This document shows, piece by piece, positions 1 to 64,000 of a stretch of DNA of 64,000 nucleotides (within the stretch, counting starts at the first letter, position 1; each line of letters opens with the position of its first letter). The DNA is from Massilia sp. Root418 (lineage in GTDB: Bacteria > Pseudomonadota > Gammaproteobacteria > Burkholderiales > Burkholderiaceae_D), in contig NZ_LMEC01000026.1 of the NCBI RefSeq assembly GCF_001425265.1, positions 373,877 through 437,876 of the forward strand, in the 5' to 3' direction. The notes beneath the pieces were generated by a model. The model searched no databases, was not told the DNA's origin, and was given only the letters and a program-made list of their open reading frames with translations. A program made the translations under genes and the position numbers.

Positions 1-96
1 TCCCACCGTAGGGCGGGTTAGGCGCAGCCGTAACCCGCCATTGCCGCGAACCTATCCCACCGTAGGGCGGGTTAGGCGCAGCCGTAACCCGCCATT
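1..96. repeat. Two tandem copies of a REP-like palindrome
   Basis: Two identical 42-bp copies lie at 1-42 and 55-96, giving a period of 54 bp with a 12-bp spacer. Each contains the imperfect palindrome GGCGGGTTA...TAACCCGCC with an inner GGC/GCC pair, so each could fold into a hairpin. The second copy runs into the stop codon of the PilT-like gene (stop at 95-97). A decayed copy is seen at 32286-32316. This looks like a dispersed extragenic palindrome. The left copy may continue outside the window. Confidence 0.8.
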
Positions 97-1210
97 ACGC
101 GGCAAAGCCCAAGCGGTCGGTGGTGGCATTGCGCGCGTCTTCGACGGCGATCTTGCCCTCGGCCAGCAGCACGCGCAATGCGGCGTTCATGGTGTGGCAA
201 CCGTCGCCGCCCTTGGTTTCCATCCAGTCGCGGATGGCGGCGATATTGCCGTTCTCGATCAGGCGCGCCACGTCCGGGTTCATGGTCAGGCACTCGGTGG
301 CCAGGTGGTAGCGGTTGCCCTCCACCGACGGCAGCAGCGCCTGGCACAGCACGCCGCGCAGCGCGTGCGCCAGCGCCTGCTGCTGCGGCTCGCTGTTGCC
401 CAGCATGCGCAGCATCTTCTGCAGCCCCAGTTCGGTGGAGCGCGCGTGCAGCGTGGCCAGCACCAGCGGTCCGGATTCCGCCAGCGCCAGCGCTTCCTGC
501 GCCGTCTGCGCGTCGCGGATTTCACCGATCACGATTACGTCCGGCCGCTCGCGCAGCGCGTCCAGCGCGCCCAGGTAGAAGCTTTCCACGTCGCCGTCGA
601 AACCCACCTCGCGCTGGGTGACGATGCAGCGGCGCTGCGGGATCAGCGTTTCCACCGGGTCTTCAATGGTGATGATGTGGCCGGAGCGGGTCTTGTTGAT
701 CTCGTCCAGCATGGAGGCGATGGTGGTGGACTTGCCCTGGCAGGTGTCGCCGATGATGAGCACCAGCCCGCTGGTCAGCTGCGAAAACTTCTGCTCATCG
801 GCGCGCAAGCCCAGCTGCGCCAGCGCATGCGGCTCCTTGGGGAAGCGGCGGATCACGCAGCCCAGCCGCTTCTTGCCCTGGAAGGTAAAGCAGTTGGCGC
901 GGATGCGCGCCGTATGCAGGTCGATGGAACGGTCGAAGGCGCGGTCCTGGATGCGTTCGCGCCAGTTCGGCTCCACCACTTCGAAGAACTCTTCCAGCTC
1001 CTCGCGCGTGATGGGCGAATCCGTCACCGCCACTAGGCCTTTCGGCTGGCGCAACAGCAGCGGGCTGTTCTGGTGGATCAGGATGTCGCTGAAACTCAGC
1101 CTGGAATTGAGCAGATGCAGGATCTGCTCGACCAGGGTGCCGAAGACGGGATGGTCTTCGTTTTCTTCATAGCTGAGGGTGCGGATCTGCGAAGACTGGT
1201 GATGTTCCAT
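95..1210 (-). CDS. PilT/PilU-type type IV pilus ATPase
   Basis: The 371-residue product is a hexameric secretion-type ATPase of the kind that powers type IV pilus retraction at the inner membrane. In order it has an N-terminal PAS-like region, a Walker A loop GDTCQGKST near residue 158, an Asp box ITIEDPVE, a Walker B stretch VIVIGEIRD and a His box ATLHARST. The length fits PilU (about 370-380) better than PilT (about 345). The P-loop reads GDTCQGKS rather than the usual GPTGSGKS, and no pilT partner is adjacent, so it may be a divergent stand-alone paralogue. A GGAGAG ribosome site precedes the ATG. Confidence 0.85.
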   Translation of the reverse strand: MEHHQSSQIRTLSYEENEDHPVFGTLVEQILHLLNSRLSFSDILIHQNSPLLLRQPKGLVAVTDSPITREELEEFFEVVEPNWRERIQDRAFDRSIDLHTARIRANCFTFQGKKRLGCVIRRFPKEPHALAQLGLRADEQKFSQLTSGLVLIIGDTCQGKSTTIASMLDEINKTRSGHIITIEDPVETLIPQRRCIVTQREVGFDGDVESFYLGALDALRERPDVIVIGEIRDAQTAQEALALAESGPLVLATLHARSTELGLQKMLRMLGNSEPQQQALAHALRGVLCQALLPSVEGNRYHLATECLTMNPDVARLIENGNIAAIRDWMETKGGDGCHTMNAALRVLLAEGKIAVEDARNATTDRLGFAA

Positions 1211-1250
1211 CGTACTCTACTCTCCGGGTGAAAAATGTCGCCTGGAAAGA

Positions 1251-1898
1251 TTATACGGGACGCTTGGGGAATTCAAAGCCTGTTTTGAGGTCCATGTAGA
1301 CCTTTACGCCACCCTGGTTGACAACCGACTTGGGCGGTGGTGGGACGCCCGCCAGCTCGCGCGTAAACACCGGCAGGCCCTCGCCCTTGCGCAGTTCCTC
1401 GTCGGCGCGCTGGAAGACGTTGGGGCAGCCGGTCTCGGCCAGCAGGGCCTGCACGATGGGCACTTTCCAGGCGTCCGCCGCGCCGGACTGGAAGCTGCAC
1501 AGCAGGAAACCGGCGGGGCCGCCGTAATAGTCCACCACCAGGCCGGGCAGGCCGTCTTCCTCGGCGTTAATCAGCTGCATCAGGTCCTGCGGGCCCAGCT
1601 TGGCCACGGCGGCAGCGCGCTTGGCAATGGCAGCCTTGACGCGCCGTTTCATCATGGCGTGGTCCACCGGCTCGTCTTCGCGGAAGGTCCAGACGCGGGC
1701 GCGGATTTGCACCGCGTGCGCATTGTAGGCGGCGCGCGCCAGGAACTTGCGGGACGAGGACTGCACGGTGGCGGTGGCGCCGGCCTTGGATTTTTCCTGC
1801 GGCCGGCCTTCGACGCGCTCGATGGCGGTCGGGTAAATCCAGGGGTCGCCGGCCAGCAAGCTCTTTTCCTTGCCCTGTTTGATGGTGATGATCAGCAT
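1251..1898 (-). pseudogene. RlmI-like 23S rRNA methyltransferase, N-terminal half only
   Basis: The 215-residue product matches the first half of RlmI, the SAM-dependent enzyme that makes m5C1962 in 23S rRNA. The PUA domain (about residues 1-75, with GDPWIYPTAIERVEG) and the following EEHEAD-type segment (QIRARVWTF, DGLPGLVVDYYG) are recognisable. Homology breaks after the DLKTGF segment, where the family continues with a DQR motif into the Rossmann catalytic domain. Here the frame ends seven residues later (EFPKRPV, then stop). RlmI is about 396 residues, so all SAM-binding and catalytic motifs are absent. It could bind RNA but not methylate. A remnant is most likely; a working full-length copy could exist elsewhere. 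Confidence 0.7.
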
Positions 1899-2063
1899 GT
1901 ATTTCCAATGTAGTTACAGCCAGCATGATACCGCATGGCGCACCGCCCCCTGCGGATTGCATTCTATTCCGCCGTCTGCGCAGTCTGTCGCATGGGGCGG
2001 GCGGCGGCGCGGACGTTTCCGTACTATCCCCTCATCAGACAAGATCAATGAGGAGATCACAAC

Positions 2064-2849
2064 ATGGCAATCCATGCCACCGTCCGCGCCGCCCTTCGCA
2101 ACGCCCTGCTGGCCGCCGGCGCACTGGCGTTGATCGTTCCGGCCGCCAGCGTGCAGGCTGGCCCGTTCAGCTGGCTGGGCGGCGGCGAGCGCGTGCAGGG
2201 CAGCGGCAAGATCACCCGGCAGACCCGCGACGTCGGCCACTTCAGCGGCCTGGCGCTGGCCCTGCCGGGCGACGCGGAAGTACGGCTCGGCAATACCGAC
2301 AGCATCATCGTCGAGACCGACGACAATCTGCAGGCGCTGGTGGAAACCGTGGTGGAGAACGAAACGCTGCGGGTCCGCCCCGTGAAGCGCAATATGCGGC
2401 TCGACACGCGCAACATGAAAATCATCGTGCAGGCCAAGAGCCTGGAGCGTATTTCGGTGGGCGGTTCCGGCACGGTGGATGCAGAGAACCTCAAAGGCGC
2501 CAACTTGACCTTCGACGTGGGCGGCTCGGGTTCGATCAACGTGCGCGGCATGGAAAGCGAGTCGGTGTCGGTGGCGCTGGGCGGCAGCGGCAGCCTGAAG
2601 GCCAGCGGCAACACCGAGCGGCTGAAGGTGTCGATTGGCGGTTCGGGCAAGGTCAACATCGGCCAGCTTGCGGCGCGCGACGCCTCGGTCAGCATCGGCG
2701 GCTCTGGCCAGGCCACGGTGTGGGCCAAGCAATCGCTCAACCTGAGCGTGGCCGGCTCCGGCGACGTGGGCTATTACGGCGATCCGCAGATCAGCAAGTC
2801 CATCATGGGTTCGGGCAGCGTCAAGCGCCTGGGCACGGTCCCGCAATAA
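2064..2849 (+). CDS. Secreted DUF2807 (GIN-domain) protein
   Basis: The 261-residue protein has a signal peptide (hydrophobic stretch to about residue 32, with an ASVQA-type cleavage region). A DUF2807 domain follows with repeated GGSG turns (SVGGSGTV, DVGGSGSI, ALGGSGSL, SIGGSGKV, SIGGSGQA), as expected for a right-handed beta-solenoid. Members are extracytoplasmic and usually lack an assigned function. AGGAGA precedes the ATG. It is flanked by genes on the other strand and is probably a single transcription unit. Confidence 0.85.
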   Translation: MAIHATVRAALRNALLAAGALALIVPAASVQAGPFSWLGGGERVQGSGKITRQTRDVGHFSGLALALPGDAEVRLGNTDSIIVETDDNLQALVETVVENETLRVRPVKRNMRLDTRNMKIIVQAKSLERISVGGSGTVDAENLKGANLTFDVGGSGSINVRGMESESVSVALGGSGSLKASGNTERLKVSIGGSGKVNIGQLAARDASVSIGGSGQATVWAKQSLNLSVAGSGDVGYYGDPQISKSIMGSGSVKRLGTVPQ

Positions 2850-2868
2850 AGCTAGTACAGATTACTCC

Positions 2869-2897
2869 AGCCCGGCAGGCGCACACCCCGCCGGGCT
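2869..2897 (+). terminator. Hairpin after the DUF2807 gene
   Basis: AGCCCGGC and GCCGGGCT form an 8-bp stem about 20 bp downstream of the stop codon. No T-run follows, so intrinsic termination would be weak. It also lies just beyond the end of the convergent Rpn-type gene. Confidence 0.4.
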
Positions 2898-2900
2898 GCG

Positions 2901-3959
2901 TTATTCGGCGTTGAACAGCTCTTGCACGCTGGCGCCGTCCAGCAGGCGGTCCAGCCAGGCCTCCAGTTGCGGCGCAGCAGCCGACTTGATCTGCGCCGCC
3001 ACGGCGGCCGGCACCGCGCGCGACTGACGCCTGACTGTCCGCTTCACCACCTCTCTCAATGCCTCAAGCCGGCCCAACTCCACACCTGCCGCCATACCTG
3101 CTGCCTTACCTGCCGCCATACCTAGCGCCTTGCCTTCGGCCTTCCCCTCCGCCACCCCTTCAGCCCGGGCCGCGGCACACTCGCGCCGACGCGTCTCTTT
3201 CGCCTCTCGCACGATGGACTGCGTCCATTCATCCAGTGTCAAATTTCCCATAACAAACTCCTCATCCGGCACAAAGTCAGCCATGCATTCCTTGCGCTGC
3301 ACGCAACCGGACAGCCAGCGCAACAAGCTGTCGCGGAGCGGTTGAGCACAGCCAGCCTGAAGCCAATTAGCCAGTGACCTCAACACATCCACACAGGCCT
3401 GCCGGGAACGAGACTGCTCAAGAGCGAACAGGGCAGCTACAACGTTCCGCTCGGTATCATCCAACGCCGTCCGGACTTTGCTTTGATCTATCAACAGATA
3501 TTTTAGTTCGGGCTGGAATTCTGCCAAGCCTTCCGGCTGCGCCAAACGCAGTCCCGACAGGCTATGGCTCGCATTCCACGGCCGTTTGCCGCTATATAAA
3601 ACAATGGGCAGCACCGGCGGCAGCTTGCCGCGCCGGTTGAGTTTGCGCTGCCTGATCAGGTCTTGGTACAGCAAGCCGACATAGACCTGCATGCGTAACG
3701 CCATCCAGCGATCGCTGCTGGATTGAAATTCCAGCACAAGGTAGATGTAGACGCATTCCCCGCCCACCCGCAAGCGCCAAACCATATCGTCATGCCGGTG
3801 TTCGCCATTTTCACCAACATAGCTGGCGTTGATGCGCTCGAAAGCGGATAGCTTGAGATCCTTGGCCCATGAATAGGGCACAAAGCCGCGCAGCAAGTCC
3901 CGCATCAGCTCGGGATAGGCAAAGAGCTGCTTGTAGCCAGTGTCGTGATCAGCTTTCAT
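2901..3959 (-). CDS. Rpn-family PD-(D/E)XK nuclease / putative transposase
   Basis: The 352-residue product resembles Rpn proteins (transposase_31 family), DNA endonucleases that promote RecA-independent recombination. The nuclease core is N-terminal: HDDMVW supplies the first acidic residue and VLEFQS near residue 78 the E-x-Q motif. The C-terminal third begins with an alanine/glycine/glutamate repeat (residues about 262-292, AEGxAEGK then AAGxAAG units) and ends in a DUF4351-like helical tail. Such genes are often multicopy and mobile. No terminal repeats or transposase partner are visible here. Confidence 0.8.
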   Translation of the reverse strand: MKADHDTGYKQLFAYPELMRDLLRGFVPYSWAKDLKLSAFERINASYVGENGEHRHDDMVWRLRVGGECVYIYLVLEFQSSSDRWMALRMQVYVGLLYQDLIRQRKLNRRGKLPPVLPIVLYSGKRPWNASHSLSGLRLAQPEGLAEFQPELKYLLIDQSKVRTALDDTERNVVAALFALEQSRSRQACVDVLRSLANWLQAGCAQPLRDSLLRWLSGCVQRKECMADFVPDEEFVMGNLTLDEWTQSIVREAKETRRRECAAARAEGVAEGKAEGKALGMAAGKAAGMAAGVELGRLEALREVVKRTVRRQSRAVPAAVAAQIKSAAAPQLEAWLDRLLDGASVQELFNAE

Positions 3960-4034
3960 GGGCCGATTCTAGGGCGGCGCAAGGACATGCAGCGGCATTG
4001 CACGTGCGCGGTTTGGCCGGGCTCAAGCGGAATC

Positions 4035-4062
4035 AAAAAAAAGCCCGGCGCGGGGCCGGGCT
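4035..4062 (-). terminator. Intrinsic terminator of the copper operon
   Basis: AGCCCGGC and GCCGGGCT pair into a hairpin. Read on the minus strand it is followed by eight T residues and lies just downstream of the TonB-receptor stop codon at 4070. This is a canonical intrinsic terminator. Confidence 0.85.
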
Positions 4063-4069
4063 GGGGAAC

Positions 4070-6376
4070 TTAGAGGTCGAACTTGAGTTCCGCGATCAGC
4101 GTGCGCTGGGTGTAGGGGTGGAAGGCCCAGTACTTACGGTTGTTCAGGTTGTCGATGCCGAACGAGCCGGTCCATTGCGCGTTGAAGCGGTAGCGCACCC
4201 GCACGTCGGTGACGAAGTAGTCCGACACGCCGGTGTAGGTGGCGCCGTTGGGGTCGCTATTGTCCAGCGTACCGTACTGCCGGCCGCTGTAGCGCGCGCC
4301 GACGCTGGTGGTCCACTTGTCGCCGACGTGGTAGGACGCCAGCAGCGTGGCCCGCCAGTCCGGCACGCGCGGCTGACGCTTGCCCACGCTCGCCGGCAGC
4401 CTGTCGTTGCGTGCGATTTCAGAGTCGGCGTAGGTCATGCTGCCGGTCAGCGACAGGCCGTGCACCAGCACGTGGTCCGCCTGGTAGGACAGTTCCAGGC
4501 CGGTGGTGCGGATTTCGCCCACGTTCTGCACCGTGTTCACGGTGGGCGTCAGCGCCTGCGAATACAGCGCGTCGTGCGTATTTTCGTGGAACACGGTGGC
4601 GCGCAGCAGGCCGCGCTCCAGCATGCGTTCGGCGGTCAGCTCGGTGGTCCAGGACTTTTCGGCGCGCAGCGTGGGATCGGTGTTGACGATCCGGTTATCC
4701 ACGATGGAACCCTGGAACAGTTCGGCCGCCGTGGGATTGCGCACCGCGCGCCCGGTGGACACTTTCAGCGTCCACAGGTCCGAGGCGCGGTAGGCCAGCG
4801 CCGCCTTGGGCGACCAGCTGTTCTCGCTGCGCGCGGGAAAGCGCAGCAGGCCGCCCGTGCCGGGACTGGCCGCCAGGCTGGCCGCGCTGGACAGCTCGCC
4901 GCCAAACGCTTGCCAGCGCTCGAAACGCAGGCCCAGGGTCGCCTTCCACGGCTCGCCGATGCGCCAGGTGTCCTGCGCGTACAGGCTTTCCAGGCGCGTT
5001 TCGCCGTTAAAGGTGGACACGTGCCTGCCGTCGTCCGCGCTGATCCAGTCCGCGCCGCTAAAGACGTGCGTGCGCAGCTTGGCGCTGTCGCGCTGCACGC
5101 CGAAATCAATCACGTGCGCGCCCCGGCCGCCCTCCCCGCCGCCGGCACCCGGCCGCCACGTGCCTTTCAGCGCCAGCGTATTCCAGCCGCTGCCGCCCAT
5201 GTCCGTGACATTGCCCTGCCCTGGCGTGTCCAGATCCGGCACCGCCACGGTCGGCGTGCGCACGCGGTCCTTCGCGTAGTCGTACAGGCTGGCCGCCACT
5301 TCCCAGCTGAACACACCCTTGCCGTGCTGCTTGAGCGAGAAGCCATGCATTACGTGTTCCAGCTCGCCCCGGCTGGGCGCGAAGTCCGAAGGCAGCAGGC
5401 TGTACTTCGCGCCGTCCACATTGATATCGCCCTGGTAGACCAGCTTGGCGGCCGCGTCGCGCAGATAAGACTGCGAGCTGCGCCCGGCCTCGTTCTTCCA
5501 CCAGCCCAGCGTATAGCTGGCGCGCAGTACCGGCGACACATCGTAGGCCAGCTTCACCTTGGCGTGGTCCTGCACCGTGTGAATCTGGTTGGTGGCGCCC
5601 AGGATCAGCCAGTCCTTGTTGGCCGGATTGCGGTCGGCGATGGCGCCCGTCACCGGCACACCGCCGCCAGGCGTGCCCTGCGTGCGCAGCTTGTTGGCGA
5701 AACCGATAGGCTGGCCATTGCTGTCCAGGCGCGACACGTCCACCCACCACGACCACGCGCCCTGGCGGTTGCCGATCGAAGCGCTGCCCTGCTTGCCGTA
5801 ATGGCGCGTGTCGCTGCCGTACTGCTGGAAGCCCTGGCCGTAGCCCGAAAGCTTCACGTGCGCCTCCAGGCGCGCCGGCATGCGGGTCTGGAAGTCGACC
5901 ACGGCGCCCACCGAGTTGCCGGGATAGGCGGCCGAGAACGGCCCGTACAGCACGTCCACGCGCTCGATTTCCTCCGGCGACACCAGCCCCCAGCGCGGCG
6001 TGAAGGTGGCGCCGTTGCCCAGCAAATTGGACAGCAGGATGCCGTCCGCGTACACCATGGAGCGCGCGCTGTTGCCGGTGCCGGAAGCCCGGCTGGCCAG
6101 CACGGCATGGTCATAGTCGCCGATGTAGCGCTTGCGCACGTTCAGGCTGGGCAGGTATTTCAGCGCGTCTTCACTGTCGCTGGCGTTGATGCGGTCTTCA
6201 ATCTGCGCGCCGGTGATGCCCTCGATCGTGGTGGGGATCTGCGTCGGCAGGGAGCTCGGGCGGCCGCCATTGACGGTGACCACCGCATGATCCGCGTGCG
6301 CTGGACAAATCACGGACGCAGCAGCGCCCATCGCCGCCAGCATCACTGCCAGCGGCTTGCGTGTCAACTTGTTCAT
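4070..6376 (-). CDS. TonB-dependent outer-membrane receptor, probably copper-linked
   Basis: The 768-residue protein has a signal peptide (to about residue 29), a plug domain (ITGAQIEDRINASDSEDALKY through RVDVLYGPFSAAYPGNSVGAVV) and a long beta-barrel ending in an aromatic/hydrophobic pattern (LIAELKFDL) typical of outer-membrane proteins. It would import a ligand using TonB energy. The ligand is inferred from context: it is the last gene of a unit with DUF2946, PCu(A)C and YcnI-like proteins, seven bases after the YcnI stop, so copper or a copper complex is the best guess. A siderophore-type substrate cannot be excluded. Confidence 0.85.
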   Translation of the reverse strand: MNKLTRKPLAVMLAAMGAAASVICPAHADHAVVTVNGGRPSSLPTQIPTTIEGITGAQIEDRINASDSEDALKYLPSLNVRKRYIGDYDHAVLASRASGTGNSARSMVYADGILLSNLLGNGATFTPRWGLVSPEEIERVDVLYGPFSAAYPGNSVGAVVDFQTRMPARLEAHVKLSGYGQGFQQYGSDTRHYGKQGSASIGNRQGAWSWWVDVSRLDSNGQPIGFANKLRTQGTPGGGVPVTGAIADRNPANKDWLILGATNQIHTVQDHAKVKLAYDVSPVLRASYTLGWWKNEAGRSSQSYLRDAAAKLVYQGDINVDGAKYSLLPSDFAPSRGELEHVMHGFSLKQHGKGVFSWEVAASLYDYAKDRVRTPTVAVPDLDTPGQGNVTDMGGSGWNTLALKGTWRPGAGGGEGGRGAHVIDFGVQRDSAKLRTHVFSGADWISADDGRHVSTFNGETRLESLYAQDTWRIGEPWKATLGLRFERWQAFGGELSSAASLAASPGTGGLLRFPARSENSWSPKAALAYRASDLWTLKVSTGRAVRNPTAAELFQGSIVDNRIVNTDPTLRAEKSWTTELTAERMLERGLLRATVFHENTHDALYSQALTPTVNTVQNVGEIRTTGLELSYQADHVLVHGLSLTGSMTYADSEIARNDRLPASVGKRQPRVPDWRATLLASYHVGDKWTTSVGARYSGRQYGTLDNSDPNGATYTGVSDYFVTDVRVRYRFNAQWTGSFGIDNLNNRKYWAFHPYTQRTLIAELKFDL

Positions 6377-6383
6377 GATGTCC

Positions 6384-6908
6384 TCAGTGCTGGTGGGCGG
6401 CGCCTTCGGCGGGGAGGACGTTCAGGACCGGTGCGGGCGCCTTGAGTCTGGCGCCTGCCTCGCCCGGGAGTTCATCCCAGGCCAGGCTGCCCTTGACGCA
6501 TTCCTGCACGATCTTGAAATACAGCTTGCCCGCTTCCGCGGGCAGCCTGGCCTGCACGGTGAACTCGTCGAAATAAGCGTCCGCCAGCGGGCCGCCGCTC
6601 CAGGTCACTTCGCGCACGGCGCTGGTGACCTTGCGTCCATGCGACTCCACCGGCACCGACAGCTTGCCTTCCACGGTGCGGATCTGCCAGCCCGGCTTGG
6701 GCATGGGCTTGGTGCCCGTCACGGATTCCGGCAGCATGACCGTAATGGCCCTGGTGGGGCTGCCGTCGCAGCCATGGCCAACGCGGAAGGTCAGCTTCTG
6801 GTAACTGTCCGCCAGGCCGGTCTGCTGCTCCAGCGTGACGTGGGCGTGCGATGGCGCCGCCAGCAGCGGGCACGCCGCAAGCGCAACAAGAGCAAGGTTC
6901 TTCTTCAT
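6384..6908 (-). CDS. YcnI-like DUF1775 copper-binding protein
   Basis: The 174-residue protein starts at MKKNLALV, with a signal peptide ending ...AAPSHA. Cleavage there would leave His23 as the mature N-terminus (HVTLEQQ). YcnI-family proteins bind Cu(II) through that N-terminal histidine, which fits this sequence. The family fold is periplasmic or membrane-anchored. I see no C-terminal transmembrane helix, so this version is probably soluble. It lies seven bases from both the PCu(A)C gene upstream and the TonB receptor downstream, consistent with co-transcription. An upstream in-frame start was rejected because it overlaps the PCu(A)C gene and adds no signal sequence. Confidence 0.85.
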   Translation of the reverse strand: MKKNLALVALAACPLLAAPSHAHVTLEQQTGLADSYQKLTFRVGHGCDGSPTRAITVMLPESVTGTKPMPKPGWQIRTVEGKLSVPVESHGRKVTSAVREVTWSGGPLADAYFDEFTVQARLPAEAGKLYFKIVQECVKGSLAWDELPGEAGARLKAPAPVLNVLPAEGAAHQH

Positions 6909-6915
6909 GGCGCCC

Positions 6916-7359
6916 TCACTTCGCGGAATAGGTGAGCGGCCGCACGGCCACATTCAGCTCGATGGTTTCGAGCTTCTTGTCCTTCTTCTGCACCACCAGC
7001 GTGAGCGGCACGGTTTCGCCTTCTTTCAGCTGCCGCTTCAGCTGCATCAGCATGATGTGGTAGCCGCCCGAGGCCAGCTCCACGGTCTTGCCGGCAGGGA
7101 GGTCGATGCCGTTCACCTGCTGCATTTTCATGACATTGTTTTCCATCCCCATCTGATGGATCTCGGCCATGCCGGCCACGCTGGAGCGCACCTCGACCAG
7201 GCGCGCGTCCTGCGCGGACTGGATTTGCATGAAGGCGCCGCTGGCTTTGGCGGCGGGCACCGTGGCGCGCACCCATGGGTCCTTGACGGTGACCTGGGCC
7301 TGGACGGCGGCGGCGAAGGACATCAGCGCAATGGCGCCTGCGAAGAATTTGGTTTTCAT
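6916..7359 (-). CDS. PCu(A)C-type periplasmic copper chaperone
   Basis: The 147-residue protein starts at MKTKFFAG with a signal peptide ending near AVQAQ. It carries the PCu(A)C copper motif: a histidine/methionine cluster (EIHQMGMENNVMKM) followed about 20 residues later by GGYHIML. PCu(A)C proteins hand Cu(I) to cytochrome oxidase CuA sites or move copper in the periplasm. The chosen start is supported by the signal peptide; the frame is open further upstream but that part overlaps the DUF2946 gene. It is the second gene of the copper unit. Confidence 0.9.
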   Translation of the reverse strand: MKTKFFAGAIALMSFAAAVQAQVTVKDPWVRATVPAAKASGAFMQIQSAQDARLVEVRSSVAGMAEIHQMGMENNVMKMQQVNGIDLPAGKTVELASGGYHIMLMQLKRQLKEGETVPLTLVVQKKDKKLETIELNVAVRPLTYSAK

Positions 7360-7414
7360 ATCTACCTCTGAAACGATTACGGAACGCGCCCGAAGGCGCT
7401 GCTGTAAAACGGAA

Positions 7415-7819
7415 TCAGGCGTGCGCGGGCGGCCCGCGCGGGCGCGACGCCGACCACGCAGCAAGCGGCTGCGGCGCGCGGTAGAACAGGAATGGATGGA
7501 GCCGGGACTGGACGGCGAACGGCAGGCCGGACACCATGGACGGCGGCATGCCGAAGGAACCGGCGTGGGTGGCGCAGTAGCCGCAATCCTCGCCCATGGA
7601 CATGGCCTTCCGGTCTTCCTCGCCGTCCATCTGCAGGAAGGGGGCCGGCAGCGGCTTGCTCTTGTCGGCACGGCAGATTTCAAACGCGGCAGGGTTGCCT
7701 TCGGCGGCGGCCAGGGCATGCGAAATGGACGGCGCGAGCGCGTTCATCAGCACCGCGATGATCGCGATCCAGATCCACTGCGCCTGGCGCTGCCAGCGTG
7801 TTGTCCATCTCGTTTGCAT
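7415..7819 (-). CDS. DUF2946 family protein
   Basis: The 134-residue protein has one hydrophobic N-terminal segment (WIWIAIIAVLMNALAPSI, signal anchor or signal peptide). A central CGYCATH sequence gives a CxxCxxH motif typical of DUF2946 proteins, which often sit beside copper genes and TonB receptors. It is probably periplasmic and may bind metal, but no biochemical function is established. It heads the block DUF2946, PCu(A)C, YcnI, TonB receptor. A promoter could lie in the 20-bp gap after the M48 gene, or transcription may continue from upstream. Confidence 0.75.
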   Translation of the reverse strand: MQTRWTTRWQRQAQWIWIAIIAVLMNALAPSISHALAAAEGNPAAFEICRADKSKPLPAPFLQMDGEEDRKAMSMGEDCGYCATHAGSFGMPPSMVSGLPFAVQSRLHPFLFYRAPQPLAAWSASRPRGPPAHA

Positions 7820-7839
7820 GATGGGGCATTATACAGAAG

Positions 7840-8562
7840 CTAGCGCCCCGCCGCATCCAGCGCGGCCGCCAGGTCCTGGGCCGCGCGCCAGCGCTGCGCT
7901 GGCGCCGGATGCGCAAACTGCTCGAAATTCGGTGCATGGCTGGAACGCACCAGCTTCTGGAAATACCGTGCCAGCAAAGGCGCAGGCCAGCCCACGCGCC
8001 ACGCCAGCTTCAGGCCTTCGCGGTCCGCCTCGGCCTCCTGGCGCATGCCCAGCGGCGCCAGCTTGCGCATCAGCGCAGAGTCGCTGTCGACCGCGTCCTG
8101 CAGCTCGGCGAAGGGCCGCTCGCGCCAGGCCGGCTCCAGGCGCATGGCTTCCTCGTATTCCTGCAGGTTATGGCGCAGCACCGCATGGCAAATCTCGTGC
8201 GCCAGCAGCATGGCCAGTTCGGCGTCGGTCAGCAGCAGCTTGTGCACATAGGCGCGGCTGACCATCAGCTTGCCGCCCGCCATGGCGTAGGCGCTCTCGT
8301 CGTCCTCCGGCGCCGTGTGGACTTCCCACTGCCAGCCGGCCGATTCCGGATAGTCGTGCACCGCCTGCGCGATCAGCGGCCTGGCGATGCGCTGCACCCG
8401 CTGGTGGAAGGCGGGGTCGGCATCGAGCTGGTGCCGGGCCTGCAGTTCCTGCATGCGCTCGCGGTACAGGCGCTCGGCGCCGGCCATGACTTCGGCCTGC
8501 GTCAGCGCCGCGGCGGCGCCTGCATAGGCAAGAAGGATTAGTGCGAATGAATAGCGGCGCAT
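7840..8562 (-). CDS. M48-family zinc metalloprotease
   Basis: The 240-residue protein has an N-terminal signal peptide (SFALILLAYAGAAAAL) and the zinc motif HEICH in LLAHEICHAVLRH, with a downstream glutamate in EEAMRLEP or EAEADREG as probable third ligand. This is the layout of soluble periplasmic M48 proteases related to BepA/LoiP, which degrade misfolded outer-membrane proteins. It is shorter than BepA because no TPR domain follows. It lies between yaeQ and the copper genes, all on the minus strand. Substrate unknown. Confidence 0.85.
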   Translation of the reverse strand: MRRYSFALILLAYAGAAAALTQAEVMAGAERLYRERMQELQARHQLDADPAFHQRVQRIARPLIAQAVHDYPESAGWQWEVHTAPEDDESAYAMAGGKLMVSRAYVHKLLLTDAELAMLLAHEICHAVLRHNLQEYEEAMRLEPAWRERPFAELQDAVDSDSALMRKLAPLGMRQEAEADREGLKLAWRVGWPAPLLARYFQKLVRSSHAPNFEQFAHPAPAQRWRAAQDLAAALDAAGR

Positions 8563-8610
8563 GCGGGCATTCTGCCACAGCGCCGCAGGAGAAGCCGCCA
8601 GCGGGGGTGC

Positions 8611-9153
8611 TTAGCGCTCGCCCTTGAAGATCTCGCGCTCGATCAGCACGGTCTCGCTGCCGTCGGTCAGCCAGATCTGGCCGTCCTGGATGGTGCATTG
8701 CAGCTGCATGGTGCGCTGGGCCATCTTGGCCAGCTGCTCGGTGGCTTCGGACTGCAGGTTGACCACGGTGAGGTTCTTGGCGCGCTCGACCTTGTTGGCC
8801 AGGCCCTTCCACCAGATATGGCTGGTGGCGTTGTAGCTGTACACCATCACCTGCTCCGAGCGCCCCGCGCCCTTGAGCAGCTTCTTGTCGTCCGGCTGGC
8901 CCACTTCGATCCACAGCTGGATGGCGCCGGTCAGGTCCTTCTGCCACAGGTCCGGCTCGTCGGTGTCGAACAGGCCCTTGGTGAAGGTCAGGTGCTCGTG
9001 CGCGTGGATGGCGAAGGCCAGCAGGCGCACCATCATGCGTTCGTCGGTCTCCGACGGATGGCGCGCCAGGGTCAGCAGATGCGTGTCGTAATAATTGCGG
9101 TCCATGTCCGCAATCGATAGTTCGGCTTTGTAGATTGTTGCTTTGAGGGCCAT
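8611..9153 (-). CDS. yaeQ: YaeQ family protein
   Basis: The 180-residue product matches YaeQ along its length: MALKATIYKAELSIADMDR at the start, then HPSETDERMMVRLLAFA, LWIEVGQPD and an MQLQCTIQDGQIWLTDG end. YaeQ has a PD-(D/E)XK nuclease-like fold and was named as a high-copy suppressor linked to RfaH, but its reaction is unknown. It begins 25 bases after purU on the same strand and could share its transcript. Confidence 0.92.
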   Translation of the reverse strand: MALKATIYKAELSIADMDRNYYDTHLLTLARHPSETDERMMVRLLAFAIHAHEHLTFTKGLFDTDEPDLWQKDLTGAIQLWIEVGQPDDKKLLKGAGRSEQVMVYSYNATSHIWWKGLANKVERAKNLTVVNLQSEATEQLAKMAQRTMQLQCTIQDGQIWLTDGSETVLIEREIFKGER

Positions 9154-9178
9154 TGCTAACTTCTATGTTCAGTAAGGG

Positions 9179-10048
9179 TTATTTGAATACGACGGTCTTG
9201 GCGCCGTTCTGCAGCACGCGGTGTTCCGTGAACCACTTCACGGCACGCGCCAGCACCACGCACTCGACGTCGCGGCCGATGGCCGACAGCGTGTCCGCGT
9301 CCATCGAATGGTCCACGCGCTCCACGTCCTGCTCGATGATCGGGCCTTCATCCAGGTCGCTGGTGACGAAGTGCGCCGTGGCGCCGATCAGCTTCACGCC
9401 GCGGTGGTGCGCCTGCGCGTAGGGCTTGGCGCCCTTGAAACTGGGCAGGAAGGAATGGTGGATGTTGATGGCCTTGCCCTTCAGGCGCGCGCACAGCTGG
9501 GGCGACAGGATCTGCATGTAGCGCGCCAGCACCACCAGGTCGATCTGGTGGTTGTCCATCAGTTCGATGATGCGCGACTCCTGCGCCAGCTTGGCCTCTT
9601 CCGGCGCGCCGGCCGCCAGCGGCAGGTGGTGGAAGGGAATATTGTAACTGGCCGCCAGCTGGTAGAAGTCCATGTGGTTGGACACGATGGCCGGAATCTC
9701 CACCGGCAGCAGGCCGCTCTTGTAGCGGAACAGCAGGTCGTTCAGGCAGTGGCCGATCTTCGATACCATCAGCATCACGCGCGGCTTGACGTGGGCGTCG
9801 CGCAGCTTCCAGTCCAGCTGCATGGCCTCGCCCAGCTGCGCGAAATCGGCGCGCAGCTGGGCGTCGCTCACACCCGGCTCGTCCAGCGAAAAATGCACGC
9901 GCATGAAAAACAGCCGCGATTCGGCGTCGCCGAACTGCGCAGAGTCTATGATGTTGCAACCGTGTTCGGCCAAAAAGCCCGACACGCGGTGCACGATACC
10001 GCGCTGGTCCAGGCAGGACAGGGTGAGGATGTATTCTGGATGCGTCAT
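9179..10048 (-). CDS. purU: Formyltetrahydrofolate deformylase
   Basis: The 289-residue enzyme hydrolyses 10-formyl-THF to formate and THF, balancing one-carbon pools and feeding formate to PurT. An N-terminal ACT domain (residues 1-80, LSCLDQRGIVHRVSGFLAEHG) is followed by the formyltransferase domain, with the catalytic-loop asparagine and histidine in INIHHSFLPSF and the late aspartate in TSDLDEGPII. Length is normal for PurU. It is divergent from the MDR oxidoreductase gene across about 135 bp. Confidence 0.95.
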   Translation of the reverse strand: MTHPEYILTLSCLDQRGIVHRVSGFLAEHGCNIIDSAQFGDAESRLFFMRVHFSLDEPGVSDAQLRADFAQLGEAMQLDWKLRDAHVKPRVMLMVSKIGHCLNDLLFRYKSGLLPVEIPAIVSNHMDFYQLAASYNIPFHHLPLAAGAPEEAKLAQESRIIELMDNHQIDLVVLARYMQILSPQLCARLKGKAINIHHSFLPSFKGAKPYAQAHHRGVKLIGATAHFVTSDLDEGPIIEQDVERVDHSMDADTLSAIGRDVECVVLARAVKWFTEHRVLQNGAKTVVFK

Positions 10049-10183
10049 GTCAGGAAAAATAGGTTAGACGAATATCAACCCGCTATTGTCGCATGCCTGC
10101 GCGGCAGTTCCATCAAAATGAAAAATAGCACGATCGTTCAATTCTAAGTTATAGTTAAAGAACTCACTATTTGGAGACATAAA

Positions 10184-11200
10184 ATGACCTTGGAGAACCT
10201 GCAATTCCGCTTGGCCAGCCGTCCGGTCGGCATGGCCAAAGCATCCGACTTCCAGCAGGCGGCCGAGCCGCTGCGCGACCTGGCGGACGGTGAAATCACC
10301 GTCAAGACGCTATACCTGTCGCTCGACCCGGCCATGCGCGGCTGGATGAACGACGCCAAGTCCTACATCCGCCCGGTGGCGATCGGCGAAGTGATGCGCG
10401 CCGGCGGCGTGGGCGAAGTGGTGGCGTCCAAGTCGCCCAAGTACGCGGTGGGCGACATCGTGTCCGGCGGCATAGGCGTGCAAGCCTACTGGCAGGGCGC
10501 AGCGGACGACAAGAGCGCTTCCTTCTTCAAGATCGACAGCCGCCTGGCGCCGCTGACCACATGGATGAACACCCTGGGCATGCCCGGCATGACGGCCTAC
10601 TTCGGCCTGCTGGAAGTGGGCCAGCCGAAAGCCGGCGAAACGGTGGTGGTGTCCGGCGCGGCCGGCGCCGTGGGGCAGACCGTGGGCCAGGTGGCCAAGC
10701 AGCTGGGCTGCCGCGTGGTCGGCATTGCCGGCGGCAAAGAGAAATGCGACTTCGTGGTCAATGAGCTCGGCTTCGACGCCTGCATCGACTACAAGACCGG
10801 CTCGGTGCGCGACGGCCTGAAGGAACACTGCCCGCAAGGCGTGGACGTGTACTTCGACAATGTGGGCGGCGACATCCTGGACACCGTGCTGACGCGCATC
10901 AACATGAAGGCGCGCATCGTCATCTGCGGCGCCATCTCGCAGTACAACAACACCACGCCGGTGAAAGGCCCCGCCAACTATCTGTCGCTGCTGGTGAACC
11001 GCGCGCGCATGGAAGGCATGGTGGTGTTCGACTACGCCGACCGCTACCATCTGGGCGTGGCCGCGCTGGCCGGCTGGCTCAAGGAAGGCAAGATCAAAAG
11101 CAAGGAAGACGTGGTGCAGGGACTGGAAAACTTCCCGCAGGCATTGACGATGCTGTTTGAAGGAAAAAATTTCGGCAAACTTGTGCTTAAAGTCGCCTGA
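10184..11200 (+). CDS. Zinc-less MDR NADP-dependent oxidoreductase (CurA / leukotriene B4 dehydrogenase type)
   Basis: The 338-residue protein belongs to the medium-chain dehydrogenase branch that reduces the double bond of alpha,beta-unsaturated carbonyls with NADPH. Seen are LSLDPAMRGWM, the cofactor loop VSGAAGAVGQTVGQ near residue 158, GIAGGKEKC and YFDNVGGDILD, all standard in this group; zinc-ligand cysteines are absent. TTGGAGA precedes the ATG. It stands alone between purU (divergent) and the KGG gene. The physiological substrate is unknown. Confidence 0.9.
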   Translation: MTLENLQFRLASRPVGMAKASDFQQAAEPLRDLADGEITVKTLYLSLDPAMRGWMNDAKSYIRPVAIGEVMRAGGVGEVVASKSPKYAVGDIVSGGIGVQAYWQGAADDKSASFFKIDSRLAPLTTWMNTLGMPGMTAYFGLLEVGQPKAGETVVVSGAAGAVGQTVGQVAKQLGCRVVGIAGGKEKCDFVVNELGFDACIDYKTGSVRDGLKEHCPQGVDVYFDNVGGDILDTVLTRINMKARIVICGAISQYNNTTPVKGPANYLSLLVNRARMEGMVVFDYADRYHLGVAALAGWLKEGKIKSKEDVVQGLENFPQALTMLFEGKNFGKLVLKVA

Positions 11201-11301
11201 ACCGCATTCTTGCGGAACTAAGCGCCATGACACTTCTCTAATTGACGGAGCAGCCAGCTTGGCTGCCCGTCCAACGTTCACTACGATTAAGGAGAAGAGT
11301 C

Positions 11302-11625
11302 ATGGCTACAAATCAAGGCGATCAGACCAAAGGCGGCGCCAGCAAGGGCACGGCAAAACGCGGCTTCGCGGCGATGGATGAAGCGCAGCAGCGCAGCAGC
11401 GCCAGCAAGGGCGGACAGGCCGCGCACCAGAAAGGCACGGCGCATGAATTCGATTCTGAGGAAGCGCGCCGCGCTGGCCAGAAAGGCGGCGAAGCGGTCA
11501 GCCGCGACCGCGAGCACATGGCGGAGATCGGCCGCAAAGGCGGCGAGAGCCGCCAGTCGGCCAACCGTGCGGCGGGCAATCGCCAGGGCGGCAGCGGCAG
11601 TGGCGGCAAAGCGGAAGAGAAGTAA
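11302..11625 (+). CDS. KGG-repeat general stress protein
   Basis: The 107-residue hydrophilic protein is built from repeats of the stress-protein KGG type (SASKGGQAA, GQKGGEAVS, GRKGGESR), as in GsiB/Con-10 proteins associated with desiccation and starvation. It is probably intrinsically disordered and cytoplasmic. The start at 11302 has AAGGAGAAG seven bases upstream; an earlier in-frame start lacks such a site. It lies just before dps, a sensible stationary-phase pairing. Confidence 0.85.
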   Translation: MATNQGDQTKGGASKGTAKRGFAAMDEAQQRSSASKGGQAAHQKGTAHEFDSEEARRAGQKGGEAVSRDREHMAEIGRKGGESRQSANRAAGNRQGGSGSGGKAEEK

Positions 11626-11695
11626 GCAGCCCCCCCCTCTTTTGCCAGAGGCGCGCACTGCACTATAGCGTCCGCCGTGTTTCACCGTGCTGGGC

Positions 11696-11744
11696 TAGAA
11701 TCGGCAAGCCCGCTGGCAAGGGCCAGCGTTTGCTACCGATTCTA
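11696..11744. promoter_or_regulatory. Inverted repeat at a TAGAAT box before dps
   Basis: TAGAATCGG (11696-11704) is repeated in inverted form as CCGATTCTA (11736-11744), with an inner GCTGGC/GCCAGC pair. The left arm begins with a TAGAAT -10-like hexamer. It lies 20-70 bp upstream of the dps start, so it may be an operator or a 5'-leader hairpin. The same GCTAGAATCGG string recurs before the exporter gene at about 12288. Confidence 0.5.
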
Positions 11745-11764
11745 CCCACCATCACGAGGCAAAC

Positions 11765-12268
11765 ATGACTGCAATCTCGAAACAGGGCGGCGACGCGCTG
11801 ACCACTCCCACCGACCTGGGCCCCAAGGCGCGCAAGGAAGTCACGCTGGGCCTGAACCGCCTGCTGGCGGACGCGTTCGCGCTCTACATCAAATGCAAGA
11901 ACTTCCACTGGCACGTGAGCGGCCCGCACTTCCGTTCCTACCACCTGCTGCTGGACGAGCAGGCCACCGCCGTGTATGCCATGCTGGACCCGGTGGCCGA
12001 GCGCGTGCGCAAGCTGGGCGGCAGCACGCTGCGCTCGGTGGGCCACATTGCCGAACTGCAGCGCATCAAGGACAACAACGCCGAGTACGTGGACCCGGTG
12101 GCCATGCTCAACGAACTGCGCGAAGATAACCAGCAGCTGGTGAAGTTCATGCGCGAAGTGCACGACATCTGCGACGAGGACAATGACATTGCCACCGCCA
12201 GCCTGCTAGAAAACTGGATCGACGAAGCGGAACAGCGCATCTGGTTCCTGTTCGAATCGACCCGCTAA
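11765..12268 (+). CDS. dps: Dps-family ferritin-like DNA-protecting protein
   Basis: The 167-residue protein forms dodecamers that oxidise and store iron and bind DNA in starvation. Ferroxidase ligands are visible in NFHWHVSGPHFRSYHLLLDEQ, with His in NFHWH and the Asp/Glu further on. The lysine-containing N-terminus could contact DNA. GAGGCAAAC before the ATG gives a modest ribosome site. It is preceded by the KGG stress gene and an inverted repeat that may regulate it. Confidence 0.93.
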   Translation: MTAISKQGGDALTTPTDLGPKARKEVTLGLNRLLADAFALYIKCKNFHWHVSGPHFRSYHLLLDEQATAVYAMLDPVAERVRKLGGSTLRSVGHIAELQRIKDNNAEYVDPVAMLNELREDNQQLVKFMREVHDICDEDNDIATASLLENWIDEAEQRIWFLFESTR

Positions 12269-12289
12269 AAAATTGTCGGCAAGGCATGC

Positions 12290-12320
12290 TAGAATCGGTC
12301 GAACCTCAACCACAAGGTTC
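12290..12320 (+). promoter_or_regulatory. TGCTAGAAT extended -10 box plus leader hairpin
   Basis: TGCTAGAAT (TAGAAT at 12290-12295) fits an extended -10 promoter element. It is followed by the perfect inverted repeat GAACCT...AGGTTC (12301-12320) nine bases before the exporter start codon. I see no good -35 hexamer. Confidence 0.4.
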
Positions 12321-12328
12321 GCTCCGAC

Positions 12329-12963
12329 ATGGCACAGTTTCCACTCGATACCCTGGCCGCCTACGTGGCAGCCGTCCTGCTGCTGGTGATCGCTCCGGTC
12401 CTGACAACATCCTGGCCATCAGCCGCGGCCTGAGCCAGGGCCGCACGGCCGCTACCCTGTCCGCTTGCGCCGCAGGGCTGGGCATCATGCTGCACTCCGT
12501 CGCTGCGGCACTGGGGCTGACGCTGCTGATCCAGGCGTCGCCCGCTGCCTTCTGGGCCGTCAAGCTGGCCGGCGCCGCCTACCTGCTCTATCTGGGCTAT
12601 AAGGCGCTCAGCTCGCACGGCCTGATCTCGTTCCAGCCTGCCGCGCAGCAAAGCCTGCGCAGCATTTTTGCCAGCGGCCTGCTGTCCACCATCCTCAATC
12701 CCAAACCCGGCCTGTTCGTGCTGGCCTTCATCCCGCAGTTCGTGAGCGCTGAGCGCGGCTCGGTGACGGTGCAGATGCTGGCCTACGGTGCTATTTTCGC
12801 CGTGCTCACCGCCGCCATCTTTGCGCTCATGGGCTGCTACGCGGCCAAGCTGTCGGACTGGATAGCGCAGCGCCCGCGTGCCACCAAAGGCCTCAACGTC
12901 GGCGCCGGGGTGGCCTTCGTAGCCTCCGGCATCTCGATACTCGCCCTGGGCAACCGCCGCTAA
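12329..12963 (+). pseudogene. LysE/RhtB-family amino-acid exporter with a one-base frameshift
   Basis: The gene begins at ATG 12329 (MAQFPLDTLAAYVAAVLLLVIAP). The family motif PGPDN is broken because the sequence reads GCTCCGGTCCTGAC where one more C is expected. The remaining frame (GPDNILAISRGLSQGR to ALGNRR) is intact and typical, with several hydrophobic helices and the NPKP loop. The missing base lies at 12395-12397. LysE proteins export amino acids or homoserine lactones and are about 205-210 residues, which the repaired gene matches. As given, translation from 12329 would not yield transporter. It is either a recent pseudogene or a sequencing error. Confidence 0.85.
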
Positions 12964-13769
12964 GCCGGCACGCCCACGATCACGCTGGAGGCCTTGAACA
13001 GGGCGGTTGCCTCCATGCCCTCCTCCAGCGCCAGCGCCGCGCAGCTTTCCAGGGTCACGGTGGCGCCTATGGTGCCGCCGCCGGGCAGCGCAATACTCAC
13101 GTCCGCGCTCACCGCGCCAGGCAGCAGGCGCGACACCACGCCGGTCAGCTGGTTGCGCGCCGATAAGCGCGCGCCGTCGGCGCCGGTGGCAATCATGACC
13201 GAGGACGCTTTCACCAGTGCGAACGCGTCCGATCCCGGTTTCAAACCAAGGCTGGCCGTGCTTTCGTGCGTGATGACGGCGACGATGCGCTGACCGCCGA
13301 CGATGTCGATGGTTACTTCATCATTCACCGCGCCGGTCTTGATAGCCGACACGGTGCCGGCAAAATGGTTGCGCGCGCTGGTTTTCATCTTCATGGTCTG
13401 GATCAGGAGGAAGTCGTCGGCCAGCGCATGCGACTGGCGGCTCAGGTGCTCTACGAACAAGCGGTGCTCGCGCTCTATCTTGTGGAAGTTTTCCACCAGC
13501 TGCGCACCGCGCCTGGTGAGCCGCGTGCCGCCGCCGCCCTTGCCTCCCGCTACCCGCTCCACCAGCGGCTCGCCAGCCAGGTTGTTCATTGCCTCGATCG
13601 CGTCCCAGGCGCCCTTGTAGCTCATCTTCACCGCCTTGGCTGCCTGCGTGATGGAGCCGCATTCCGCGATGCTGGCCAGCAGCGCCACGCGGTTCGCGCC
13701 GCCCAGGTGCTCGCCGCCCACCGTCATCCAGACCTTGCCCTCCAGGGCCAGCACGGCATCCTTATCCAT
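12960..13769 (-). CDS. modE: ModE molybdate-responsive transcriptional regulator
   Basis: The 269-residue protein has the N-terminal winged helix of ModE (residues 1-115, with SITQAAKAVKMSYKGAWDAI and a wing at GGKGGGGTRLT) and two Mop/TOBE molybdate-binding repeats (about 125-195 and 200-267, each starting SARNxxxGxV). ModE dimers bound to molybdate repress mod operons. It is the last gene of modA-modB-modC-modE, overlaps modC by 8 bp and meets the exporter gene tail-to-tail with a 4-bp overlap. A matching ModE operator sits before modA. Confidence 0.95.
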   Translation of the reverse strand: MDKDAVLALEGKVWMTVGGEHLGGANRVALLASIAECGSITQAAKAVKMSYKGAWDAIEAMNNLAGEPLVERVAGGKGGGGTRLTRRGAQLVENFHKIEREHRLFVEHLSRQSHALADDFLLIQTMKMKTSARNHFAGTVSAIKTGAVNDEVTIDIVGGQRIVAVITHESTASLGLKPGSDAFALVKASSVMIATGADGARLSARNQLTGVVSRLLPGAVSADVSIALPGGGTIGATVTLESCAALALEEGMEATALFKASSVIVGVPA

Positions 13770-14457
13770 TCCCGTCCTCCTCGAGGATGGCGCCGTCGGC
13801 CATCGTCAGCACATGCCCGCCGAAGACGCGCGCGTCCTCCGGGTCGTGGGTAATCATCAGCATGGGAATGTCCAGGCGGCGCTGCAGGGCGTCCAGCTCT
13901 TCGCGCATGCGCACCCGCAGCATCGGGTCCAACGCAGCGAAGGGTTCGTCCAGCAGCAGCGCAGCCGGGTCGGCGATCAGCGCGCGCGCCAGCGCCACCC
14001 GCTGCCGCTGACCGCCCGACAGCTGCGAGGGCAGCTGCTGCGCCACCGCCTGCAGCTGGAAAGCGTCCAGCCAGTACGCCAGCCGCTCGCCATCGACACG
14101 CGGCGCGGGATTGAACCAGCCGCGGTTCGACCAGCCGCGATGCAAGCCGAACACAATATTCTGGCGCACGTTCAGGTGCGGGAACAGGGCGTAGTCCTGG
14201 AACAGGTAGCCCACGCGGCGGCGCTGCACCGGCAAGTTGATGCGCGCGGCGCTGTCGAACAGGCGGCGCCCGCCCAATTCAATGCTGCCGGCGTCCGGCG
14301 TGATCAAGCCGGCCACCGCTTTGAGCAGCATGCTCTTGCCCGCGCCGGAAGCGCCATAGATGACGATGCGGCGGCTGTCCGAGCGCAGGCGCGCCCTGAG
14401 CGTGAATTTGCGCGTGCCGGCGCGCAGGGTCTTGGCGATGTCGAGCTGGATCTGCAT
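13762..14457 (-). CDS. modC: Molybdate ABC transporter ATP-binding protein
   Basis: The 231-residue ATPase drives molybdate import with ModB. Walker A is GASGAGKS near residue 37, the signature LSGGQRQRVALARAL, Walker B LLLDEPFAALD and the switch histidine ITHDPED. At 231 residues it lacks the C-terminal TOBE/Mop domain of longer ModC proteins; the neighbouring ModE supplies the molybdate-binding domains. The start at MQIQLDIAK was chosen because the longer frame would overlap modB. Confidence 0.93.
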   Translation of the reverse strand: MQIQLDIAKTLRAGTRKFTLRARLRSDSRRIVIYGASGAGKSMLLKAVAGLITPDAGSIELGGRRLFDSAARINLPVQRRRVGYLFQDYALFPHLNVRQNIVFGLHRGWSNRGWFNPAPRVDGERLAYWLDAFQLQAVAQQLPSQLSGGQRQRVALARALIADPAALLLDEPFAALDPMLRVRMREELDALQRRLDIPMLMITHDPEDARVFGGHVLTMADGAILEEDGNG

Positions 14458-14458
14458 G

Positions 14459-15127
14459 TCAGGGTTGCCGCATGGGCGTGAGTTTGTTGGCCAGCACCAG
14501 TACCGCAACGCAGGTCACCGAGGTGATGACGACCAGCAGGTTCGCGGTATCGTCCTGCCCTGCCTGGACCGCCTCGTATACCGCAATCGACAGGGTCTGC
14601 GTCTTGCCGGGTATGCTGCCCGCCACCATCAGTGTGGCGCCGAATTCGCCCATGGAGCGCGCGAAAGCGAGCAAGGTGCCCGCCAGTACGCCGCGCCAGG
14701 CCAGCGGCAGGGTCACACGCAGGAATACGCCGGTGGCCGACACGCCCAGCACGCGGGCGGCGTCCTCCAGCTGCGTGTCCACCGTTTCGAACGCCGAGCG
14801 CGCCGCCTTCAGCACCAGCGGGAAGGCCACCACCGCAGCGGCAATCACCGCTGCCTGCCAAGTGAAGATCAGGTTGATGCCGAAGTGATCCTGCAGCCAG
14901 TGGCCTATCGGGCCGTTGCGGCCGATCAGCACAAGCAGGTAATAGCCCAGCACCGTGGGCGGCATTACCATCGGCAAAGTCAGGATGGCATCCAGCATAT
15001 CGCGGCCGGGGAAACGCGCGCGCGCCAGCAAGTAGCCCAGCGCCACGCCGAACACCACGTCCAGCAAGGTGGCCCACAGCGCCACCTTCAGCGACAGCGA
15101 CAACGCGATCCATGCCGGCTCCATCAT
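14459..15127 (-). CDS. modB: Molybdate ABC transporter permease
   Basis: The 222-residue inner-membrane protein has about five to six transmembrane helices (IALSLKVALWATLLDVVFGV, ILTLPMVMPPTVLGYYLLVL and others). The EAA loop that docks ModC is seen as EDAARVLGVSATGVFLRVTLP. It starts directly after the modA stop codon and ends one base before modC, so translation is probably coupled. Confidence 0.94.
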   Translation of the reverse strand: MMEPAWIALSLSLKVALWATLLDVVFGVALGYLLARARFPGRDMLDAILTLPMVMPPTVLGYYLLVLIGRNGPIGHWLQDHFGINLIFTWQAAVIAAAVVAFPLVLKAARSAFETVDTQLEDAARVLGVSATGVFLRVTLPLAWRGVLAGTLLAFARSMGEFGATLMVAGSIPGKTQTLSIAVYEAVQAGQDDTANLLVVITSVTCVAVLVLANKLTPMRQP

Positions 15128-15874
15128 TTAAGGACGTCCGAAACCGTATTTGGCCAGGATGGCCTGGCCGGCCGGCGCCAGCGCGTAGGCCAGGAAGCCG
15201 GCCCCGCCGGCGGCGTTGGGCGCCGTGCGGATGGCGGCGATGGGATACAGTACCGGCGTATCGGTCGGCACCGGCAGCGCCACTTTGACTTTCTCCTTCA
15301 TCGCCAGTGCATCGGTGGCGTAGACGAATCCGGCGTCGACTTCGCCGCGCGCCACGTAGTCCAGGCTTTGGCGCACCGATGCGCCGAAGATCAGCTTCGG
15401 CTCGACAGCTGCCCACAAGCCGGCCTTTTCCAGCGCCTGTTTCGTATAACGCCCTGCCGGAACGCTGGCCGGATTGCCCATGGCGACCCTGGCCACGGCA
15501 GGCAGGCGCAGGTCCGCCAGGCTATGCACCGGCAAGCTACTGGCCGACGGCACCACCAGCACCAGCGTATTGCTAACGAAATTCCTGCGGCTGCCGGCGG
15601 CCAGCAACTGCTGCTGCGCGGCCTTGTCCATCGCCTCCTGGTCGGCGGACGCAAACACATCCACCGGCGCGCCCTTGGCGATCTGCGCCACCAGCGCATC
15701 CGAGGCGGCGAAGTTGAGCAGCACCTTGTGGCCGGGATGCGCGGCCTCGTAAGCCTGCGCCAGTTCCTTGAAGGCATTGGTCAGGCTGGCGGCGGCGGAC
15801 ACGGTAATGTCGGCGGCAAACGCCCCGCCCATGGCCGTCCCCAGCGCGGCGGCGGCACACATCTTTTTCAGCAT
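15128..15874 (-). CDS. modA: Molybdate-binding periplasmic protein
   Basis: The product (248 residues from MLKKMC) has a signal peptide ending near GGAFA and begins the mature protein with ADITVSAAASLTNAFKELA, the ModA oxyanion-binding segment. LNFAASDALVAQIAKGAPVDVFASAD and the conserved tyrosine region are also typical. The start at 15874 is preferred because AAGGAG lies eight bases upstream; the longer start would begin inside the ModE operator. First gene of the mod operon. Confidence 0.94.
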   Translation of the reverse strand: MLKKMCAAAALGTAMGGAFAADITVSAAASLTNAFKELAQAYEAAHPGHKVLLNFAASDALVAQIAKGAPVDVFASADQEAMDKAAQQQLLAAGSRRNFVSNTLVLVVPSASSLPVHSLADLRLPAVARVAMGNPASVPAGRYTKQALEKAGLWAAVEPKLIFGASVRQSLDYVARGEVDAGFVYATDALAMKEKVKVALPVPTDTPVLYPIAAIRTAPNAAGGAGFLAYALAPAGQAILAKYGFGRP

Positions 15875-15899
15875 CAAGCACTCCTTCAGACCGGAAAAC

Positions 15900-15923
15900 C
15901 GCAATATACTCGATTATATAGCG
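15900..15923. promoter_or_regulatory. ModE operator (ModE box)
   Basis: CGCAATATA, six bases, TATATAGCG matches the known ModE palindrome (CGnTATATA-N6-TATATAnCG) at all but one defined position. It lies 26 bp upstream of the modA start and about 46 bp upstream of the divergent metalloprotease gene. ModE-molybdate binding here would repress modABC-modE, giving autoregulation. Confidence 0.85.
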
Positions 15924-15968
15924 GAGTGTGATACATTCTCGCCTCCCCACCTCTCCGGCAAGTCTTAT

Positions 15969-16475
15969 ATGCAGCCCCTGAAGTACCTGAGCGCCTATTC
16001 CGAGCAAATGCAGCAGCAAGTCCAGCAACTGATCGCGCAGGACAAGCTGGGCGACGTGCTGAAGAAGCGCTACCCGAGCGCACACGACATCCGCACCGAC
16101 AAGGCGCTGTACCAGTACGTCCAGGATCTGCGGAATGAGCACCTGCGCAACGCGGCGCCGATCGACAAGGTGGCTTTCGACAGCAAGATCCACGTCATCA
16201 ACCACGCGCTGGGGCTGCACACGTCGATCTCGCGGGTGCAGGGCGGCAAGCTGAAAGCCAAGCACGAAATCCGCGTGGCCACCATGTTCAAGGAAGTGCC
16301 GCTGGAATTCCTGCGCATGATCGCCGTGCACGAGCTGGCGCACGTGAAGGAAAAGCAGCACGACAAGGCGTTCTACAAGCTGTGCACCTATATGGAACCG
16401 AACTACCACCAGTACGAATTCGACCTGCGCCTCTACCTCACCCAGCTCGACCTGAGCGGCACCAAGCTCTGGTAG
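15969..16475 (+). CDS. YgjP/SprT-like zinc metallopeptidase (M48-like, DUF45)
   Basis: The 168-residue protein carries HELAHVKEKQHDKAFY, the HExxH...H zinc site of YgjP-type peptidases, with the later histidine as third ligand. It has no signal peptide and should be cytoplasmic; the substrate is unknown. The start at 15969 was chosen because the upstream open frame runs through the modA promoter. It is transcribed away from modA, and the ModE box sits between them. Confidence 0.85.
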   Translation: MQPLKYLSAYSEQMQQQVQQLIAQDKLGDVLKKRYPSAHDIRTDKALYQYVQDLRNEHLRNAAPIDKVAFDSKIHVINHALGLHTSISRVQGGKLKAKHEIRVATMFKEVPLEFLRMIAVHELAHVKEKQHDKAFYKLCTYMEPNYHQYEFDLRLYLTQLDLSGTKLW

Positions 16476-16486
16476 GAGCCCGCAAC

Positions 16487-16549
16487 AAAAAACAATGGGG
16501 TCAGGGTTAGTTTTCGCGCAGCGAAAAACTAACCCTGACCCCATTTTTT
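16487..16549. repeat. TGGGGTCAGGGTTA palindromic element, copy 1
   Basis: Left arm 16494-16517 and right arm 16521-16545 pair over about 24 bp with one bulged base and a three-base loop. Each side is flanked by A or T runs, so it would also act as a bidirectional terminator between the convergent peptidase and LOG-family genes. The outer TGGGGTCAGGGTTA is shared exactly with the element at 36547-36604, while the inner stems differ. Confidence 0.85.
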
Positions 16550-16561
16550 GTGCAAGATTTC

Positions 16562-17095
16562 TTAGCGGAAGCGCTGCAGCAGCGCGCCGGGGTCGGATTC
16601 CACCAGCACCATGGCCGCGTGCTGCGGGCGGATGAAGCCTTGCCCGGTGGCGTGGCCGATGAAGCCGACCAGGCTGTCGTAAAAGCCGTCCACGTTGAGC
16701 AACCCTACCCGCTTGCTGTGGATGCCAAGCTGGGACCAGGTCAGCATCTCGAACAGTTCTTCCATCGTACCCATGCCGCCGGGCATGGCGATGAAGCCGT
16801 CCGAGAGCGAGGCCATCATGGCTTTGCGCTCGTGCATGTCCTTGACGACGAACTGGCGCGTCAAGCCGGTGTGCGCGACTTCGCGCTGCACCAGCGCGGT
16901 CGGAATCACGCCCGTCACTTCGCCGCCCAGGCTCAGCACTTCGTCGGCGATCACGCCCATCAGTCCCACATTGCCGCCGCCGTACACCAGCGACAAATTC
17001 ATCTCCACCATGCCGCGCGCCAGCGCCCTGGCGGCTTCCGCGTAGCGCGGCGAGACGCCGCCATTGGAGCCGCAATATACACACAACGATTTCAC
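16562..17095 (-). CDS. LOG-family nucleotide 5'-monophosphate phosphoribohydrolase
   Basis: The 177-residue protein matches the TIGR00730/LOG family: SLCVYCGSN at the N-terminus, GGGNVGLMGV, and the catalytic signature PGGMGTMEELFE near residue 100. Such enzymes split cytokinin or purine nucleoside monophosphates into base and ribose 5-phosphate. The bacterial in vivo substrate is uncertain. The gene lies two bases after the TPR gene on the same strand, suggesting one transcript. Confidence 0.92.
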   Translation of the reverse strand: MKSLCVYCGSNGGVSPRYAEAARALARGMVEMNLSLVYGGGNVGLMGVIADEVLSLGGEVTGVIPTALVQREVAHTGLTRQFVVKDMHERKAMMASLSDGFIAMPGGMGTMEELFEMLTWSQLGIHSKRVGLLNVDGFYDSLVGFIGHATGQGFIRPQHAAMVLVESDPGALLQRFR

Positions 17096-17097
17096 GC

Positions 17098-17874
17098 TTA
17101 TTCTTCCTCTATCTCGGCTTTTGCCAATTCCACGTCCAGCCGCTCGTTCGCATCGCGCGCTTCGTGCGCGGCCGCCTCTTCGTACAAGGCGACAGCTTCG
17201 TCCATTTTCTTCTTCCCGTCCAGCATGGCGAGCGCATTGGCATATTCGATACGCGCTATGGCACTGTCAGGATTCAGCTCCAGCGCCTTCTTGAACAGCC
17301 TGTAGCCTTCTTCCTTTTTCGCGCCGTAGGTCAGGCCGCCTATCATGGCGCCCACCTTGTCGACGATCTCGGCGTGGTAGCTGCCCAGCGCGATGTGCGC
17401 GTCGGCATGCCTGGGCGCCAGCTTGATGGCCGTGTCCAGGCTGTTCTTCACCTTGGCGCCGATGCCCTGCGCCAGCGCCTTCACCACCGAGATGCCCTGC
17501 GCGTAGCGGCCCAGCGAGTAGGCGTGCCAGTAGTACGCGGCGGCGTTCTTGGGCTGCTCCTGCTGATGCTGTTCACAGCGCCCCGACACTTCCAGGAACA
17601 TGGCGAGCTTTTTCTTTTCGCTCGCTTCCAGGTAGGTGGCGTAGATGCAGGTGGCGCGGTGCGCCACCGAGTAGCCGTCAGCCCCCTGGGCCAGGCCCAG
17701 TTCGGCGGCCTTCTCGAAGTCGCCGGCATGGTAGGCAATCCACGCTTGCACCAGTTCAGCCTTGGCCGGGAACGGCTCGGCGTCGTTGGCATGCAGGCGC
17801 GGCCAGGCTTTCTTCAGGCTGGCCGCCGTGTGGACGTATGCGTCTTCCGGGTAGGGGAAGGTCTTCCATGCCAT
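17098..17874 (-). CDS. TPR-type helical repeat protein
   Basis: The 258-residue cytoplasmic protein has TPR-like repeats: AELVQAWIAYHAGDFEKAAELG, SLDTAIKLAPRHADAHIALG, GYRLFKKALELNPDSAIARIEYA and a final DEAVALYEEAAAHEA unit. The C-terminus is acidic (AEIEEE). No signal peptide or enzyme motif is visible. It is probably a protein-protein adaptor. Translation is probably coupled with the LOG gene. Function unknown. Confidence 0.75.
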   Translation of the reverse strand: MAWKTFPYPEDAYVHTAASLKKAWPRLHANDAEPFPAKAELVQAWIAYHAGDFEKAAELGLAQGADGYSVAHRATCIYATYLEASEKKKLAMFLEVSGRCEQHQQEQPKNAAAYYWHAYSLGRYAQGISVVKALAQGIGAKVKNSLDTAIKLAPRHADAHIALGSYHAEIVDKVGAMIGGLTYGAKKEEGYRLFKKALELNPDSAIARIEYANALAMLDGKKKMDEAVALYEEAAAHEARDANERLDVELAKAEIEEE

Positions 17875-17884
17875 GCTGGTCTCC

Positions 17885-18550
17885 TCAGGTGATCTTTTTT
17901 AGGTATTCTTCCGACAGTTTCTGGAACAGCAACTGCGTTTCGTTGCGCAGGTAAGGACCAATTTGCGAGAGCACCTGGTAGCAGCCGCGCGCCAGCGCGT
18001 CCGACATTGATTGCTGCTCACTGTATTTGCGCGGATTGCGCACGTATTCATAGGACAGCCAATACGTCGCCACCACCACCATATTGGTGGCCATGGCGTC
18101 GATTACCGCGTCCGACGCCTCCAGGGACTGTTCGCTGCGCAGGTCTTCGCACAGCTGTTTGGCCACTTTGATTTTGTGCGCCAGGATCTGCTTGAAATGC
18201 AGTTCCAGCTTGCGGTTGCGCGACAGCAGATCGTTCAGGTCGCGGTAAAAGAAGCGGTAGCGCCAAATCAGTTCAAACATCAAATGCAGATACAGCCACA
18301 CGTCTTCAATATTTGAACGGCGGCCGGCCGGCACTTGCAGGATGCGTTCTATCTCGCCCTCGAATTGGGTGAAGATCGAATTGACGATGTCATCCTTGTT
18401 CCGGAAGTGGTAATACAAGTTGCCGGGCGAGATATTCATCTCTTCCGCAATAACAGTCGTCGTAATGTTGGGCTCGCCGAATTCGTTAAACAGGCGGAGG
18501 GATAACTCGAGAATTCGTTCGCGGGTGCGGCGAGGTGCTTTCTGTAGCAT
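17885..18550 (-). CDS. TetR-family transcriptional regulator
   Basis: The 221-residue protein starts MLQKAPRRTRERILELSLRLFNEFG. Its DNA-binding helices are clear (TTTVIAEEMNISPGNLYYHFRNKDDIV), followed by an all-helical ligand domain with a TetR_C/DUF6-like pattern. The YYHF and NKDDI segments are textbook TetR. A longer upstream start was set aside because the added residues do not belong to the fold. It ends ten bases before the TPR gene, which it may regulate. Confidence 0.92.
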   Translation of the reverse strand: MLQKAPRRTRERILELSLRLFNEFGEPNITTTVIAEEMNISPGNLYYHFRNKDDIVNSIFTQFEGEIERILQVPAGRRSNIEDVWLYLHLMFELIWRYRFFYRDLNDLLSRNRKLELHFKQILAHKIKVAKQLCEDLRSEQSLEASDAVIDAMATNMVVVATYWLSYEYVRNPRKYSEQQSMSDALARGCYQVLSQIGPYLRNETQLLFQKLSEEYLKKIT

Positions 18551-18620
18551 GGCGGCTGGTCTTTGTTTTTCTTCCTGCAAGGATAACACCGATGATCGGC
18601 TTTTAAAAACAGCATACCGG

Positions 18621-19835
18621 TCAACGCCCATGTGCCACCTTCAGGTAGCGCTCCAGGTCGGACAAGGCCGCGTCGAGCCGCCCCAGGGCCTGGCGGCGGG
18701 GCCGCTGGCGCACCAGGGTCAGGCTGCTGTCCTGCAGTACGCTGAGCTTGAGCTGCATGCCGTGCCGCGCCAGCTTGGGCGCCAGTTCGCGGCGCTGCTG
18801 CCAGAGCATCAGCCGCGTGTTCTGGTAGGCTTGCTCGCAGGTGCGGCGGCGGTTGTTGTAGCTGAACATATTGGTGAAGAACAGTTCGGCGTCGTCCTCG
18901 CTGGGCTGGAACAGCAGGATGTCGACGTCCGGGTGGCTGACCTGGTAGCTGGCCAGGCCGGTTTCCAGGCGCGAGTGCAGGATGGAGCGCACGGTCTGCG
19001 ACAGCACGTCGAGCAGGCCGCCGTTGGTGAGCTTGCGCGCCCCCTGCCTGAAGCGGGCGTTATAGGGCACGATGGGGTTGACGCACAGCAGCAGGTCCAC
19101 GCCGTGTTCAAGCGCGATGGAGCCGTGCATGGTCTTGCGCAGCGCGCCGTCGACGAAATGGTGGCCGCCGATTTCCACCGGCGGGAACAAGCCGGGCACG
19201 GCAGAGCTGGCTTGCACGGCCAGCGAGATCGGCGTGTCGTCGCGCCCCGGCTCGCCGAAGCAGACGGCTTTGCCGGTGTCGAGATCGGTGGCCACGATGC
19301 GCAGCTTGCGCGGCAGCTGGCGGAAGTCGTTGCTGCGGCCCTGGGCGGCAAAGGCGGCTTTGAGGAAGTTGCCGATGGCGTCGCCGGACAGGAAGCCGGC
19401 CGGCAGCGCTTCGGTCAGGCGTTCGAAGGACGAGGCCAGGCTGCCGCGCTGGCGGGCGTAGTGCAATGCGCCGCCGGCCAGCAGGCCGGGCAGCGCACGC
19501 GCGCGGCGGCCGAACTCGCGCAAGGCGGGACGCAGCAGTGTTTCCGGCTTGAACAGCATGGCGCCGGCTGGGACGTGCGCATCGCCTGCGTCGCTCTCGA
19601 CAAACAGGCGGCACATCTGGTGCGGCGTGTAGCCATTGGCCAGGGCCGCGCTGATGATGGCGCCGGCACTCACGCCGACGTAGATCTCGGCATCGTTCAG
19701 GTCCAGGCCGTCAATGGCCTCGGCAATCGCTGCCAGTGCACCGATCTCGTAGACGACGGCCAGCGGACCGCCGCCGGCCAGGGCCAGGCCGACCTTGGTT
19801 GCGGCGGCAGGCGCGGCAGCGGGTTTTCTAGCCAT
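18621..19835 (-). CDS. Patatin-like phospholipase / acyl hydrolase
   Basis: The 404-residue protein carries the patatin fold: oxyanion loop AGGGPLAVVYEIG near residue 20, nucleophile motif GVSAG near 55, and the dyad aspartate in HHFVDGALR near 235. Such enzymes hydrolyse acyl lipids. The oxyanion loop has Pro-Leu where Ala-Arg/Lys is usual, a variant I have noted as odd. There is no signal peptide. It follows the phasin gene by 98 bp and could act at lipid or polyester granules, which is inference. Confidence 0.88.
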   Translation of the reverse strand: MARKPAAAPAAATKVGLALAGGGPLAVVYEIGALAAIAEAIDGLDLNDAEIYVGVSAGAIISAALANGYTPHQMCRLFVESDAGDAHVPAGAMLFKPETLLRPALREFGRRARALPGLLAGGALHYARQRGSLASSFERLTEALPAGFLSGDAIGNFLKAAFAAQGRSNDFRQLPRKLRIVATDLDTGKAVCFGEPGRDDTPISLAVQASSAVPGLFPPVEIGGHHFVDGALRKTMHGSIALEHGVDLLLCVNPIVPYNARFRQGARKLTNGGLLDVLSQTVRSILHSRLETGLASYQVSHPDVDILLFQPSEDDAELFFTNMFSYNNRRRTCEQAYQNTRLMLWQQRRELAPKLARHGMQLKLSVLQDSSLTLVRQRPRRQALGRLDAALSDLERYLKVAHGR

Positions 19836-19854
19836 AGACTTTCAATTGCAGCAT

Positions 19855-19902
19855 TCCCTCGGACCCGGTCCGCGAACGGACCGGGGGAGGAGGACCGAGG
19901 GA
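19855..19902. other. Nested hairpin between phasin and patatin genes
   Basis: An inner stem CCCGGTCCG/CGGACCGGG (19864-19872 with 19877-19885) closes a CGAA tetraloop. An outer stem TCCCTCGG/CCGAGGGA pairs 19855-19862 with 19895-19902. No T-run follows on the minus strand, so it may attenuate or stabilise RNA rather than fully terminate. Confidence 0.65.
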
Positions 19903-19933
19903 ACTGTTACAGCCGGCGTGAACGCTTCGGCGT

Positions 19934-20716
19934 TCAAGCGGCCTTGTTGGCGGCGCTGACCGATTCGGCGGTCGGAAAAGCGATGGCGGCAGGCTTTGCA
20001 GCTGGTTTCGCGGCAGGCTTTGCGGCAGGCTTTGCGGCAGCCTTGGGTGCGGCTTTCGGGGCGGCCTTGGCAGTGTCCTTCACCTTGGGCGCTGGCTTGG
20101 CGGCGGGCTTTACAGCGGCTTTTGCAGCGACTTTTGCAGCTACTTTTGCAGCGACTTTCGCCGCCGGCTTGGCGGCAGCTTTCACTGCAGGCTTGGCTGC
20201 CTTGGCAGCGGGCTTGGCGGCCGGTTTGACAGCCGGTTTTGCGGTGGCTTTGGCGGCAGGCTTCACGGCAGCTTTGACCGCTTTCACGGCAGTCTTGGCA
20301 GCCGTGGCTGGCGCCAGCTTCTTGCCGGTCAGCTCTTCCACGGCCTTGGTCAGCGCCTCCACGCGTGCGGTCAGTTCCTGCACGTCCTTCTGGGTCGGCA
20401 CGCCGATGGTGCCCAGGGCGCGCGACACGCGGTCTTCGAATACCTGCTCCAGTTTGTCCCACGAACCGGCGGCCTGCTTGCTCACGCCAGACACGGTCTC
20501 GCGCACTTCGGATACTTTGTCTTCAGCCATGTCACGGGTGCGCTGCTGCAGCGCGTTACCCTCTTTTACCAATTTCGCGAACACACGGCCGCCCTCTTCC
20601 TGCGCCTTGGCGAAAGCGCCCAGGCCCGCCTGCCAGATTTGCTGGGCGGAGTTGCGGACGGCGCTGGCCAATTGCTTGTCATCGGCATTCGCCAGGGATT
20701 TCAGTTTCTTAACCAT
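19934..20716 (-). CDS. Phasin with a histone H1-like Ala/Lys/Pro tail (PhaF/PhaI type)
   Basis: The product (260 residues from MVKKLKSL) has an N-terminal phasin domain of about 115 residues (QIWQAGLGAFAKAQEEGGRVFAKLVKEG, then a leucine-zipper-like helix VQELTARVEALTKAVEELTGKK). A long tail follows, made of AAKPAAK and KVAAKVAA repeats, ending in a less repetitive segment. PhaF proteins coat polyhydroxyalkanoate granules and use the basic tail to bind DNA and share granules between daughter cells. The second ATG was chosen because GGAG lies six bases upstream of it. Confidence 0.88.
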   Translation of the reverse strand: MVKKLKSLANADDKQLASAVRNSAQQIWQAGLGAFAKAQEEGGRVFAKLVKEGNALQQRTRDMAEDKVSEVRETVSGVSKQAAGSWDKLEQVFEDRVSRALGTIGVPTQKDVQELTARVEALTKAVEELTGKKLAPATAAKTAVKAVKAAVKPAAKATAKPAVKPAAKPAAKAAKPAVKAAAKPAAKVAAKVAAKVAAKAAVKPAAKPAPKVKDTAKAAPKAAPKAAAKPAAKPAAKPAAKPAAIAFPTAESVSAANKAA

Positions 20717-20910
20717 AGTCGGCTCCATTGAGACTGTCGTTTAATCGGATCGTTCTTTCGATGAAAACATTTTAGGCCCCATTTCTAGAGATGGGCTTCT
20801 AATGGGGTAGAGCGGGTGTTCTAATCAAGCCTGCAACAGCGCTTGCCATTTATTGCCTATCCTGTAATGATTGTTCGCCGCAGATACCCCAAGAATAAAG
20901 GAGAGACTTG

Positions 20911-22899
20911 ATGCAATATTTTGTTACTGGAGCCACCGGGTTTATAGGCAAGCGCCTTGTAAAAAAACTGCTGGCGCGCAAAGGCAGCGTGGTCTATTTC
21001 CTGCTCCGCGAAAGCAGCCGGGACAAGCTGGCGAGCCTCTATGAATACTGGGGCACCACCAAAGCCCGCGCCATTCCGGTATTCGGCGACCTGCGCAGCG
21101 CCAAGCTGGGCGTATCCAGGGACGACATCAAGAAACTCACCAAAACAATCGACCATTTCTATCACCTGGCCGCCGTCTACGATATGCTGGCCGACGCCGG
21201 GGAACAGATCGCAGTCAATGTGGAGGGCACGCGCAATGCGGTCGATTTCGCCAACGCGATCCAGGCCGGCATACTGCACCACGTCAGTTCCATTGCCGCC
21301 GCCGGCATGTTTGAAGGTATCTTCCGGGAAGACATGTTCGAGGAAGCGGAGAATCTCGACCATCCCTATTTCGCCACCAAGCACGAATCCGAGAAAATCG
21401 TCCGCCATGAAACCAAGGGGGCGTGGCGTGTGTACCGACCAGGCCTGGTGGTCGGCGATTCCAGGACCGGCGAAATGGACAAGATCGACGGCCCGTATTA
21501 CTTCTTTAAACTGATACAGCGCATCCGCCAGCTTCTGCCGCCGTGGATGCCCACCATCGGCATCGAAGGCGGCCGCATCAACATCGTGCCGGTCGACTAC
21601 GTGGTCAACGCCATGGACCACATCTCCCACCTGCCCAAGCTGGACGGCCGGGCCTTCCACCTGACCGACCCCGAACCGATGCGGGTCGGCGAGGTGCTGA
21701 ACACCTTCTGCCGCGCCGCGCACGCGCCCACCATGAGCATCCGCATCAACGCCGCGCTGTTCGGCTTCATCCCCAAATCGATCAAGAAGGGCGTGTTCGC
21801 GCTGTCGCCGGTGCGCCGCGTGCGCGACGCAGTGATGAAGGACCTGGGCCTGCCGCCGGACCTGATGACCTTCGTGAACTACCCCACCCGCTTCGACAAC
21901 CGCGACACGGCGCAAGCGCTGAAGGGCAGCGGCATCGCCTGCCCGCCGCTGGAGAAATATGCGGCGCCGGTATGGGACTACTGGGAACGCAAGCTGGACC
22001 CGGACCTGTTCATCGACCACACCCTGCGCGGCCAGGTGGCCGGCAAGGTGGTACTGGTGACGGGCGGCTCGTCCGGCATCGGCCTGGCGGCGGCGCACAA
22101 GCTGGCCGAGGCCGGCGCCATCACCATCATCTGCGGCCGCGACGAGGACAAGCTGGCCGAGGCCAAAAAGGAAGTGGCGGCGCGCGGTTTCGAGCTGATC
22201 ACCTACCCTGCCGACCTGTCCGACATGGCCGACTGCGACCGTTTCGCGCAGGTGCTGATCGCCAATCACGGCGGCGTGGACGTGCTGGTGAATAACGCCG
22301 GCCGCTCCATCCGCCGCGCCATCGAAGCCAGCTACGACCGCTTCCATGACTTCGAGCGCACCATGCAGCTGAACTACTTCGGCGCGCTGCGCCTGACCAT
22401 GGCGCTGCTGCCGTCCATGACGGCCAGGAAGCGCGGCCACGTCATCAACATCTCGTCTATCGGCGTGCTGACCAATGCGCCGCGCTTCTCGGCCTACGTG
22501 GCGTCGAAGGCGGCGCTGGATGCGTGGACCCGCTGCGCGTCGTCCGAGCTGCAGGACCTGGGCATCAAGTTCACCACCATCAACATGCCGCTGGTGCGCA
22601 CGCCCATGATCGCGCCGACCAAGATCTACCAGAACGTGCCGACCCTGTCGCCGGAGGAAGCGGCCGACCTGGTCGCCGAGGCCATCGTCTGGAAGCCGGT
22701 GCGCATCGCCACCCGGGTGGGCATTTTCGGCCAGGTGCTGCACGCGCTGATGCCGCGCGTGGCGCAGATCGTGCTCAACACCAGCTTCCGCATGTTCCCG
22801 GATTCGGACGCGGCCAAGGGCGCCGACGGCAAGAAGGCGCCGCAGATGTCGTCCGAGCAGATCGCCATGCAGCAGCTGCTGCGCGGCGTGCACTTCTAA
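20911..22899 (+). CDS. Fatty acyl-CoA reductase, alcohol-forming, two-domain (Marinobacter FAR type)
   Basis: The 662-residue protein has two Rossmann units. The N-terminal reductase has TGATGFIG at residues 6-13 and YFATK (Tyr153/Lys157); the C-terminal SDR domain has VTGGSSGIG near 384, NNAGRS and YVASK (Tyr529/Lys533). From memory it matches the Marinobacter Maqu_2507 enzyme closely along its length (FREDMFEEAE, DHPY, TKHESEK, EMDKxDGPYYFFK, NYPTRFD, INMPLV.TPMIAPTKIY). That enzyme reduces acyl-CoA to fatty alcohol with NADPH in wax-ester synthesis. AAAGGAGAG precedes the ATG. It is divergent from the phasin gene, so a storage-lipid role is plausible. Confidence 0.9.
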   Translation: MQYFVTGATGFIGKRLVKKLLARKGSVVYFLLRESSRDKLASLYEYWGTTKARAIPVFGDLRSAKLGVSRDDIKKLTKTIDHFYHLAAVYDMLADAGEQIAVNVEGTRNAVDFANAIQAGILHHVSSIAAAGMFEGIFREDMFEEAENLDHPYFATKHESEKIVRHETKGAWRVYRPGLVVGDSRTGEMDKIDGPYYFFKLIQRIRQLLPPWMPTIGIEGGRINIVPVDYVVNAMDHISHLPKLDGRAFHLTDPEPMRVGEVLNTFCRAAHAPTMSIRINAALFGFIPKSIKKGVFALSPVRRVRDAVMKDLGLPPDLMTFVNYPTRFDNRDTAQALKGSGIACPPLEKYAAPVWDYWERKLDPDLFIDHTLRGQVAGKVVLVTGGSSGIGLAAAHKLAEAGAITIICGRDEDKLAEAKKEVAARGFELITYPADLSDMADCDRFAQVLIANHGGVDVLVNNAGRSIRRAIEASYDRFHDFERTMQLNYFGALRLTMALLPSMTARKRGHVINISSIGVLTNAPRFSAYVASKAALDAWTRCASSELQDLGIKFTTINMPLVRTPMIAPTKIYQNVPTLSPEEAADLVAEAIVWKPVRIATRVGIFGQVLHALMPRVAQIVLNTSFRMFPDSDAAKGADGKKAPQMSSEQIAMQQLLRGVHF

Positions 22900-23159
22900 G
22901 TGCCGGAACCGCGCCGGGCCGCTTGCGCGCCGGCCGGCCCGAGCGCGCTGCTCACGTACAGCCACAACGCGCAAAGGCACAGCAGTCCGGTGCCCAGTGC
23001 GGCAAGCAGCTTGCCGGCGTAGTGCCAGCCCGCCTGGGGTTCGGGCCCCACCGCCAGCGCCGCACTGGAGATGGACACCAACGCCATCAGGATGATGAGG
23101 TGAAAGCGCTTGGAGCTGGCCTTGGCGGAGAGATGACAGAGCGTTTTTTCGGCGTCCAT
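22896..23159 (-). CDS. Small hypothetical membrane protein (two transmembrane helices)
   Basis: The 87-residue protein has two hydrophobic segments (LIILMALVSISSAALAVG and LLAALGTGLLCLCALWLYVSSAL) joined by a short loop, with charged N- and C-termini. No family recognised. Its stop codon overlaps the acyl-CoA reductase stop on the other strand by 4 bp. It lies 100 bp downstream of the solute-binding protein gene on the same strand and may belong to that operon. Confidence 0.6.
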   Translation of the reverse strand: MDAEKTLCHLSAKASSKRFHLIILMALVSISSAALAVGPEPQAGWHYAGKLLAALGTGLLCLCALWLYVSSALGPAGAQAARRGSGT

Positions 23160-23259
23160 TCCTTTTCCCGGGAAAATTCACGAGTGGCCATCTTGCCCTT
23201 GCCCCCGCTGCAGCGCCTTGAGATTTCGCAAACGCCGGAGCTGCCGGACGGACTGGCGC

Positions 23260-24102
23260 TCACGGCTTCCTGGACTCGGCCGCGCGCGCGTCGGCCGGCA
23301 AGGGGTAGTGCGGCAGCCACTTGCGGTAGATTTTCTGGAAGCTGCCGTCGCGCTTCATGTCGCGCAAGGCGCTGTCCCACGCTTGCACGGTGGCGGGCGC
23401 GGTGCCATTGGAAAAAGCGAAGTACACCTCTTCCAGGCTGAGCTGCTTGACCAGCTCCACGTCGGCGCGCGCATAGCCGGCCTGCTCCAGCGCCGGGCCG
23501 ACGATCTCTTCGCCGTCGAACCACAGGTCGAAGCGGCGCAGCATCAGCATGCGGGCGGCGGCTTCGGAACTCACCGGTTCATCGGTCAGGTTGTAGCCGT
23601 GGCCACGCGCGCGCTCGACGAAGATGCTGCCGCGCCGCGCGCCGCTGCGCAACTTGTAGATGCCCTCGCCCATCGCGCGGATCTCGGCGGCCCGCTCCTT
23701 GACCGCGAAGGCCGAGATGTAGGCCATGAAGATGGGCCCCACAAACAGCAGCCGCTGGGCACGCTGCGGGGTGCGGACGATGGACAGCAGCATCACGTTC
23801 GGCTGCGCGTTGGCGACGGTGTTGGCGCGCGCCCAGGGGATGATTTCGATCGGATCGCTGCGGCCCAGCCGCTGCTGGATATGGCGGGCCACGTCCACCG
23901 CCAGGCCGGCCGGCTGGCCGTCCTCCCGATAGCTGACCGGCTTGCTGTCCATGCCGTAGATGCGCAGCGCCCCGCCTTGCGCAGCCACCGGCGCAGCAAT
24001 GGCGGGCGGCAGCGGGAGGAAAGCCAACAGCGAGGCCAGCAGTGGAGGCAGCACTGAGGCCAGCGCGCGGCGCGGCGGCGTGCGTCCCTGGCCAGTGCTC
24101 AT
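23260..24102 (-). CDS. Periplasmic solute-binding protein (family 3-like)
   Basis: The 280-residue protein has a signal peptide (PPLLASLLAFLPLPPAIAA) and a type-II periplasmic binding fold: LRIYGMDSKPVSYREDGQPAGLAVDVARHIQQRLG at the start, then IEIIPWARANTVAN, and the end motif DGSFQKIYRKWLPHY. No transporter permease is nearby. It starts 15 bases after the triple-receiver GGDEF/EAL gene, so it is more likely a signal-input protein for that sensory system than part of an importer. The ligand is unknown. Confidence 0.8.
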   Translation of the reverse strand: MSTGQGRTPPRRALASVLPPLLASLLAFLPLPPAIAAPVAAQGGALRIYGMDSKPVSYREDGQPAGLAVDVARHIQQRLGRSDPIEIIPWARANTVANAQPNVMLLSIVRTPQRAQRLLFVGPIFMAYISAFAVKERAAEIRAMGEGIYKLRSGARRGSIFVERARGHGYNLTDEPVSSEAAARMLMLRRFDLWFDGEEIVGPALEQAGYARADVELVKQLSLEEVYFAFSNGTAPATVQAWDSALRDMKRDGSFQKIYRKWLPHYPLPADARAAESRKP

Positions 24103-24117
24103 GGCTGCCGCCGCGCG

Positions 24118-27100
24118 CTACGCGGCCTGGGCCGGCGGATGGCCGTGCAGCTGGCTGTGCAGGCGGAAGCCTTCGCGGATATTCTCGCGCAGCACCGCGC
24201 CCTTCCAGGGCTTGGTGTAGAAGCGGTCGATGGCGCCATGGTTGATGGCGGCCATGATGGGCGTCAGGTCCGCATAGGCCGACAGCATGATGCGGAAGGT
24301 GTCCGGCGCCAGGTTTTTCACGCGCTCCATGAACTCGGTGCCGCTCATCAACGGCATGCACTGGTCGCACAGGATCACCTGCACCCGGTGCCGCGCCAGC
24401 ACGTCGAAGCCCTCGGCCGCCGTCTGCGCGGTGAGGATGCGGTAGCCGTCCTGCGACAGGAAGTCGCTCAGCACGTCGAGCATGAAGGCGTCGTCGTCCA
24501 CGATCAGCAGGGTTTGCTGGTCGAGCTGGTTCTCGTCCACCGGCGCCTGCAGGTACTTGCCTTCCCTGAGCATGGCCTCGAACTCGTCCTCAGGCAGCGG
24601 GCGGCTGAAGTAGTAGCCCTGCATTTCGTCGCAGTTGTGGCGCCGCAGGTAGGCCAGCTGCGCGTCGCGCTCCACGCCCTCGGCAATCACCTGCAGCTTC
24701 AGGCTGTGCGCCATGTTGATGATGGCCAGCACGATGGCCGCGTCGTCCGGGTTGCTGGTCACTTCGCGCACGAAGGCGATGTCGATCTTCAGCTTGTCGA
24801 TCGGGAAGCGCTTCAGGTAGGCCAGCGAGGAATAGCCGGTGCCGAAATCGTCGATGGAAATCTGGATGCCCAGCTTCTTCAGGTTCTGCAGCACCGTGAT
24901 GGTCTCTTCGGCGTTCGACATCAGCGAGCTTTCCGTCAGCTCCAGCTCCAACAGCTCGGGCGCGATGTCGTGCTCCTTGATGGCGCGCATGACTTCCTCC
25001 TCCAGCCCGCCGACAAAGAACTGGATGCCGGACACGTTCACCGACAGGTGCACCGCGCCGATGCGCGTCTTGCCCCATTCGGCAATCTTGCGGCAGGCCT
25101 CGTGCAGCACCCAGGTGCCGACCCGCACGATCAGGCCGGTCTCCTCCAGCAGCGGGATGAACAGCGCCGGCGACACCATGCCGTGGCCGGGCCGCTTCCA
25201 GCGTATCAGCGCCTCGGCCCCGCTCACGCGGCCCGAGTTGATGTCGATCTTGGGCTGGTAGTACAGCACGAACTCGTTGTTGTCGATGGCGCGCCGCAGC
25301 GCATTTTCCATGTCCAGCCGCGCCAGCGACTGCGCGTTCATTTCGGCGGTGAAGAAGCGGAAGGCGTCGCGCCCGGCTTCCTTGGCGCGGTACATGGCGG
25401 TGTCGGCGTACTGGATCAGGGTGTCGGCATCGCTGCCGTCGTCGGGGAACACGGAGATGCCGATGCTGGCCGTCACCGTCACCTCGTGGCCTTTCAGGTC
25501 GAAGGGACGGCGCATCGCCTCGCGGATCTTGTCCACCACCGCGATGGCGTTCTGCGCCCCTTCCGGCAGCATCAGGATAGCGGCGAACTCGTCGCCGCCG
25601 AAGCGGCCGATGGTGTCGCGCACGCGCAGGCAGTCCACCAGGCGGCTGGAGAACTGGCGCAGCAGCTCGTCGCCGATGGTGTGGCCCAAGGTGTCGTTGA
25701 TGTTCTTGAAGCGGTCCATGTCCAGGAACAGCACCGCCAGCGCCCATTTGTGCTCGCCCGCCTGCTGCAGGGAATGGGTCAGCGAATCGTAGAACTGGCT
25801 GCGGTTGGGCAAGCCGGTCAGGGTGTCGAAATGGGCCAGCTTGAGCAGGCGCTGCTCGGCTTCCTTGCGTTCGGTGATGTCGCGCGCCACCGCCACCAGG
25901 ATCCAGTTCTGGCCCGAGCGCAGGGTGCGGCGCTGCACCTCCACCGACAGCGGCGAGCCGTCCTTGCGCTGCAGCAGCAGCTCGGCCATGGCGCCACTCT
26001 GGTCGCCCGCCAGCAGCTTGTCGTACAAGTCTTCCAGGCGGCGCAGGTCGCCGTCGATGGACTTGTTCGGCCCCACCTTGAGGAAGTCCTCGCGCAGGTA
26101 GCCCAGCATGCGGCAGGCGGTGGCGTTCACGTCCACGAAGCACATGCCGGCGCGGTCCACCAGGAAGATGGCGTCGGCGGTGGCGTCCATCGCCAGGCGG
26201 AAGCGGCGCAGGTCCTCGTCCAGGCGGATGCGCGCGTTCATGTCCAGCTGCAGCTGCGCGTGGTGGCGGCGGATCTCGTCGTACAGCAGCAGGTTTTCAT
26301 AGGCGACCGAGATCTGCGCGGCCACCGTGGCGGCCACCCGCTCGTCCACCTCGCTGAAGCAGTCGGCGCCCAGCTTGTCCACCAGGTACAGCCAGCCGTG
26401 GGTGCGCTCGCGCGAGGCGATCGGCACGCCCAGGAAGGAATGCACCGGCGGATGGCTTTCCGGCAGGCCGATGGCGGTGGGGTCGCCCGGCAGCGCGTCC
26501 ACGCGCACCGGCTGGCGCTGCTCCAGCAGCCCGGCCAGCACGCCGGCGCGCGGGGTGGACGCGATCAGGCGCGCCTGCTGGCCCACGCCGCAGGCGGCGA
26601 AATGGCTCAGTTCCTGCGCGCCCGATTCCAGCACCCCGATGCAGGCGTACTTGGACACGCAGATGTTCTGCGCCACGCGGCAGCCCACTTCGATCAGGGC
26701 TTGCGGGTCGCGCTCGGCGCCCAGCTCGATGCCCAGCTCGATCAGCGCAGTCAGGCGCAGGCTCACCGCCTGCAGGCTGGACAGGGAGCGCGACAGGCGT
26801 TCGGTCATCGAGCTCAGGTGTTCGGAGCCGGTTTCGGGCACGTCGCCGGTGCTGGCGATGTGGGAAATCAGGGCGCTGCTCGACTCCAGCTCGCCCAGGT
26901 ATTCGGCCACCTTGTGGTCGATGCCCAGGAAGCGTCCGCCGCTGGGCGGCTCGGGCGCGAATTCGGGCACGTGGTCGTCCGCGTCGTCCGCCACGCCAAG
27001 CGCTTCGCGCACCGTGCGCAGGATCACGTCCGGATCGGACGGCTTGGGCAGCACCCAGCGCACGCCGCAGGCTTCGGCCACGGCCACGGCCTCGCGCTCG

Positions 27101-27750
27101 CGGTACGTGGCGGTGTAGAAGATGATCGGCACGTGCGCGGTTTCCGGATTGCTGTGCATGCGGGTGACAAACTCGTAGCCGTCCATATTCGGCATCAGGA
27201 TGTCCGAAATGACCAGGTCGGGCCGCTCGGCGCTCACCATCTTCAGCCCTTCGGCGCCGTTGGATGCTTCCAGCAGCCGGTGGCCGCCGTAGCCCAGCAA
27301 GGTCATCAGGAACTCGCGGTTGAGCACATGGTCGTCGACAATAAGGATGGTGGCGATGTCGTTTTTAGCCGGGGGTGACACTTCCCCCGGCAAGAAAGAC
27401 TCGATCTGGGCGACAAAGGTGTCCGGCTCGATGGGCTTGCCGATGTAGCCGTCGAAGCCGGCCGCCAGCAGCCGTTCACGGTCGCCCACCATGGCCAGGG
27501 CCGTCACCGCCAGCGCGGGGATGGGCCGCAGCGCCGGGTCCTGCTTGAGCTGCGCCACCACGCCGTAGCCGTCCAGCTTGGGCAGGTGCACGTCGCAGAT
27601 GATCAGGTCGGGCCGTTCCCGCCGCGCGGTCGCCACCCCCTCTTCGCCGTCGTGCGCCATCAGCGGCGTGTAGCCGAAGGCGTTGAGCAGGTACACCATC
27701 AGCTCCATGTTGGTCGGATTGTCTTCGATGATAAGGATGCGTGCGGACAC
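24118..27750 (-). CDS. REC-REC-GAF-PAS-GGDEF-EAL-REC hybrid c-di-GMP signalling protein
   Basis: The 1210-residue protein has two N-terminal receivers (Asp53 in IICDVHLP; second in VISDILMP near 190), a GAF domain about 345-490, a PAS domain about 530-650, GGDEF, EAL and a third receiver (ILCDQCMPLMSG, ending FYTKPWKG). GGDEF is intact (RFGGDEF) with an RxxD inhibitory site (RVRD) before it. EAL residues are also present (EALIRW, LTESSLM, DDFGTGYSSL, AEGVE, QGYYF). Both synthesis and breakdown of c-di-GMP are therefore possible. The GTG start is preferred because GGGAG lies seven bases upstream. It is flanked by a kinase and a solute-binding protein on the same strand. Confidence 0.92.
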   Translation of the reverse strand: MSARILIIEDNPTNMELMVYLLNAFGYTPLMAHDGEEGVATARRERPDLIICDVHLPKLDGYGVVAQLKQDPALRPIPALAVTALAMVGDRERLLAAGFDGYIGKPIEPDTFVAQIESFLPGEVSPPAKNDIATILIVDDHVLNREFLMTLLGYGGHRLLEASNGAEGLKMVSAERPDLVISDILMPNMDGYEFVTRMHSNPETAHVPIIFYTATYREREAVAVAEACGVRWVLPKPSDPDVILRTVREALGVADDADDHVPEFAPEPPSGGRFLGIDHKVAEYLGELESSSALISHIASTGDVPETGSEHLSSMTERLSRSLSSLQAVSLRLTALIELGIELGAERDPQALIEVGCRVAQNICVSKYACIGVLESGAQELSHFAACGVGQQARLIASTPRAGVLAGLLEQRQPVRVDALPGDPTAIGLPESHPPVHSFLGVPIASRERTHGWLYLVDKLGADCFSEVDERVAATVAAQISVAYENLLLYDEIRRHHAQLQLDMNARIRLDEDLRRFRLAMDATADAIFLVDRAGMCFVDVNATACRMLGYLREDFLKVGPNKSIDGDLRRLEDLYDKLLAGDQSGAMAELLLQRKDGSPLSVEVQRRTLRSGQNWILVAVARDITERKEAEQRLLKLAHFDTLTGLPNRSQFYDSLTHSLQQAGEHKWALAVLFLDMDRFKNINDTLGHTIGDELLRQFSSRLVDCLRVRDTIGRFGGDEFAAILMLPEGAQNAIAVVDKIREAMRRPFDLKGHEVTVTASIGISVFPDDGSDADTLIQYADTAMYRAKEAGRDAFRFFTAEMNAQSLARLDMENALRRAIDNNEFVLYYQPKIDINSGRVSGAEALIRWKRPGHGMVSPALFIPLLEETGLIVRVGTWVLHEACRKIAEWGKTRIGAVHLSVNVSGIQFFVGGLEEEVMRAIKEHDIAPELLELELTESSLMSNAEETITVLQNLKKLGIQISIDDFGTGYSSLAYLKRFPIDKLKIDIAFVREVTSNPDDAAIVLAIINMAHSLKLQVIAEGVERDAQLAYLRRHNCDEMQGYYFSRPLPEDEFEAMLREGKYLQAPVDENQLDQQTLLIVDDDAFMLDVLSDFLSQDGYRILTAQTAAEGFDVLARHRVQVILCDQCMPLMSGTEFMERVKNLAPDTFRIMLSAYADLTPIMAAINHGAIDRFYTKPWKGAVLRENIREGFRLHSQLHGHPPAQAA

Positions 27751-27794
27751 GTTGGCGCTCCCGGTTAAGTCATGCTCTCATATTCTTCATACGT

Positions 27795-28904
27795 CTATAC
27801 GGCATCGTGCTCCGCTTCCAGCGGCACGGCAAGCGTAAACACGCTGCCGTGCCGCAGGTCGCTGGCGACACTGATCTGCCCGTTCAGCAACTGCGCAAGC
27901 TGCAAGCTCAACTGCAATCCCAAGCCCGTGCCCTCGAACTGCCCGGGCCCGCCCGCGCCGTCCAGCCGGCTGAACGCCCGCTCCAGCATGCGCTGGTGTT
28001 CAGGCGTGATGCCGATGCCGGTATCGCTGACGCTGACCGTGGCGCAGGCGCGGCCGCCCACGTCGGCCGTGTCGAGCTCGATGCGCACGGCGCCGCTGTC
28101 GGTAAACTTGATGGCGTTGTTCACCAGCTTGCTCACGATGCGCTGCATGGCAAGGCGGTCGCAGCGCACATGGACGTCGTCGCGCGGCGCATTGAAATCG
28201 AACTGCAGTCCTTTCTGATGCGCTTGCGGCTGGAATACTGGAAGTAGCTCCGCGATCAGCGCGTGGCACTCCAGCGCCTCCAGCCTCAACTCCACTTTAC
28301 CCGAAGCGATCTTGCTCAGGTCAATCAAATCGCTAATCTGCGCCAACAGCTGGCGCGCGCTGGCCTGAATGGTGCGCAACTGGCGCTCTTGCTCCGGGGT
28401 CACCGGGCCTGGCAGCCTCATCAGCAGCGTGCCGGCAAAGCCGATGATGGCGTTGAGCGGCGTGCGCAGTTCGTGCGACATGCTGGCAAGGAAAAGGTCG
28501 GTGGCGTTGTGCTTGTCGTGGGCATTGTTCTGCTCGGCAGCACGCTCGTGGCGGCGGCGCTCGCGCAGGCAGCGCACCGTGTGCAGCAGCAGCGTGCGGC
28601 CGTCCGCCGTCAACACCCGGGCCGCGCAATCGACCGGCAAGCGGCTGCCGTCCCGGTGCCGCCACAGCGCTTCGTAGCGCGCGTCGCCGTGTTCGATCAG
28701 GTGCTGCTCGATGGCAGGCCCGTCGTGCTCCTGGCCGTCCGCCAGCACCAGTTGCGCCAGCCGCCGGCCCAGCGCCTCGGCCTGCGGATAGCCGAACAGC
28801 GCTTGCGCGCGGCGGGTCCAGCACACGATCTCCCCGCCCGGCTTGGTCACGATGACGGCGTCCGGCAGCTCCTCCAGTATCAGCTTTGCGAAGTCAGTGG
28901 GCAT
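27795..28904 (-). CDS. PAS-domain histidine kinase
   Basis: The 369-residue soluble kinase has a PAS domain (residues 1-110, LPDAVIVTKPGGEIVCWTRRAQALFGYPQAEALG), the phosphorylated histidine in MSHELRTPLNAIIG, and an ATP-binding domain with N-box NNAIKFTDSG, G1 SDTGIGI and G2 GTGLGLQLS. No transmembrane helix is seen. It lies 44 bp before the triple-receiver GGDEF/EAL gene, which is its likely partner. The start at MPTDFAKL is chosen because the longer frame adds no domain. Confidence 0.88.
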   Translation of the reverse strand: MPTDFAKLILEELPDAVIVTKPGGEIVCWTRRAQALFGYPQAEALGRRLAQLVLADGQEHDGPAIEQHLIEHGDARYEALWRHRDGSRLPVDCAARVLTADGRTLLLHTVRCLRERRRHERAAEQNNAHDKHNATDLFLASMSHELRTPLNAIIGFAGTLLMRLPGPVTPEQERQLRTIQASARQLLAQISDLIDLSKIASGKVELRLEALECHALIAELLPVFQPQAHQKGLQFDFNAPRDDVHVRCDRLAMQRIVSKLVNNAIKFTDSGAVRIELDTADVGGRACATVSVSDTGIGITPEHQRMLERAFSRLDGAGGPGQFEGTGLGLQLSLQLAQLLNGQISVASDLRHGSVFTLAVPLEAEHDAV

Positions 28905-29050
28905 CGTGTCGCCTTGTGCTGGGCATGCATCTCTCACCATACAGCAAGCCGGGGCGCGGATTCTCACCAATAGTCACAAACTCCGTGGCAAATGGCGACG
29001 CTATGGGTTGCTGGTTCTCAATCCAGTCTACCTAAGGGAAACGCGCCTGT

Positions 29051-29995
29051 CTATTTTGTTTCTGCAACAACAAAATCCGCTGAAACCCGCGCAATTTCGT
29101 CCAGCACAAAGCGCACCGTTTCGGGGCGTGACCCCAGCGCCACGTGGCCGACGCCGCTCACCTCCACGTTTGCCGCGCCGGGCAGCCGGGCCGAGTCCTG
29201 CGGCGCCACGATATTGTCGTGGTGCGACCAGAGCGACACCATCAGCGCCCGCGCAGCGGGCGGCTCGCCGGCGGCCAGCTCCGCCAGCCAGGGTGAGCCG
29301 CGCTGCATCTGGCGCGCGTTCAGGCCGGGGCCGAAATTGGCCAGCGCCGTGCCGTGATGGGGCGTGCCGACCGTGATGATGCGCGCCACACGGGCAGCGC
29401 CGAACGCCCGCAGATGGGCGCGCGCAGCCAGGCCGCCCATGCTGTGGCACACCAGCACGGCGCGGCGCTGGCCGGTGGCGGCGCACAGCTGCTGCAGGGC
29501 GGCGTCGATCTGCACCGCGTAATCGTCGATGCCGGCGCCGATGGGTTCCAGGTCCAGCGCCAGGTAGCTGATGCCTTCACGCCGCAGCCGCGCGGCCAGG
29601 CGGCTCCAGTAGCCGCCATTGCAGCCGTAGCCGTGCACCAGCAGCACCGGGAGCAGCGGCAGGGCGCTGCCGGCGCCCGCCACATGCAGAGTGGTGCGCG
29701 GACGCAACATGGTCCATGAGGAAAGGGTCATCGATGAGGCGAATTCGGCCGCGAACATGCGCAAAAAGCCGGACCGGGACAGCGCATGGTGCGCGGGAAC
29801 GGGGCTGCCGGCGCGCCGCGCCATGCGGAAATTGTTACCAGAAATTACAAGCCGCACCAGCACCACGCAGGCCAGGCCAAGCATGGCCGCGCCCGGCCAG
29901 CCCAGGGCGGGCCAGGCCAGCAGCAGCGCCGCCGCCACCGCCGCGCCGCCGCCCAGTTCGAGCAGCAGGATCAGCAGCAGAATGCGGCGCGCCAT
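29051..29995 (-). CDS. Membrane-anchored alpha/beta hydrolase (lipase-like)
   Basis: The product starts MARRILLLILLLELGGG (314 residues) and has two N-terminal transmembrane helices. The hydrolase domain follows: HG oxyanion motif LLVHGYGCNGGYWSRLA, nucleophile elbow VCHSMGGLAARAHLR, and the acid/base end VSGVGHVALG. This matches lipase/esterase-type hydrolases that act on acyl esters at the membrane. It is the third gene of the unit Tat protein, GMC oxidoreductase, hydrolase, starting eight bases after the GMC stop. Confidence 0.85.
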   Translation of the reverse strand: MARRILLLILLLELGGGAAVAAALLLAWPALGWPGAAMLGLACVVLVRLVISGNNFRMARRAGSPVPAHHALSRSGFLRMFAAEFASSMTLSSWTMLRPRTTLHVAGAGSALPLLPVLLVHGYGCNGGYWSRLAARLRREGISYLALDLEPIGAGIDDYAVQIDAALQQLCAATGQRRAVLVCHSMGGLAARAHLRAFGAARVARIITVGTPHHGTALANFGPGLNARQMQRGSPWLAELAAGEPPAARALMVSLWSHHDNIVAPQDSARLPGAANVEVSGVGHVALGSRPETVRFVLDEIARVSADFVVAETK

Positions 29996-30002
29996 GGCAG
30001 CC

Positions 30003-31745
30003 TCAGCCGGCCGGTACCAGCGGCGCAGAGACGCCCGCGCCCGCGCCGCCGGCGCCAGAGGCCCGGCCGCCATGCGTATCGTTCAGCGCGGCGGTGGCAC
30101 CGGCGGCCGCATCGGGATAGCGCGGCGGCTTGCCGGTCAGCTGCCCGGCCAGGCCGCTGGCCAGGCGCGCGGCAATGCCGTAGATCGACAGCTGCGGATT
30201 GGCGCCGATCGAGGTCGGGAACAGCGAGCCGTCGTGTACCGACAGGTTGGCCACGCCGTGGTAGCGCCCATCGCCATCCACCACGCCGCGGCGGGCGTCG
30301 GCCGCCATGCCGCAGCCGCCCATCACGTGCGCGGACACCACCCGCAGCAGCAGGTTCTTGAACGGCAGCCCGTTGATGGCCTCCCTCGCCTGCTGCCAGC
30401 TGGTATAGCTTTGCGCCATCTCGTGCACCGGCAGCACGCTGCGCGCCCCGGCCGCGAACTGGATCTCGGCCATGGTGAGCAAGGCGCGCCGCGCGCCGTC
30501 CCACACGAAAGGCGTGATCCGGTAATCCAGCACCGGCGCCCCGTGGCTGTCCAGCGACACGCTGCCGCCTGGCGCTTCCGCATGGAAGCCGTCGCGCAGC
30601 AGCGCCAGCAAGCCCTGCACATGTGGAAACTGGCGCATCATGGCCGCGTGCTCCTCGCCAAAGCCGGCCATGGTGGTCGACAGCAGCAGCGGATGCAGCG
30701 GCGGCGCTTCCAGCTTGTAGCCCATGGCCCCGTCCACGGCCTGCGTTTCCAGGAAATGGTCGGAGTAGATCGATTGCGGCGCGCCGGCGTAGCCGTCCAC
30801 CCGCTGCGCGAATACGCCGGATGAAATAATGGTCGGATGCAGGAAGGTGCGCTTGCCCAGCAAGCCGTGCGGATCGGGCGCGCCCGAACGCAGCAGCAGC
30901 GCCGGCGAGTTGATGGCGCCGCCCGCCACCACATAGTGGCGCGCCTTCACGGTCACCCGTTTGCCGGTGGGCGCCAAGCCATCCGCCGTCAGGGCCGCCG
31001 CCAGCAAGTGCTCCACCGCGCCGTTGCGGAACACCAGTTGCTCGGCGCGCACGCGCGTGAGCAGCGTGGCGCCCAGGTCGAGCGCGGCGGGGATGGTGGT
31101 CACCAGCATGGACTGCTTGGCGTTGGTCGGGCAGCCCATGCCGCAGTAGCCCAGGTTCCAGCAGCCGTTCACGTTGCGCCGGATGGACGCGGTGGGGATG
31201 CCCAGCTTGTCCGCGCCGCGCCGCAGCAGGTCGTTGTTCTCGTTGGGCGGCACCTCCCACGCGCCGATGTGCAGGCGCCGCTCCATCATGGCGAACCACG
31301 GCGCCATCGCGTCGGGCGTGTAGCCGGACAGACCGAAATGCCCCTGCCAGTACGCCAGCGTGGACGGCGGCGTGCGGAAGCTGGAAGTCCAGTTCACCGT
31401 GGTGGAGCCCCCCACCGTGCGGCCCTGCAGGATGTTGATGCCCTTGTCGCGCGTCTTGCGCGCGCCCGCCTCCTGGTACAGGGCGGGATAGGCGTCCGCC
31501 TCGCGCATCTTGAAGTCGCTGGAGGATTTCAGCGCGCCCTCTTCCAGGATCAGCACCTTCAGCCCGGCCAGCGCCAGCAGCTCGGCCGTCACGCCGCCGC
31601 CGGCACCGCTGCCGATCACCACCACGTCCGCCTCCAGGGTGCGGTCGCGCTCCAGCGCGGCGCCGTCCAGCACTTGCCAGCCGCGCGCCAGGCCGGCGCG
31701 GATCGGGTCGGGGATCGCGTTGCCGCTCGTGCGTGGCGCGCTCAT
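30003..31745 (-). CDS. GMC-family FAD-dependent oxidoreductase
   Basis: The 580-residue flavoenzyme has the ADP-binding loop VVIGSGAGGG near residue 42 and the GMC C-terminal signature HVMGGCGMAADARRG, then DGSLFPTSIGANPQLSIYGIA with the conserved active-site Asn. GMC enzymes oxidise alcohols. The pattern with PTSxGxNPQ is closest to long-chain alcohol oxidase/cholesterol oxidase-like members. It overlaps the upstream Tat-signal gene by one base. A fatty-alcohol substrate is a guess strengthened by the nearby lipid genes. Confidence 0.9.
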   Translation of the reverse strand: MSAPRTSGNAIPDPIRAGLARGWQVLDGAALERDRTLEADVVVIGSGAGGGVTAELLALAGLKVLILEEGALKSSSDFKMREADAYPALYQEAGARKTRDKGINILQGRTVGGSTTVNWTSSFRTPPSTLAYWQGHFGLSGYTPDAMAPWFAMMERRLHIGAWEVPPNENNDLLRRGADKLGIPTASIRRNVNGCWNLGYCGMGCPTNAKQSMLVTTIPAALDLGATLLTRVRAEQLVFRNGAVEHLLAAALTADGLAPTGKRVTVKARHYVVAGGAINSPALLLRSGAPDPHGLLGKRTFLHPTIISSGVFAQRVDGYAGAPQSIYSDHFLETQAVDGAMGYKLEAPPLHPLLLSTTMAGFGEEHAAMMRQFPHVQGLLALLRDGFHAEAPGGSVSLDSHGAPVLDYRITPFVWDGARRALLTMAEIQFAAGARSVLPVHEMAQSYTSWQQAREAINGLPFKNLLLRVVSAHVMGGCGMAADARRGVVDGDGRYHGVANLSVHDGSLFPTSIGANPQLSIYGIAARLASGLAGQLTGKPPRYPDAAAGATAALNDTHGGRASGAGGAGAGVSAPLVPAG

Positions 31746-32263
31746 CAGCTCAGCTCCCTGATCGGGCCGGGATAGCCCATGGCCGCCCAGCTGGCCGGAT
31801 CGGCATACCAGGCCCCCAGCACCAGGTCATGCAGCGCATGGTAGGCGGTCTGCAGCATCTGCAGGCGGTGCATGCGCCAGCCCTGCAGGAATTCGGCGGC
31901 CTGCGCCGGCGTGGTGTCGCACCAGGCCGGCACGCCGGCCAGCAGGCGGCGCGCGGGCGCCAGCGCCAGCAGGCCGAACAAATCCTGCACTTCCTTTTGC
32001 GTGTGCAGCGGCAGGCTGGACACCGCCTGCTGCACGCCGTGCGTGGTGCGCGCGACGGCCGCCGCGCGCGCGGCCCCCTCCTGCGGCAGCATGGGGCCGA
32101 CGATGGCGGGAATGATGGCCGCCAGCACAGCGCGCGCCTCGCCCTCGAGCACATAGCGCTGCGGCTGCGCGGCGCCCTGCACGCTGCGGTACAGCGCGCC
32201 GCCGGCAGCCAGCGCCAGCGCGCCCAGCACGCCGGTCTTCAAAAAGGTTCTGCGGTTCAGCAT
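31745..32263 (-). CDS. Tat-secreted small subunit of a GMC dehydrogenase (gluconate dehydrogenase subunit 3-like)
   Basis: The 172-residue protein opens with a twin-arginine signal (NRRTFLKTGVLGALALAAGGALY), then LEGEARAVLAAIIPAIVGPMLP and a helical body. This is like the small subunit that partners GMC flavoproteins in gluconate and related dehydrogenases. The FAD subunit is encoded immediately after, with ATGA overlap, and has no Tat signal of its own, so it could be carried out by this subunit. No cytochrome subunit is present locally. Confidence 0.75.
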   Translation of the reverse strand: MLNRRTFLKTGVLGALALAAGGALYRSVQGAAQPQRYVLEGEARAVLAAIIPAIVGPMLPQEGAARAAAVARTTHGVQQAVSSLPLHTQKEVQDLFGLLALAPARRLLAGVPAWCDTTPAQAAEFLQGWRMHRLQMLQTAYHALHDLVLGAWYADPASWAAMGYPGPIRELS

Positions 32264-32285
32264 GTCTCTGTTATTCCGGTGTTGG

Positions 32286-32316
32286 TAGGGCGGTTTGCGA
32301 AGCGTAACCTGCCGAT
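32286..32316. repeat. Decayed copy of the GGCGGGTTA palindrome
   Basis: TAGGGCGGTTTGCGAAGCG followed by TAACCTGCCGATT resembles the paired repeats at 1-96 but with several mismatches, enough to spoil much of the stem. It lies between the Tat-signal gene and the next gene on the plus strand. Confidence 0.6.
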
Positions 32317-32399
32317 TCCGAGTGTACGCCAAAGCCCGCGCCGCCCCGGCACGCAAAAATAGAGCCACGCATCTATTCGCTTCTGGTAAACATCCACCT

Positions 32400-33098
32400 A
32401 TGAAGAATGAACAATCCCTGAGCCCGCTGCAGCAGCAGTTGCGCGCCGCGCGCCTGGAGCGGCAGGCGGCCGGTCGCGATCCGGCCCTGCATGCGGCGCG
32501 GCAGGCATTGAAAACTTTCCAGGCGGCCCGGCTGGCGCGCACCCACGCCGACCTGCTGGCCGCGCCCGACACCCGCCAGGCCGCCGAGTTCTTCCTCGAA
32601 GAGCTGTACGGCGCCCATGACCTGAGCCAGCGCGACACCGACCTGGAACGCATCGCGCCCACCATGCAGCGGGTGCTGCCGGCCGACGCGCTGCAAACCA
32701 TCACCGAGGCCATGCAGCTGGACGCGCTGGCCGAGCGCCTGGACACGGCCATGGCCCAGCTGCTGGGCAGCCGCTTCAGCGAGGCGGACTATATACAGGC
32801 CTACCGCCGCGCCCTCACCCCGGACGAGCGCGCGCGCCAGCTGGCGCTGGTGCAGGCGCTGGGCGACTCGCTGAGCCAGCTGGTGCGGGTGCCCATGCTG
32901 AGCGGCACCCTGGCGCTGATGCGCGGCCCGGCCCGGCTGGCGGGCCTGGGCAGCCTGCAGCAATTCCTGGAGCGGGGATTTTCAGCCTTCAAGCGCATGA
33001 ACAAGCCGCGCGACTTCGTCGCCGCCGTCACCGGGCGCGAGCGCCTCATCATGCAGCGGCTCTACGAAGGCCACCCGGCGCCCTTCGATATCAGTTGA
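32400..33098 (+). CDS. Conserved hypothetical helical protein with an FFLEELYG motif
   Basis: The 232-residue protein from ATG 32400 has no signal peptide. Its most distinctive segment is AAEFFLEELYGAHDLSQRD, a motif I recognise from uncharacterised Burkholderiales proteins, followed by predominantly helical sequence (DALAERLDTAMAQLLG). No enzyme motif is seen. The frame extends further upstream but crosses the decayed palindrome and lacks a better start. It converges with trmJ, overlapping by 8 bp. Confidence 0.7.
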   Translation: MKNEQSLSPLQQQLRAARLERQAAGRDPALHAARQALKTFQAARLARTHADLLAAPDTRQAAEFFLEELYGAHDLSQRDTDLERIAPTMQRVLPADALQTITEAMQLDALAERLDTAMAQLLGSRFSEADYIQAYRRALTPDERARQLALVQALGDSLSQLVRVPMLSGTLALMRGPARLAGLGSLQQFLERGFSAFKRMNKPRDFVAAVTGRERLIMQRLYEGHPAPFDIS

Positions 33099-33915
33099 AT
33101 TTGTCGGTGATCTTGCGCGCGATGCCGCGCAGGATGTTCACTTCCTCGGTTTCCAGCTGGGTGCGGGAAAACATGCGCTTCAGGCGCGGCATCAGCTTGC
33201 GCGGATTGTTCGCGTCCAGGAAGCCCAGCGCCACCAGCGCCTGTTCCAGGTGGGCATACATGCCGTCGATCTGCGCCAGGCTGGCCGCCTCGCCCTGGAA
33301 GCCGATGGCCGGGGCGCCCGCTGTGGTTGCGGCGGTGGTTGCGGCAGTCGTTGCGGCAGTGGCTGCGGCGCCCGGCAGCGGCGTCCCCGCCTGCAGCGCC
33401 AGCGCTGCCATCCTGCACTCGTACACCAGCACCTGCGCCGCCTGCGCCAGGTTGAGCGAGGAATAATCCGGATTGGCCGGGATATTGATCAGGGCATTGC
33501 ACTTTTCCACGATCCCGTTGGGCAGCCCGAAGCGCTCGTTGCCGAAGATGAGCGCCGCGTTCAATTCCGCCCCGGCCGCCGCCTGCTCGGCGAACTGGCG
33601 CGGCGCCAGCACTGGCGGCGAGTATTCACGCAGGCGGGCCGACACGGCCGCCGCGAAATGGATGCCCTCCAGCGCCTCGGCCATGCTGCCGACGATGCGC
33701 GCCGAGGCCAGGATATCCTGCGCGCCGCTGGCAAACGCCACCGCCTCCTCGTGCTCCAGCATGCCCTCGAAACGCGGCGTCACCAGCACCAGCTCGCCAA
33801 AACCCATGGTTTTCATGGCGCGCGCCACCGAGCCAATGTTACCAGGACGACTAGTTTCGACCAGAATTATTCGCAGGCGATGAAAAAGAGTCGCTGTATT
33901 TTGATGCTGCTTCAT
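33091..33915 (-). CDS. trmJ: tRNA (cytidine/uridine-2'-O-)-methyltransferase TrmJ
   Basis: The 274-residue SPOUT methyltransferase makes Cm32/Um32 in tRNA. Motifs are ILVETSRPGNIGSVARAMKTMG at the N-terminus, ALIFGNERFGLPNG, and NPDYSSLNLAQAAQVLVYE, which forms the knotted SAM site. A low-complexity insertion (residues about 182-197, ATTA repeats) is encoded by four 12-bp repeats at 33323-33370. It precedes the C-terminal helical domain (YAHLEQALVALGFLD). Confidence 0.93.
   Translation of the reverse strand: MKQHQNTATLFHRLRIILVETSRPGNIGSVARAMKTMGFGELVLVTPRFEGMLEHEEAVAFASGAQDILASARIVGSMAEALEGIHFAAAVSARLREYSPPVLAPRQFAEQAAAGAELNAALIFGNERFGLPNGIVEKCNALINIPANPDYSSLNLAQAAQVLVYECRMAALALQAGTPLPGAAATAATTAATTAATTAGAPAIGFQGEAASLAQIDGMYAHLEQALVALGFLDANNPRKLMPRLKRMFSRTQLETEEVNILRGIARKITDKFN
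33323..33370. repeat. Four 12-bp tandem repeats within trmJ
   Basis: Near-identical units of the form GTGGTTGCGGCG occupy 33323-33334, 33335-33346, 33347-33358 and 33359-33370. They encode an Ala/Thr linker in the protein and are likely length-variable by slippage without breaking the frame. Confidence 0.85.
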
Positions 33916-34075
33916 TTAAAATAGCGCCATTACGCGCGTTCGAGATGGATTTCGGTGGCATTCTAACCATTCCAGCCCGTTCCCGCACCGCTCTTTCTCA
34001 CTCTTGTTCACACGCCACCCTGCCTGGATGCATCGCGCCCGGCGGGCAGCAGCGTTTTTTTTCACGGAAGCTTAC

Positions 34076-34867
34076 ATGCACCCAATGCTCAATACGGCTG
34101 TCAAAGCCGCTCGTCGCGGCGCCGCCGTCATCAACCGCGCCAGTTTCGACCTCGACCGCGTAATCGTCAATGAGAAACAACACAACGACTTCGTCACCGA
34201 TGTCGACACCGCTGCCGAGCAGGCCATCATCGAAGTGCTGAGCAAGGCCTACCCCGAGCACGGCTTCCTGTGCGAAGAATCGGGCGCCTCCGCCAATGTG
34301 AACGACGAGACCGAGTATGTGTGGATCATCGATCCACTGGACGGCACCACCAACTTCATCCACGGCTTCCCCCAGTACGCCATTTCCATGGCGCTGCAGC
34401 ACCGCGGCGTGATCACGCTGGCCCTGGTCTACGACCCGGTGCGCAACGACCTGTTCACCGCTGAAAAAGGTTCCGGCGCCTTCCTGAACGACAAGCGCAT
34501 CCGCGTGGGCAAGCTGGACCGCATCGCCAAGGCCCTGCTGGGCACTGGCTACCAGGCCGGCAACCCTGCCGCGCTGACCGAATACCTGAAAATGTACGGC
34601 ATCATGGCCGAGCGCAGCCACGGCGTGCGCCGCGCCGGTTCGGCCGCGCTGGACCTGGCCTACGTGGCGTGCGGCCGCCTGGACGGCTTCTACGAAAAAG
34701 GCCTGAAGCCGTGGGATATCGCGGCTGGCGCGCTGCTGGTGTCGGAAGCGGGCGGCATCATCGCCGAGTTCAACGGCGAATCCGACTACCTGCACAAGGG
34801 CAACGTCATTGCCGGCAGCCCGAAGGTGTTCGGCCAGATGGTCGGCCTGCTGGCGGAATTTGCCTGA
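34076..34867 (+). CDS. suhB: Inositol monophosphatase family protein (SuhB-like)
   Basis: The 263-residue phosphatase shows the lithium-sensitive motif: the metal-binding pair DPLDGTTNFIHG and the C-terminal WDIAAGALLVSEAGG, with Glu in CEESG and Asp in VTDVDTAAE. SuhB dephosphorylates inositol-1-phosphate and, in E. coli, also acts in rRNA antitermination. The start at MHPMLNTAVKAARR matches the family; the longer frame has no ribosome site. An intrinsic terminator follows. Confidence 0.92.
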   Translation: MHPMLNTAVKAARRGAAVINRASFDLDRVIVNEKQHNDFVTDVDTAAEQAIIEVLSKAYPEHGFLCEESGASANVNDETEYVWIIDPLDGTTNFIHGFPQYAISMALQHRGVITLALVYDPVRNDLFTAEKGSGAFLNDKRIRVGKLDRIAKALLGTGYQAGNPAALTEYLKMYGIMAERSHGVRRAGSAALDLAYVACGRLDGFYEKGLKPWDIAAGALLVSEAGGIIAEFNGESDYLHKGNVIAGSPKVFGQMVGLLAEFA

Positions 34868-34921
34868 TTTCACTGAACGTTGCTTAACATTGTCACAATT
34901 TAGGTAACTTTGTTACAAAAT

Positions 34922-34945
34922 AAAAGGGGCGATAGCCCCTTTTTC
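34922..34945 (+). terminator. Intrinsic terminator after suhB
   Basis: AAAAGGGGC and GCCCCTTTTT form a compact stem with a GATA loop and a T-run, about 55 bp after the stop codon. Confidence 0.9.
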
Positions 34946-35093
34946 ATTTCCATGCCGCAACTTGAACGACAACTAGCTGTTATACTCGGCTAGCGGCAAC
35001 TCAACCAGTCCACGGCCGCACCCCCGAGTAAAAATTGATTGCCTCCTGACTGGCGCCCAAAAGGCGACGAGCCGATCTTAACTAAAAGTCATC

Positions 35094-36512
35094 ATGTCAT
35101 TTTCTACCCTTGGTCTGTCTGACGCCATCGTCCGCGCTGTCGCCGAAACCGGTTACACCACGCCGACGCCTATCCAGACCCAAGCGATTCCGGCTGTACT
35201 GAACGGCGGCGACCTGCTGGCCGGCGCACAGACCGGCACCGGCAAGACCGCCGGCTTCACCCTGCCGATCCTGCACCGCCTGTCCACCGACGCCAACGGC
35301 GCCAAGCAGACCAACCGCACCACGGCGCGCCCGATCCGCGCCCTGATCCTGACCCCAACCCGCGAACTGGCGGCCCAGGTCGAGGAAAGCGTGCGCGTGT
35401 ACGGCAAATACACCAACCTGAATTCCGCCGTGATTTTCGGCGGCGTCAGCATCAATCCCCAGATCAAGCAGCTCAAGCACGGCGTCGACATCCTGGTCGC
35501 CACCCCGGGCCGCCTGCTGGACCACATGATGCAAAAGACCATCGACCTGAGCAAGGTTGAGATCCTGATCCTGGACGAAGCCGACCGCATGCTGGACATG
35601 GGCTTCATCCGCGACATCAAGAAAGTGCTGGCCGCCCTGCCGCCCAAGCGCCAGAACCTGCTGTTCTCGGCCACCTTCTCGGACGAGATCAAGGCCCTGG
35701 CCGACAGCCTGCTGGACAGCCCGGCCACCATTGAAGTGGCGCGCCGCAACTCCACCGTGGAAGTGATCGCGCAAAAGATCCACCCGGTCGACCGCGACAA
35801 GAAGCACCCCATGCTGTCCTACCTGATCCGCACCCACAAGTGGACCCAGGTGCTGGTATTCACGCGTACCAAGCACGGCGCCAACAAGCTGGTGGAACAG
35901 CTGGGCAACGACGGCATCGGCGCCATGGCCATCCACGGCAACAAGAGCCAGGCGGCGCGCACCCGCGCGCTGGCCGAGTTCAAGGACGGCACGCTGCAAG
36001 TGCTGGTGGCCACCGACATCGCCGCACGCGGCATCGACATCGACCAGCTGCCGCACGTGGTGAACTACGACCTGCCCAACGTGCCGGAAGACTATGTGCA
36101 CCGCATCGGCCGCACCGGCCGCGCCGGCGCCACCGGCGAAGCCGTGTCGCTGGTGTGCGTGGACGAGCACACCATGCTGAAAGACATCGAAAAGCTCATC
36201 AAGCAGACCCTGCCGCGTGAAGTGATCCCCGGCTTCGAACCGGACCCGACCGCGCGCGCCCAGCCGATCCAGCTGCGCAGCGGCGCCGGCCATCATCGCA
36301 ACGCTCCCCGCCAGGGTGGCGGCGGTGGCGGCAACGGCCGCAGCAAGCCGGCCGCGGGCGCCAGCGCCGGCGGCGCAGGCAAGCCGCGCAGCGCCGGCGG
36401 CAATGGCGGCGGCGGCAACGCCGGCGGCGGCCGTACCCCGGCAGCGCCCGGCGGCGGCCGCAGCGCCCCGCGCGCCGCGCCCCCGCACCGCTCGGGTGGC
36501 CGGGGCCGCTAA
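35094..36512 (+). CDS. rhlE: DEAD-box ATP-dependent RNA helicase RhlE
   Basis: The 472-residue helicase has the Q motif TPIQTQAIP, motif I AQTGTGKT near residue 48, [12 protein letters not shown] in [16 protein letters not shown], and [10 protein letters not shown]. The last 90 residues form a Gly/Ala/Pro-rich low-complexity tail with basic patches, typical of RhlE in this group and probably RNA-binding. RhlE helps ribosome assembly and cold growth. A leader of about 150 bp after the suhB terminator precedes the start. Confidence 0.94.
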
Positions 36513-36520
36513 AACAAGCC

Positions 36521-36537
36521 GGGAGGCCTAGCCTCCC
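36521..36537 (+). terminator. Small hairpin after rhlE
   Basis: GGGAGGC and GCCTCCC pair across a CTA loop eight bases after the rhlE stop. No T-run follows directly, but the strong palindrome at 36547-36604 lies a few bases on and could supply termination. Confidence 0.45.
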
Positions 36538-36546
36538 AGCAACACC

Positions 36547-36604
36547 AAAATGGGGTCAGGGTTAATTAAGTTATATACTTAATTAACCCTGACCCCATTT
36601 TTTT
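36547..36604. repeat. TGGGGTCAGGGTTA palindromic element, copy 2
   Basis: Two perfectly complementary 24-base arms (36547-36570 and 36578-36601) surround a seven-base loop TTATATA. The outer TGGGGTCAGGGTTA is identical to copy 1 at 16487-16549, while the inner parts (AATTAAG here) are unrelated. The right arm ends only ten bases before the next start codon. Confidence 0.9.
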
Positions 36605-36611
36605 CGTGACC

Positions 36612-37391
36612 ATGCCCAAGTTCGCCGCCAACCTGTCGATGCTGTTCACCGAGCAGCCTTTCCTGGACCGCTTCGCCGCAGCGCGCCAGGCCGGCTTCGA
36701 CGCGGTGGAGTTCCTGTTCCCCTACGCCTACGATCCGGACCAGCTCAACGAGCGCCTGCACCGCCACCAGCTGCAGCTGGTGCTGCACAATATGCCGCCC
36801 GGCGACTGGCAGGCCGGCGACCGCGGCATGGCCTGCGATCCGCGCCGCGCCGAGGAATTCCGCGACGGCGTGCAGCAGGCCATCGATTTCGCCACCGAAC
36901 TCGGCGTGGACAAGCTGCACTGCATGGCCGGCATCGTGCCCGGCGGCCTGGCGCCCGAGCGCGCCCACGAGACGCTGGTGGACAACCTGCAGTACGCCGC
37001 CGACCGCTGCCAGGCGCACGGCATCAAGGTGCTGATCGAACCCATCAATACTTACGATATCCCCGGCTATTTCCTGAACCGCAGCCGCCAGGCGCTGGAC
37101 ATCATCGCCGCCTGCGCCCGGCCGAACATTTTCCTGCAGTACGACATTTATCATATGCAGCGCATGGAGGGCGAGCTGGCCAACACCATCCGCGCTTGCC
37201 TGCCGCAGATCGGCCACATGCAGCTGGCCGACAGCCCAGGCCGCCACGAGCCCGGCACGGGCGAGATCAACTACCGCTTCCTGTTCCAGCTGCTCGACCA
37301 GCTGGGCTACCAGGGCTGGATAGGCTGCGAATACAACCCGCTGGCCGGCACCACGGACGGCCTGGGCTGGCTGCACAGCGCGCCGGCCTAG
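36612..37391 (+). CDS. hyi: Hydroxypyruvate isomerase
   Basis: The 259-residue TIM-barrel enzyme interconverts hydroxypyruvate and tartronate semialdehyde. It starts MPKFAANLSMLFTEQPFLDRF, typical for Hyi, and carries the conserved INTYDIPGYFLN, QYDIYHMQRMEGEL and GRHEPGTGEINY segments, whose Glu/His residues bind metal and substrate. Length is normal. Unusually, the perfect palindrome at 36547-36604 ends just upstream and no ribosome site is visible. A GTG at 36606 is an alternative start. No glyoxylate-pathway partner is next to it. Confidence 0.93.
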   Translation: MPKFAANLSMLFTEQPFLDRFAAARQAGFDAVEFLFPYAYDPDQLNERLHRHQLQLVLHNMPPGDWQAGDRGMACDPRRAEEFRDGVQQAIDFATELGVDKLHCMAGIVPGGLAPERAHETLVDNLQYAADRCQAHGIKVLIEPINTYDIPGYFLNRSRQALDIIAACARPNIFLQYDIYHMQRMEGELANTIRACLPQIGHMQLADSPGRHEPGTGEINYRFLFQLLDQLGYQGWIGCEYNPLAGTTDGLGWLHSAPA

Positions 37392-37471
37392 CTGCGCCCG
37401 GTTTGCGCTAGCGCAAAACCCCAATCTTTGCGCGGAGCAAGATAAGTCCTCACCTTCCTGGGAGAGGACCG

Positions 37472-38359
37472 ATGAAACTGCCCCGCATCCTGGCAAGCAC
37501 GCTTGCCGCCATCTGCGCCACCGTGATGCTCGGCGGCTGCGCCGGCAATCCGCGCCTGCACCAGGCGCGCGAATTTGCCGCCGAGTCCGCCAAGCTGGGC
37601 GGCTACGCCGACCTGACCCAGCGCTTCCGCGACACTTACCTGCGCGAGCAGCCTTATCTGACTTCCGCCGCCGACCAGCGCGAACGCCAGGAAGACGCGC
37701 GCCGCCGCGCCGCCTACCCCGACCTGATGGCCATCCACGAGGCAGTGCAGCTGTACATGCAGACACTGGGCAAGCTGGCCGACGGCGAAGCGTTCGACCT
37801 GAAGGAGCCGCTCAAGGCCATGGGCGGCAGCATCAAGGCCTGGCCCGACACCGGCCTGGCCGACCGCCACGTGAACGCCTATGGCGGCCTGGCACGCCTG
37901 CTGGCGCGCGCCGCCAGCAACCCTTACCAGGAGCGCGCCGTGCAGGCCATGGTGCGCGACGGCGGCGAAGAACTGCAAGCCCTGCTTGATGCGATGCAGC
38001 ACCTGCTGCGCTATTACAGCAAGAGCAGCGACAACGAGCGCGACATCGTGCTGGGCATGCTGGAGGTGGAAATTGCCTTCGCCGACACCCCGCGCGACCG
38101 CCTGCTGGCGGCCCTGGCCAAGTCGCACCGGCTTGCCAAGCGCAACGAATACCGCCTGATCGGCCTGCGGCACACCATGGCGGCCAAGCACGTGGCCGCC
38201 ATCGCGTCCGCGCACCGGGCGCTGCTGGCCCAGATGGCGCAGCCGGACAGCGCCGCCGCCCGCAGCGCCGGGGCGGAAGCGGGCCTGGCCCTGCGCGCCA
38301 GCGCCGCCGCCTTGGCCACGGCCTCCGCTGCCTCGCCCACCGCCCCGCTCACCGAATGA
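37472..38359 (+). CDS. Hypothetical lipoprotein
   Basis: The 295-residue protein has a lipoprotein signal with the lipobox LGGC (Cys at about residue 23), then a long helical body rich in Ala/Arg/Leu (ADRHVNAYGGLARLLARAAS, YYSKSSDNERDIVLGMLEVE). A low-complexity Ala/Ser C-terminus ends it. GGGAGAGGACCG precedes the start. It is followed ten bases later by another hypothetical gene and probably cotranscribed. No family recognised. Confidence 0.75.
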   Translation: MKLPRILASTLAAICATVMLGGCAGNPRLHQAREFAAESAKLGGYADLTQRFRDTYLREQPYLTSAADQRERQEDARRRAAYPDLMAIHEAVQLYMQTLGKLADGEAFDLKEPLKAMGGSIKAWPDTGLADRHVNAYGGLARLLARAASNPYQERAVQAMVRDGGEELQALLDAMQHLLRYYSKSSDNERDIVLGMLEVEIAFADTPRDRLLAALAKSHRLAKRNEYRLIGLRHTMAAKHVAAIASAHRALLAQMAQPDSAAARSAGAEAGLALRASAAALATASAASPTAPLTE

Positions 38360-38369
38360 GGAGAACGCC

Positions 38370-38960
38370 ATGCAACAGCCCACCACCGCAGCCGAGCTCG
38401 AAACGCTGGCCGACAGCCTGTCCGCCTGCGCCGACGAACTGCACCTGCGCATCATGAAGGCCATCCGCCGCAATCCGCCCGGCGGGCCCGCGCGCGAGCC
38501 GCAAGCCGATCCGACCACGCCGGAAGCCCTCAGCGGCAGGCCGCCGGCCGCGCCCGGCGTGACCATCATCCCGATCGCGCCCGCGCCCGCAGGCACCGGC
38601 GCTGGCAACGGCGCCGGCAACGGCAGCGGCAACCTCGATGCCGGCATCTCCCACGGAGCCGCGCAGGCCCTGTTCGAGAACGAGGTGGCGCTGCGCCAGC
38701 GCGCCAACAGCCTGTATGTGGACGCCGCCGTGCTGGCCGCGGCCGGGCTGGACGTGCCGCAGCGCGCGCTGCTGGACCTGGTGGCGGTGGCGCGCCGCCG
38801 CATCCGCCAGGCCAGCCTGCTGAAAGACGTGATCGGCATCACGGCCGACATGCTGGGCCTGGCCGCCGCGATTGCGGCCGGCAAACCCGAGCACCTGCCC
38901 GCCGTGGTCGAGAGCATCAAGGAGCGCTACGCGCAGCTCAGGGAAGACCGCGCCGGCTAG
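38370..38960 (+). CDS. Hypothetical protein with a glycine/proline linker
   Basis: The 196-residue protein has an N-terminal helix (ELETLADSLSACADELHLRIMKAI), a Pro/Ala/Gly linker (about 35-90, with GAGNGAGNGSGN) and a C-terminal helical part (LLKDVIGITADMLGLAAAIAAG). There is no signal peptide. GAGGAGAACGCC precedes the ATG. It is probably translated from the same message as the lipoprotein before it. Function unknown. Confidence 0.65.
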   Translation: MQQPTTAAELETLADSLSACADELHLRIMKAIRRNPPGGPAREPQADPTTPEALSGRPPAAPGVTIIPIAPAPAGTGAGNGAGNGSGNLDAGISHGAAQALFENEVALRQRANSLYVDAAVLAAAGLDVPQRALLDLVAVARRRIRQASLLKDVIGITADMLGLAAAIAAGKPEHLPAVVESIKERYAQLREDRAG

Positions 38961-38973
38961 CGCCGCAGGGGCC

Positions 38974-38979
38974 TATAAT
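38974..38979 (+). promoter_or_regulatory. TATAAT -10 hexamer before the Usp gene
   Basis: A perfect TATAAT lies 38 bp upstream of the universal stress protein start. No convincing -35 hexamer is seen 16-18 bp further upstream. Confidence 0.5.
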
Positions 38980-39016
38980 CGCAGACATGCCATTTACTCC
39001 CGCTAAGGAGCGCAGC

Positions 39017-39898
39017 ATGTCATACAAAAGCATCCTGGTGCACGTGGACGAAGCGCCGCGCGTGGCCGAGCGCATCCGCCTCGCGGTGGAACTGGCGCTG
39101 CAGGACGATGCCCACCTGCTGGGCGTGGCCATGACCGGTGTCGCCCGCGCCCTGTACCAGAACGCCATCGTCGACGAACAGGACCCCAACCTGGCCCTGC
39201 ATCTTAATTTCCTCCGGGAACGCGCCAACCGCGCGCTGGAGCACTTCGGCCCGCTGGTGCAACGGCTCGGCCTGCAGGACTTCGAACAGCGCGTGGTGGA
39301 CGACGACCCGGGTGCCGGCCTGAGCCTGATGGCGCGCCATGCCGACCTGGTGGTGATCGGCCAGGCCGATCCCGAGCACGTTTCCACCGCCGCCGGCAGC
39401 GACTTCCCGGCCCAGGTGCTGACCCATTCCGGCCGCCCGGTGCTGGTGGTGCCCCATGCCGGCCTGCCGCAGCCCGCGTCGGGCCAGGCCGGTCCGGCGC
39501 GGCGCATCATGGTGGCGTGGAACGCCAGCAAGGAGGCGGCGCGCGCGGTGCGCGAGGCGCTGCCGCTGCTGCGGCGCGCCGAGCGGGTGCAGATTGCCAT
39601 CTTCGATGCGGACAGCCAGCGCGCGCAGCTGGGCCAGCCCCCCGGCGCGGAGCTGCTAGGCTATCTGGCGCGGCACGGTGTACAAGCGGAAATCCTGCTG
39701 CGCCAGTCGCAGCGGGCCGGGCTGCTGAAGCGGCCCACCGGCACCGGCGAAGCGCTGCTGTCGCTGCTGGCCGAACAGCACAGCGACCTGCTGGTGCTGG
39801 GCGCCTACGGCCACTCGCGCTTCCGCGAAACGCTGCTGGGCGGCGTCACCCGCACCGTGCTGGAGAGCATGACGGTGCCGGTGCTGATGGCGCACTGA
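39017..39898 (+). CDS. Tandem universal stress protein (two Usp domains)
   Basis: The 293-residue protein has two Usp folds. The first starts SYKSILVHVDEAPRVAERIRLAVELAL; the second starts RRIMVAWNASKEAARAVREALPLL and ends with GAYGHSRFRETLLGGVTRTVLESMTVPVLMAH, containing the G-x2-G-x9-G(S/T)-type nucleotide-binding pattern. It is cytoplasmic and probably induced by stress. The start at 39017 has AAGGAG six bases upstream, and a TATAAT box lies at 38974-38979. Confidence 0.9.
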   Translation: MSYKSILVHVDEAPRVAERIRLAVELALQDDAHLLGVAMTGVARALYQNAIVDEQDPNLALHLNFLRERANRALEHFGPLVQRLGLQDFEQRVVDDDPGAGLSLMARHADLVVIGQADPEHVSTAAGSDFPAQVLTHSGRPVLVVPHAGLPQPASGQAGPARRIMVAWNASKEAARAVREALPLLRRAERVQIAIFDADSQRAQLGQPPGAELLGYLARHGVQAEILLRQSQRAGLLKRPTGTGEALLSLLAEQHSDLLVLGAYGHSRFRETLLGGVTRTVLESMTVPVLMAH

Positions 39899-39900
39899 GC

Positions 39901-40000
39901 GCCGGTGTCCGCCAGTGTCCATTAGTGTGCGCTAGTGTTCACTAGTGTTCACTAGTGTTCGCTAGTGTTCGCTAGTGTTCGCTAGTGTTCGCTAGTCCTC
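39901..40000. repeat. 10-bp tandem repeat, about ten units
   Basis: Consecutive 10-base units run from 39901 to 40000. The right-hand ones read GCTAGTGTTC or ACTAGTGTTC; those to the left are progressively degenerate (ATTAGTGTGC, GCCAGTGTCC, GCCGGTGTCC). The last unit, GCTAGTCCTC, supplies the stop codon of the minus-strand gene that begins at 40351. The period is close to one helical turn. There are no spacers, so it is not a CRISPR array. Confidence 0.9.
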
Positions 40001-40351
40001 GGCCCAGGACAGGCTGCGGATCTTGGCCACCTGGCGCTGCGCCAGCCACTTCCACAGCTGCAGCGCGTCGGCCTGCGGCGCGCCGGCCATGCGGCGCGGG
40101 CTGGCCAGGGCGATCTCGCAGTCGCGGTCGGACCATTCGGCAAAGCAGATATCGCCGCCGCTGGCCACTTCCACTTCATACATCAGGCCGTCGTCGTAGC
40201 CGAAGCGCAACACCGCCGTGCCGGGCGCGCCGTCCGGGCCGTGCGCGGCGCCGCTATAGACTTCCGCCAGCGCCGCGGCAAGCTGCGACTCGGTGGGTGC
40301 GGCCACGTCGCGGCCGTCCGGGTGGGTCAGCACTACCCATGCCTGTGTCAT
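39992..40351 (-). CDS. Hypothetical protein
   Basis: The 119-residue acidic protein (MTQAWVVLTHPDGRDVAAPTESQLAAALAEVYSG) has an alpha/beta pattern and no signal peptide or transmembrane helix. VLRFGYDDGLMYEVEVASGGDICFAEWSDRDCEIAL looks like a small beta-sheet domain. I do not recognise a family. The stop codon sits in the last unit of the 10-bp repeat, so repeat changes could alter the C-terminus (LSWAED). Confidence 0.6.
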   Translation of the reverse strand: MTQAWVVLTHPDGRDVAAPTESQLAAALAEVYSGAAHGPDGAPGTAVLRFGYDDGLMYEVEVASGGDICFAEWSDRDCEIALASPRRMAGAPQADALQLWKWLAQRQVAKIRSLSWAED

Positions 40352-40646
40352 TGACGTTCCCCCTTCTCAACTCGAAAACATTCTTCTGGCGAATAATGTA
40401 CCGGCTCGGGCAACTTTGCCATGATCCATGTCTAGCATGGGCCTTGAGGACCGCATATCAGTTTTTTGATTGTAGCAACTATATAAGCAGCCACCAGCGC
40501 GGCACTTAAAATCTTGCACCGTTTGTTGGTCTGCAACATCAGCGCCCCCGTCCCGCTGTTCTTAGGGCGCGCACAGAGCGTTGCGCCCGCCGTATAATAA
40601 AAATCAATCGCCGCTCCCGGTCCTTGCTCAACCATAGGAAAACCCG
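40352..40646. other. Intergenic region with promoter for the c-di-GMP operon
   Basis: This 295-bp divergent region is AT-richer than its surroundings. It contains a perfect TATAAT at 40593-40598, about 49 bp before the signalling operon start, with only weak -35 similarity upstream. AGGAAA precedes the ATG at 40647. I see no small gene or riboswitch. Confidence 0.5.
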
Positions 40647-43205
40647 ATGGAATTGGATGCCATGCCGCAGTTGTCCGCCCGCGCTCTGGCCGCCAGCTCC
40701 AACGGCGTCGTGATTGCCGACGCCCGCCAGCCGTCCTGCCCCATCATCTACGTCAACCCGGCCTTGTGCCGCATGACAGGCTACGCGCAGGACGAGCTGC
40801 TCGGGCGCGACTGCCTGTTCCTGCAGGGCGAGGGGGACGGCCAGGCCGCCGCCCTGCCCGGCCTGCGCGCCGCCATGGCGCGCGGCGAGGAGGTGCATGC
40901 AGTGCAGCAGCAGCGGCGCAAGGACGGCACGCTGTGGTGGAGCGACCTGTTCCTGTCCCCGGTGCCGGGCCAGCAGGGCGAGCTGGCGCACTATATCGGC
41001 ATTGCCACCGACATCACCGGCCTGAAGGAACGCGAGGACCGGCTGGCCTTCCACAGCACCCATGACCAGCTCACCGGCCTGCCCAACCGCACCCTGTTTA
41101 CCGACCGCCTGCAACAGGCGCTGCTGCAGGCGCAGCGCCACGGCGGCCAGCTGGCCCTGCTGTGCGTGGGCATCGACAACTACGCCTTCGTCAACGAAAG
41201 CCTGGGCCACGCGGGCGGCGACCAGCTGCTGGCCGGCGCCGCCGAACGCCTGCGCGCCTGCGTGCGCAGCGAAGACACCGTGGCCCTGCTGGGCGGCAAC
41301 GAGTTCGTCGTCATCCTGGGCGAAGTGAGCGGACCGACCGACGCGATTCCGGTCTGCGAAACCATCTTCGCCAACCTGGCCCCGCCCTTCACGCTGCTGG
41401 GCCAGCAGGTGCACGCCAGCGCCAGCATCGGCGTCGTGCTCAGTCCGCAGGACGGACGCGACGGCGCCACCCTGCTGCGCTACGCCGACATGGCGCTCAC
41501 GCGCGCGCGCGAACTGGGCGGCGCGCACTACCAGTTCTTCGCCTCCGAGATGAACCACCGCACGCTGGAACGCATCGGCATGGAAGCGGCGCTGCGGCTG
41601 GCCGTGTTCCGCGACGAGCTGCAGCTGCGCTACCAGCCGCTGGCCGACCTGCGCAGCGGCGCCGTGGCCAGCCTGGAGGCGCTGGTGCGCTGGCAGCATC
41701 CGGCGCTGGGCCTGATCCCGGCGCAGCGCTTCGTGCCGGTGGCCGAGGAAGCCGGCCTGATCGGGGCGATCGGCAACTGGGTGCTGCGCCGCACCTGCCA
41801 CGACCTGCGTGCCTGGCGCGATGCCGGACTGGCGCCGCTGCGGGTGGCCATCAACATCTCCCCCAAGCAGTGCCGCGACCCGCAGTTTGCCGCCCAGCTG
41901 GCCGCCGCGCTGGACGAGTTCGGCCTGCCGGCCTCGTCCCTGGCGCTGGAGATCACCGAGGCGGCGCTACCGCAGGACACCGCCGCCGGCGCCAGCCAGC
42001 TGCAGCTGCTGGAGCCCTTGCGGGCGCTGGGCGTGGCGCTGGTGCTGGACGATTTCGGCACCGGCTATTCCTCGCTGAGCAACCTGAAGCGCTATCCCTT
42101 CGACGCGGTCAAGATCGATTGCGCCTTCATCCGCGACATCGTCACCGACAGCGGCGACGCCGCGCTGTCGAAAACCATCATCTCCATGGCCCACCTGCTG
42201 GGCATGCAGGTAGTGGCCGAAGGGGTGGAAAGCGAGGCCCAGTGCGACTTCCTGCGCCGCCACAGCTGCGACCTGATCCAGGGCTACTACTTCGCCGCCC
42301 CGCTGGCGCCGGACGAGGTGCAGGCCCTGCTGCGCGAGGACCGCCGCCTGCCGGCGCACTTGCTGCGGGTGCAGAAGCAGCAGCGCACCTTGCTGCTGGT
42401 GGACGATGAGCAGAACATCGTCTCGGCGCTCAAGCGCCTGCTGCGCCGCGACGACTACCAGATCTACACCGCCAACAGCGGCCCGGAAGGGCTGGAGCTG
42501 CTGGCGCGGCACGCGGTGGACGTGATCGTGTCGGACCAGCGCATGCCCGGCATGCTGGGCGCGGACTTCCTGCGCAAGGCCAAGGAACTGTTCCCGGACA
42601 CGGTGCGCATCATGCTCTCGGGCTATACCGAGCTGCAGTCGGTCACGGATGCCGTCAACGAGGGCGCCATCTACAAATTCCTCACCAAGCCGTGGGATGA
42701 CGAGCAGCTGCGCGGCCACATCGCCGAAGCGTTCCGGCTCAAGGAAATCGCCGACGAAAACGAGCGCCTGAACCTGGAGCTGCGCACCGTCAACCACGAG
42801 CTGGCCTCGGCCAACCGCCGCCTGGAGGATGTGCTGCGCCAGAAGCAGCAGCAGATCAGCCGCGACGAGATCAGCCTGAACGTGGCGCGCGAACTGCTGC
42901 AGCACCTGCCGCTGCCGGTGATCGGCATGGACGACCAGGGCATGATCGCCTTCGTCAACGCCGCCGCCGACCACCTGTTCCGGCGCGCCGGCGCCCTGCT
43001 CGGCAACGAAGCATGCGTGGTGCTGCCGGAACTGTTCCCGGCCGGAGACGGCTTCGAGGCCATGGCCTCGGACCACCGCGCGCCCGGCACGCACGAGGCC
43101 GACGTGGACGGCACCCGCTTTGCGGTGGACGTCTATCCCATGGGTGCCAGCTCCACCTCGCGCGGCAGCCTGATCACTCTGAGCCGCAAAGAGGAGACCT
43201 TATGA
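40647..43205 (+). CDS. LOV-like PAS / GGDEF(degenerate) / EAL / REC / PAS signalling protein
   Basis: The 852-residue protein has a LOV-like PAS domain (about 11-125) with the photoadduct-type cysteine Cys56 in GRDCLFLQG. A degenerate GGDEF follows (GGNEF, residues 216-220), then a complete-looking EAL (EALVRW, ITEAAL, DDFGTGYSSL, AEGVESEAQ, QGYYF). A receiver (VIVSDQRMPG, ending FLTKPWDD), a coiled coil and a C-terminal PAS complete it. The expected activity is c-di-GMP hydrolysis under sensory control. Several flavin-contact positions of the LOV domain are changed, so light sensing is uncertain. It is the first gene of the operon. Confidence 0.9.
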   Translation: MELDAMPQLSARALAASSNGVVIADARQPSCPIIYVNPALCRMTGYAQDELLGRDCLFLQGEGDGQAAALPGLRAAMARGEEVHAVQQQRRKDGTLWWSDLFLSPVPGQQGELAHYIGIATDITGLKEREDRLAFHSTHDQLTGLPNRTLFTDRLQQALLQAQRHGGQLALLCVGIDNYAFVNESLGHAGGDQLLAGAAERLRACVRSEDTVALLGGNEFVVILGEVSGPTDAIPVCETIFANLAPPFTLLGQQVHASASIGVVLSPQDGRDGATLLRYADMALTRARELGGAHYQFFASEMNHRTLERIGMEAALRLAVFRDELQLRYQPLADLRSGAVASLEALVRWQHPALGLIPAQRFVPVAEEAGLIGAIGNWVLRRTCHDLRAWRDAGLAPLRVAINISPKQCRDPQFAAQLAAALDEFGLPASSLALEITEAALPQDTAAGASQLQLLEPLRALGVALVLDDFGTGYSSLSNLKRYPFDAVKIDCAFIRDIVTDSGDAALSKTIISMAHLLGMQVVAEGVESEAQCDFLRRHSCDLIQGYYFAAPLAPDEVQALLREDRRLPAHLLRVQKQQRTLLLVDDEQNIVSALKRLLRRDDYQIYTANSGPEGLELLARHAVDVIVSDQRMPGMLGADFLRKAKELFPDTVRIMLSGYTELQSVTDAVNEGAIYKFLTKPWDDEQLRGHIAEAFRLKEIADENERLNLELRTVNHELASANRRLEDVLRQKQQQISRDEISLNVARELLQHLPLPVIGMDDQGMIAFVNAAADHLFRRAGALLGNEACVVLPELFPAGDGFEAMASDHRAPGTHEADVDGTRFAVDVYPMGASSTSRGSLITLSRKEETL

Positions 43206-43519
43206 GCAGCAGCGTGATGGTGGACCTGGACCAGGCCAGCGCCGGCATGGTGCTGGCCGAAGCCCTGCTGGACGCGCACGGCGCCGTACTGCTGCCGCCG
43301 GGCGCCGTGCTCAGCGAGAGCAGCCTGAGCTCGCTGCGCCGGCGCGGCGTGGAGCGCTGCAGCGTGGTCGCGCCCGAGCCCGAAGAAGATCCGGCCGTGG
43401 CCGCGGCGCGCCGCGAGCAGGCCTTGAAGCGGCTGCAGCACCTGTTCCGCCGCAGCGCGCAAACCGAAGCCACCGGCGAGCTGCTGCGCCTGCTGGCCGA
43501 CTACCGCAGCAGGAGCTGA
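43202..43519 (+). CDS. Small protein with the PGMVL-type domain found beside HD-GYP
   Basis: The 105-residue protein starts in the ATGA overlap with the previous gene. It contains VDLDQASAGMVLAEALLDAHGAVLLPPGAVLSESSLSSLRRRGVERCSVV, the short beta-rich module usually fused to HD-GYP or HDOD proteins. The REC/HD-GYP-like protein two genes downstream carries the same module at its C-terminus. A charged helix follows. It is probably an accessory subunit of the HDOD protein encoded two bases after it. Confidence 0.7.
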   Translation: MSSSVMVDLDQASAGMVLAEALLDAHGAVLLPPGAVLSESSLSSLRRRGVERCSVVAPEPEEDPAVAAARREQALKRLQHLFRRSAQTEATGELLRLLADYRSRS

Positions 43520-43521
43520 TC

Positions 43522-44358
43522 ATGCCCACCATGGAAGACGTCGCCCGCCGCGTGCAAGACCTGCCCTCCCTGCCGGTGGTGGTGATGGAGCTGCTGGCCT
43601 GCGTGGGCCAGGAAGGCCTGGACTTGCAGGTGCTGGCCGGCAAGCTCGCGCTGGACCAGTCGCTGTCGGCCAAGACCCTGCGCCTGGCCAATTCCTCCTT
43701 CTACGGCATGCCCTCGCGCGTGACCACCATCCAGCAGGCGGTGGCGGTGCTCGGGGTGCACAACGTGCGCACCCTGGTGACGGCCTGCTCCATCACCGGC
43801 AGCTTCAGCAACGTGGCCGGCAGCGGCTTCGACCTGCCGGGCTTCTGGCGCCACTCGGTGGGCACGGCATCCTGCGCGCGCGCGCTGGCGCGGCCGCTGC
43901 GCCAGAATCCGGACACCGCCTTCATCGCCGGCCTGCTGCACGACCTTGGCACCCTGGTGCTGGCCACCCGCTTCCCGGACGACTACCAGGCCATGGAAGC
44001 CTACCGCCGCCAGCACGATTGCTACCAGGCCGAGGCCGAGCTGGCCGTGTTTGGCTTCGACCACGCCGGCATCGGCGGCGCGCTGGCGGCGCGCTGGCAA
44101 TTCCCGCAGGAGATCCAGCACGCGGTGGCCAGCCACCACGCTGCCGAAGCGCTGGACGCGCCCTCGCTGGCCCTGGCCGTACACCTGGCCGACGCCTTCT
44201 CGCACGCGCTGAACTTGTCGGGCAGCAGCGAGGAACTGGTGCCGGAGGTGGGCTGGCAAGCCTGGCGCGCCGCCGCGCTGAGCGACGCGGTCTGCCTGGA
44301 CGTGTTTGCCGAGTCCGAGCGCACCTTCCACGACCTGAGCCAAATCCTGGTCAACTGA
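43522..44358 (+). CDS. HDOD-domain protein
   Basis: The 278-residue cytoplasmic protein has the HDOD core: LPSLPVVVMELLACVGQEG at the start, LRLANSSFYGMPSRVTTIQQAVAVLGVHNVRTLV, and AGLLHDLGTLVLA. The HD pair is retained in HDLG, although most HDOD proteins have lost phosphohydrolase ligands. HDOD proteins act as signalling scaffolds, often with c-di-GMP systems. The gene starts two bases after the preceding stop, so expression is coupled. Confidence 0.88.
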   Translation: MPTMEDVARRVQDLPSLPVVVMELLACVGQEGLDLQVLAGKLALDQSLSAKTLRLANSSFYGMPSRVTTIQQAVAVLGVHNVRTLVTACSITGSFSNVAGSGFDLPGFWRHSVGTASCARALARPLRQNPDTAFIAGLLHDLGTLVLATRFPDDYQAMEAYRRQHDCYQAEAELAVFGFDHAGIGGALAARWQFPQEIQHAVASHHAAEALDAPSLALAVHLADAFSHALNLSGSSEELVPEVGWQAWRAAALSDAVCLDVFAESERTFHDLSQILVN

Positions 44359-44381
44359 CCGGGCCACCGAACGGAGCCGCC

Positions 44382-45853
<1,472 letters not shown>

Positions 45854-45857
<4 letters not shown>

Positions 45858-47212
45858 CGACCGCCCAGCCTGCCCAGTCCATCGCCGCCGGCCTGGGCGC
45901 CGCCGTGGGAAACCCGGCGCCGCCCTCCACCCTGCTGTGCGTGGACGACGAGCCCAACATCCTGGCCTCGCTGCGCCGCCTGTTCCGCGCCAAGGGCTAC
46001 CGCGTGCTGCTGGCCGAGAGCGGCGCCGAGGGCTTGAACGTGCTGGAAACGGAAAGCGTGGACCTGGTGATCTCCGACATGCGCATGCCGGAAATGGACG
46101 GCGCCCGCTTCCTGGCGCAGGTCAAGCAGCGCTGGCCGGACACGGTGCGCCTGCTGCTGACCGGCTACTCCGACATCCAGTCCATCCAGGACGCCATCAA
46201 TTGCGGCGAGATCTACCGCTACATCACCAAGCCTTGGGACGACAACGACATGCTGCTGGTGGTGCGCCACGCGCTGGAGCGGCGCGCGCTGGAGCAGGAA
46301 AAGCAGCGCCTGGAGACCCTCACCCTGCGCCAGAACGAGGAGCTGAAATCGCTCAACCAGAGCCTGGAGGCCAAGGTCGAGGCGCGCACCCTGCAGCTGC
46401 AGCTGTCGCGCGACGCGGCGGTGGCGGCCAACGAAAAGCTCAAGCAGAACTTCGTCACCACCATCAAGGTGATCTCCAGCATGCTGGAGATGCGCGGCGG
46501 CGCGCTGTCCGGCCACGCGCGCCAGGTGGCCGACCTGGCGCGCAAGATCGCCGTCCGGCTCAAGCTGGACGCGCGCGAGATCCAGGACATCTTCGTGGCC
46601 GGCCTGCTGCACGACCTGGGCAAGATAGGCTATAGCGACGACATGCTGGCCACCCCGCTGACCATGCTGCACGGCGAGGACCTGGGCCTGTTCCGCAAGC
46701 ACCCGCTGCGCGCCGAGCAATTGCTGATGCCGCTGGAGGACTTGCGCGGCAGCGCGGCCATCCTGCGCGCCCAGCTGGAGCGCTTCGACGGCAACGGCTT
46801 CCCGGACGGCCTGGCCGGGCTGGCCATTCCGCTGGGCGCGCGCATCCTGGCGCTGGCGGTGGACTATTACAACCTGCAGCAGGGCGCCATGGTGCAGCGC
46901 CACCTGCGCGCCGACGAAGCGAAGTCGCTGATCATCAACGCCAGCGGCAAGCGCTACGACCCCAACGTGGTGAACGCCTTCCGCCAGGTGGTGGACGGCG
47001 GTGCCGGGGACGAGGCCAACGGGGTGGAAATGCTGTCCGGCGAACTGGTGCCCGGCATGGTGCTGGCGCGCGACCTGGTCAGCCGCGACGGCCTGATGCT
47101 GCTGGCGGCCGACCACGTGCTGGACGCGCGCATGATCCAGCAGGTGCAGGACTTCGAAGCGAAGAGCGAGGGCCGGCTGTCGATCCGGGTGCGGCCGGTG
47201 AAGGGCAAATGA
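45854..47212 (+). CDS. Response regulator with HD-GYP-like output, partly degenerate
   Basis: The 452-residue protein has a receiver (residues 25-145; LVISDMRMPEMDG, ending YITKPWDD), a coiled coil, then an HD-GYP-like domain with His253-Asp254 in HDLGKIGY. The DGNGFPDG loop stands for the GYP loop (GFP at about 315-317). Where functional HD-GYP enzymes have consecutive histidines before this loop, the sequence is ILRAQLERFDG, so metal ligands are missing. A PGMVLARDL module follows. c-di-GMP hydrolysis is therefore doubtful; it could be a regulatory binder. Confidence 0.85.
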
Positions 47213-47236
47213 GGGGCAATCGGGAGGGAAACGAGC

Positions 47237-47761
47237 ATGCGACGCATCCTGCTGCTGGACGATGAACTGAACGTGCTGATGGCGCTGCAGCGCTCCATGC
47301 GCGCCCAGCTCAAGCACCTGGACCTGGACACCGAGATCTTCACCAACCCCTACGAGGCGCTGGAGCGCATCTGCGTGTGCGAGTTCGATGTGGCCATCTC
47401 GGACTACCACATGCCGCAAATGAGCGGCGTGGCCTTCCTGCAGGCGCTCAAGGACGTCGCGCCCAACACGGTGCGCATGATGCTGACCGCCTCCACCGAG
47501 TTCGAAACCGCCATGAGCGCCATCAACGAAGCCCATGTGTTCCGCTTCATCCCCAAGCCCTGGCAGCTGGAAGACCTGCGCGGCAACATCACCGAAGCGC
47601 TGGCCATGCGCGACCGCCTGCTGGCCGACCAAGCCGCGGCGCTGGCGGCGCCGCAGGGCGAAGCGCTCACGCCGCAGGAACTGGAAGCGCGCCGGCTGGA
47701 GGCGGAGGAACCCGGCATCATGCAGGTCAGGCGCGCCCCGGACGGCTCCATCATCCTGTAG
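47237..47761 (+). CDS. Response regulator, receiver domain with short tail
   Basis: The 174-residue protein is a receiver (ILLLDDELNVLMALQR; AISDYHMPQMSG with the phospho-Asp; RFIPKPWQ), followed by a charged helix and a short tail (MQVRRAPDGSIIL). No output domain is seen, so it may act by protein contacts. GGGAGGGAAACGAGC precedes the start. It is the last plus-strand gene of the operon, meeting the paralogous kinase tail-to-tail. Confidence 0.9.
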   Translation: MRRILLLDDELNVLMALQRSMRAQLKHLDLDTEIFTNPYEALERICVCEFDVAISDYHMPQMSGVAFLQALKDVAPNTVRMMLTASTEFETAMSAINEAHVFRFIPKPWQLEDLRGNITEALAMRDRLLADQAAALAAPQGEALTPQELEARRLEAEEPGIMQVRRAPDGSIIL

Positions 47762-47776
47762 CCTTGCCGCCCCGGC

Positions 47777-49060
47777 TCAGCCCTTGGGCGGATGCACCGG
47801 CAGCCGTATCGTGAAGCGGGTGCCCTTGCCCACTTCGGAGGCGACTTCGATGCGCCCGCCGTGCTTGTTCACAATGCCATAGGACAGTGACAGCCCCAGC
47901 CCGGTGCCGCTGCCCACCGGCTTGGTGGTGAAGAAGGGTTCGAAGATGCGGTTCAGGTTTTCCGGCGGGATGCCGCAGCCGCTGTCGCCCACCTCTATCC
48001 AGACCCAGCCGTTCTCGGCCCCGGTACGCAAGGTGATGGTGCCGCGCTCCTTGATGGCGTGGCTGGCGTTGACCAGCAGGTTCATGAACACCTGGTTCAG
48101 CTGCGAGGCCAGGCACTCGACCGGCGGCAGCACGCCGTAGTGCTTCTCCACCGTGCATTTGTACTTGATCTCGTTGGCCACGATGTTGAGCGTGCTGTCC
48201 AGGCCGTGATGCAGGTCGGCCACCTGCCATTCGGTCTCGCCCACGTGCGAGAAATCCTTGAGCGACTGCACGATGTCCTTGACCCGCTTGAGCCCATCCA
48301 TCGACTCCTTCACCAGCTCGGTCACGTCCTCGCGCAGGAACTCCAGGTCGGCCGCGGCGCGCGCGGCGGCAATGCGCCCGGCCAGGGTGGGCGGCAGCGG
48401 CTGCGCGGCCAGCGCCTGGTCATAGGCGTCCACCACCCCGAACAGCGTGGCCACGTAGTTGCGCAAGGTGCCCATATTGGAATTGACGAAGCCCACCGGG
48501 TTGTTGATCTCGTGCGCAATGCCGGCCGCCAGCTGGCCGATGGAGGCCATCTTTTCCGACTGCAGCAACTGCTCGTGCGCCTCGCGCAGCTTGGCGATCA
48601 GGTCGTGCTGGGCCTGCTCCATGTGCTTGCGCACCGTGATGTCGGTGAGCGAGCCGATCACCTCCAGCGGTGCGCCGTGCTCGTCACGGATCAGGCGCAG
48701 GCTGTCGTGCATCCACAGATAGGAACCGTCGGCGATGCGGAAACGGTACTCGTAGGCGCGCTGCCCCTCGGTGAAAATGCTGGCCAGGCTGGAGAAAATG
48801 TTGGGCGCGTCGTCCGGGTGGATGTGGTCGAACCAGAAATTGGGATCGGCCACCATGTCCTCCGGCCGGTAGCCCAGCACGTTGAGTGCGTTGTTGCTGA
48901 CGAAGGTCATCTTGAAGTCGCCGCTGGGCACGGTGCAATAGATGATGGCGGGCGTATTGTCGACCAGGTACTGCAGCCGCACCAGCGGCGACGCGGCCTC
49001 GGCGGACGGCGCCGGCGCTACCGGTGCCTGCGTGAAAAAATCAAAATCCTCGAATTGCAT
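47777..49060 (-). CDS. PAS-domain histidine kinase, paralogue of the operon kinase
   Basis: The 427-residue soluble kinase has a PAS domain (residues 30-150; [28 protein letters not shown]), the acceptor [14 protein letters not shown]-box [16 protein letters not shown] and [16 protein letters not shown]. It is plainly related to the kinase at 44382-45857, especially from the acceptor helix onward. It converges on the response regulator with 15 bp between the stops, so it could phosphorylate the same set of receivers. Confidence 0.9.
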
Positions 49061-49135
49061 GTCGCCACCTTTCCGCCCAGGACATGCTTGAATTATGCGC
49101 TTTTCCTTGCTGGAAAGCGCACTATTCGGCGTCCC

Positions 49136-50062
49136 CTACCAGCTTGCAATCGCGTAGGAACGGCGCGCCGCGCCGGCTGGCGCAGCCACCGGTTCCGGCT
49201 GCAGGGATTCCGGCCCGGCCGGCTGCTGCGGCTGCGGCAGCCAGGCGCGCGGATCGACCCGGTAGTACTTCATGAATTCCTCATAGAGCGCGGCGTGGCG
49301 GTCCGCCATCTGCCAGGGCTTCTCAAAGAAGGTCTCGGTGGCCACGGCGAAGAACTCGGCCGGGCTGGTGGCGCCGTAGTGGTCGAGCACGCTGTCCTGG
49401 CGGCCGTAATAGGCGTCGTAGCGCAGGGTGTCGAAATCGCGCGACAGTACCGCCGACCAGCTGCGGTAGCTGTCCTGGCTGCCCAGGTAGGGCGCGCCAT
49501 TGGTGCTGCCCGATTCGCTGTCGAGCTGGTGCGCGAATTCGTGCAGCACCACGTTGTGGCCGTCGGTCCAGTCGCGGTAGCCGCGCTTGACGTCGGCCCA
49601 GGACAGCACCACGCGGCCGTCGTCCCAGGACTCGCCCAGCAAAGTCTGCTTGTGGGCAGTCACCACGCCGCCCGCGTCCATCTGCTGGCGCGGCACCAGG
49701 AAGGCGCTCGGGTAGACCAGGATGGTGTGCAGGGCGCGGTACACCTTGCTGGGCCGGTTCAGCAGCAGCAAGCAGGCCTGGCCGGCGATGGTGTAGCGCA
49801 TTTCATCGTCCACTTCCAGGCCTTCGCAGCCAACGAATTTCTTCTGGTGCAGGAATTGTTTCACCAGGCGCTGCAGCTGCTGCTGCAGTGCCGGGCCCAT
49901 GCTGGCGTAGACTGGTATGTTGCGCTGCAAGATAGCTGCTGCCGCTGGCGGCAATGGCCGGGCCAGCGCGCGGCGCAGCGTCCAGCGCGGGTACATCAGC
50001 GGCGCGGCCAGGGCCAGCGCCACCACGGGGAGCCACAACAATCCGTCCATAGTGCCATCCAT
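49136..50062 (-). CDS. mtfA: MtfA-type zinc peptidase (M90)
   Basis: The 308-residue protein has an N-terminal hydrophobic helix (GLLWLPVVALALAAPLMYP) and the zinc site HEFAHQLDSESG near residue 170, as in MtfA, the aminopeptidase that interacts with the glucose repressor Mlc in E. coli. ATETFFEKP supplies the later glutamate. The C-terminus adds a Pro/Ala tail. MtfA of E. coli is 265 residues and lacks the membrane helix, so this is a longer anchored variant. Two ATGs (50062, 50050) could start it. Confidence 0.88.
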   Translation of the reverse strand: MDGTMDGLLWLPVVALALAAPLMYPRWTLRRALARPLPPAAAAILQRNIPVYASMGPALQQQLQRLVKQFLHQKKFVGCEGLEVDDEMRYTIAGQACLLLLNRPSKVYRALHTILVYPSAFLVPRQQMDAGGVVTAHKQTLLGESWDDGRVVLSWADVKRGYRDWTDGHNVVLHEFAHQLDSESGSTNGAPYLGSQDSYRSWSAVLSRDFDTLRYDAYYGRQDSVLDHYGATSPAEFFAVATETFFEKPWQMADRHAALYEEFMKYYRVDPRAWLPQPQQPAGPESLQPEPVAAPAGAARRSYAIASW

Positions 50063-50212
50063 AAGGAAACTCGTCCGCCTCAGGTGGGGTTCCTTTCCGA
50101 CAATTCAATGCACAACAGCCGGAACGCATTCCGGCTGTCTCAATGTAGCACTTTGGGGCACTCTGGTGGCACGGCGTGGCGGCACGCCCGCTGCCGCACC
50201 GGGCCGGGCCGC

Positions 50213-50830
50213 TTAAGGCTGGGCTTTTTGCAGCGAGGTCGGGGCGCCGAACAGGGCTGCCACCAGCGGATCGCGCGTGACCGGGCCGCGGTTCACGCGG
50301 ATCGCGTAATGGGTGTCGTCAGCCAGGATATGGAAGTGGCGGCCGGCGCCTGCCATGGCCTGTTCACGCAGGCTGGGGCGCTCCTTGCGCGGTGGCGCGC
50401 CTTCGCGCTTGGGCTGCACGATGGCGGCCAGGAACTGCTTCACGCGCTCCGGGTCGGGCGTCAGCTGGTAGACTGCCTTGCCCAGGTAGGTGGCGGTGCC
50501 TTCAATATAGCGTGCCAGTTCGATCACGCCCGCATCGCGCAGGTCGCGGATGTATTTGCGGGCGCCGGACGGCGAAAACTTGAGGAACCATGCAATCTCG
50601 TCGGCAAGCATCTCATGCTGCTGCAGCTCGGCGATCAGCTTTTGCATGTTTTCAATGCGGCGCAGCGTCGCCGAAGTCGACCGCACCCGCTCAATGGGGG
50701 CCAGCGACAGGGCTTTGCGTTCAGGAATGGGACCGGGACGTTCCACCAGCGTCAGCCTTGGTTTGTCAGCAGCCTTGGCAGGCTCCTGCATGGCGTGGCC
50801 GGAATTTTGGTTTTCTCTGATTGCATGCAT
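50213..50830 (-). CDS. Winged-helix transcriptional regulator
   Basis: The 205-residue protein has a central winged-helix segment (LIAELQQHEMLADEIAWFLKFSPSGARKYIRDLRDAGVIELARYI), with a flexible basic N-terminus. A C-terminal region ends VTRDPLVAALFGAPTS. It resembles regulators of this group that carry no recognised ligand domain. AAGGAG lies seven bases before ATG 50830; the longer frame adds no such site. Target genes are unknown. Confidence 0.7.
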   Translation of the reverse strand: MHAIRENQNSGHAMQEPAKAADKPRLTLVERPGPIPERKALSLAPIERVRSTSATLRRIENMQKLIAELQQHEMLADEIAWFLKFSPSGARKYIRDLRDAGVIELARYIEGTATYLGKAVYQLTPDPERVKQFLAAIVQPKREGAPPRKERPSLREQAMAGAGRHFHILADDTHYAIRVNRGPVTRDPLVAALFGAPTSLQKAQP

Positions 50831-51078
50831 TTCAACACTCCTTAATAACGATAGCCAGGATTGCGTGGCGAGGGGCCCGACTGCCTTGCAGGCCACGCTT
50901 TCGTCTACTTCTGGGGTCTAGGATGCCGGTTCGGCCGGTTACGGTCTGTGCGGCAACGAACATAAGTGAGCAATAGGTCAATATGGTGGCGGCCGGGGCC
51001 GCTTGGTGCGTTCGCGAACAGAGCAGTTCGCCCGCGGCCGCTAAGCTGGTTCCATCTTTTCCAAAGAGAGGACTCATC

Positions 51079-51333
51079 ATGAAACTATCGATCCTGTTGG
51101 CTACCGCCGCCGCCGCCCTCACCCTGAGTGCATGCGAGAAAACCACGGTGAATAATCCGCCCGCCGTGGAAACCCCGACACCGGCCCCGGCCGCCGTGCC
51201 GGTTCCAGTCCCTGGCCCCCCCGGCCCTCAAGGCGCCCCAGGCGAACCCGGCAAGCCCGGCGACACCCTGATCGTGGTGCCGGACGCGCCAAAACCCGCC
51301 GAAGAACCCGCTCCGCCGCCACCCGCCCGCTAA
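51079..51333 (+). CDS. Small lipoprotein with a collagen-like segment
   Basis: The 84-residue protein has a lipoprotein signal (LLATAAAALTLSAC, Cys near residue 19), a proline-rich stretch (PTPAPAAVPVPVPG), and five to six collagen-type G-x-y triplets (GPPGPQGAPGEPGKPGD). A Pro/Ala-rich end follows. It should be attached to a membrane and may be a cell-wall or surface spacer. AGAGAGGAC precedes the start. No homologue recognised. Confidence 0.75.
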   Translation: MKLSILLATAAAALTLSACEKTTVNNPPAVETPTPAPAAVPVPVPGPPGPQGAPGEPGKPGDTLIVVPDAPKPAEEPAPPPPAR

Positions 51334-51620
51334 ATTTCGGAGGGTGTCAAGTCACCAAGCTTGTTACTCTGCTACAATACCTACCGCGCCGCACCATTTT
51401 TGGTGACGGCGCGGTTTCCATTGGACTGCGCGAATGGCGGACAGTTCACGGACTGGACCGTCACAATTCGACAACACTTTTGATTTTGCGCAAGAGTTTT
51501 GTGCGGTAGCGCACGGAGTTATTGAACAAATATCCATAAAGTCCAGTCCAACAGCTCAGTACCTAGCTGGAAACTTCGCTGTGTAGGCAGCACCACCCTC
51601 AATAAACACGGGAGTTACTT
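51334..51620. other. Long leader region upstream of ompA
   Basis: This 287-bp gap holds a strong hairpin at 51383-51415 (ACCGCGCCG with CGGCGCGGT, plus an inner CACC/GGTG stem). It is not followed by a T-run. The rest is AT-richer, with TTTTGATTTTGCGCAAGAG and AATAAACACGGGAG just before the start. A long regulated 5' UTR is likely, as for other ompA genes. I found no small open frame. Confidence 0.5.
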
Positions 51621-52664
51621 GTGAAAAAGACCAATAAAATTGCCATCGTTGCAGCCCTGATGTCGCTGGCGTCGTCCGCCGTTCTGGCGCAGGAAGCCGT
51701 CATCAACCCTAACTGGTACATCCAGCCCAGCCTGAGCATCCTGGACCAGGATTCCGATTTCGGCATCGACAAGCAAGGCCACGGCGCCGGCCTGAAGTTC
51801 GGTAAGGCCCTGAACCAGAACTGGGACATCCAGACCGGTTACACCTATGCCCGCAGCCGCGACAACGGCACCCGCTACCAGCAAGAAACGCTGGGCGTGG
51901 ACGGCCTGTACCTGTTCTCGCGCAAGGCTGTGCGTCCCTTCCTGCTGGTCGGTATCGGCGCCGAGCGTTCGCGCACCAACCTGCGCAATGTAGCCGAGCG
52001 CGAAAAGAGCGCCCCGTTCATCAGCGCCGGCGTGGGCTTCCAGTCCGACCTGACCGACCGCCTGTCGCTGCAAGCCGACCTGCGCAATGTGCACGGCTTC
52101 GTGCGCGACAACGCATTCCCGGGCGTTGGCGCCAGCAGCAACAATGCCTACCTGAACTTCGCGCTGAACTATGCGCTGGGTCCAAAGCCGGTACCGGCCG
52201 CGCCTGCACCGGCGCCAGTGCCAGTGGCCGCACCGGAACCAGCACCGGTTGCGCCGCCTCCACCGCCGCCGCCAGCACCGCGTTTCGAGAAGGTCACCAT
52301 GTCGGCGACCGAGCTGTTCGCCTTCGACAGCGCCAAGCTGAACCCGAGCCAGCCTAAGCTGGACGAGCTGGCCACGCTGCTGAACAACAACCCATCCGTC
52401 GGCAACGTGACCATCACCGGCCACACCGACCGCCTGGGTTCGGACAAGTACAACCAGAAGCTGTCTGAACAGCGCGCCAACTCGGTCAAGGCTTACCTGA
52501 CCGGTAAAGGCGTTGCCGCTGACCGCCTGAACGCTGTTGGCAAGGGCGAGTCCCAGCCAGTGGTACAGTGCGACAACAAGAAGCGTGCTGAGCTGATCAA
52601 GTGCCTGGAGCCTAACCGCCGCGTCGAAATCGACCAGGTGACCATCGAACGCCGCGTGAACTAA
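51621..52664 (+). CDS. ompA: OmpA-family outer-membrane protein
   Basis: The 347-residue porin-like protein has a signal peptide (AALMSLASSAVLA), an eight-strand barrel (about 25-190), a Pro/Ala linker (PAAPAPAPVPVAAPEPAPVA), and a C-terminal peptidoglycan-binding domain (TITGHTDRLGSDKYNQKLSEQRANSV ... ECLEPNRRVEI). It anchors the outer membrane to peptidoglycan. CACGGGAG precedes the ATG, and a strong terminator follows. Confidence 0.95.
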   Translation: MKKTNKIAIVAALMSLASSAVLAQEAVINPNWYIQPSLSILDQDSDFGIDKQGHGAGLKFGKALNQNWDIQTGYTYARSRDNGTRYQQETLGVDGLYLFSRKAVRPFLLVGIGAERSRTNLRNVAEREKSAPFISAGVGFQSDLTDRLSLQADLRNVHGFVRDNAFPGVGASSNNAYLNFALNYALGPKPVPAAPAPAPVPVAAPEPAPVAPPPPPPPAPRFEKVTMSATELFAFDSAKLNPSQPKLDELATLLNNNPSVGNVTITGHTDRLGSDKYNQKLSEQRANSVKAYLTGKGVAADRLNAVGKGESQPVVQCDNKKRAELIKCLEPNRRVEIDQVTIERRVN

Positions 52665-52693
52665 TCGCACGGCTGGTTATCTGACTAAAAGGG

Positions 52694-52716
52694 AAAGGGG
52701 CTTCGGCCCCTTTTTC
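52694..52716 (+). terminator. Intrinsic terminator after ompA
   Basis: AAAGGGGC and GCCCCTTT form a stem with a TTCG tetraloop followed by a T-run, 30 bp after the ompA stop. Its T-run also lies just before the next gene. Confidence 0.92.
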
Positions 52717-52738
52717 TTTTCTGGAAGGAGAAATTGCC

Positions 52739-53635
52739 ATGAGACACATTCCACCCAAGGTCAAGACGCTGCGCAGCGTGGCCGTGTGCACCGTCACCGA
52801 GTGGCTGGAGCACCGCGCCAGCAGCAAGGGCGCGGCGCTGGCGTTCTACACCATGTTTTCCATCGCGCCCATCCTGGTGCTGGTGATCGCCATCGCCGGC
52901 GCCTTTTACGGCGAGCAGGCCGCGCAGGGCGAGCTGTTCGGGCAGTTGCGCGGCCTGGTCGGGCCGCAGGGTGCGGAAGCGCTGCAGGCGGTACTGGCCG
53001 GCGCGCGCAACCAGGAGCAAGGCAAACTGGCCACCCTGGTGGCCAGTGCGCTGCTGCTGTTCGGCGCCACCACCGTGTTTGCCGAACTCAAGTCCAGCCT
53101 GGACGAAATCTGGCAGCTGCCGCCGCTCACGCAGGGCACCTTGTGGGACACCGTGCGCACCCGGCTCTTGTCCTTCGGCATGGTGCTGGTGCTGGGCTTT
53201 CTGCTGATGGTGTCGCTGGTGGTGAGCGCGGCGCTGGCGGTGCTGGAAAAATACTGGAACGGGCTGTGGGCCAACGCGGCGCTGGCGCTGACGGTGATCA
53301 ACTGGCTGATCAGCTTCCTGGTGATCGCCGCCATGTTTGGCGTGATCTACAAGCTGCTGCCGCGCATTGCGCTGTCCTGGCATGACGTCGTCATCGGGGC
53401 ACTGGGCACGGCGGCGCTGTTCACGCTGGGCAAATACGGCATCGGCGCCTATATCGGCAACAGCGGGGTGGCCAACAGCTTTGGCGCGGCCGGCTCGCTG
53501 ATCGCCCTGCTGCTATGGGTGTACTACTCGGCGCAGATCTTCTTCCTCGGCGCCGAGTTCGCCCGCCAGTACGCGCTGCAGCTGGGCAGCCTGCGCCACC
53601 ATCCGCGCGACGAGCAGGGCAACCTGAAGTTCTAG
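52739..53635 (+). CDS. YihY/BrkB-family inner-membrane protein
   Basis: The 298-residue protein has six hydrophobic helices (FSIAPILVLVIAIAGAFYG, LLSFGMVLVLGFLLMVSLVV, LIALLLWVYYSAQIFFLGAEF and others) and the conserved YihY end FFLGAEFARQYA. The family is poorly characterised; the name comes from its historical link to ribonuclease BN. GGAAGGAGAAATTGCC precedes the ATG. It meets the next minus-strand gene tail-to-tail, overlapping by 4 bp. Confidence 0.92.
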   Translation: MRHIPPKVKTLRSVAVCTVTEWLEHRASSKGAALAFYTMFSIAPILVLVIAIAGAFYGEQAAQGELFGQLRGLVGPQGAEALQAVLAGARNQEQGKLATLVASALLLFGATTVFAELKSSLDEIWQLPPLTQGTLWDTVRTRLLSFGMVLVLGFLLMVSLVVSAALAVLEKYWNGLWANAALALTVINWLISFLVIAAMFGVIYKLLPRIALSWHDVVIGALGTAALFTLGKYGIGAYIGNSGVANSFGAAGSLIALLLWVYYSAQIFFLGAEFARQYALQLGSLRHHPRDEQGNLKF

Positions 53636-54222
53636 TGCACCGCGTCCGGGCTGCCGGCTGCCGCGTGGGTCAGGTCGAGATGGCCGCCGCCCAGGCAGCC
53701 GGCGATGGCCAGCGGCACCGCGCCGGGACGCTTCACCGCGTGCAGATGGAACAGCAGCTGGCCATGCGCCAGTTCGCCCCAGCCGGCCATGACGACGTCG
53801 CCGGAGCATTGCTGCACCATCACGTGCACACTGCAAGCCAGGCCCGCCACCGGTTCCGCCACCAGCAGGTGGCTGACGCGGTAGGCTTCCTCGCCCTTGG
53901 CGCGCGTGGCCACCGCGCCGAGCAAGCTGCGCTGCTTCAGCAGGACTTCGCTGCCACCCTGCTCCGCCGCCTGGCGCGACACGCACGCCACGTGCGCGGT
54001 TTCGCCGTAGCGCAGGCACAGGAAAGTGTTCTCGTCGCAGTCCAGGCCCGGCGCGCCGTCCCGCAAGGCCTGCAGGACGGCGCGCGCGGCGTGCAGGCCT
54101 ATCGGCTCCACCGGCAGAGCGTGCCCGTCGCAGTCGGCCAGCGCCAGTAATTTATCTTCTTGGGGGAAAGGCAGCGCCTTGCGTTCGGCACTGCCAGGAC
54201 TTCCTTCAGCATGCATGGCCAT
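53632..54222 (-). CDS. Hypothetical protein
   Basis: The 196-residue soluble protein (MAMHAEGSPGSAERKALPFP) has no signal peptide and no family I recognise. It has mixed alpha/beta content (LACSVHVMVQQCSGDVVMAGWGELAHGQLLFHLHAVKRP) and several histidines and cysteines. GGAG lies seven bases before the ATG at 54222; the longer open frame upstream runs through unrelated genes. It may be monocistronic. Confidence 0.6.
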   Translation of the reverse strand: MAMHAEGSPGSAERKALPFPQEDKLLALADCDGHALPVEPIGLHAARAVLQALRDGAPGLDCDENTFLCLRYGETAHVACVSRQAAEQGGSEVLLKQRSLLGAVATRAKGEEAYRVSHLLVAEPVAGLACSVHVMVQQCSGDVVMAGWGELAHGQLLFHLHAVKRPGAVPLAIAGCLGGGHLDLTHAAAGSPDAVH

Positions 54223-54320
54223 CTTCTTCTCCGGTGGTGGGACGCATCTGATTTTATACGCCGGTGTCCAGAGAAATTCAACCGGCAGGCACGCTAAACT
54301 TGGCCAGCGCCCCGCCGTCG

Positions 54321-55490
54321 CTATTCGCCGAGCAGCTCGGCCACCACTTCCATGCCTTCCACGCGCTCGGCCACCACCTTGACGATGACGATCACGGGCA
54401 CGCCCAGCAGCAGGCCCCACACGCCCCACAGCCAGCCCCAGAACAGCAGGCTGACGAACACGGCGGCGGGGTTCATGCGGGCGATGCGGCCCGTCATCCA
54501 GGTGGTGACGAAGGTGCCCACCAGGGTGGCGATGGCCAGCGAGGCGCCGGTCACCAGCAGCACCATCTGCAGGGACTCGAATTGCAGGAAGGCCACCACG
54601 CCGGTGGCGCTGGTGATGAGCAGGGGGCCGAAGTAAGGCATCAGGTGCAGCAGGCCGGCCACGATGGCCCAGGCGCCCGCGTTCTCCAGGCCGATGGCAC
54701 GCAAGGCCATCCACATCAGCAAGGCCAGCAGCACGTTGGTCACCAGCAGCATGAACATATAGCTCTGGATGCTGCTGTTGATGTCCTCCAGGATGTGCAC
54801 GGTGACTTTCTTCTTGGTCAGCGACGGGCCGGTCAGCTTGACCAGCTTGCGCTTGAAGGTGTCGCCCGCCAGCAGCAGGAAAAACACCAGGAAGATCACC
54901 ATCGCGGCCTGGCTGACAAAGCCGGCCACGCCCATCGAACCGGCCCATACCCAGTCGATCACCTTGATGCCGCCCTGCTCGGCCGGGATGGCCTTGCGCA
55001 CGGTGCGCTTGACGCCGCCCGAAGCGGCCTGCTCGATCTCGGTGGCCACGGCCTGGATGCGCTCCAGCGTGCTGGGGCCCTTGCCCAGCTTGTCGGACAT
55101 CAGCCGCGACAGCTTGTGCGTGACAGTGGGCAGCTCTTCCATGATGTTCTGGAATTCGCCGTGCAATTTGTCGGCGGTGAAGGCGGAACCGCACAGGATG
55201 GCCACCGTCACCAGCGTGGCGCCGATCGGGCGCGCAATGCGGATGCGTTCCAGCCAGCAGACCAGCGGGTTCAATGTGTAAGCGATGAAGATGCCGAGCA
55301 GCAACGGCACCAGGAATTCCTTGGCCCACTGCAGCGCATACAGGAACGCCACGGTGGCGATGACACCTAGCGCGAGGCCGCGCGCATGCACGTGCAGCGG
55401 CAGGCGTGGCGCCCCGTCGGGCGGGGAATCCGGAAGTGATGCCGCCGCCGATTCCAGAGGGCGGGGTGTTGCGTCGTTGGCGTGCATCAT
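54321..55490 (-). CDS. AI-2E-family membrane protein (PerM/TqsA-like)
   Basis: The 389-residue integral membrane protein has about eight hydrophobic segments (FLVPLLLGIFIAYTLNPLV, AMVIFLVFFLLLAGDTF, YMFMLLVTNVLLALLMWMAL, LLMPYFGPLLITSATGVVAFL) and the conserved PPY-like loop GLLHLMPYFGPL. Some family members export AI-2 or other small molecules; others are of unknown function. It lies 52 bp after the first BON lipoprotein gene on the same strand. Confidence 0.9.
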   Translation of the reverse strand: MMHANDATPRPLESAAASLPDSPPDGAPRLPLHVHARGLALGVIATVAFLYALQWAKEFLVPLLLGIFIAYTLNPLVCWLERIRIARPIGATLVTVAILCGSAFTADKLHGEFQNIMEELPTVTHKLSRLMSDKLGKGPSTLERIQAVATEIEQAASGGVKRTVRKAIPAEQGGIKVIDWVWAGSMGVAGFVSQAAMVIFLVFFLLLAGDTFKRKLVKLTGPSLTKKKVTVHILEDINSSIQSYMFMLLVTNVLLALLMWMALRAIGLENAGAWAIVAGLLHLMPYFGPLLITSATGVVAFLQFESLQMVLLVTGASLAIATLVGTFVTTWMTGRIARMNPAAVFVSLLFWGWLWGVWGLLLGVPVIVIVKVVAERVEGMEVVAELLGE

Positions 55491-55541
55491 GGTCTTTCGC
55501 TTGCCGGCACCATCCCCGCAGGGACAGCGCCGGCCGCATGC

Positions 55542-55856
55542 TTACTTCACGCGGATGTCGTTCTTGACCGACTTCACGCCGGCCACGCCGCGCGCAATTT
55601 CGCCGGCCTTGGTGATGTCGCCTGGCTGGGCCACGAAGCCGCTCAGCTGCACGGTGCCTTTGAAGGTCTCGACATTGATCTCGGTCGACTTCAGGGTAGG
55701 CTCGTTGAAGATGCTGGCCTTCACTTTGGTGGTCAGCACGGTGTCGTCGACGTATTCGCCGGCGCCTTCTTTCGTCGGGCTGGACGCGCAGCCGACCACA
55801 GCAAACAGGGTGGCGGCGGTAAATACGGCGGTTGCAAATTTTTGAGCGATCTTCAT
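55542..55856 (-). CDS. BON-domain lipoprotein, copy 1
   Basis: The 104-residue lipoprotein (lipobox VVGC, Cys about 23) is almost all BON domain: YVDDTVLTTKVKASIFNEPTLK, then VETFKGTVQLSGFVAQPGDI, ending GVKSVKNDIRVK. BON domains bind membranes or peptidoglycan and appear in OsmY-like stress proteins. AAGGAGAACAACC precedes the ATG at 55856. It closely resembles copy 2 at 62567-62878. Confidence 0.92.
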   Translation of the reverse strand: MKIAQKFATAVFTAATLFAVVGCASSPTKEGAGEYVDDTVLTTKVKASIFNEPTLKSTEINVETFKGTVQLSGFVAQPGDITKAGEIARGVAGVKSVKNDIRVK

Positions 55857-56062
55857 GGTTGTTCTCCTTGGTTGGCGAGTGCTCAACTGAGCAGTCTGCA
55901 GTATCGGCCAGGCGCGCCATGTCATCTGTACGCTAGCGTACACACCACGATTTATTTTCAGCGAGAGCAACAAGCCCAGGCGCCGTAAGGCTTCGTGCGT
56001 CATCGCACAGACCCTCACTGTCAAGCTGACTATGCTGTAAGCACACTTTTCAGGAGATCGAC

Positions 56063-56506
56063 ATGAAGACAACGCAAACCGTTGCGGCACTGATGATCGC
56101 TGCTTCCGCCCTCATCACCGGCTGCTCCAGCACCCCGGTAAATTCCACCAACTACTCCACTGCCAGCAACGACTCCACTTATGGCGTCATCGATGCGATC
56201 CAGATCGTGCGCATCGATCCCGCCACCAGTGGAGTCGGTGCCGTCACCGGCGGCCTGGTCGGCGCGCTGGTGGGCAACCAGGTTGGTTCCGGCAGCGGCC
56301 GTACCGCCGCCACCGCAGCCGGCGCCATCGGCGGCGCACTGGTGGGCAACAACGTGGAACGCAACCGCAACCAGCCCTACGACGCCTACCAGATCACGGT
56401 GCGGCTCGACAACGGCGAATACCGCACCATCAACCAGGACAGCGTGTATGACCTGCGCGTGGGCAACCGCGTGCGCATGGTCGACGGCCGCGTGTATCGC
56501 TACTAA
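56063..56506 (+). CDS. Glycine-zipper outer-membrane lipoprotein (SlyB-like)
   Basis: The 147-residue lipoprotein (lipobox ITGC, Cys about 21) has a glycine-zipper pair of helices (GAVTGGLVGALVGNQVGSGSGRTAATAAGAIGGALVGNNVE) and a conserved end, YQITVRLDNGEYRTINQDSVYDLRVGNRVRMVDGRVYR. This is the layout of SlyB/PcP-type lipoproteins that support outer-membrane integrity. CAGGAGATCGAC precedes the ATG. It is divergent from BON copy 1. Confidence 0.9.
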   Translation: MKTTQTVAALMIAASALITGCSSTPVNSTNYSTASNDSTYGVIDAIQIVRIDPATSGVGAVTGGLVGALVGNQVGSGSGRTAATAAGAIGGALVGNNVERNRNQPYDAYQITVRLDNGEYRTINQDSVYDLRVGNRVRMVDGRVYRY

Positions 56507-56551
56507 GCAGCGCAGAAGCACATAAACTATATAAATCAAGGAGAAAAAGTC

Positions 56552-56704
56552 ATGGGCACCATTATCCTCATCGTATTAGTCCTGCTACTGATCGGCGCGC
56601 TGCCGGCCTGGCCGCACAGCCGCAACTGGGGGTATGCGCCCAGTGGCATCACCGCAGTGATCGTGCTGATCCTGCTGTTCATGCTCTTTACGGGCAGGCT
56701 ATAA
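56552..56704 (+). CDS. Small DUF3309 membrane protein
   Basis: The 50-residue protein reads MGTIILIVLVLLLIGALP, then WPHSRNWGYAPSG, then a second hydrophobic helix and FTGRL. This is the DUF3309 pattern: two membrane helices around a WPHSRxWGY core. AAGGAG lies nine to ten bases before the ATG. It sits between two plus-strand genes (45 bp after the first, 16 bp before the next) and is probably cotranscribed. It is too short for simple length filters. Confidence 0.85.
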   Translation: MGTIILIVLVLLLIGALPAWPHSRNWGYAPSGITAVIVLILLFMLFTGRL

Positions 56705-56720
56705 GCCATAGGAGAACGCT

Positions 56721-57071
56721 ATGAAAAGACCACTCGTCATCGCCATGCTGGCCGCCTGTTGTGCGGCGCAGGCGCAAGTTACGCCACCCGAAGTGGCGGC
56801 CCACCAGAAGCAGGAAATCAAGCGCGGCGAACCGGCCCGCTGGAGCCGCGAAGACCGCACCCCAGCCCAGCAGATGGCGACGCTGCGCAAGGAAATCCAG
56901 GCCGCGCTGGCCGAAGCGCGCGCCGAATGCAAGCAGCTGTCCCGCGAGGAACGCAGCGATTGCATGAAAGAAGCGCAAGCCACGTATGTGGCCGACCTCG
57001 GCAATATGCGCCAGCAGATCGCCAATGCCAACAACCCCCGCCAGGAAGTCTACGACACCAGCGGCCAATGA
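56721..57071 (+). CDS. Secreted coiled-coil hypothetical protein
   Basis: The 116-residue protein has a signal peptide ending near AAQAQ and a charged helical body (QQMATLRKEIQAALAEARAECKQLSREERSDCMKEA) with two cysteines that could pair. No family recognised. TAGGAGAACGCT precedes the ATG. It is the last plus-strand gene before a bidirectional terminator. Confidence 0.65.
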   Translation: MKRPLVIAMLAACCAAQAQVTPPEVAAHQKQEIKRGEPARWSREDRTPAQQMATLRKEIQAALAEARAECKQLSREERSDCMKEAQATYVADLGNMRQQIANANNPRQEVYDTSGQ

Positions 57072-57084
57072 CATGGCACTGCAC

Positions 57085-57126
57085 AAAAAAACGCCGCGGA
57101 GCCTGAACGGCCTCCGCGGCGTTTTT
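57085..57126. terminator. Bidirectional intrinsic terminator
   Basis: ACGCCGCGGAG (57091-57101) and CTCCGCGGCGT (57112-57122) form an 11-bp stem flanked by an A-run on the left and a T-run on the right. It can terminate both the secreted coiled-coil gene and the convergent minus-strand genes. Confidence 0.92.
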
Positions 57127-57148
57127 CATGGGCCTCAGCCGGGCAGCG

Positions 57149-57571
57149 CTATTTGCGGCGCGACAGCCAGAGCCCGGCAGCCAGGGCCGCCGCGCCGGCC
57201 AGCAAGGCCGGCTTGACGAGGCGGCGCCGCGCCACAAAGGAACCGACCCGGATGGCGACCGGCAGCGCCCGGGTCAGGCCCATGCCCTTGACCAGGCCAA
57301 TGATGCCGGCCAGGCTGGCCAGCCCGCCCAGCCCTGCGCTGGCGCCCTCTTCCGCATGCGTACCCGGGCGCGCGCCGCCGCCGAACAAGCCGGCGAAACG
57401 GTGCTGCACGGCGCCCAGCGCGTGTTCGATCGCGCTGTGCACGATGGCATCGGGACGCAGCGCATGTGCCACCTGGGCCTTGGCGTGCACCACGCTGACG
57501 CGGTAAAGCTGGCCTTCCAGCACCAGCTTTTCCTTGGCGGCCGCCAGGGCCGCCCGTTCCACATTGTTCAT
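57149..57571 (-). CDS. Hypothetical membrane-associated protein downstream of yqjE
   Basis: The 140-residue protein (MNNVERAALAAAKEKLVLEGQLYRVSVVHAKAQV) has a glycine-rich central helix (AGLGGLASLAGIIGLVKGMG) and a C-terminal membrane helix (PALLAGAAALAAGLWLSRRK). Genes like this usually follow yqjD/yqjE, and it does so here. GGAGAAGCC precedes the ATG. Role unknown, perhaps ribosome or membrane tethering under stress, like its neighbours. Confidence 0.7.
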   Translation of the reverse strand: MNNVERAALAAAKEKLVLEGQLYRVSVVHAKAQVAHALRPDAIVHSAIEHALGAVQHRFAGLFGGGARPGTHAEEGASAGLGGLASLAGIIGLVKGMGLTRALPVAIRVGSFVARRRLVKPALLAGAAALAAGLWLSRRK

Positions 57572-57593
57572 GGCTTCTCCATTCCGCGCCGGC

Positions 57594-57974
57594 CTACAAG
57601 AGCATGTCGCGGTCGCTCTGCAGCTCCGCCATGGTCATCGGCAGGCCGAGCTTGTTCTGCCGCAGCAGGCCGCGTGCCATCATCACCAGCCAGAGGGTGA
57701 GGATAATGAACACCGCAGCCAGGATCAGCAGGATCTTCCAGCCGATCGCTTCCCACGCCAGATAGACCACGGTGGCCGTGGTAAAGGCCACCGCGAACCA
57801 GCCGGCCACCAGCGCCAGCGCAAACACCACCGACAGCTGCACCAGGTGCTCGCGCACCTCGGACAGCTCCAGTGCCGCCAGTTCGATGCGCGACAGGATC
57901 AGCCGCGCCGTGTTGCGGAACACGCCGGCCAGCGAGCCGATCAAGCCAGGGGCGGGCGATGCGGGTTGCTCCAT
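57594..57974 (-). CDS. YqjE-like phage holin family protein (DUF1469)
   Basis: The 126-residue protein has two transmembrane helices (VVFALALVAGWFAVAFTTATVVYL and ILLILAAVFIILTLWLVMMARG) after an amphipathic N-terminus (LIGSLAGVFRNTARLILSRIELAALELSEVREHL). This is the YqjE/DUF1469 pattern. AGGAG lies eight bases before the chosen ATG. It is the second gene of the yqjD-yqjE-like run. Confidence 0.88.
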   Translation of the reverse strand: MEQPASPAPGLIGSLAGVFRNTARLILSRIELAALELSEVREHLVQLSVVFALALVAGWFAVAFTTATVVYLAWEAIGWKILLILAAVFIILTLWLVMMARGLLRQNKLGLPMTMAELQSDRDMLL

Positions 57975-57995
57975 GTCAGCTCCTGGCACGCGCAA

Positions 57996-58298
57996 TTATT
58001 TGCGGCCCAGGATCACACCCACCAGCAGGCCCACGCCGGCCGCCAGCGCGATCGAACGCCATGGGTTTTCCTTGACGTAGGCGTCGGTCGTCTGTGCCAT
58101 TTGCTTGCCGGCCGCAACGGCGCTCTGCTGCGCCTCGTGGGCCTTGGCCAGCGCCGTGTCCAGCGCGCGCATGCCGCGGCCGCGCAGTTCTTCGGCCTTC
58201 TCGCCGGTCAGCGCGGTGGCTGCGGTGAACAACGCCTGGGCGTCCTTGACCAGGGTTTTCACGTCGTTGTTCACGGTACTGATGTTATTTTCAAGCAT
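57996..58298 (-). CDS. DUF883/ElaB/YqjD-like protein
   Basis: The 100-residue protein has a long charged helix (residues 1-70) and the conserved end YVKENPWRSIALAAGVGLLVGVILGRK, where the C-terminal helix anchors it in the inner membrane. ElaB/YqjD in E. coli bind ribosomes in stationary phase. AGGAGTCCATC precedes the ATG. It is 77 bp after the ferritin-like gene on the same strand. Confidence 0.92.
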   Translation of the reverse strand: MLENNISTVNNDVKTLVKDAQALFTAATALTGEKAEELRGRGMRALDTALAKAHEAQQSAVAAGKQMAQTTDAYVKENPWRSIALAAGVGLLVGVILGRK

Positions 58299-58375
58299 GA
58301 TGGACTCCTGTTGTTATGGTGGGTAAAAACGTACTGCAAAAAAACGGGTTCAATCCCGGGCAAACTCCCGGGCAA

Positions 58376-58912
58376 TTATTCGAGCAGATCCCGCATATCG
58401 TCGGCGTGTTCCTCTTCGACTGCCATGATCTTGATCAACAATTGCCTGGTCGTCGGGTCCGAGTCGCCAATCTGCTCGATCATCTGGCGATAGGACTCGA
58501 TGGCCACCCGTTCGGCGATCAGGTTGGCGCGCACCATCGATTGCACCTCTGCTGAGTCATCATACTCGGCATGGCTGCGATCGAGCAACGTTGCCGGATT
58601 AAAATCGGGCTGGCCATTTAACTGAATGATACGCTCTGCCAGCCAGTCGGCGTGTTCCTGTTCCTCCATGGCGTGCTCAAGGAACTCGGCTTTCACGCCG
58701 GCGTTGTCGCGCCCGGCCACCGTGTAGTAGTGGCGCTTGTAGCGCAGAATGCAGACCAGCTCGGTTGCCAGGGCACCGTTCAGCATCTTGATGACTGCCT
58801 CCCGGTCGCCCTTGTAGCCGGCCGTGACGGGCCCGTCCGACAGGTTTTGCGCTGCCGCGCGGATGGCTGCCGTATCGATGCCGGCGGGTGGGGTGAGTGT
58901 GGATTCAGCCAT
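58376..58912 (-). CDS. Ferritin-like / bacterioferritin-type protein
   Basis: The 178-residue protein has a ferritin-like four-helix bundle with acidic iron ligands in LATELVCILRYKRHYYTVAG, EFLEHAMEEQEHADWLAERI, NLIAERVAIESYRQMI and IMAVEEEHADDMRDLLE (ExxH pairs at EEQEH and EEEH). Such proteins store iron or protect against oxidants. AAGGAACTGTC precedes the ATG. It sits within the stress cluster, separate from the Dps gene at 11.8 kb. Confidence 0.88.
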   Translation of the reverse strand: MAESTLTPPAGIDTAAIRAAAQNLSDGPVTAGYKGDREAVIKMLNGALATELVCILRYKRHYYTVAGRDNAGVKAEFLEHAMEEQEHADWLAERIIQLNGQPDFNPATLLDRSHAEYDDSAEVQSMVRANLIAERVAIESYRQMIEQIGDSDPTTRQLLIKIMAVEEEHADDMRDLLE

Positions 58913-58945
58913 GACAGTTCCTTTTCAAGTGATGCAATTGCGGAT

Positions 58946-59857
58946 TCATCGGCGCGAATTGACCGGGCGGCCCGCGTCGGACAGCACGATTTCTACGCGG
59001 CGGTTCAGCTGGCGGCTGCCGGCCGAGTCGTTGCCTGCCACGGGATAGGCTTCGCCGTAGCCGCGGGTGGCCACGCGGGTGCCTTCAATGCCCATGCCCA
59101 TCAGCGCGCTGCGCACGGCTTCCGCACGGCGCTGCGACAGTTCCAGGTTGTGCGCCGAGGTGCCGGTGCTGTCGGTGAAGCCTTCCACCATGACGTTGCG
59201 GTCCGGGTTCTGTTTCAGCACGTCGGCCAGCTTGCGCAGCGTGTGCTGGCCGCCTTCGGTCAGCACGGCCTGGTCGGTGTTGAACAGCACGTCGCCAAAG
59301 GTGATGACGATGCCGCGCTCGGTCTGCTTGGCCTGCAGGTCGGCCAGCTGGGCCGCCAGGGCGTCAGCCTTGGCTTGCGCGTCGCGCGCGGCACTGGCCT
59401 GGGCTTCGGTGGCCATGCGGGCCGCGTCGGCCTGGCTGCGGGCCGCCTCTGCCTGCGCCTGGGCCTGCTCGGCGCTGCGCTTGGCGTTTTCCGCCTCGGC
59501 GGTGCGCGCATCCAGGCGGATCTGGTCACGCTGGCGCGCCGCATCGGCCACCTGCGCCTCGGCGCCCTTCTGCTTGGCCACTTCCTGCGCCACGCCGATG
59601 CGCTGCTTGGCGATGTAGGCCAGCTTGTCGACCTCGGACGCGTCGTCCTTGCGCGCTGCCGCCTCGTTGGCGCGGTCCAGCGCTGCCGTGGCCTGGCGGA
59701 ATTCCACCGGCGCATACTGCGCCACGGCCGGGTTGTTCTGCGCGGCCATGTAGTCGCCGCGGGTCTGGTCCAGCAGGCTGGTGGTGGTAGGCGCCGAGCT
59801 GCAAGCGCCCAGTGCGATGGCCAGCGCCAGCGCGGCTGGTTTGAATATCATCTTCAT
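58946..59857 (-). CDS. OmpA-family lipoprotein with DUF4398 and coiled coil
   Basis: The 303-residue lipoprotein (lipobox LGAC, Cys about 19) has an N-terminal DUF4398 segment (YMAAQNNPAVAQYAPVEFRQATAALDRANEAA). A long alanine-rich coiled coil follows (about 85-175), then an OmpA-type peptidoglycan-binding domain (VMVEGFTDSTGTSAHNLELSQRRAEAVRSAL, then RQLNRRVEIVL). It likely ties the outer membrane to the wall. AGGAGAACAAC precedes the start. Its DUF4398 partner lies 38 bp upstream. Confidence 0.9.
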   Translation of the reverse strand: MKMIFKPAALALAIALGACSSAPTTTSLLDQTRGDYMAAQNNPAVAQYAPVEFRQATAALDRANEAAARKDDASEVDKLAYIAKQRIGVAQEVAKQKGAEAQVADAARQRDQIRLDARTAEAENAKRSAEQAQAQAEAARSQADAARMATEAQASAARDAQAKADALAAQLADLQAKQTERGIVITFGDVLFNTDQAVLTEGGQHTLRKLADVLKQNPDRNVMVEGFTDSTGTSAHNLELSQRRAEAVRSALMGMGIEGTRVATRGYGEAYPVAGNDSAGSRQLNRRVEIVLSDAGRPVNSRR

Positions 59858-59895
59858 GTTGTTCTCCTGGCTTGTTTGATGGCTGATCTGGGGAC

Positions 59896-60288
59896 TTACT
59901 TCACCGTCGTGGTGTTGGCGCGGTCCAGCTCTTCGCGCAGCACGCGGATGTTTTCCTGCAGCGCGTCGGCGGCCGCCGTGGCCTTGGCCGAGTTGGCTTT
60001 GCTCTGCGCCAGGCGGGCATCGGCCTGGGCCTGCGTGGCCAGGTCGCGCGCGGACTGGTAATCCTTGGCGGCCAGTGCCTGGTTGGCGCGCAGCATTTTT
60101 TCGCGGGCCGACGTCATCTCGGCCGGGGCCAGTTCAGCCGCGCCGGCCGAGGTGGCGTTCTCGACCGCCGCGCGCGACACGGCCACATCGGCAGTGGCGG
60201 GCGCCTTCTGGCTGGCGCAGCCGGCCAGCATCAGCAGGGCCAGGCCGCATATGGCGGAGGTGGATTGCATACGCAGCGGAGTGCTCAT
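59896..60288 (-). CDS. DUF4398 lipoprotein
   Basis: The 130-residue lipoprotein (lipobox LAGC, Cys about 24) contains a DUF4398 helical domain (AELAPAEMTSAREKMLRANQALAAKDYQSARDLATQAQADARLA) and a short coiled coil. It is the first gene before the OmpA/DUF4398 gene and probably works with it in the outer membrane. AGGAGAAAAATA precedes the ATG at 60288; the longer frame upstream was rejected for lacking a signal. Confidence 0.88.
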   Translation of the reverse strand: MSTPLRMQSTSAICGLALLMLAGCASQKAPATADVAVSRAAVENATSAGAAELAPAEMTSAREKMLRANQALAAKDYQSARDLATQAQADARLAQSKANSAKATAAADALQENIRVLREELDRANTTTVK

Positions 60289-60424
60289 TATTTTTCTCCT
60301 TGAATGTATGAGGGGTATGCACGTTATAAGCGTTCTGGAGAACCCATTCAGTACGGTGCCGCACATTGCACCCGCCATGCGTGGTGTAGGCTGTGCCCAT
60401 GCTCCCAGTATGAAAGGCCCCGCC

Positions 60425-62467
60425 ATGTCCATGCCCCGCAGAACAAAAATCGCCCTTGCCATCGGTGGCACGCTGATTGCCGTGCCGGCCGTGGCCCTGA
60501 TCGTGCTGCTCAATTACGACTGGAACCGCGCCCGCCCGTGGCTCAGCGAGAAGACCAGCGAGGCCATCGGCCGCCCCTTCTCCATCAACGGCGACCTGGC
60601 GCTGACGTGGGAAAAGCAGATCGTGCCCGAACGCGAACGCAGCTGGCGCGACCGCCTGCCGTGGCCGCACCTGGTGGCGAAAGACGTCCACCTCGGCAAC
60701 CCGGCCGGCATGCAGCCGGCCGAGATGGCCAGCGTGGGCGAGTTCTCCTTCTCGCTCAATCCCTTTGCGCTGCTGAACAAGGAGATTTCCATCCCGGTGC
60801 TGCGTTTCGCCTCGCCCACCGTGCTGCTGCAGCGCAGCGGGGACGGCAGGAACAACTGGACCTTCGAAAAGAAGGACAAGCCCTCGCCGTGGCACCTGGA
60901 CCTGGAGCGCGTGGTCTTTACCAAGGGCACCGTGCACTACCGGGACGCGGTGGCCAAGGCCGAGGCGACCGCCGAGCTCGACACCATCAATGCCGACCCC
61001 GCCTACGGCGTGTCCTGGAAACTCAAGGGCCAGTGGCACGGCGCCCCCATCACCGGCAGCGGCAAGGCCGGCGCGGTGCTGTCGCTGCGGCAGCAGACCA
61101 CGCCCTACCCGGTCGCGGCCGACGTCAACCTGGGCGGCACCCGCATTGCCGTGGAGGGCACGCTGACCAAGCCCACCGCGCTGGCCGCGCTGGACATGAA
61201 GCTGACCCTGTCCGGCCCCAGCATGGCGCGCCTGTACGGGCTGACCGGCATCGTGCTGCCGGAGACCCCGCCCTTCACCACCTCCGGCCACCTGACGGCC
61301 ACGCTGGGCAAGGACAAGGGCCACTACATCTACGACAAGTTTACCGGCAAGGTCGGCTCCAGCGACATCGGCGGCCACCTGGAATACCAGCAGAAGCAGC
61401 CGCGCGGCTACCTGAGCGGCGACGTGCGCTCGCGCCTGCTGCAGTTCGCCGACCTGGGCCCGCTGGTGGGCGCCGACTCCAACGCCAGCAAGCAGGCGCG
61501 CGGCCTGCCCGCCGTGCAGCCCAGCGGCAAGGTGCTGCCGGTGGAAAAATTCCGTACCGAGCGCTGGACCAGCATCGACGCCGACGTGAAGTTCAAGGCC
61601 GAGCGCATCGTGCGCGAAAAGCAGCTGCCGATCGCCAACCTGGTCACCGACATCCACCTGAAGGATGGCGTGATCGCGCTGACGCCGCTCAACTTCGACT
61701 GGGCCGGCGGCACGCTGGCCTCGAACGTCAAGCTCGACGGCAGCGGCCGCAGCGAGAAGGACGCCATCCGCGCCGAGCTCAAGGCCAGCGCGCGCCACTT
61801 GAAGCTCAAGGAACTGTTCCCCACCCTGGACGGCCTGAAAGCCAGCGTGGGCGAGATCAACGGCGACACCTCGCTGAGCGCCACCGGCAATTCCGTGGCC
61901 ACCCTGCTGGCGGCCTCCAACGGCGAAGTGAAGGCGCTGATCAACCAGGGCAGCATCAGCAAGCTGCTGCTGGAACAGATGGGCTTGAACCTGGGCAACG
62001 TGGTGCTGACCAAGCTGTCCGGCGACAAGCAGGTGAAAATCAACTGCATGGCGGCCGACTTCGCCGTCACCAACGGCCTGGCGCAAACGCGCGAATTCAT
62101 AGTCGACACCGAGGACGCGGTGATCGGCGTCAACGGCACCGTAAACCTGGCCAGCGAGCAGCTCAACCTCACGCTCAAGCCCGACAGCAAGGGCTTGCGC
62201 ATCATCACCCTGCGCTCGCCGCTGCACGTGACGGGCACCTTCAAGAATCCCGACGTGAGCGTGGACAAGGGTAGCTTGGCCATGAAAGCCGGCGGCGCGG
62301 TGGCGCTGGCGGTGGCGGCGGCGCCGGTGGCGGCACTGCTGCCGCTCATTAACACCGGCCCCGGCAAGGACAGCGAATGCGGCCGCCTGCTGGCGCAGGC
62401 ACGCGCCAAGCCGGTGGCGCCGCCGCCGGGCAAGACGCTGCAGGGCAAGCAGGCGCGCAAACAATGA
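60425..62467 (+). CDS. AsmA-family protein
   Basis: The 680-residue protein has one N-terminal transmembrane helix (IALAIGGTLIAVPAVALIVLL), then an AsmA-type beta-rich body that starts YDWNRARPWLSEKTSEAIGRPFSINGDL and continues to the conserved C-terminal block VNLASEQLNLTLKPDSKGLRIITLRSPLHVTGTFKNPDVSVD. AsmA-like proteins bridge the periplasm and carry lipids to the outer membrane. AAAGG lies nine bases before ATG 60425. It is divergent from the DUF4398 lipoprotein. Confidence 0.92.
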   Translation: MSMPRRTKIALAIGGTLIAVPAVALIVLLNYDWNRARPWLSEKTSEAIGRPFSINGDLALTWEKQIVPERERSWRDRLPWPHLVAKDVHLGNPAGMQPAEMASVGEFSFSLNPFALLNKEISIPVLRFASPTVLLQRSGDGRNNWTFEKKDKPSPWHLDLERVVFTKGTVHYRDAVAKAEATAELDTINADPAYGVSWKLKGQWHGAPITGSGKAGAVLSLRQQTTPYPVAADVNLGGTRIAVEGTLTKPTALAALDMKLTLSGPSMARLYGLTGIVLPETPPFTTSGHLTATLGKDKGHYIYDKFTGKVGSSDIGGHLEYQQKQPRGYLSGDVRSRLLQFADLGPLVGADSNASKQARGLPAVQPSGKVLPVEKFRTERWTSIDADVKFKAERIVREKQLPIANLVTDIHLKDGVIALTPLNFDWAGGTLASNVKLDGSGRSEKDAIRAELKASARHLKLKELFPTLDGLKASVGEINGDTSLSATGNSVATLLAASNGEVKALINQGSISKLLLEQMGLNLGNVVLTKLSGDKQVKINCMAADFAVTNGLAQTREFIVDTEDAVIGVNGTVNLASEQLNLTLKPDSKGLRIITLRSPLHVTGTFKNPDVSVDKGSLAMKAGGAVALAVAAAPVAALLPLINTGPGKDSECGRLLAQARAKPVAPPPGKTLQGKQARKQ

Positions 62468-62566
62468 CCCAGCGTGCGATGGCGAACAGAACATTTTGCC
62501 GGGCGCGCCTATTCTGAGCCTGTCGGAAGCGCCTGTTGCCAGGCGCAATCTCACAAGGAGCTAACG

Positions 62567-62878
62567 ATGAAAACTCTGCAATCCATCCCCACCCTGCTGG
62601 CCGCGCTGATGCTGGCTGCTACGGTGGGCTGCGCATCGACGCCCACGTCGGAAAGCACCGGCGAGTACATCGATGACACGGCTCTGACCGCCAACGTCAA
62701 GGCCGCCATGGTGAACCAACCGGAGCTGAACGCGTCCGAAATCAATGTGGAAACCTACAAGGGCACGGTGCAGCTGAGCGGCTTCGTTTCCTCGCAGGCG
62801 GACATTGACAAGGCCGTGGCAGCGGCCCGCAGCATCAACGGCGTGAAGAGCGTTACCAACGATATGCGCCTCAAATAA
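62567..62878 (+). CDS. BON-domain lipoprotein, copy 2
   Basis: The 103-residue lipoprotein (lipobox TVGC, Cys about 22) is a close paralogue of the BON lipoprotein at 55542-55856, with matching GEYIDDTALTANVKAAM, INVETYKGTVQLSGFV and NGVKSVTNDMRLK. CAAGGAGCTAACG precedes the ATG. It is followed eleven bases later by a small glycine-zipper lipoprotein gene. Confidence 0.92.
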   Translation: MKTLQSIPTLLAALMLAATVGCASTPTSESTGEYIDDTALTANVKAAMVNQPELNASEINVETYKGTVQLSGFVSSQADIDKAVAAARSINGVKSVTNDMRLK

Positions 62879-62889
62879 AGGAGAACATC

Positions 62890-63102
62890 ATGAACCACAT
62901 CAAACACCTCGCGGCCATTGCCGCCATCCTGTCCCTGAGCGCTTGCGCGGGCATGTCCCAGCAAGACAAGAACACCGCGGTCGGCGCCGCAGTCGGCGGC
63001 GTGGCCGGCTCGGTCCTGTCCGGCGGCTCCGCGGTCGGCACCGTCGGCGGCGCAGCCGTGGGCGGCGTGATCGGCAACCAGGTCAGCAAGCCGCCGCGCT
63101 AA
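62890..63102 (+). CDS. Small glycine-zipper lipoprotein (OsmB-like)
   Basis: The 70-residue lipoprotein (lipobox LSAC, Cys about 19) consists mostly of a glycine-zipper hairpin (AVGAAVGGVAGSVLSGGSAVGTVGGAAVGGVIGNQVS). This resembles OsmB, an osmotically induced outer-membrane lipoprotein. AAGGAGAACATC precedes the ATG. A strong terminator follows. Confidence 0.9.
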   Translation: MNHIKHLAAIAAILSLSACAGMSQQDKNTAVGAAVGGVAGSVLSGGSAVGTVGGAAVGGVIGNQVSKPPR

Positions 63103-63118
63103 GCCGGCGCCAGCCAGC

Positions 63119-63148
63119 AAAAAGGACTTCCGCGGAAGTCCTTTTTTT
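63119..63148. terminator. Intrinsic terminator after the OsmB-like gene
   Basis: AAAAAGGACTTCC and GGAAGTCCTTTTT form a 13-bp stem with a short GC loop and a T-run. The A-run on the other side lets it also stop transcription of the convergent regulator gene. Confidence 0.93.
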
Positions 63149-63183
63149 ATTGCCGCTGCCCAGACTGCGCGGCAGCGGGGCAC

Positions 63184-63927
63184 TCACAGGAACACATTGG
63201 CCATGCCGATGCTGCCGGTATCCTTCACCATCTCGTAGCAGCGGCAGGACACCGCCTCCAGCCCGGCCGAATCGAGGATCTCGATATTGCCCCGGCTGTA
63301 AGTGATGAGCTTCTGGTTCTGCAGGGCGCTGGCCGCCTTGGTCACGCCCACGCGGCGCACCCCCAGCGCGTGCGCCAGGAACTCGTGCGTGAGGTGGAAT
63401 TTTTCCGATTGCAGGCGGTCGCGCGTGATCAGCAGGGACCGCGCCAGGCGCGCCTCCAGCACATGGAAGCGGCTGCACACGGCAATCTGGATGGCTTGCG
63501 CCAGCAGGGTGTCCGTGTAGCGGTACAGCAGGCGCTGCAGCGACTCCATGCGCGCGAACTCGGCGCAGAAGTCGGCCGCGTGGATGCGGCTCGCGTGGCC
63601 GGCCCGCTGCACCACCGCGCGCACTTGCGCCAGTTCGTGGCCCAGCGCCACCGACGAGCCTATCATGCCCTCGCGTCCCACCGAGCCCACCTCCAGCGTC
63701 ATGCGCCCTTCCGCCACGGCCAGCAGCGAAATCAGGCTGTCGCTGGGGAAGTAGATGTACTGGATGGCCTGGCCCGGCTCGTACAGCACGTCGCCGACGT
63801 CCGCGTGCACCTGTTCGCACAGCGATTCCAGGTGCAGCAGGTCGTCTTCGGGCAAGCTGGCCAGCAGGCGGTTGCCAAAGTCCGGCGGCGGCATGCTGCT
63901 GTGAGCATTGGCGATAGTGAGGTCCAT
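63184..63927 (-). CDS. Crp/Fnr-family transcriptional regulator
   Basis: The 247-residue protein has an N-terminal cyclic-nucleotide-type beta-barrel (LEPGQAIQYIYFPSDSLISLLAVAEGRMTLEVGSVGREGMIGSSVALG) and a C-terminal HTH (LTHEFLAHALGVRRVGVTKAASALQNQKLITYSRGNIEILD). No Fnr-type cysteine cluster is seen, so it is not an Fe-S sensor; the ligand is unknown. It converges on the lipoprotein cluster and may regulate it, though I see no clear binding palindrome there. Confidence 0.88.
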   Translation of the reverse strand: MDLTIANAHSSMPPPDFGNRLLASLPEDDLLHLESLCEQVHADVGDVLYEPGQAIQYIYFPSDSLISLLAVAEGRMTLEVGSVGREGMIGSSVALGHELAQVRAVVQRAGHASRIHAADFCAEFARMESLQRLLYRYTDTLLAQAIQIAVCSRFHVLEARLARSLLITRDRLQSEKFHLTHEFLAHALGVRRVGVTKAASALQNQKLITYSRGNIEILDSAGLEAVSCRCYEMVKDTGSIGMANVFL

Positions 63928-64000
63928 GGGTGGCGGGAGTCAGCGACAGTTAACTTTTCTTCATCATGAAATCAAGGGTAACGGCATTGAATTCCCATGT

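What the first reader, a model, noticed from the sequence alone, without database searches (positions are those of the whole stretch)
40647..49060. Compact c-di-GMP signalling operon with degenerate enzymes and an opposing kinase paralogue
Six plus-strand genes overlap or nearly touch: LOV-like/GGNEF/EAL/REC/PAS, a 105-aa module, HDOD, kinase, REC/HD-GYP-like and REC. A paralogous kinase faces the last one. All three receivers end in a KPW motif. The mixture of two kinases, three receivers and at least two degenerate catalytic domains in one tight locus suggests a dedicated sensory unit. I do not recognise it as a described system.
Basis: partly seen in the sequence, partly recalled or inferred. 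Interest (0 to 1): 0.6.

Follow-up and report, generated by a model that had tools for sequence, protein, structure and literature searches.

The report
Hno/NosR-type cyclic-di-GMP signalling gene cluster
A tightly packed, widely conserved set of bacterial signalling genes appears to let two sensor kinases control one enzyme that destroys the messenger molecule c-di-GMP, partly through a companion protein that looks like an enzyme but has lost catalytic residues, much like a nitric-oxide circuit known from Vibrio and Shewanella.

Summary
Six plus-strand genes (40647-47761) overlap by 4 nt or lie 2-24 nt apart, and a same-family kinase (47777-49060, minus) converges on them. "Not a described system" is only partly right. 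Gene E (receiver + HD-GYP) is a NosR-family protein (572.8 bits, cut-off 400). An E homologue on a Vibrio plasmid overlaps a receiver-EAL gene, 5 kb from an H-NOX/kinase pair, resembling V. cholerae VC1086 (HnoB) and its non-catalytic HD-GYP neighbour VC1087. Here the EAL phosphodiesterase keeps its catalytic residues, the GGDEF motif is degenerate, and E's HHE is QLE in 23 of 23 window-type copies, yet E is under purifying selection. FIST (NosP) and H-NOX were not found in the genome, so the signal probably differs. Best reading: an Hno-like branched switch, two PAS kinases, three receivers, one EAL phosphodiesterase, with E as a catalytically dead regulator. The 105-aa protein resembles E's C-terminal domain. 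New variant of a known kind.

The parts
40647..43205 (+).
   Evidence: Pfam; catalytic-residue checks; REC D/D/S/K present
43202..43519 (+). B: 105-aa module, homologous to the C-terminal domain of E; HDOD is its neighbour in 49 of 50 B hits
   Evidence: no Pfam hit; weak match to NosR positions 367-409; hhalign probability 97.8% and HDOD adjacency; AlphaFold mean pLDDT 81.9
43522..44358 (+). C: HDOD protein, 278 aa
   Evidence: PF08668 205.4 bits
44382..45857 (+). D: PAS histidine kinase, 491 aa, HEINN motif
   Evidence: Pfam (scanned from 44358, in frame); NF038348 best hit, below its cut-off; alignments
45854..47212 (+). E: REC-coil-HD-GYP-C-terminal domain, NosR family, 452 aa; HD kept, HHE replaced by QLE
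   Evidence: NF053512 572.8 bits, cut-off 400; motif alignments
47237..47761 (+). F: single receiver with about 50-aa tail, 174 aa
   Evidence: PF00072 62.9 bits; D/D/T/K and KPW present
47777..49060 (-). G: convergent PAS_3 histidine kinase, 427 aa, the member with the lowest dN/dS
   Evidence: Pfam; 74-97% identity in L040-L061; dN/dS 0.055 and 0.068 to L040 and L041

Best explanation
An Hno-like branched two-component circuit for c-di-GMP. Two PAS kinases (D and G) autophosphorylate and pass phosphate to the related receivers of A, E and F. A is the only member predicted to turn over c-di-GMP: its EAL phosphodiesterase is gated by its own receiver, while its degenerate GGDEF serves at most as a regulatory domain. 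E is a catalytically dead HD-GYP response regulator that, depending on phosphorylation, restrains or releases A (or another EAL protein), as HnoD does to HnoB. F is a third branch or phosphate sink. The HDOD protein C with its companion B gives a second, protein-binding output. Shown: domains, residue states, gene order, family membership of E. Inferred: phosphotransfer, E-to-A control, direction of the effect, the roles of F, C and B, and the signal, which is probably not NO through a known sensor.
For: Same kind of inventory as the S. oneidensis network in PMC6335343 (passage): two kinases, an EAL regulator, a degenerate HD-GYP regulator that suppresses it, a third regulator. E is NosR family. 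A Vibrio coralliilyticus plasmid carries REC-HDOD, REC, CheX, a kinase 56% identical to G over 289 aa, a receiver-EAL gene overlapping a degenerate NosR-family gene, and an H-NOX/kinase pair 5 kb on. PMC4441509 (passage) puts VC1086 (EAL, intact) and VC1087 (HD-GYP, non-catalytic) in one predicted 8-gene operon; PMC4212101 (passages) found VC1087 inactive in vivo and in vitro. Ten EAL catalytic positions are unchanged in 22 of 22 A homologues with an EAL (L040-L057, L059-L061, L076); an eleventh, the D of KID, is E in two. E has QLE in 23 of 23 window-type copies with dN/dS 0.21 (L040) and 0.26 (L041). Gene order in the 22 fetched loci; EAL+REC near E in 31 of 57, HDOD in 33 of 57, a kinase in 56 of 57 order-level loci.
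Against: E's degeneracy shows no association with an EAL+REC neighbour across the family (paired test, median p 1, but low power), so E-to-A control has no support from co-evolution. A's domain order (EAL then REC) is the reverse of the Vibrio REC-EAL protein. F has no DNA-binding domain, unlike HnoC, and is missing in 7 of 22 window-type loci. In L058 the A homologue lacks the EAL domain altogether. 42 of 57 order-level E proteins keep HD and HHE, so in most of that sample E may be an active enzyme. No phosphotransfer or c-di-GMP data exist here.
Confidence: 0.55

Rival explanations
1. The main output is not c-di-GMP but protein-protein control by the HDOD protein C and module B (for example of motility or surface behaviour), with A and E only tuning it.
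For: B-HDOD is a tight pair: HDOD is the neighbour in 49 of 50 B hits, and a second B-HDOD pair without A or E sits elsewhere in the same genome (L039). HDOD is near E in 33 of 57 order-level loci.
Against: A keeps its EAL catalytic residues in 22 of 22 homologues with an EAL. B has the highest dN/dS of the seven genes to L040, L041 and L061 (0.41, 0.59, 0.90), which fits an accessory better than the core.
Confidence: 0.2
2. It is a NosP or H-NOX nitric-oxide circuit whose sensor lies elsewhere in the genome.
For: E is NosR family; in Burkholderia NosP-NosK control NO responses and NosK phosphorylates NosR (PMC12570481, abstract and passages); H-NOX lies near the Vibrio version.
Against: No FIST match and no H-NOX match in the genome as held (26 contigs, completeness given as 100); FIST in 5 of 22 relatives with the cluster, never near it; FIST within 3 kb of the NosR gene in 3 of 57 genomes of the order sample. 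D and G have their own PAS domains. An NO sensor of another family is not excluded.
Confidence: 0.07
3. E is still a phosphodiesterase, for c-di-GMP or another dinucleotide, despite the QLE motif.
For: HD, the KHP histidine and the late aspartate are kept in the window copy; purifying selection.
Against: Two positions that are histidines in solved HD-GYP enzymes are Q and L (alignments); the HD motif itself is also lost in 5 of 23 window-type copies; the non-catalytic V. cholerae protein VC1087 was inactive in vitro (PMC4212101).
Confidence: 0.08
4. Blue light sensed by A's N-terminal LOV-like domain is the main input.
For: The LOV cysteine is present; of 6 relatives with this domain one has GRNCRFLQ, three MGRNCRLLQ, and five have FWN.
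Against: Window copy lacks the flavin-contacting N, N and Q (recalled list); 13 of 22 window-type relatives have A without the N-terminal PAS-GGDEF part and one more has neither this part nor EAL.
Confidence: 0.04

Closest known systems
Vibrio cholerae VC1080-VC1087 operon: HnoB (VC1086) and the HD-GYP protein VC1087
   Same: EAL regulator beside a non-catalytic REC-HD-GYP regulator in one predicted operon (PMC4441509, PMC4212101, passages; VC1086 is called HnoB in PMC8738867). The V. coralliilyticus plasmid counterpart is over the NosR-family cut-off and its kinase is 56% identical to G over 289 aa.
   Different: The plasmid EAL protein is REC-GGDEF(remnant)-EAL, not PAS-GGDEF-EAL-REC; that cluster has CheX and Hpt and H-NOX nearby; the window has B and no NO sensor found. 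V. cholerae sequences themselves were not compared.
Shewanella oneidensis Hno network (HnoK, HnoS, HnoB, HnoC, HnoD)
   Same: Two kinases, three regulators, one active EAL, one degenerate HD-GYP (PMC6335343 passage; HnoD as inhibitor of HnoB also in PMC8846402 passage).
   Different: H-NOX input; HnoC is a transcription factor; here no H-NOX and F is a bare receiver.
Burkholderia NosP-NosK-NosR
   Same: E is in the NCBIfam family named after NosR; NosR of B. pseudomallei is also degenerate, HG-GTP, and its kinase has HEINN (PMC12570481 passages).
   Different: NosP not found in this genome; kinases here carry PAS domains; EAL, HDOD, B and F are extra.

Membership tests
NosR family (NCBIfam NF053512) | score over curated cut-off | tested here: met
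   E 572.8 bits, cut-off 400, full length 1-422
NosP-NosK-NosR system | FIST-domain NosP encoded with the kinase | tested here: not met
   no FIST match in the genome
NosP-NosK-NosR system | kinase without a recognised sensory domain (as reported for B. pseudomallei NosK) | tested here: not met
   D and G have PAS domains
Hno network | H-NOX sensor | tested here: not met
   no HNOB match in the genome
Hno network | receiver-EAL phosphodiesterase with intact residues | tested here: met
   EAL, N, E, DDFGTG, K, E, Q all present in A, though REC lies after EAL
Hno network | receiver + degenerate HD-GYP regulator | tested here: met
   E: HD kept, HHE to QLE
Hno network | HnoC-type transcription-factor regulator | tested here: not met
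   F has REC only
Hno network | HnoD-like protein inhibits the EAL enzyme | not testable with these tools
   needs biochemistry
Active GGDEF diguanylate cyclase | GG[DE]EF active site | tested here: not met
   GGNEF in A; 1 of 9 relatives has GGDEF
LOV photoreceptor | cysteine plus flavin-contacting N, N, Q | tested here: not met
   cysteine only; residue list recalled

The most novel reading that the evidence does not exclude
A general beta/gammaproteobacterial c-di-GMP hub, older and wider than its nitric-oxide versions, in which the HD-GYP regulator has repeatedly changed between enzyme and pseudoenzyme while the rest of the cassette stayed, and in which a spare copy of its C-terminal domain (B) became a dedicated partner of HDOD proteins. 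In the window-type Oxalobacteraceae branch the pseudoenzyme form is fixed and controls the co-encoded EAL enzyme.
Probability: 0.3. Interest if true: 0.55.

Novelty: new variant of a known kind. Interest (0 to 1): 0.4.

Why it matters
It suggests that the NosP and H-NOX circuits may be special cases of a much wider module whose usual inputs are PAS kinases, and it gives a natural series (intact, QLE and other degenerate forms of one protein in similar gene contexts) in which to test how a c-di-GMP enzyme turns into a regulator.

Tried and rejected
Promoter and terminator scan of 40000-49600: no sigma-70-like site (shuffles 0.6), one terminator-like site inside gene G (shuffles 4.1); uninformative. 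Rfam: nothing over the gathering scores in the 64-kb window. Idea that E degenerates where an EAL-REC partner is present: not supported, with low power (raw counts degenerate with partner 39, without 31; intact with 54, without 58); the same for HDOD. Idea that D and G are a recent duplication: rejected. Structure: B model mean pLDDT 81.9, pTM 0.50; Foldseek gave no hit at E <= 0.001, the top ones being MoeA-like proteins and RNA polymerase beta/beta' chains, in line with weak sequence hits to RNA polymerase (best E 7.4e-5); too weak for a claim. E model pTM 0.45, not used. Plate and Marletta 2012 was not held. Literature: ten searches of the open PMC library; only named Massilia, Duganella and Janthinobacterium, and it listed 2 papers, neither titled on this cluster; several of the other lists were capped (for example 12 of 6,416), and subscription papers were not searched, so that the cluster is undescribed is not proved. 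The downstream-receiver count (5 of 22 genus, 30 of 57 order) used too tight a window on stop-to-stop frames; the corrected counts are (15 of 22, 32 of 57). dN/dS to L061 is higher (E 0.48, C 0.84, B 0.90) and less reliable, as dS looks compressed; some frames used there for B and E in L040 and L061 are longer than the gene.
Full report
What is there. Six plus-strand genes lie at 40647-47761 and one minus-strand gene converges on them at 47777-49060. A-B and D-E overlap by 4 nt, B-C are 2 nt apart, C-D 23 nt, E-F 24 nt. The three receivers keep the aspartates, the S/T and the K, and share KPW. KPW is invariant in 80 of 80 aligned E-family receivers, so it marks the subfamily.

Which parts can work. 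Ten EAL catalytic positions (roles recalled) are unchanged in A and in 22 of 22 homologues that have the domain beside a receiver; an eleventh, the D of KID, is E in two. A's GGDEF motif is GGNEF, and 1 of 9 relatives that have the domain and a receiver in one frame shows GGDEF. The N-terminal PAS has the LOV cysteine but not the flavin-contacting N, N and Q; of 6 relatives with this domain one has GRNCRFLQ, three MGRNCRLLQ, and five FWN. Of the 22 fetched window-type relatives, 13 have A as EAL-REC-PASc only, 8 have GGDEF too, and one (L058) has REC-PASc without EAL (the 23 include L076). E keeps HD but has QLE where solved HD-GYP enzymes have HHE.

Conservation. B was sought in 148 relatives; 80 have a match at E <= 0.01. 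I fetched 40 loci chosen by B. In 22 of them (L040-L061: 21 same-genus genomes and G078 of the same family) the order A-B-C-D-E-(F)-<G is kept; L076 (G041) is cut by a contig end; the other 17 are the window genome's second B-HDOD locus (L039), other B-HDOD pairs, and the more distant L067 and L068. So the window-type cluster is seen in 21 of the 73 same-genus genomes, plus a fragment in one; genomes with the cluster but without a strong B were not sought. Flanking genes (a small gene upstream, two genes downstream) are often kept too, so part of the synteny is inherited chromosome context. F is present in 15 of 22.

The wider family. E scores 572.8 bits against NCBIfam NF053512 (NosR family, cut-off 400) and is the only one of 121 matches in its genome over the cut-off. 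Over the cut-off are 57 of 300 genomes of the order sample and 35 of 369 of the class sample, the window genome counted in both. In the 57 order-level loci other than the window (L067 and L085-L140, from 56 genomes), within 8 kb and on E's strand: at least one kinase in 56, two or more in 35, HDOD in 33, EAL+REC in one frame in 31, REC-PASc in 28, B in 10; a bare receiver after E in 32. 24 of the 57 have neither HDOD nor REC-PASc, so the full set is not general. As a rough yardstick the window genome has 19 HDOD matches in 7.27 Mb, weak ones and E itself included, about 0.04 per 17 kb, so HDOD beside E is far above chance. Class-level loci (35, one of them below the cut-off) show shorter versions, often a kinase with E and sometimes REC-PASc and HDOD.

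E as a pseudoenzyme. 23 of 23 window-type E proteins (the window and L040-L061) have QLE; 18 keep HD, 5 do not. Of the 57 order-level loci 42 keep both HD and HHE and 15 do not; of the 35 class-level loci 26 do and 9 do not. In 182 non-identical E sequences from all samples (193 before removal of duplicates; sampled by similarity, not at random), 112 have HD and HHE and 70 do not, in many forms. On a FastTree tree without the motif columns the fewest changes are 20, but only 8 independent pairs rest on well-supported branches, and the direction of change is not inferred. QLE needs 2 changes. Against two close relatives E has dN/dS of 0.21 and 0.26, like A (0.23, 0.32) and D (0.25, 0.28), so it is maintained. 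Degeneracy shows no association with an EAL-REC neighbour or with HDOD (low power): a result against the simplest form of my reading.

Kinases. D and G are 52% identical over 327 aa. On a tree of 147 kinase cores (FastTree, midpoint root) each forms one clade of 23, support 0.95 and 0.99, and they are not sisters: the smallest clade holding both has 111 tips. G has the lowest dN/dS of the set (0.055 and 0.068 to L040 and L041).

Module B. Its profile matches E's C-terminal domain (hhalign probability 97.8%). HDOD is the neighbour in 49 of 50 B hits; the exception lies at a contig end. Many of those loci were chosen by B, which does not bias what lies beside it, but many are orthologous and not independent.

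Link to known systems. On Vibrio coralliilyticus plasmid p319, found by E (34% identity, 95% covered), the order is REC-HDOD, REC, CheX, kinase, REC-EAL, E homologue, Hpt, then a converging kinase, with an H-NOX gene and kinase about 5 kb on. That E homologue is over the NosR cut-off (466 bits), has HE and HQDE-type letters in place of HD and HHE, and its upstream kinase is 56% identical to G over 289 aa. Of the three plasmid neighbourhoods read, the other two do not show the cassette: Pseudoalteromonas has E's homologue beside a divergent kinase, Burkholderia stagnalis beside one kinase. PMC4441509 (passage) describes VC1080-VC1087 as a predicted operon with VC1086 (EAL, intact) and VC1087 (HD-GYP without catalytic residues); PMC4212101 (passages) found VC1087 inactive; PMC8738867 (passages) calls VC1086 HnoB and describes HnoD as an inhibitor that phosphorylation deactivates; PMC6335343 (passage) gives the two-kinase, three-regulator scheme in Shewanella. 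PMC12570481 (abstract and passages) shows NosK phosphorylating a degenerate NosR in Burkholderia. That VC1087 and HnoD belong to E's family is an inference from the V. coralliilyticus counterpart; their sequences were not compared.

No known NO sensor found. FIST and H-NOX have no match in the window genome. FIST occurs in 5 of 22 relatives with the cluster, on another contig or more than 1 Mb away. In the order sample FIST is in 46 of 57 genomes (the window genome counted) but within 3 kb of the NosR gene in 3 (G159, G187, G321), and 6 kb away in G381.

Verdict. The cluster is real, conserved and coherent. It works, most likely, like the Hno circuit, but I do not file it as a member of the Hno or NosP systems because their sensors were looked for and not found. 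It is a new variant of a known kind.

Noticed in passing
L039 (own genome C11:92001-112000), about 9434-12323: A second B-HDOD pair beside a divergent kinase, without A or E; weaker B matches of this kind occur in most same-genus genomes, and HDOD adjacency was seen in the 14 such loci fetched from L062-L066, L069-L075, L077 and L078.
   Followed up: partly
43202-43519: B's profile and model weakly resemble RNA polymerase beta/beta' and MoeA domains (best sequence E 7.4e-5; no Foldseek hit at E <= 0.001).
   Followed up: partly
40647-41550 and A homologues in L040-L061: The N-terminal LOV/PAS-GGDEF half of A comes and goes among close relatives, while REC-PASc stays and EAL is kept in 21 of 22.
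   Followed up: partly
L259 (Vibrio coralliilyticus plasmid p319, 8555-27844): A plasmid carries a REC-HDOD, CheX, kinase, REC-EAL, degenerate NosR-family and Hpt cluster close to an H-NOX/kinase pair.
   Followed up: partly
L067, 6205-8719: The A homologue is interrupted between its GGDEF and EAL parts; sequencing error or a broken gene, not resolved.
   Followed up: no
L092, 7021-14063: Four related kinases in a row upstream of one NosR-family gene, hinting at input integration by kinase number.
   Followed up: no
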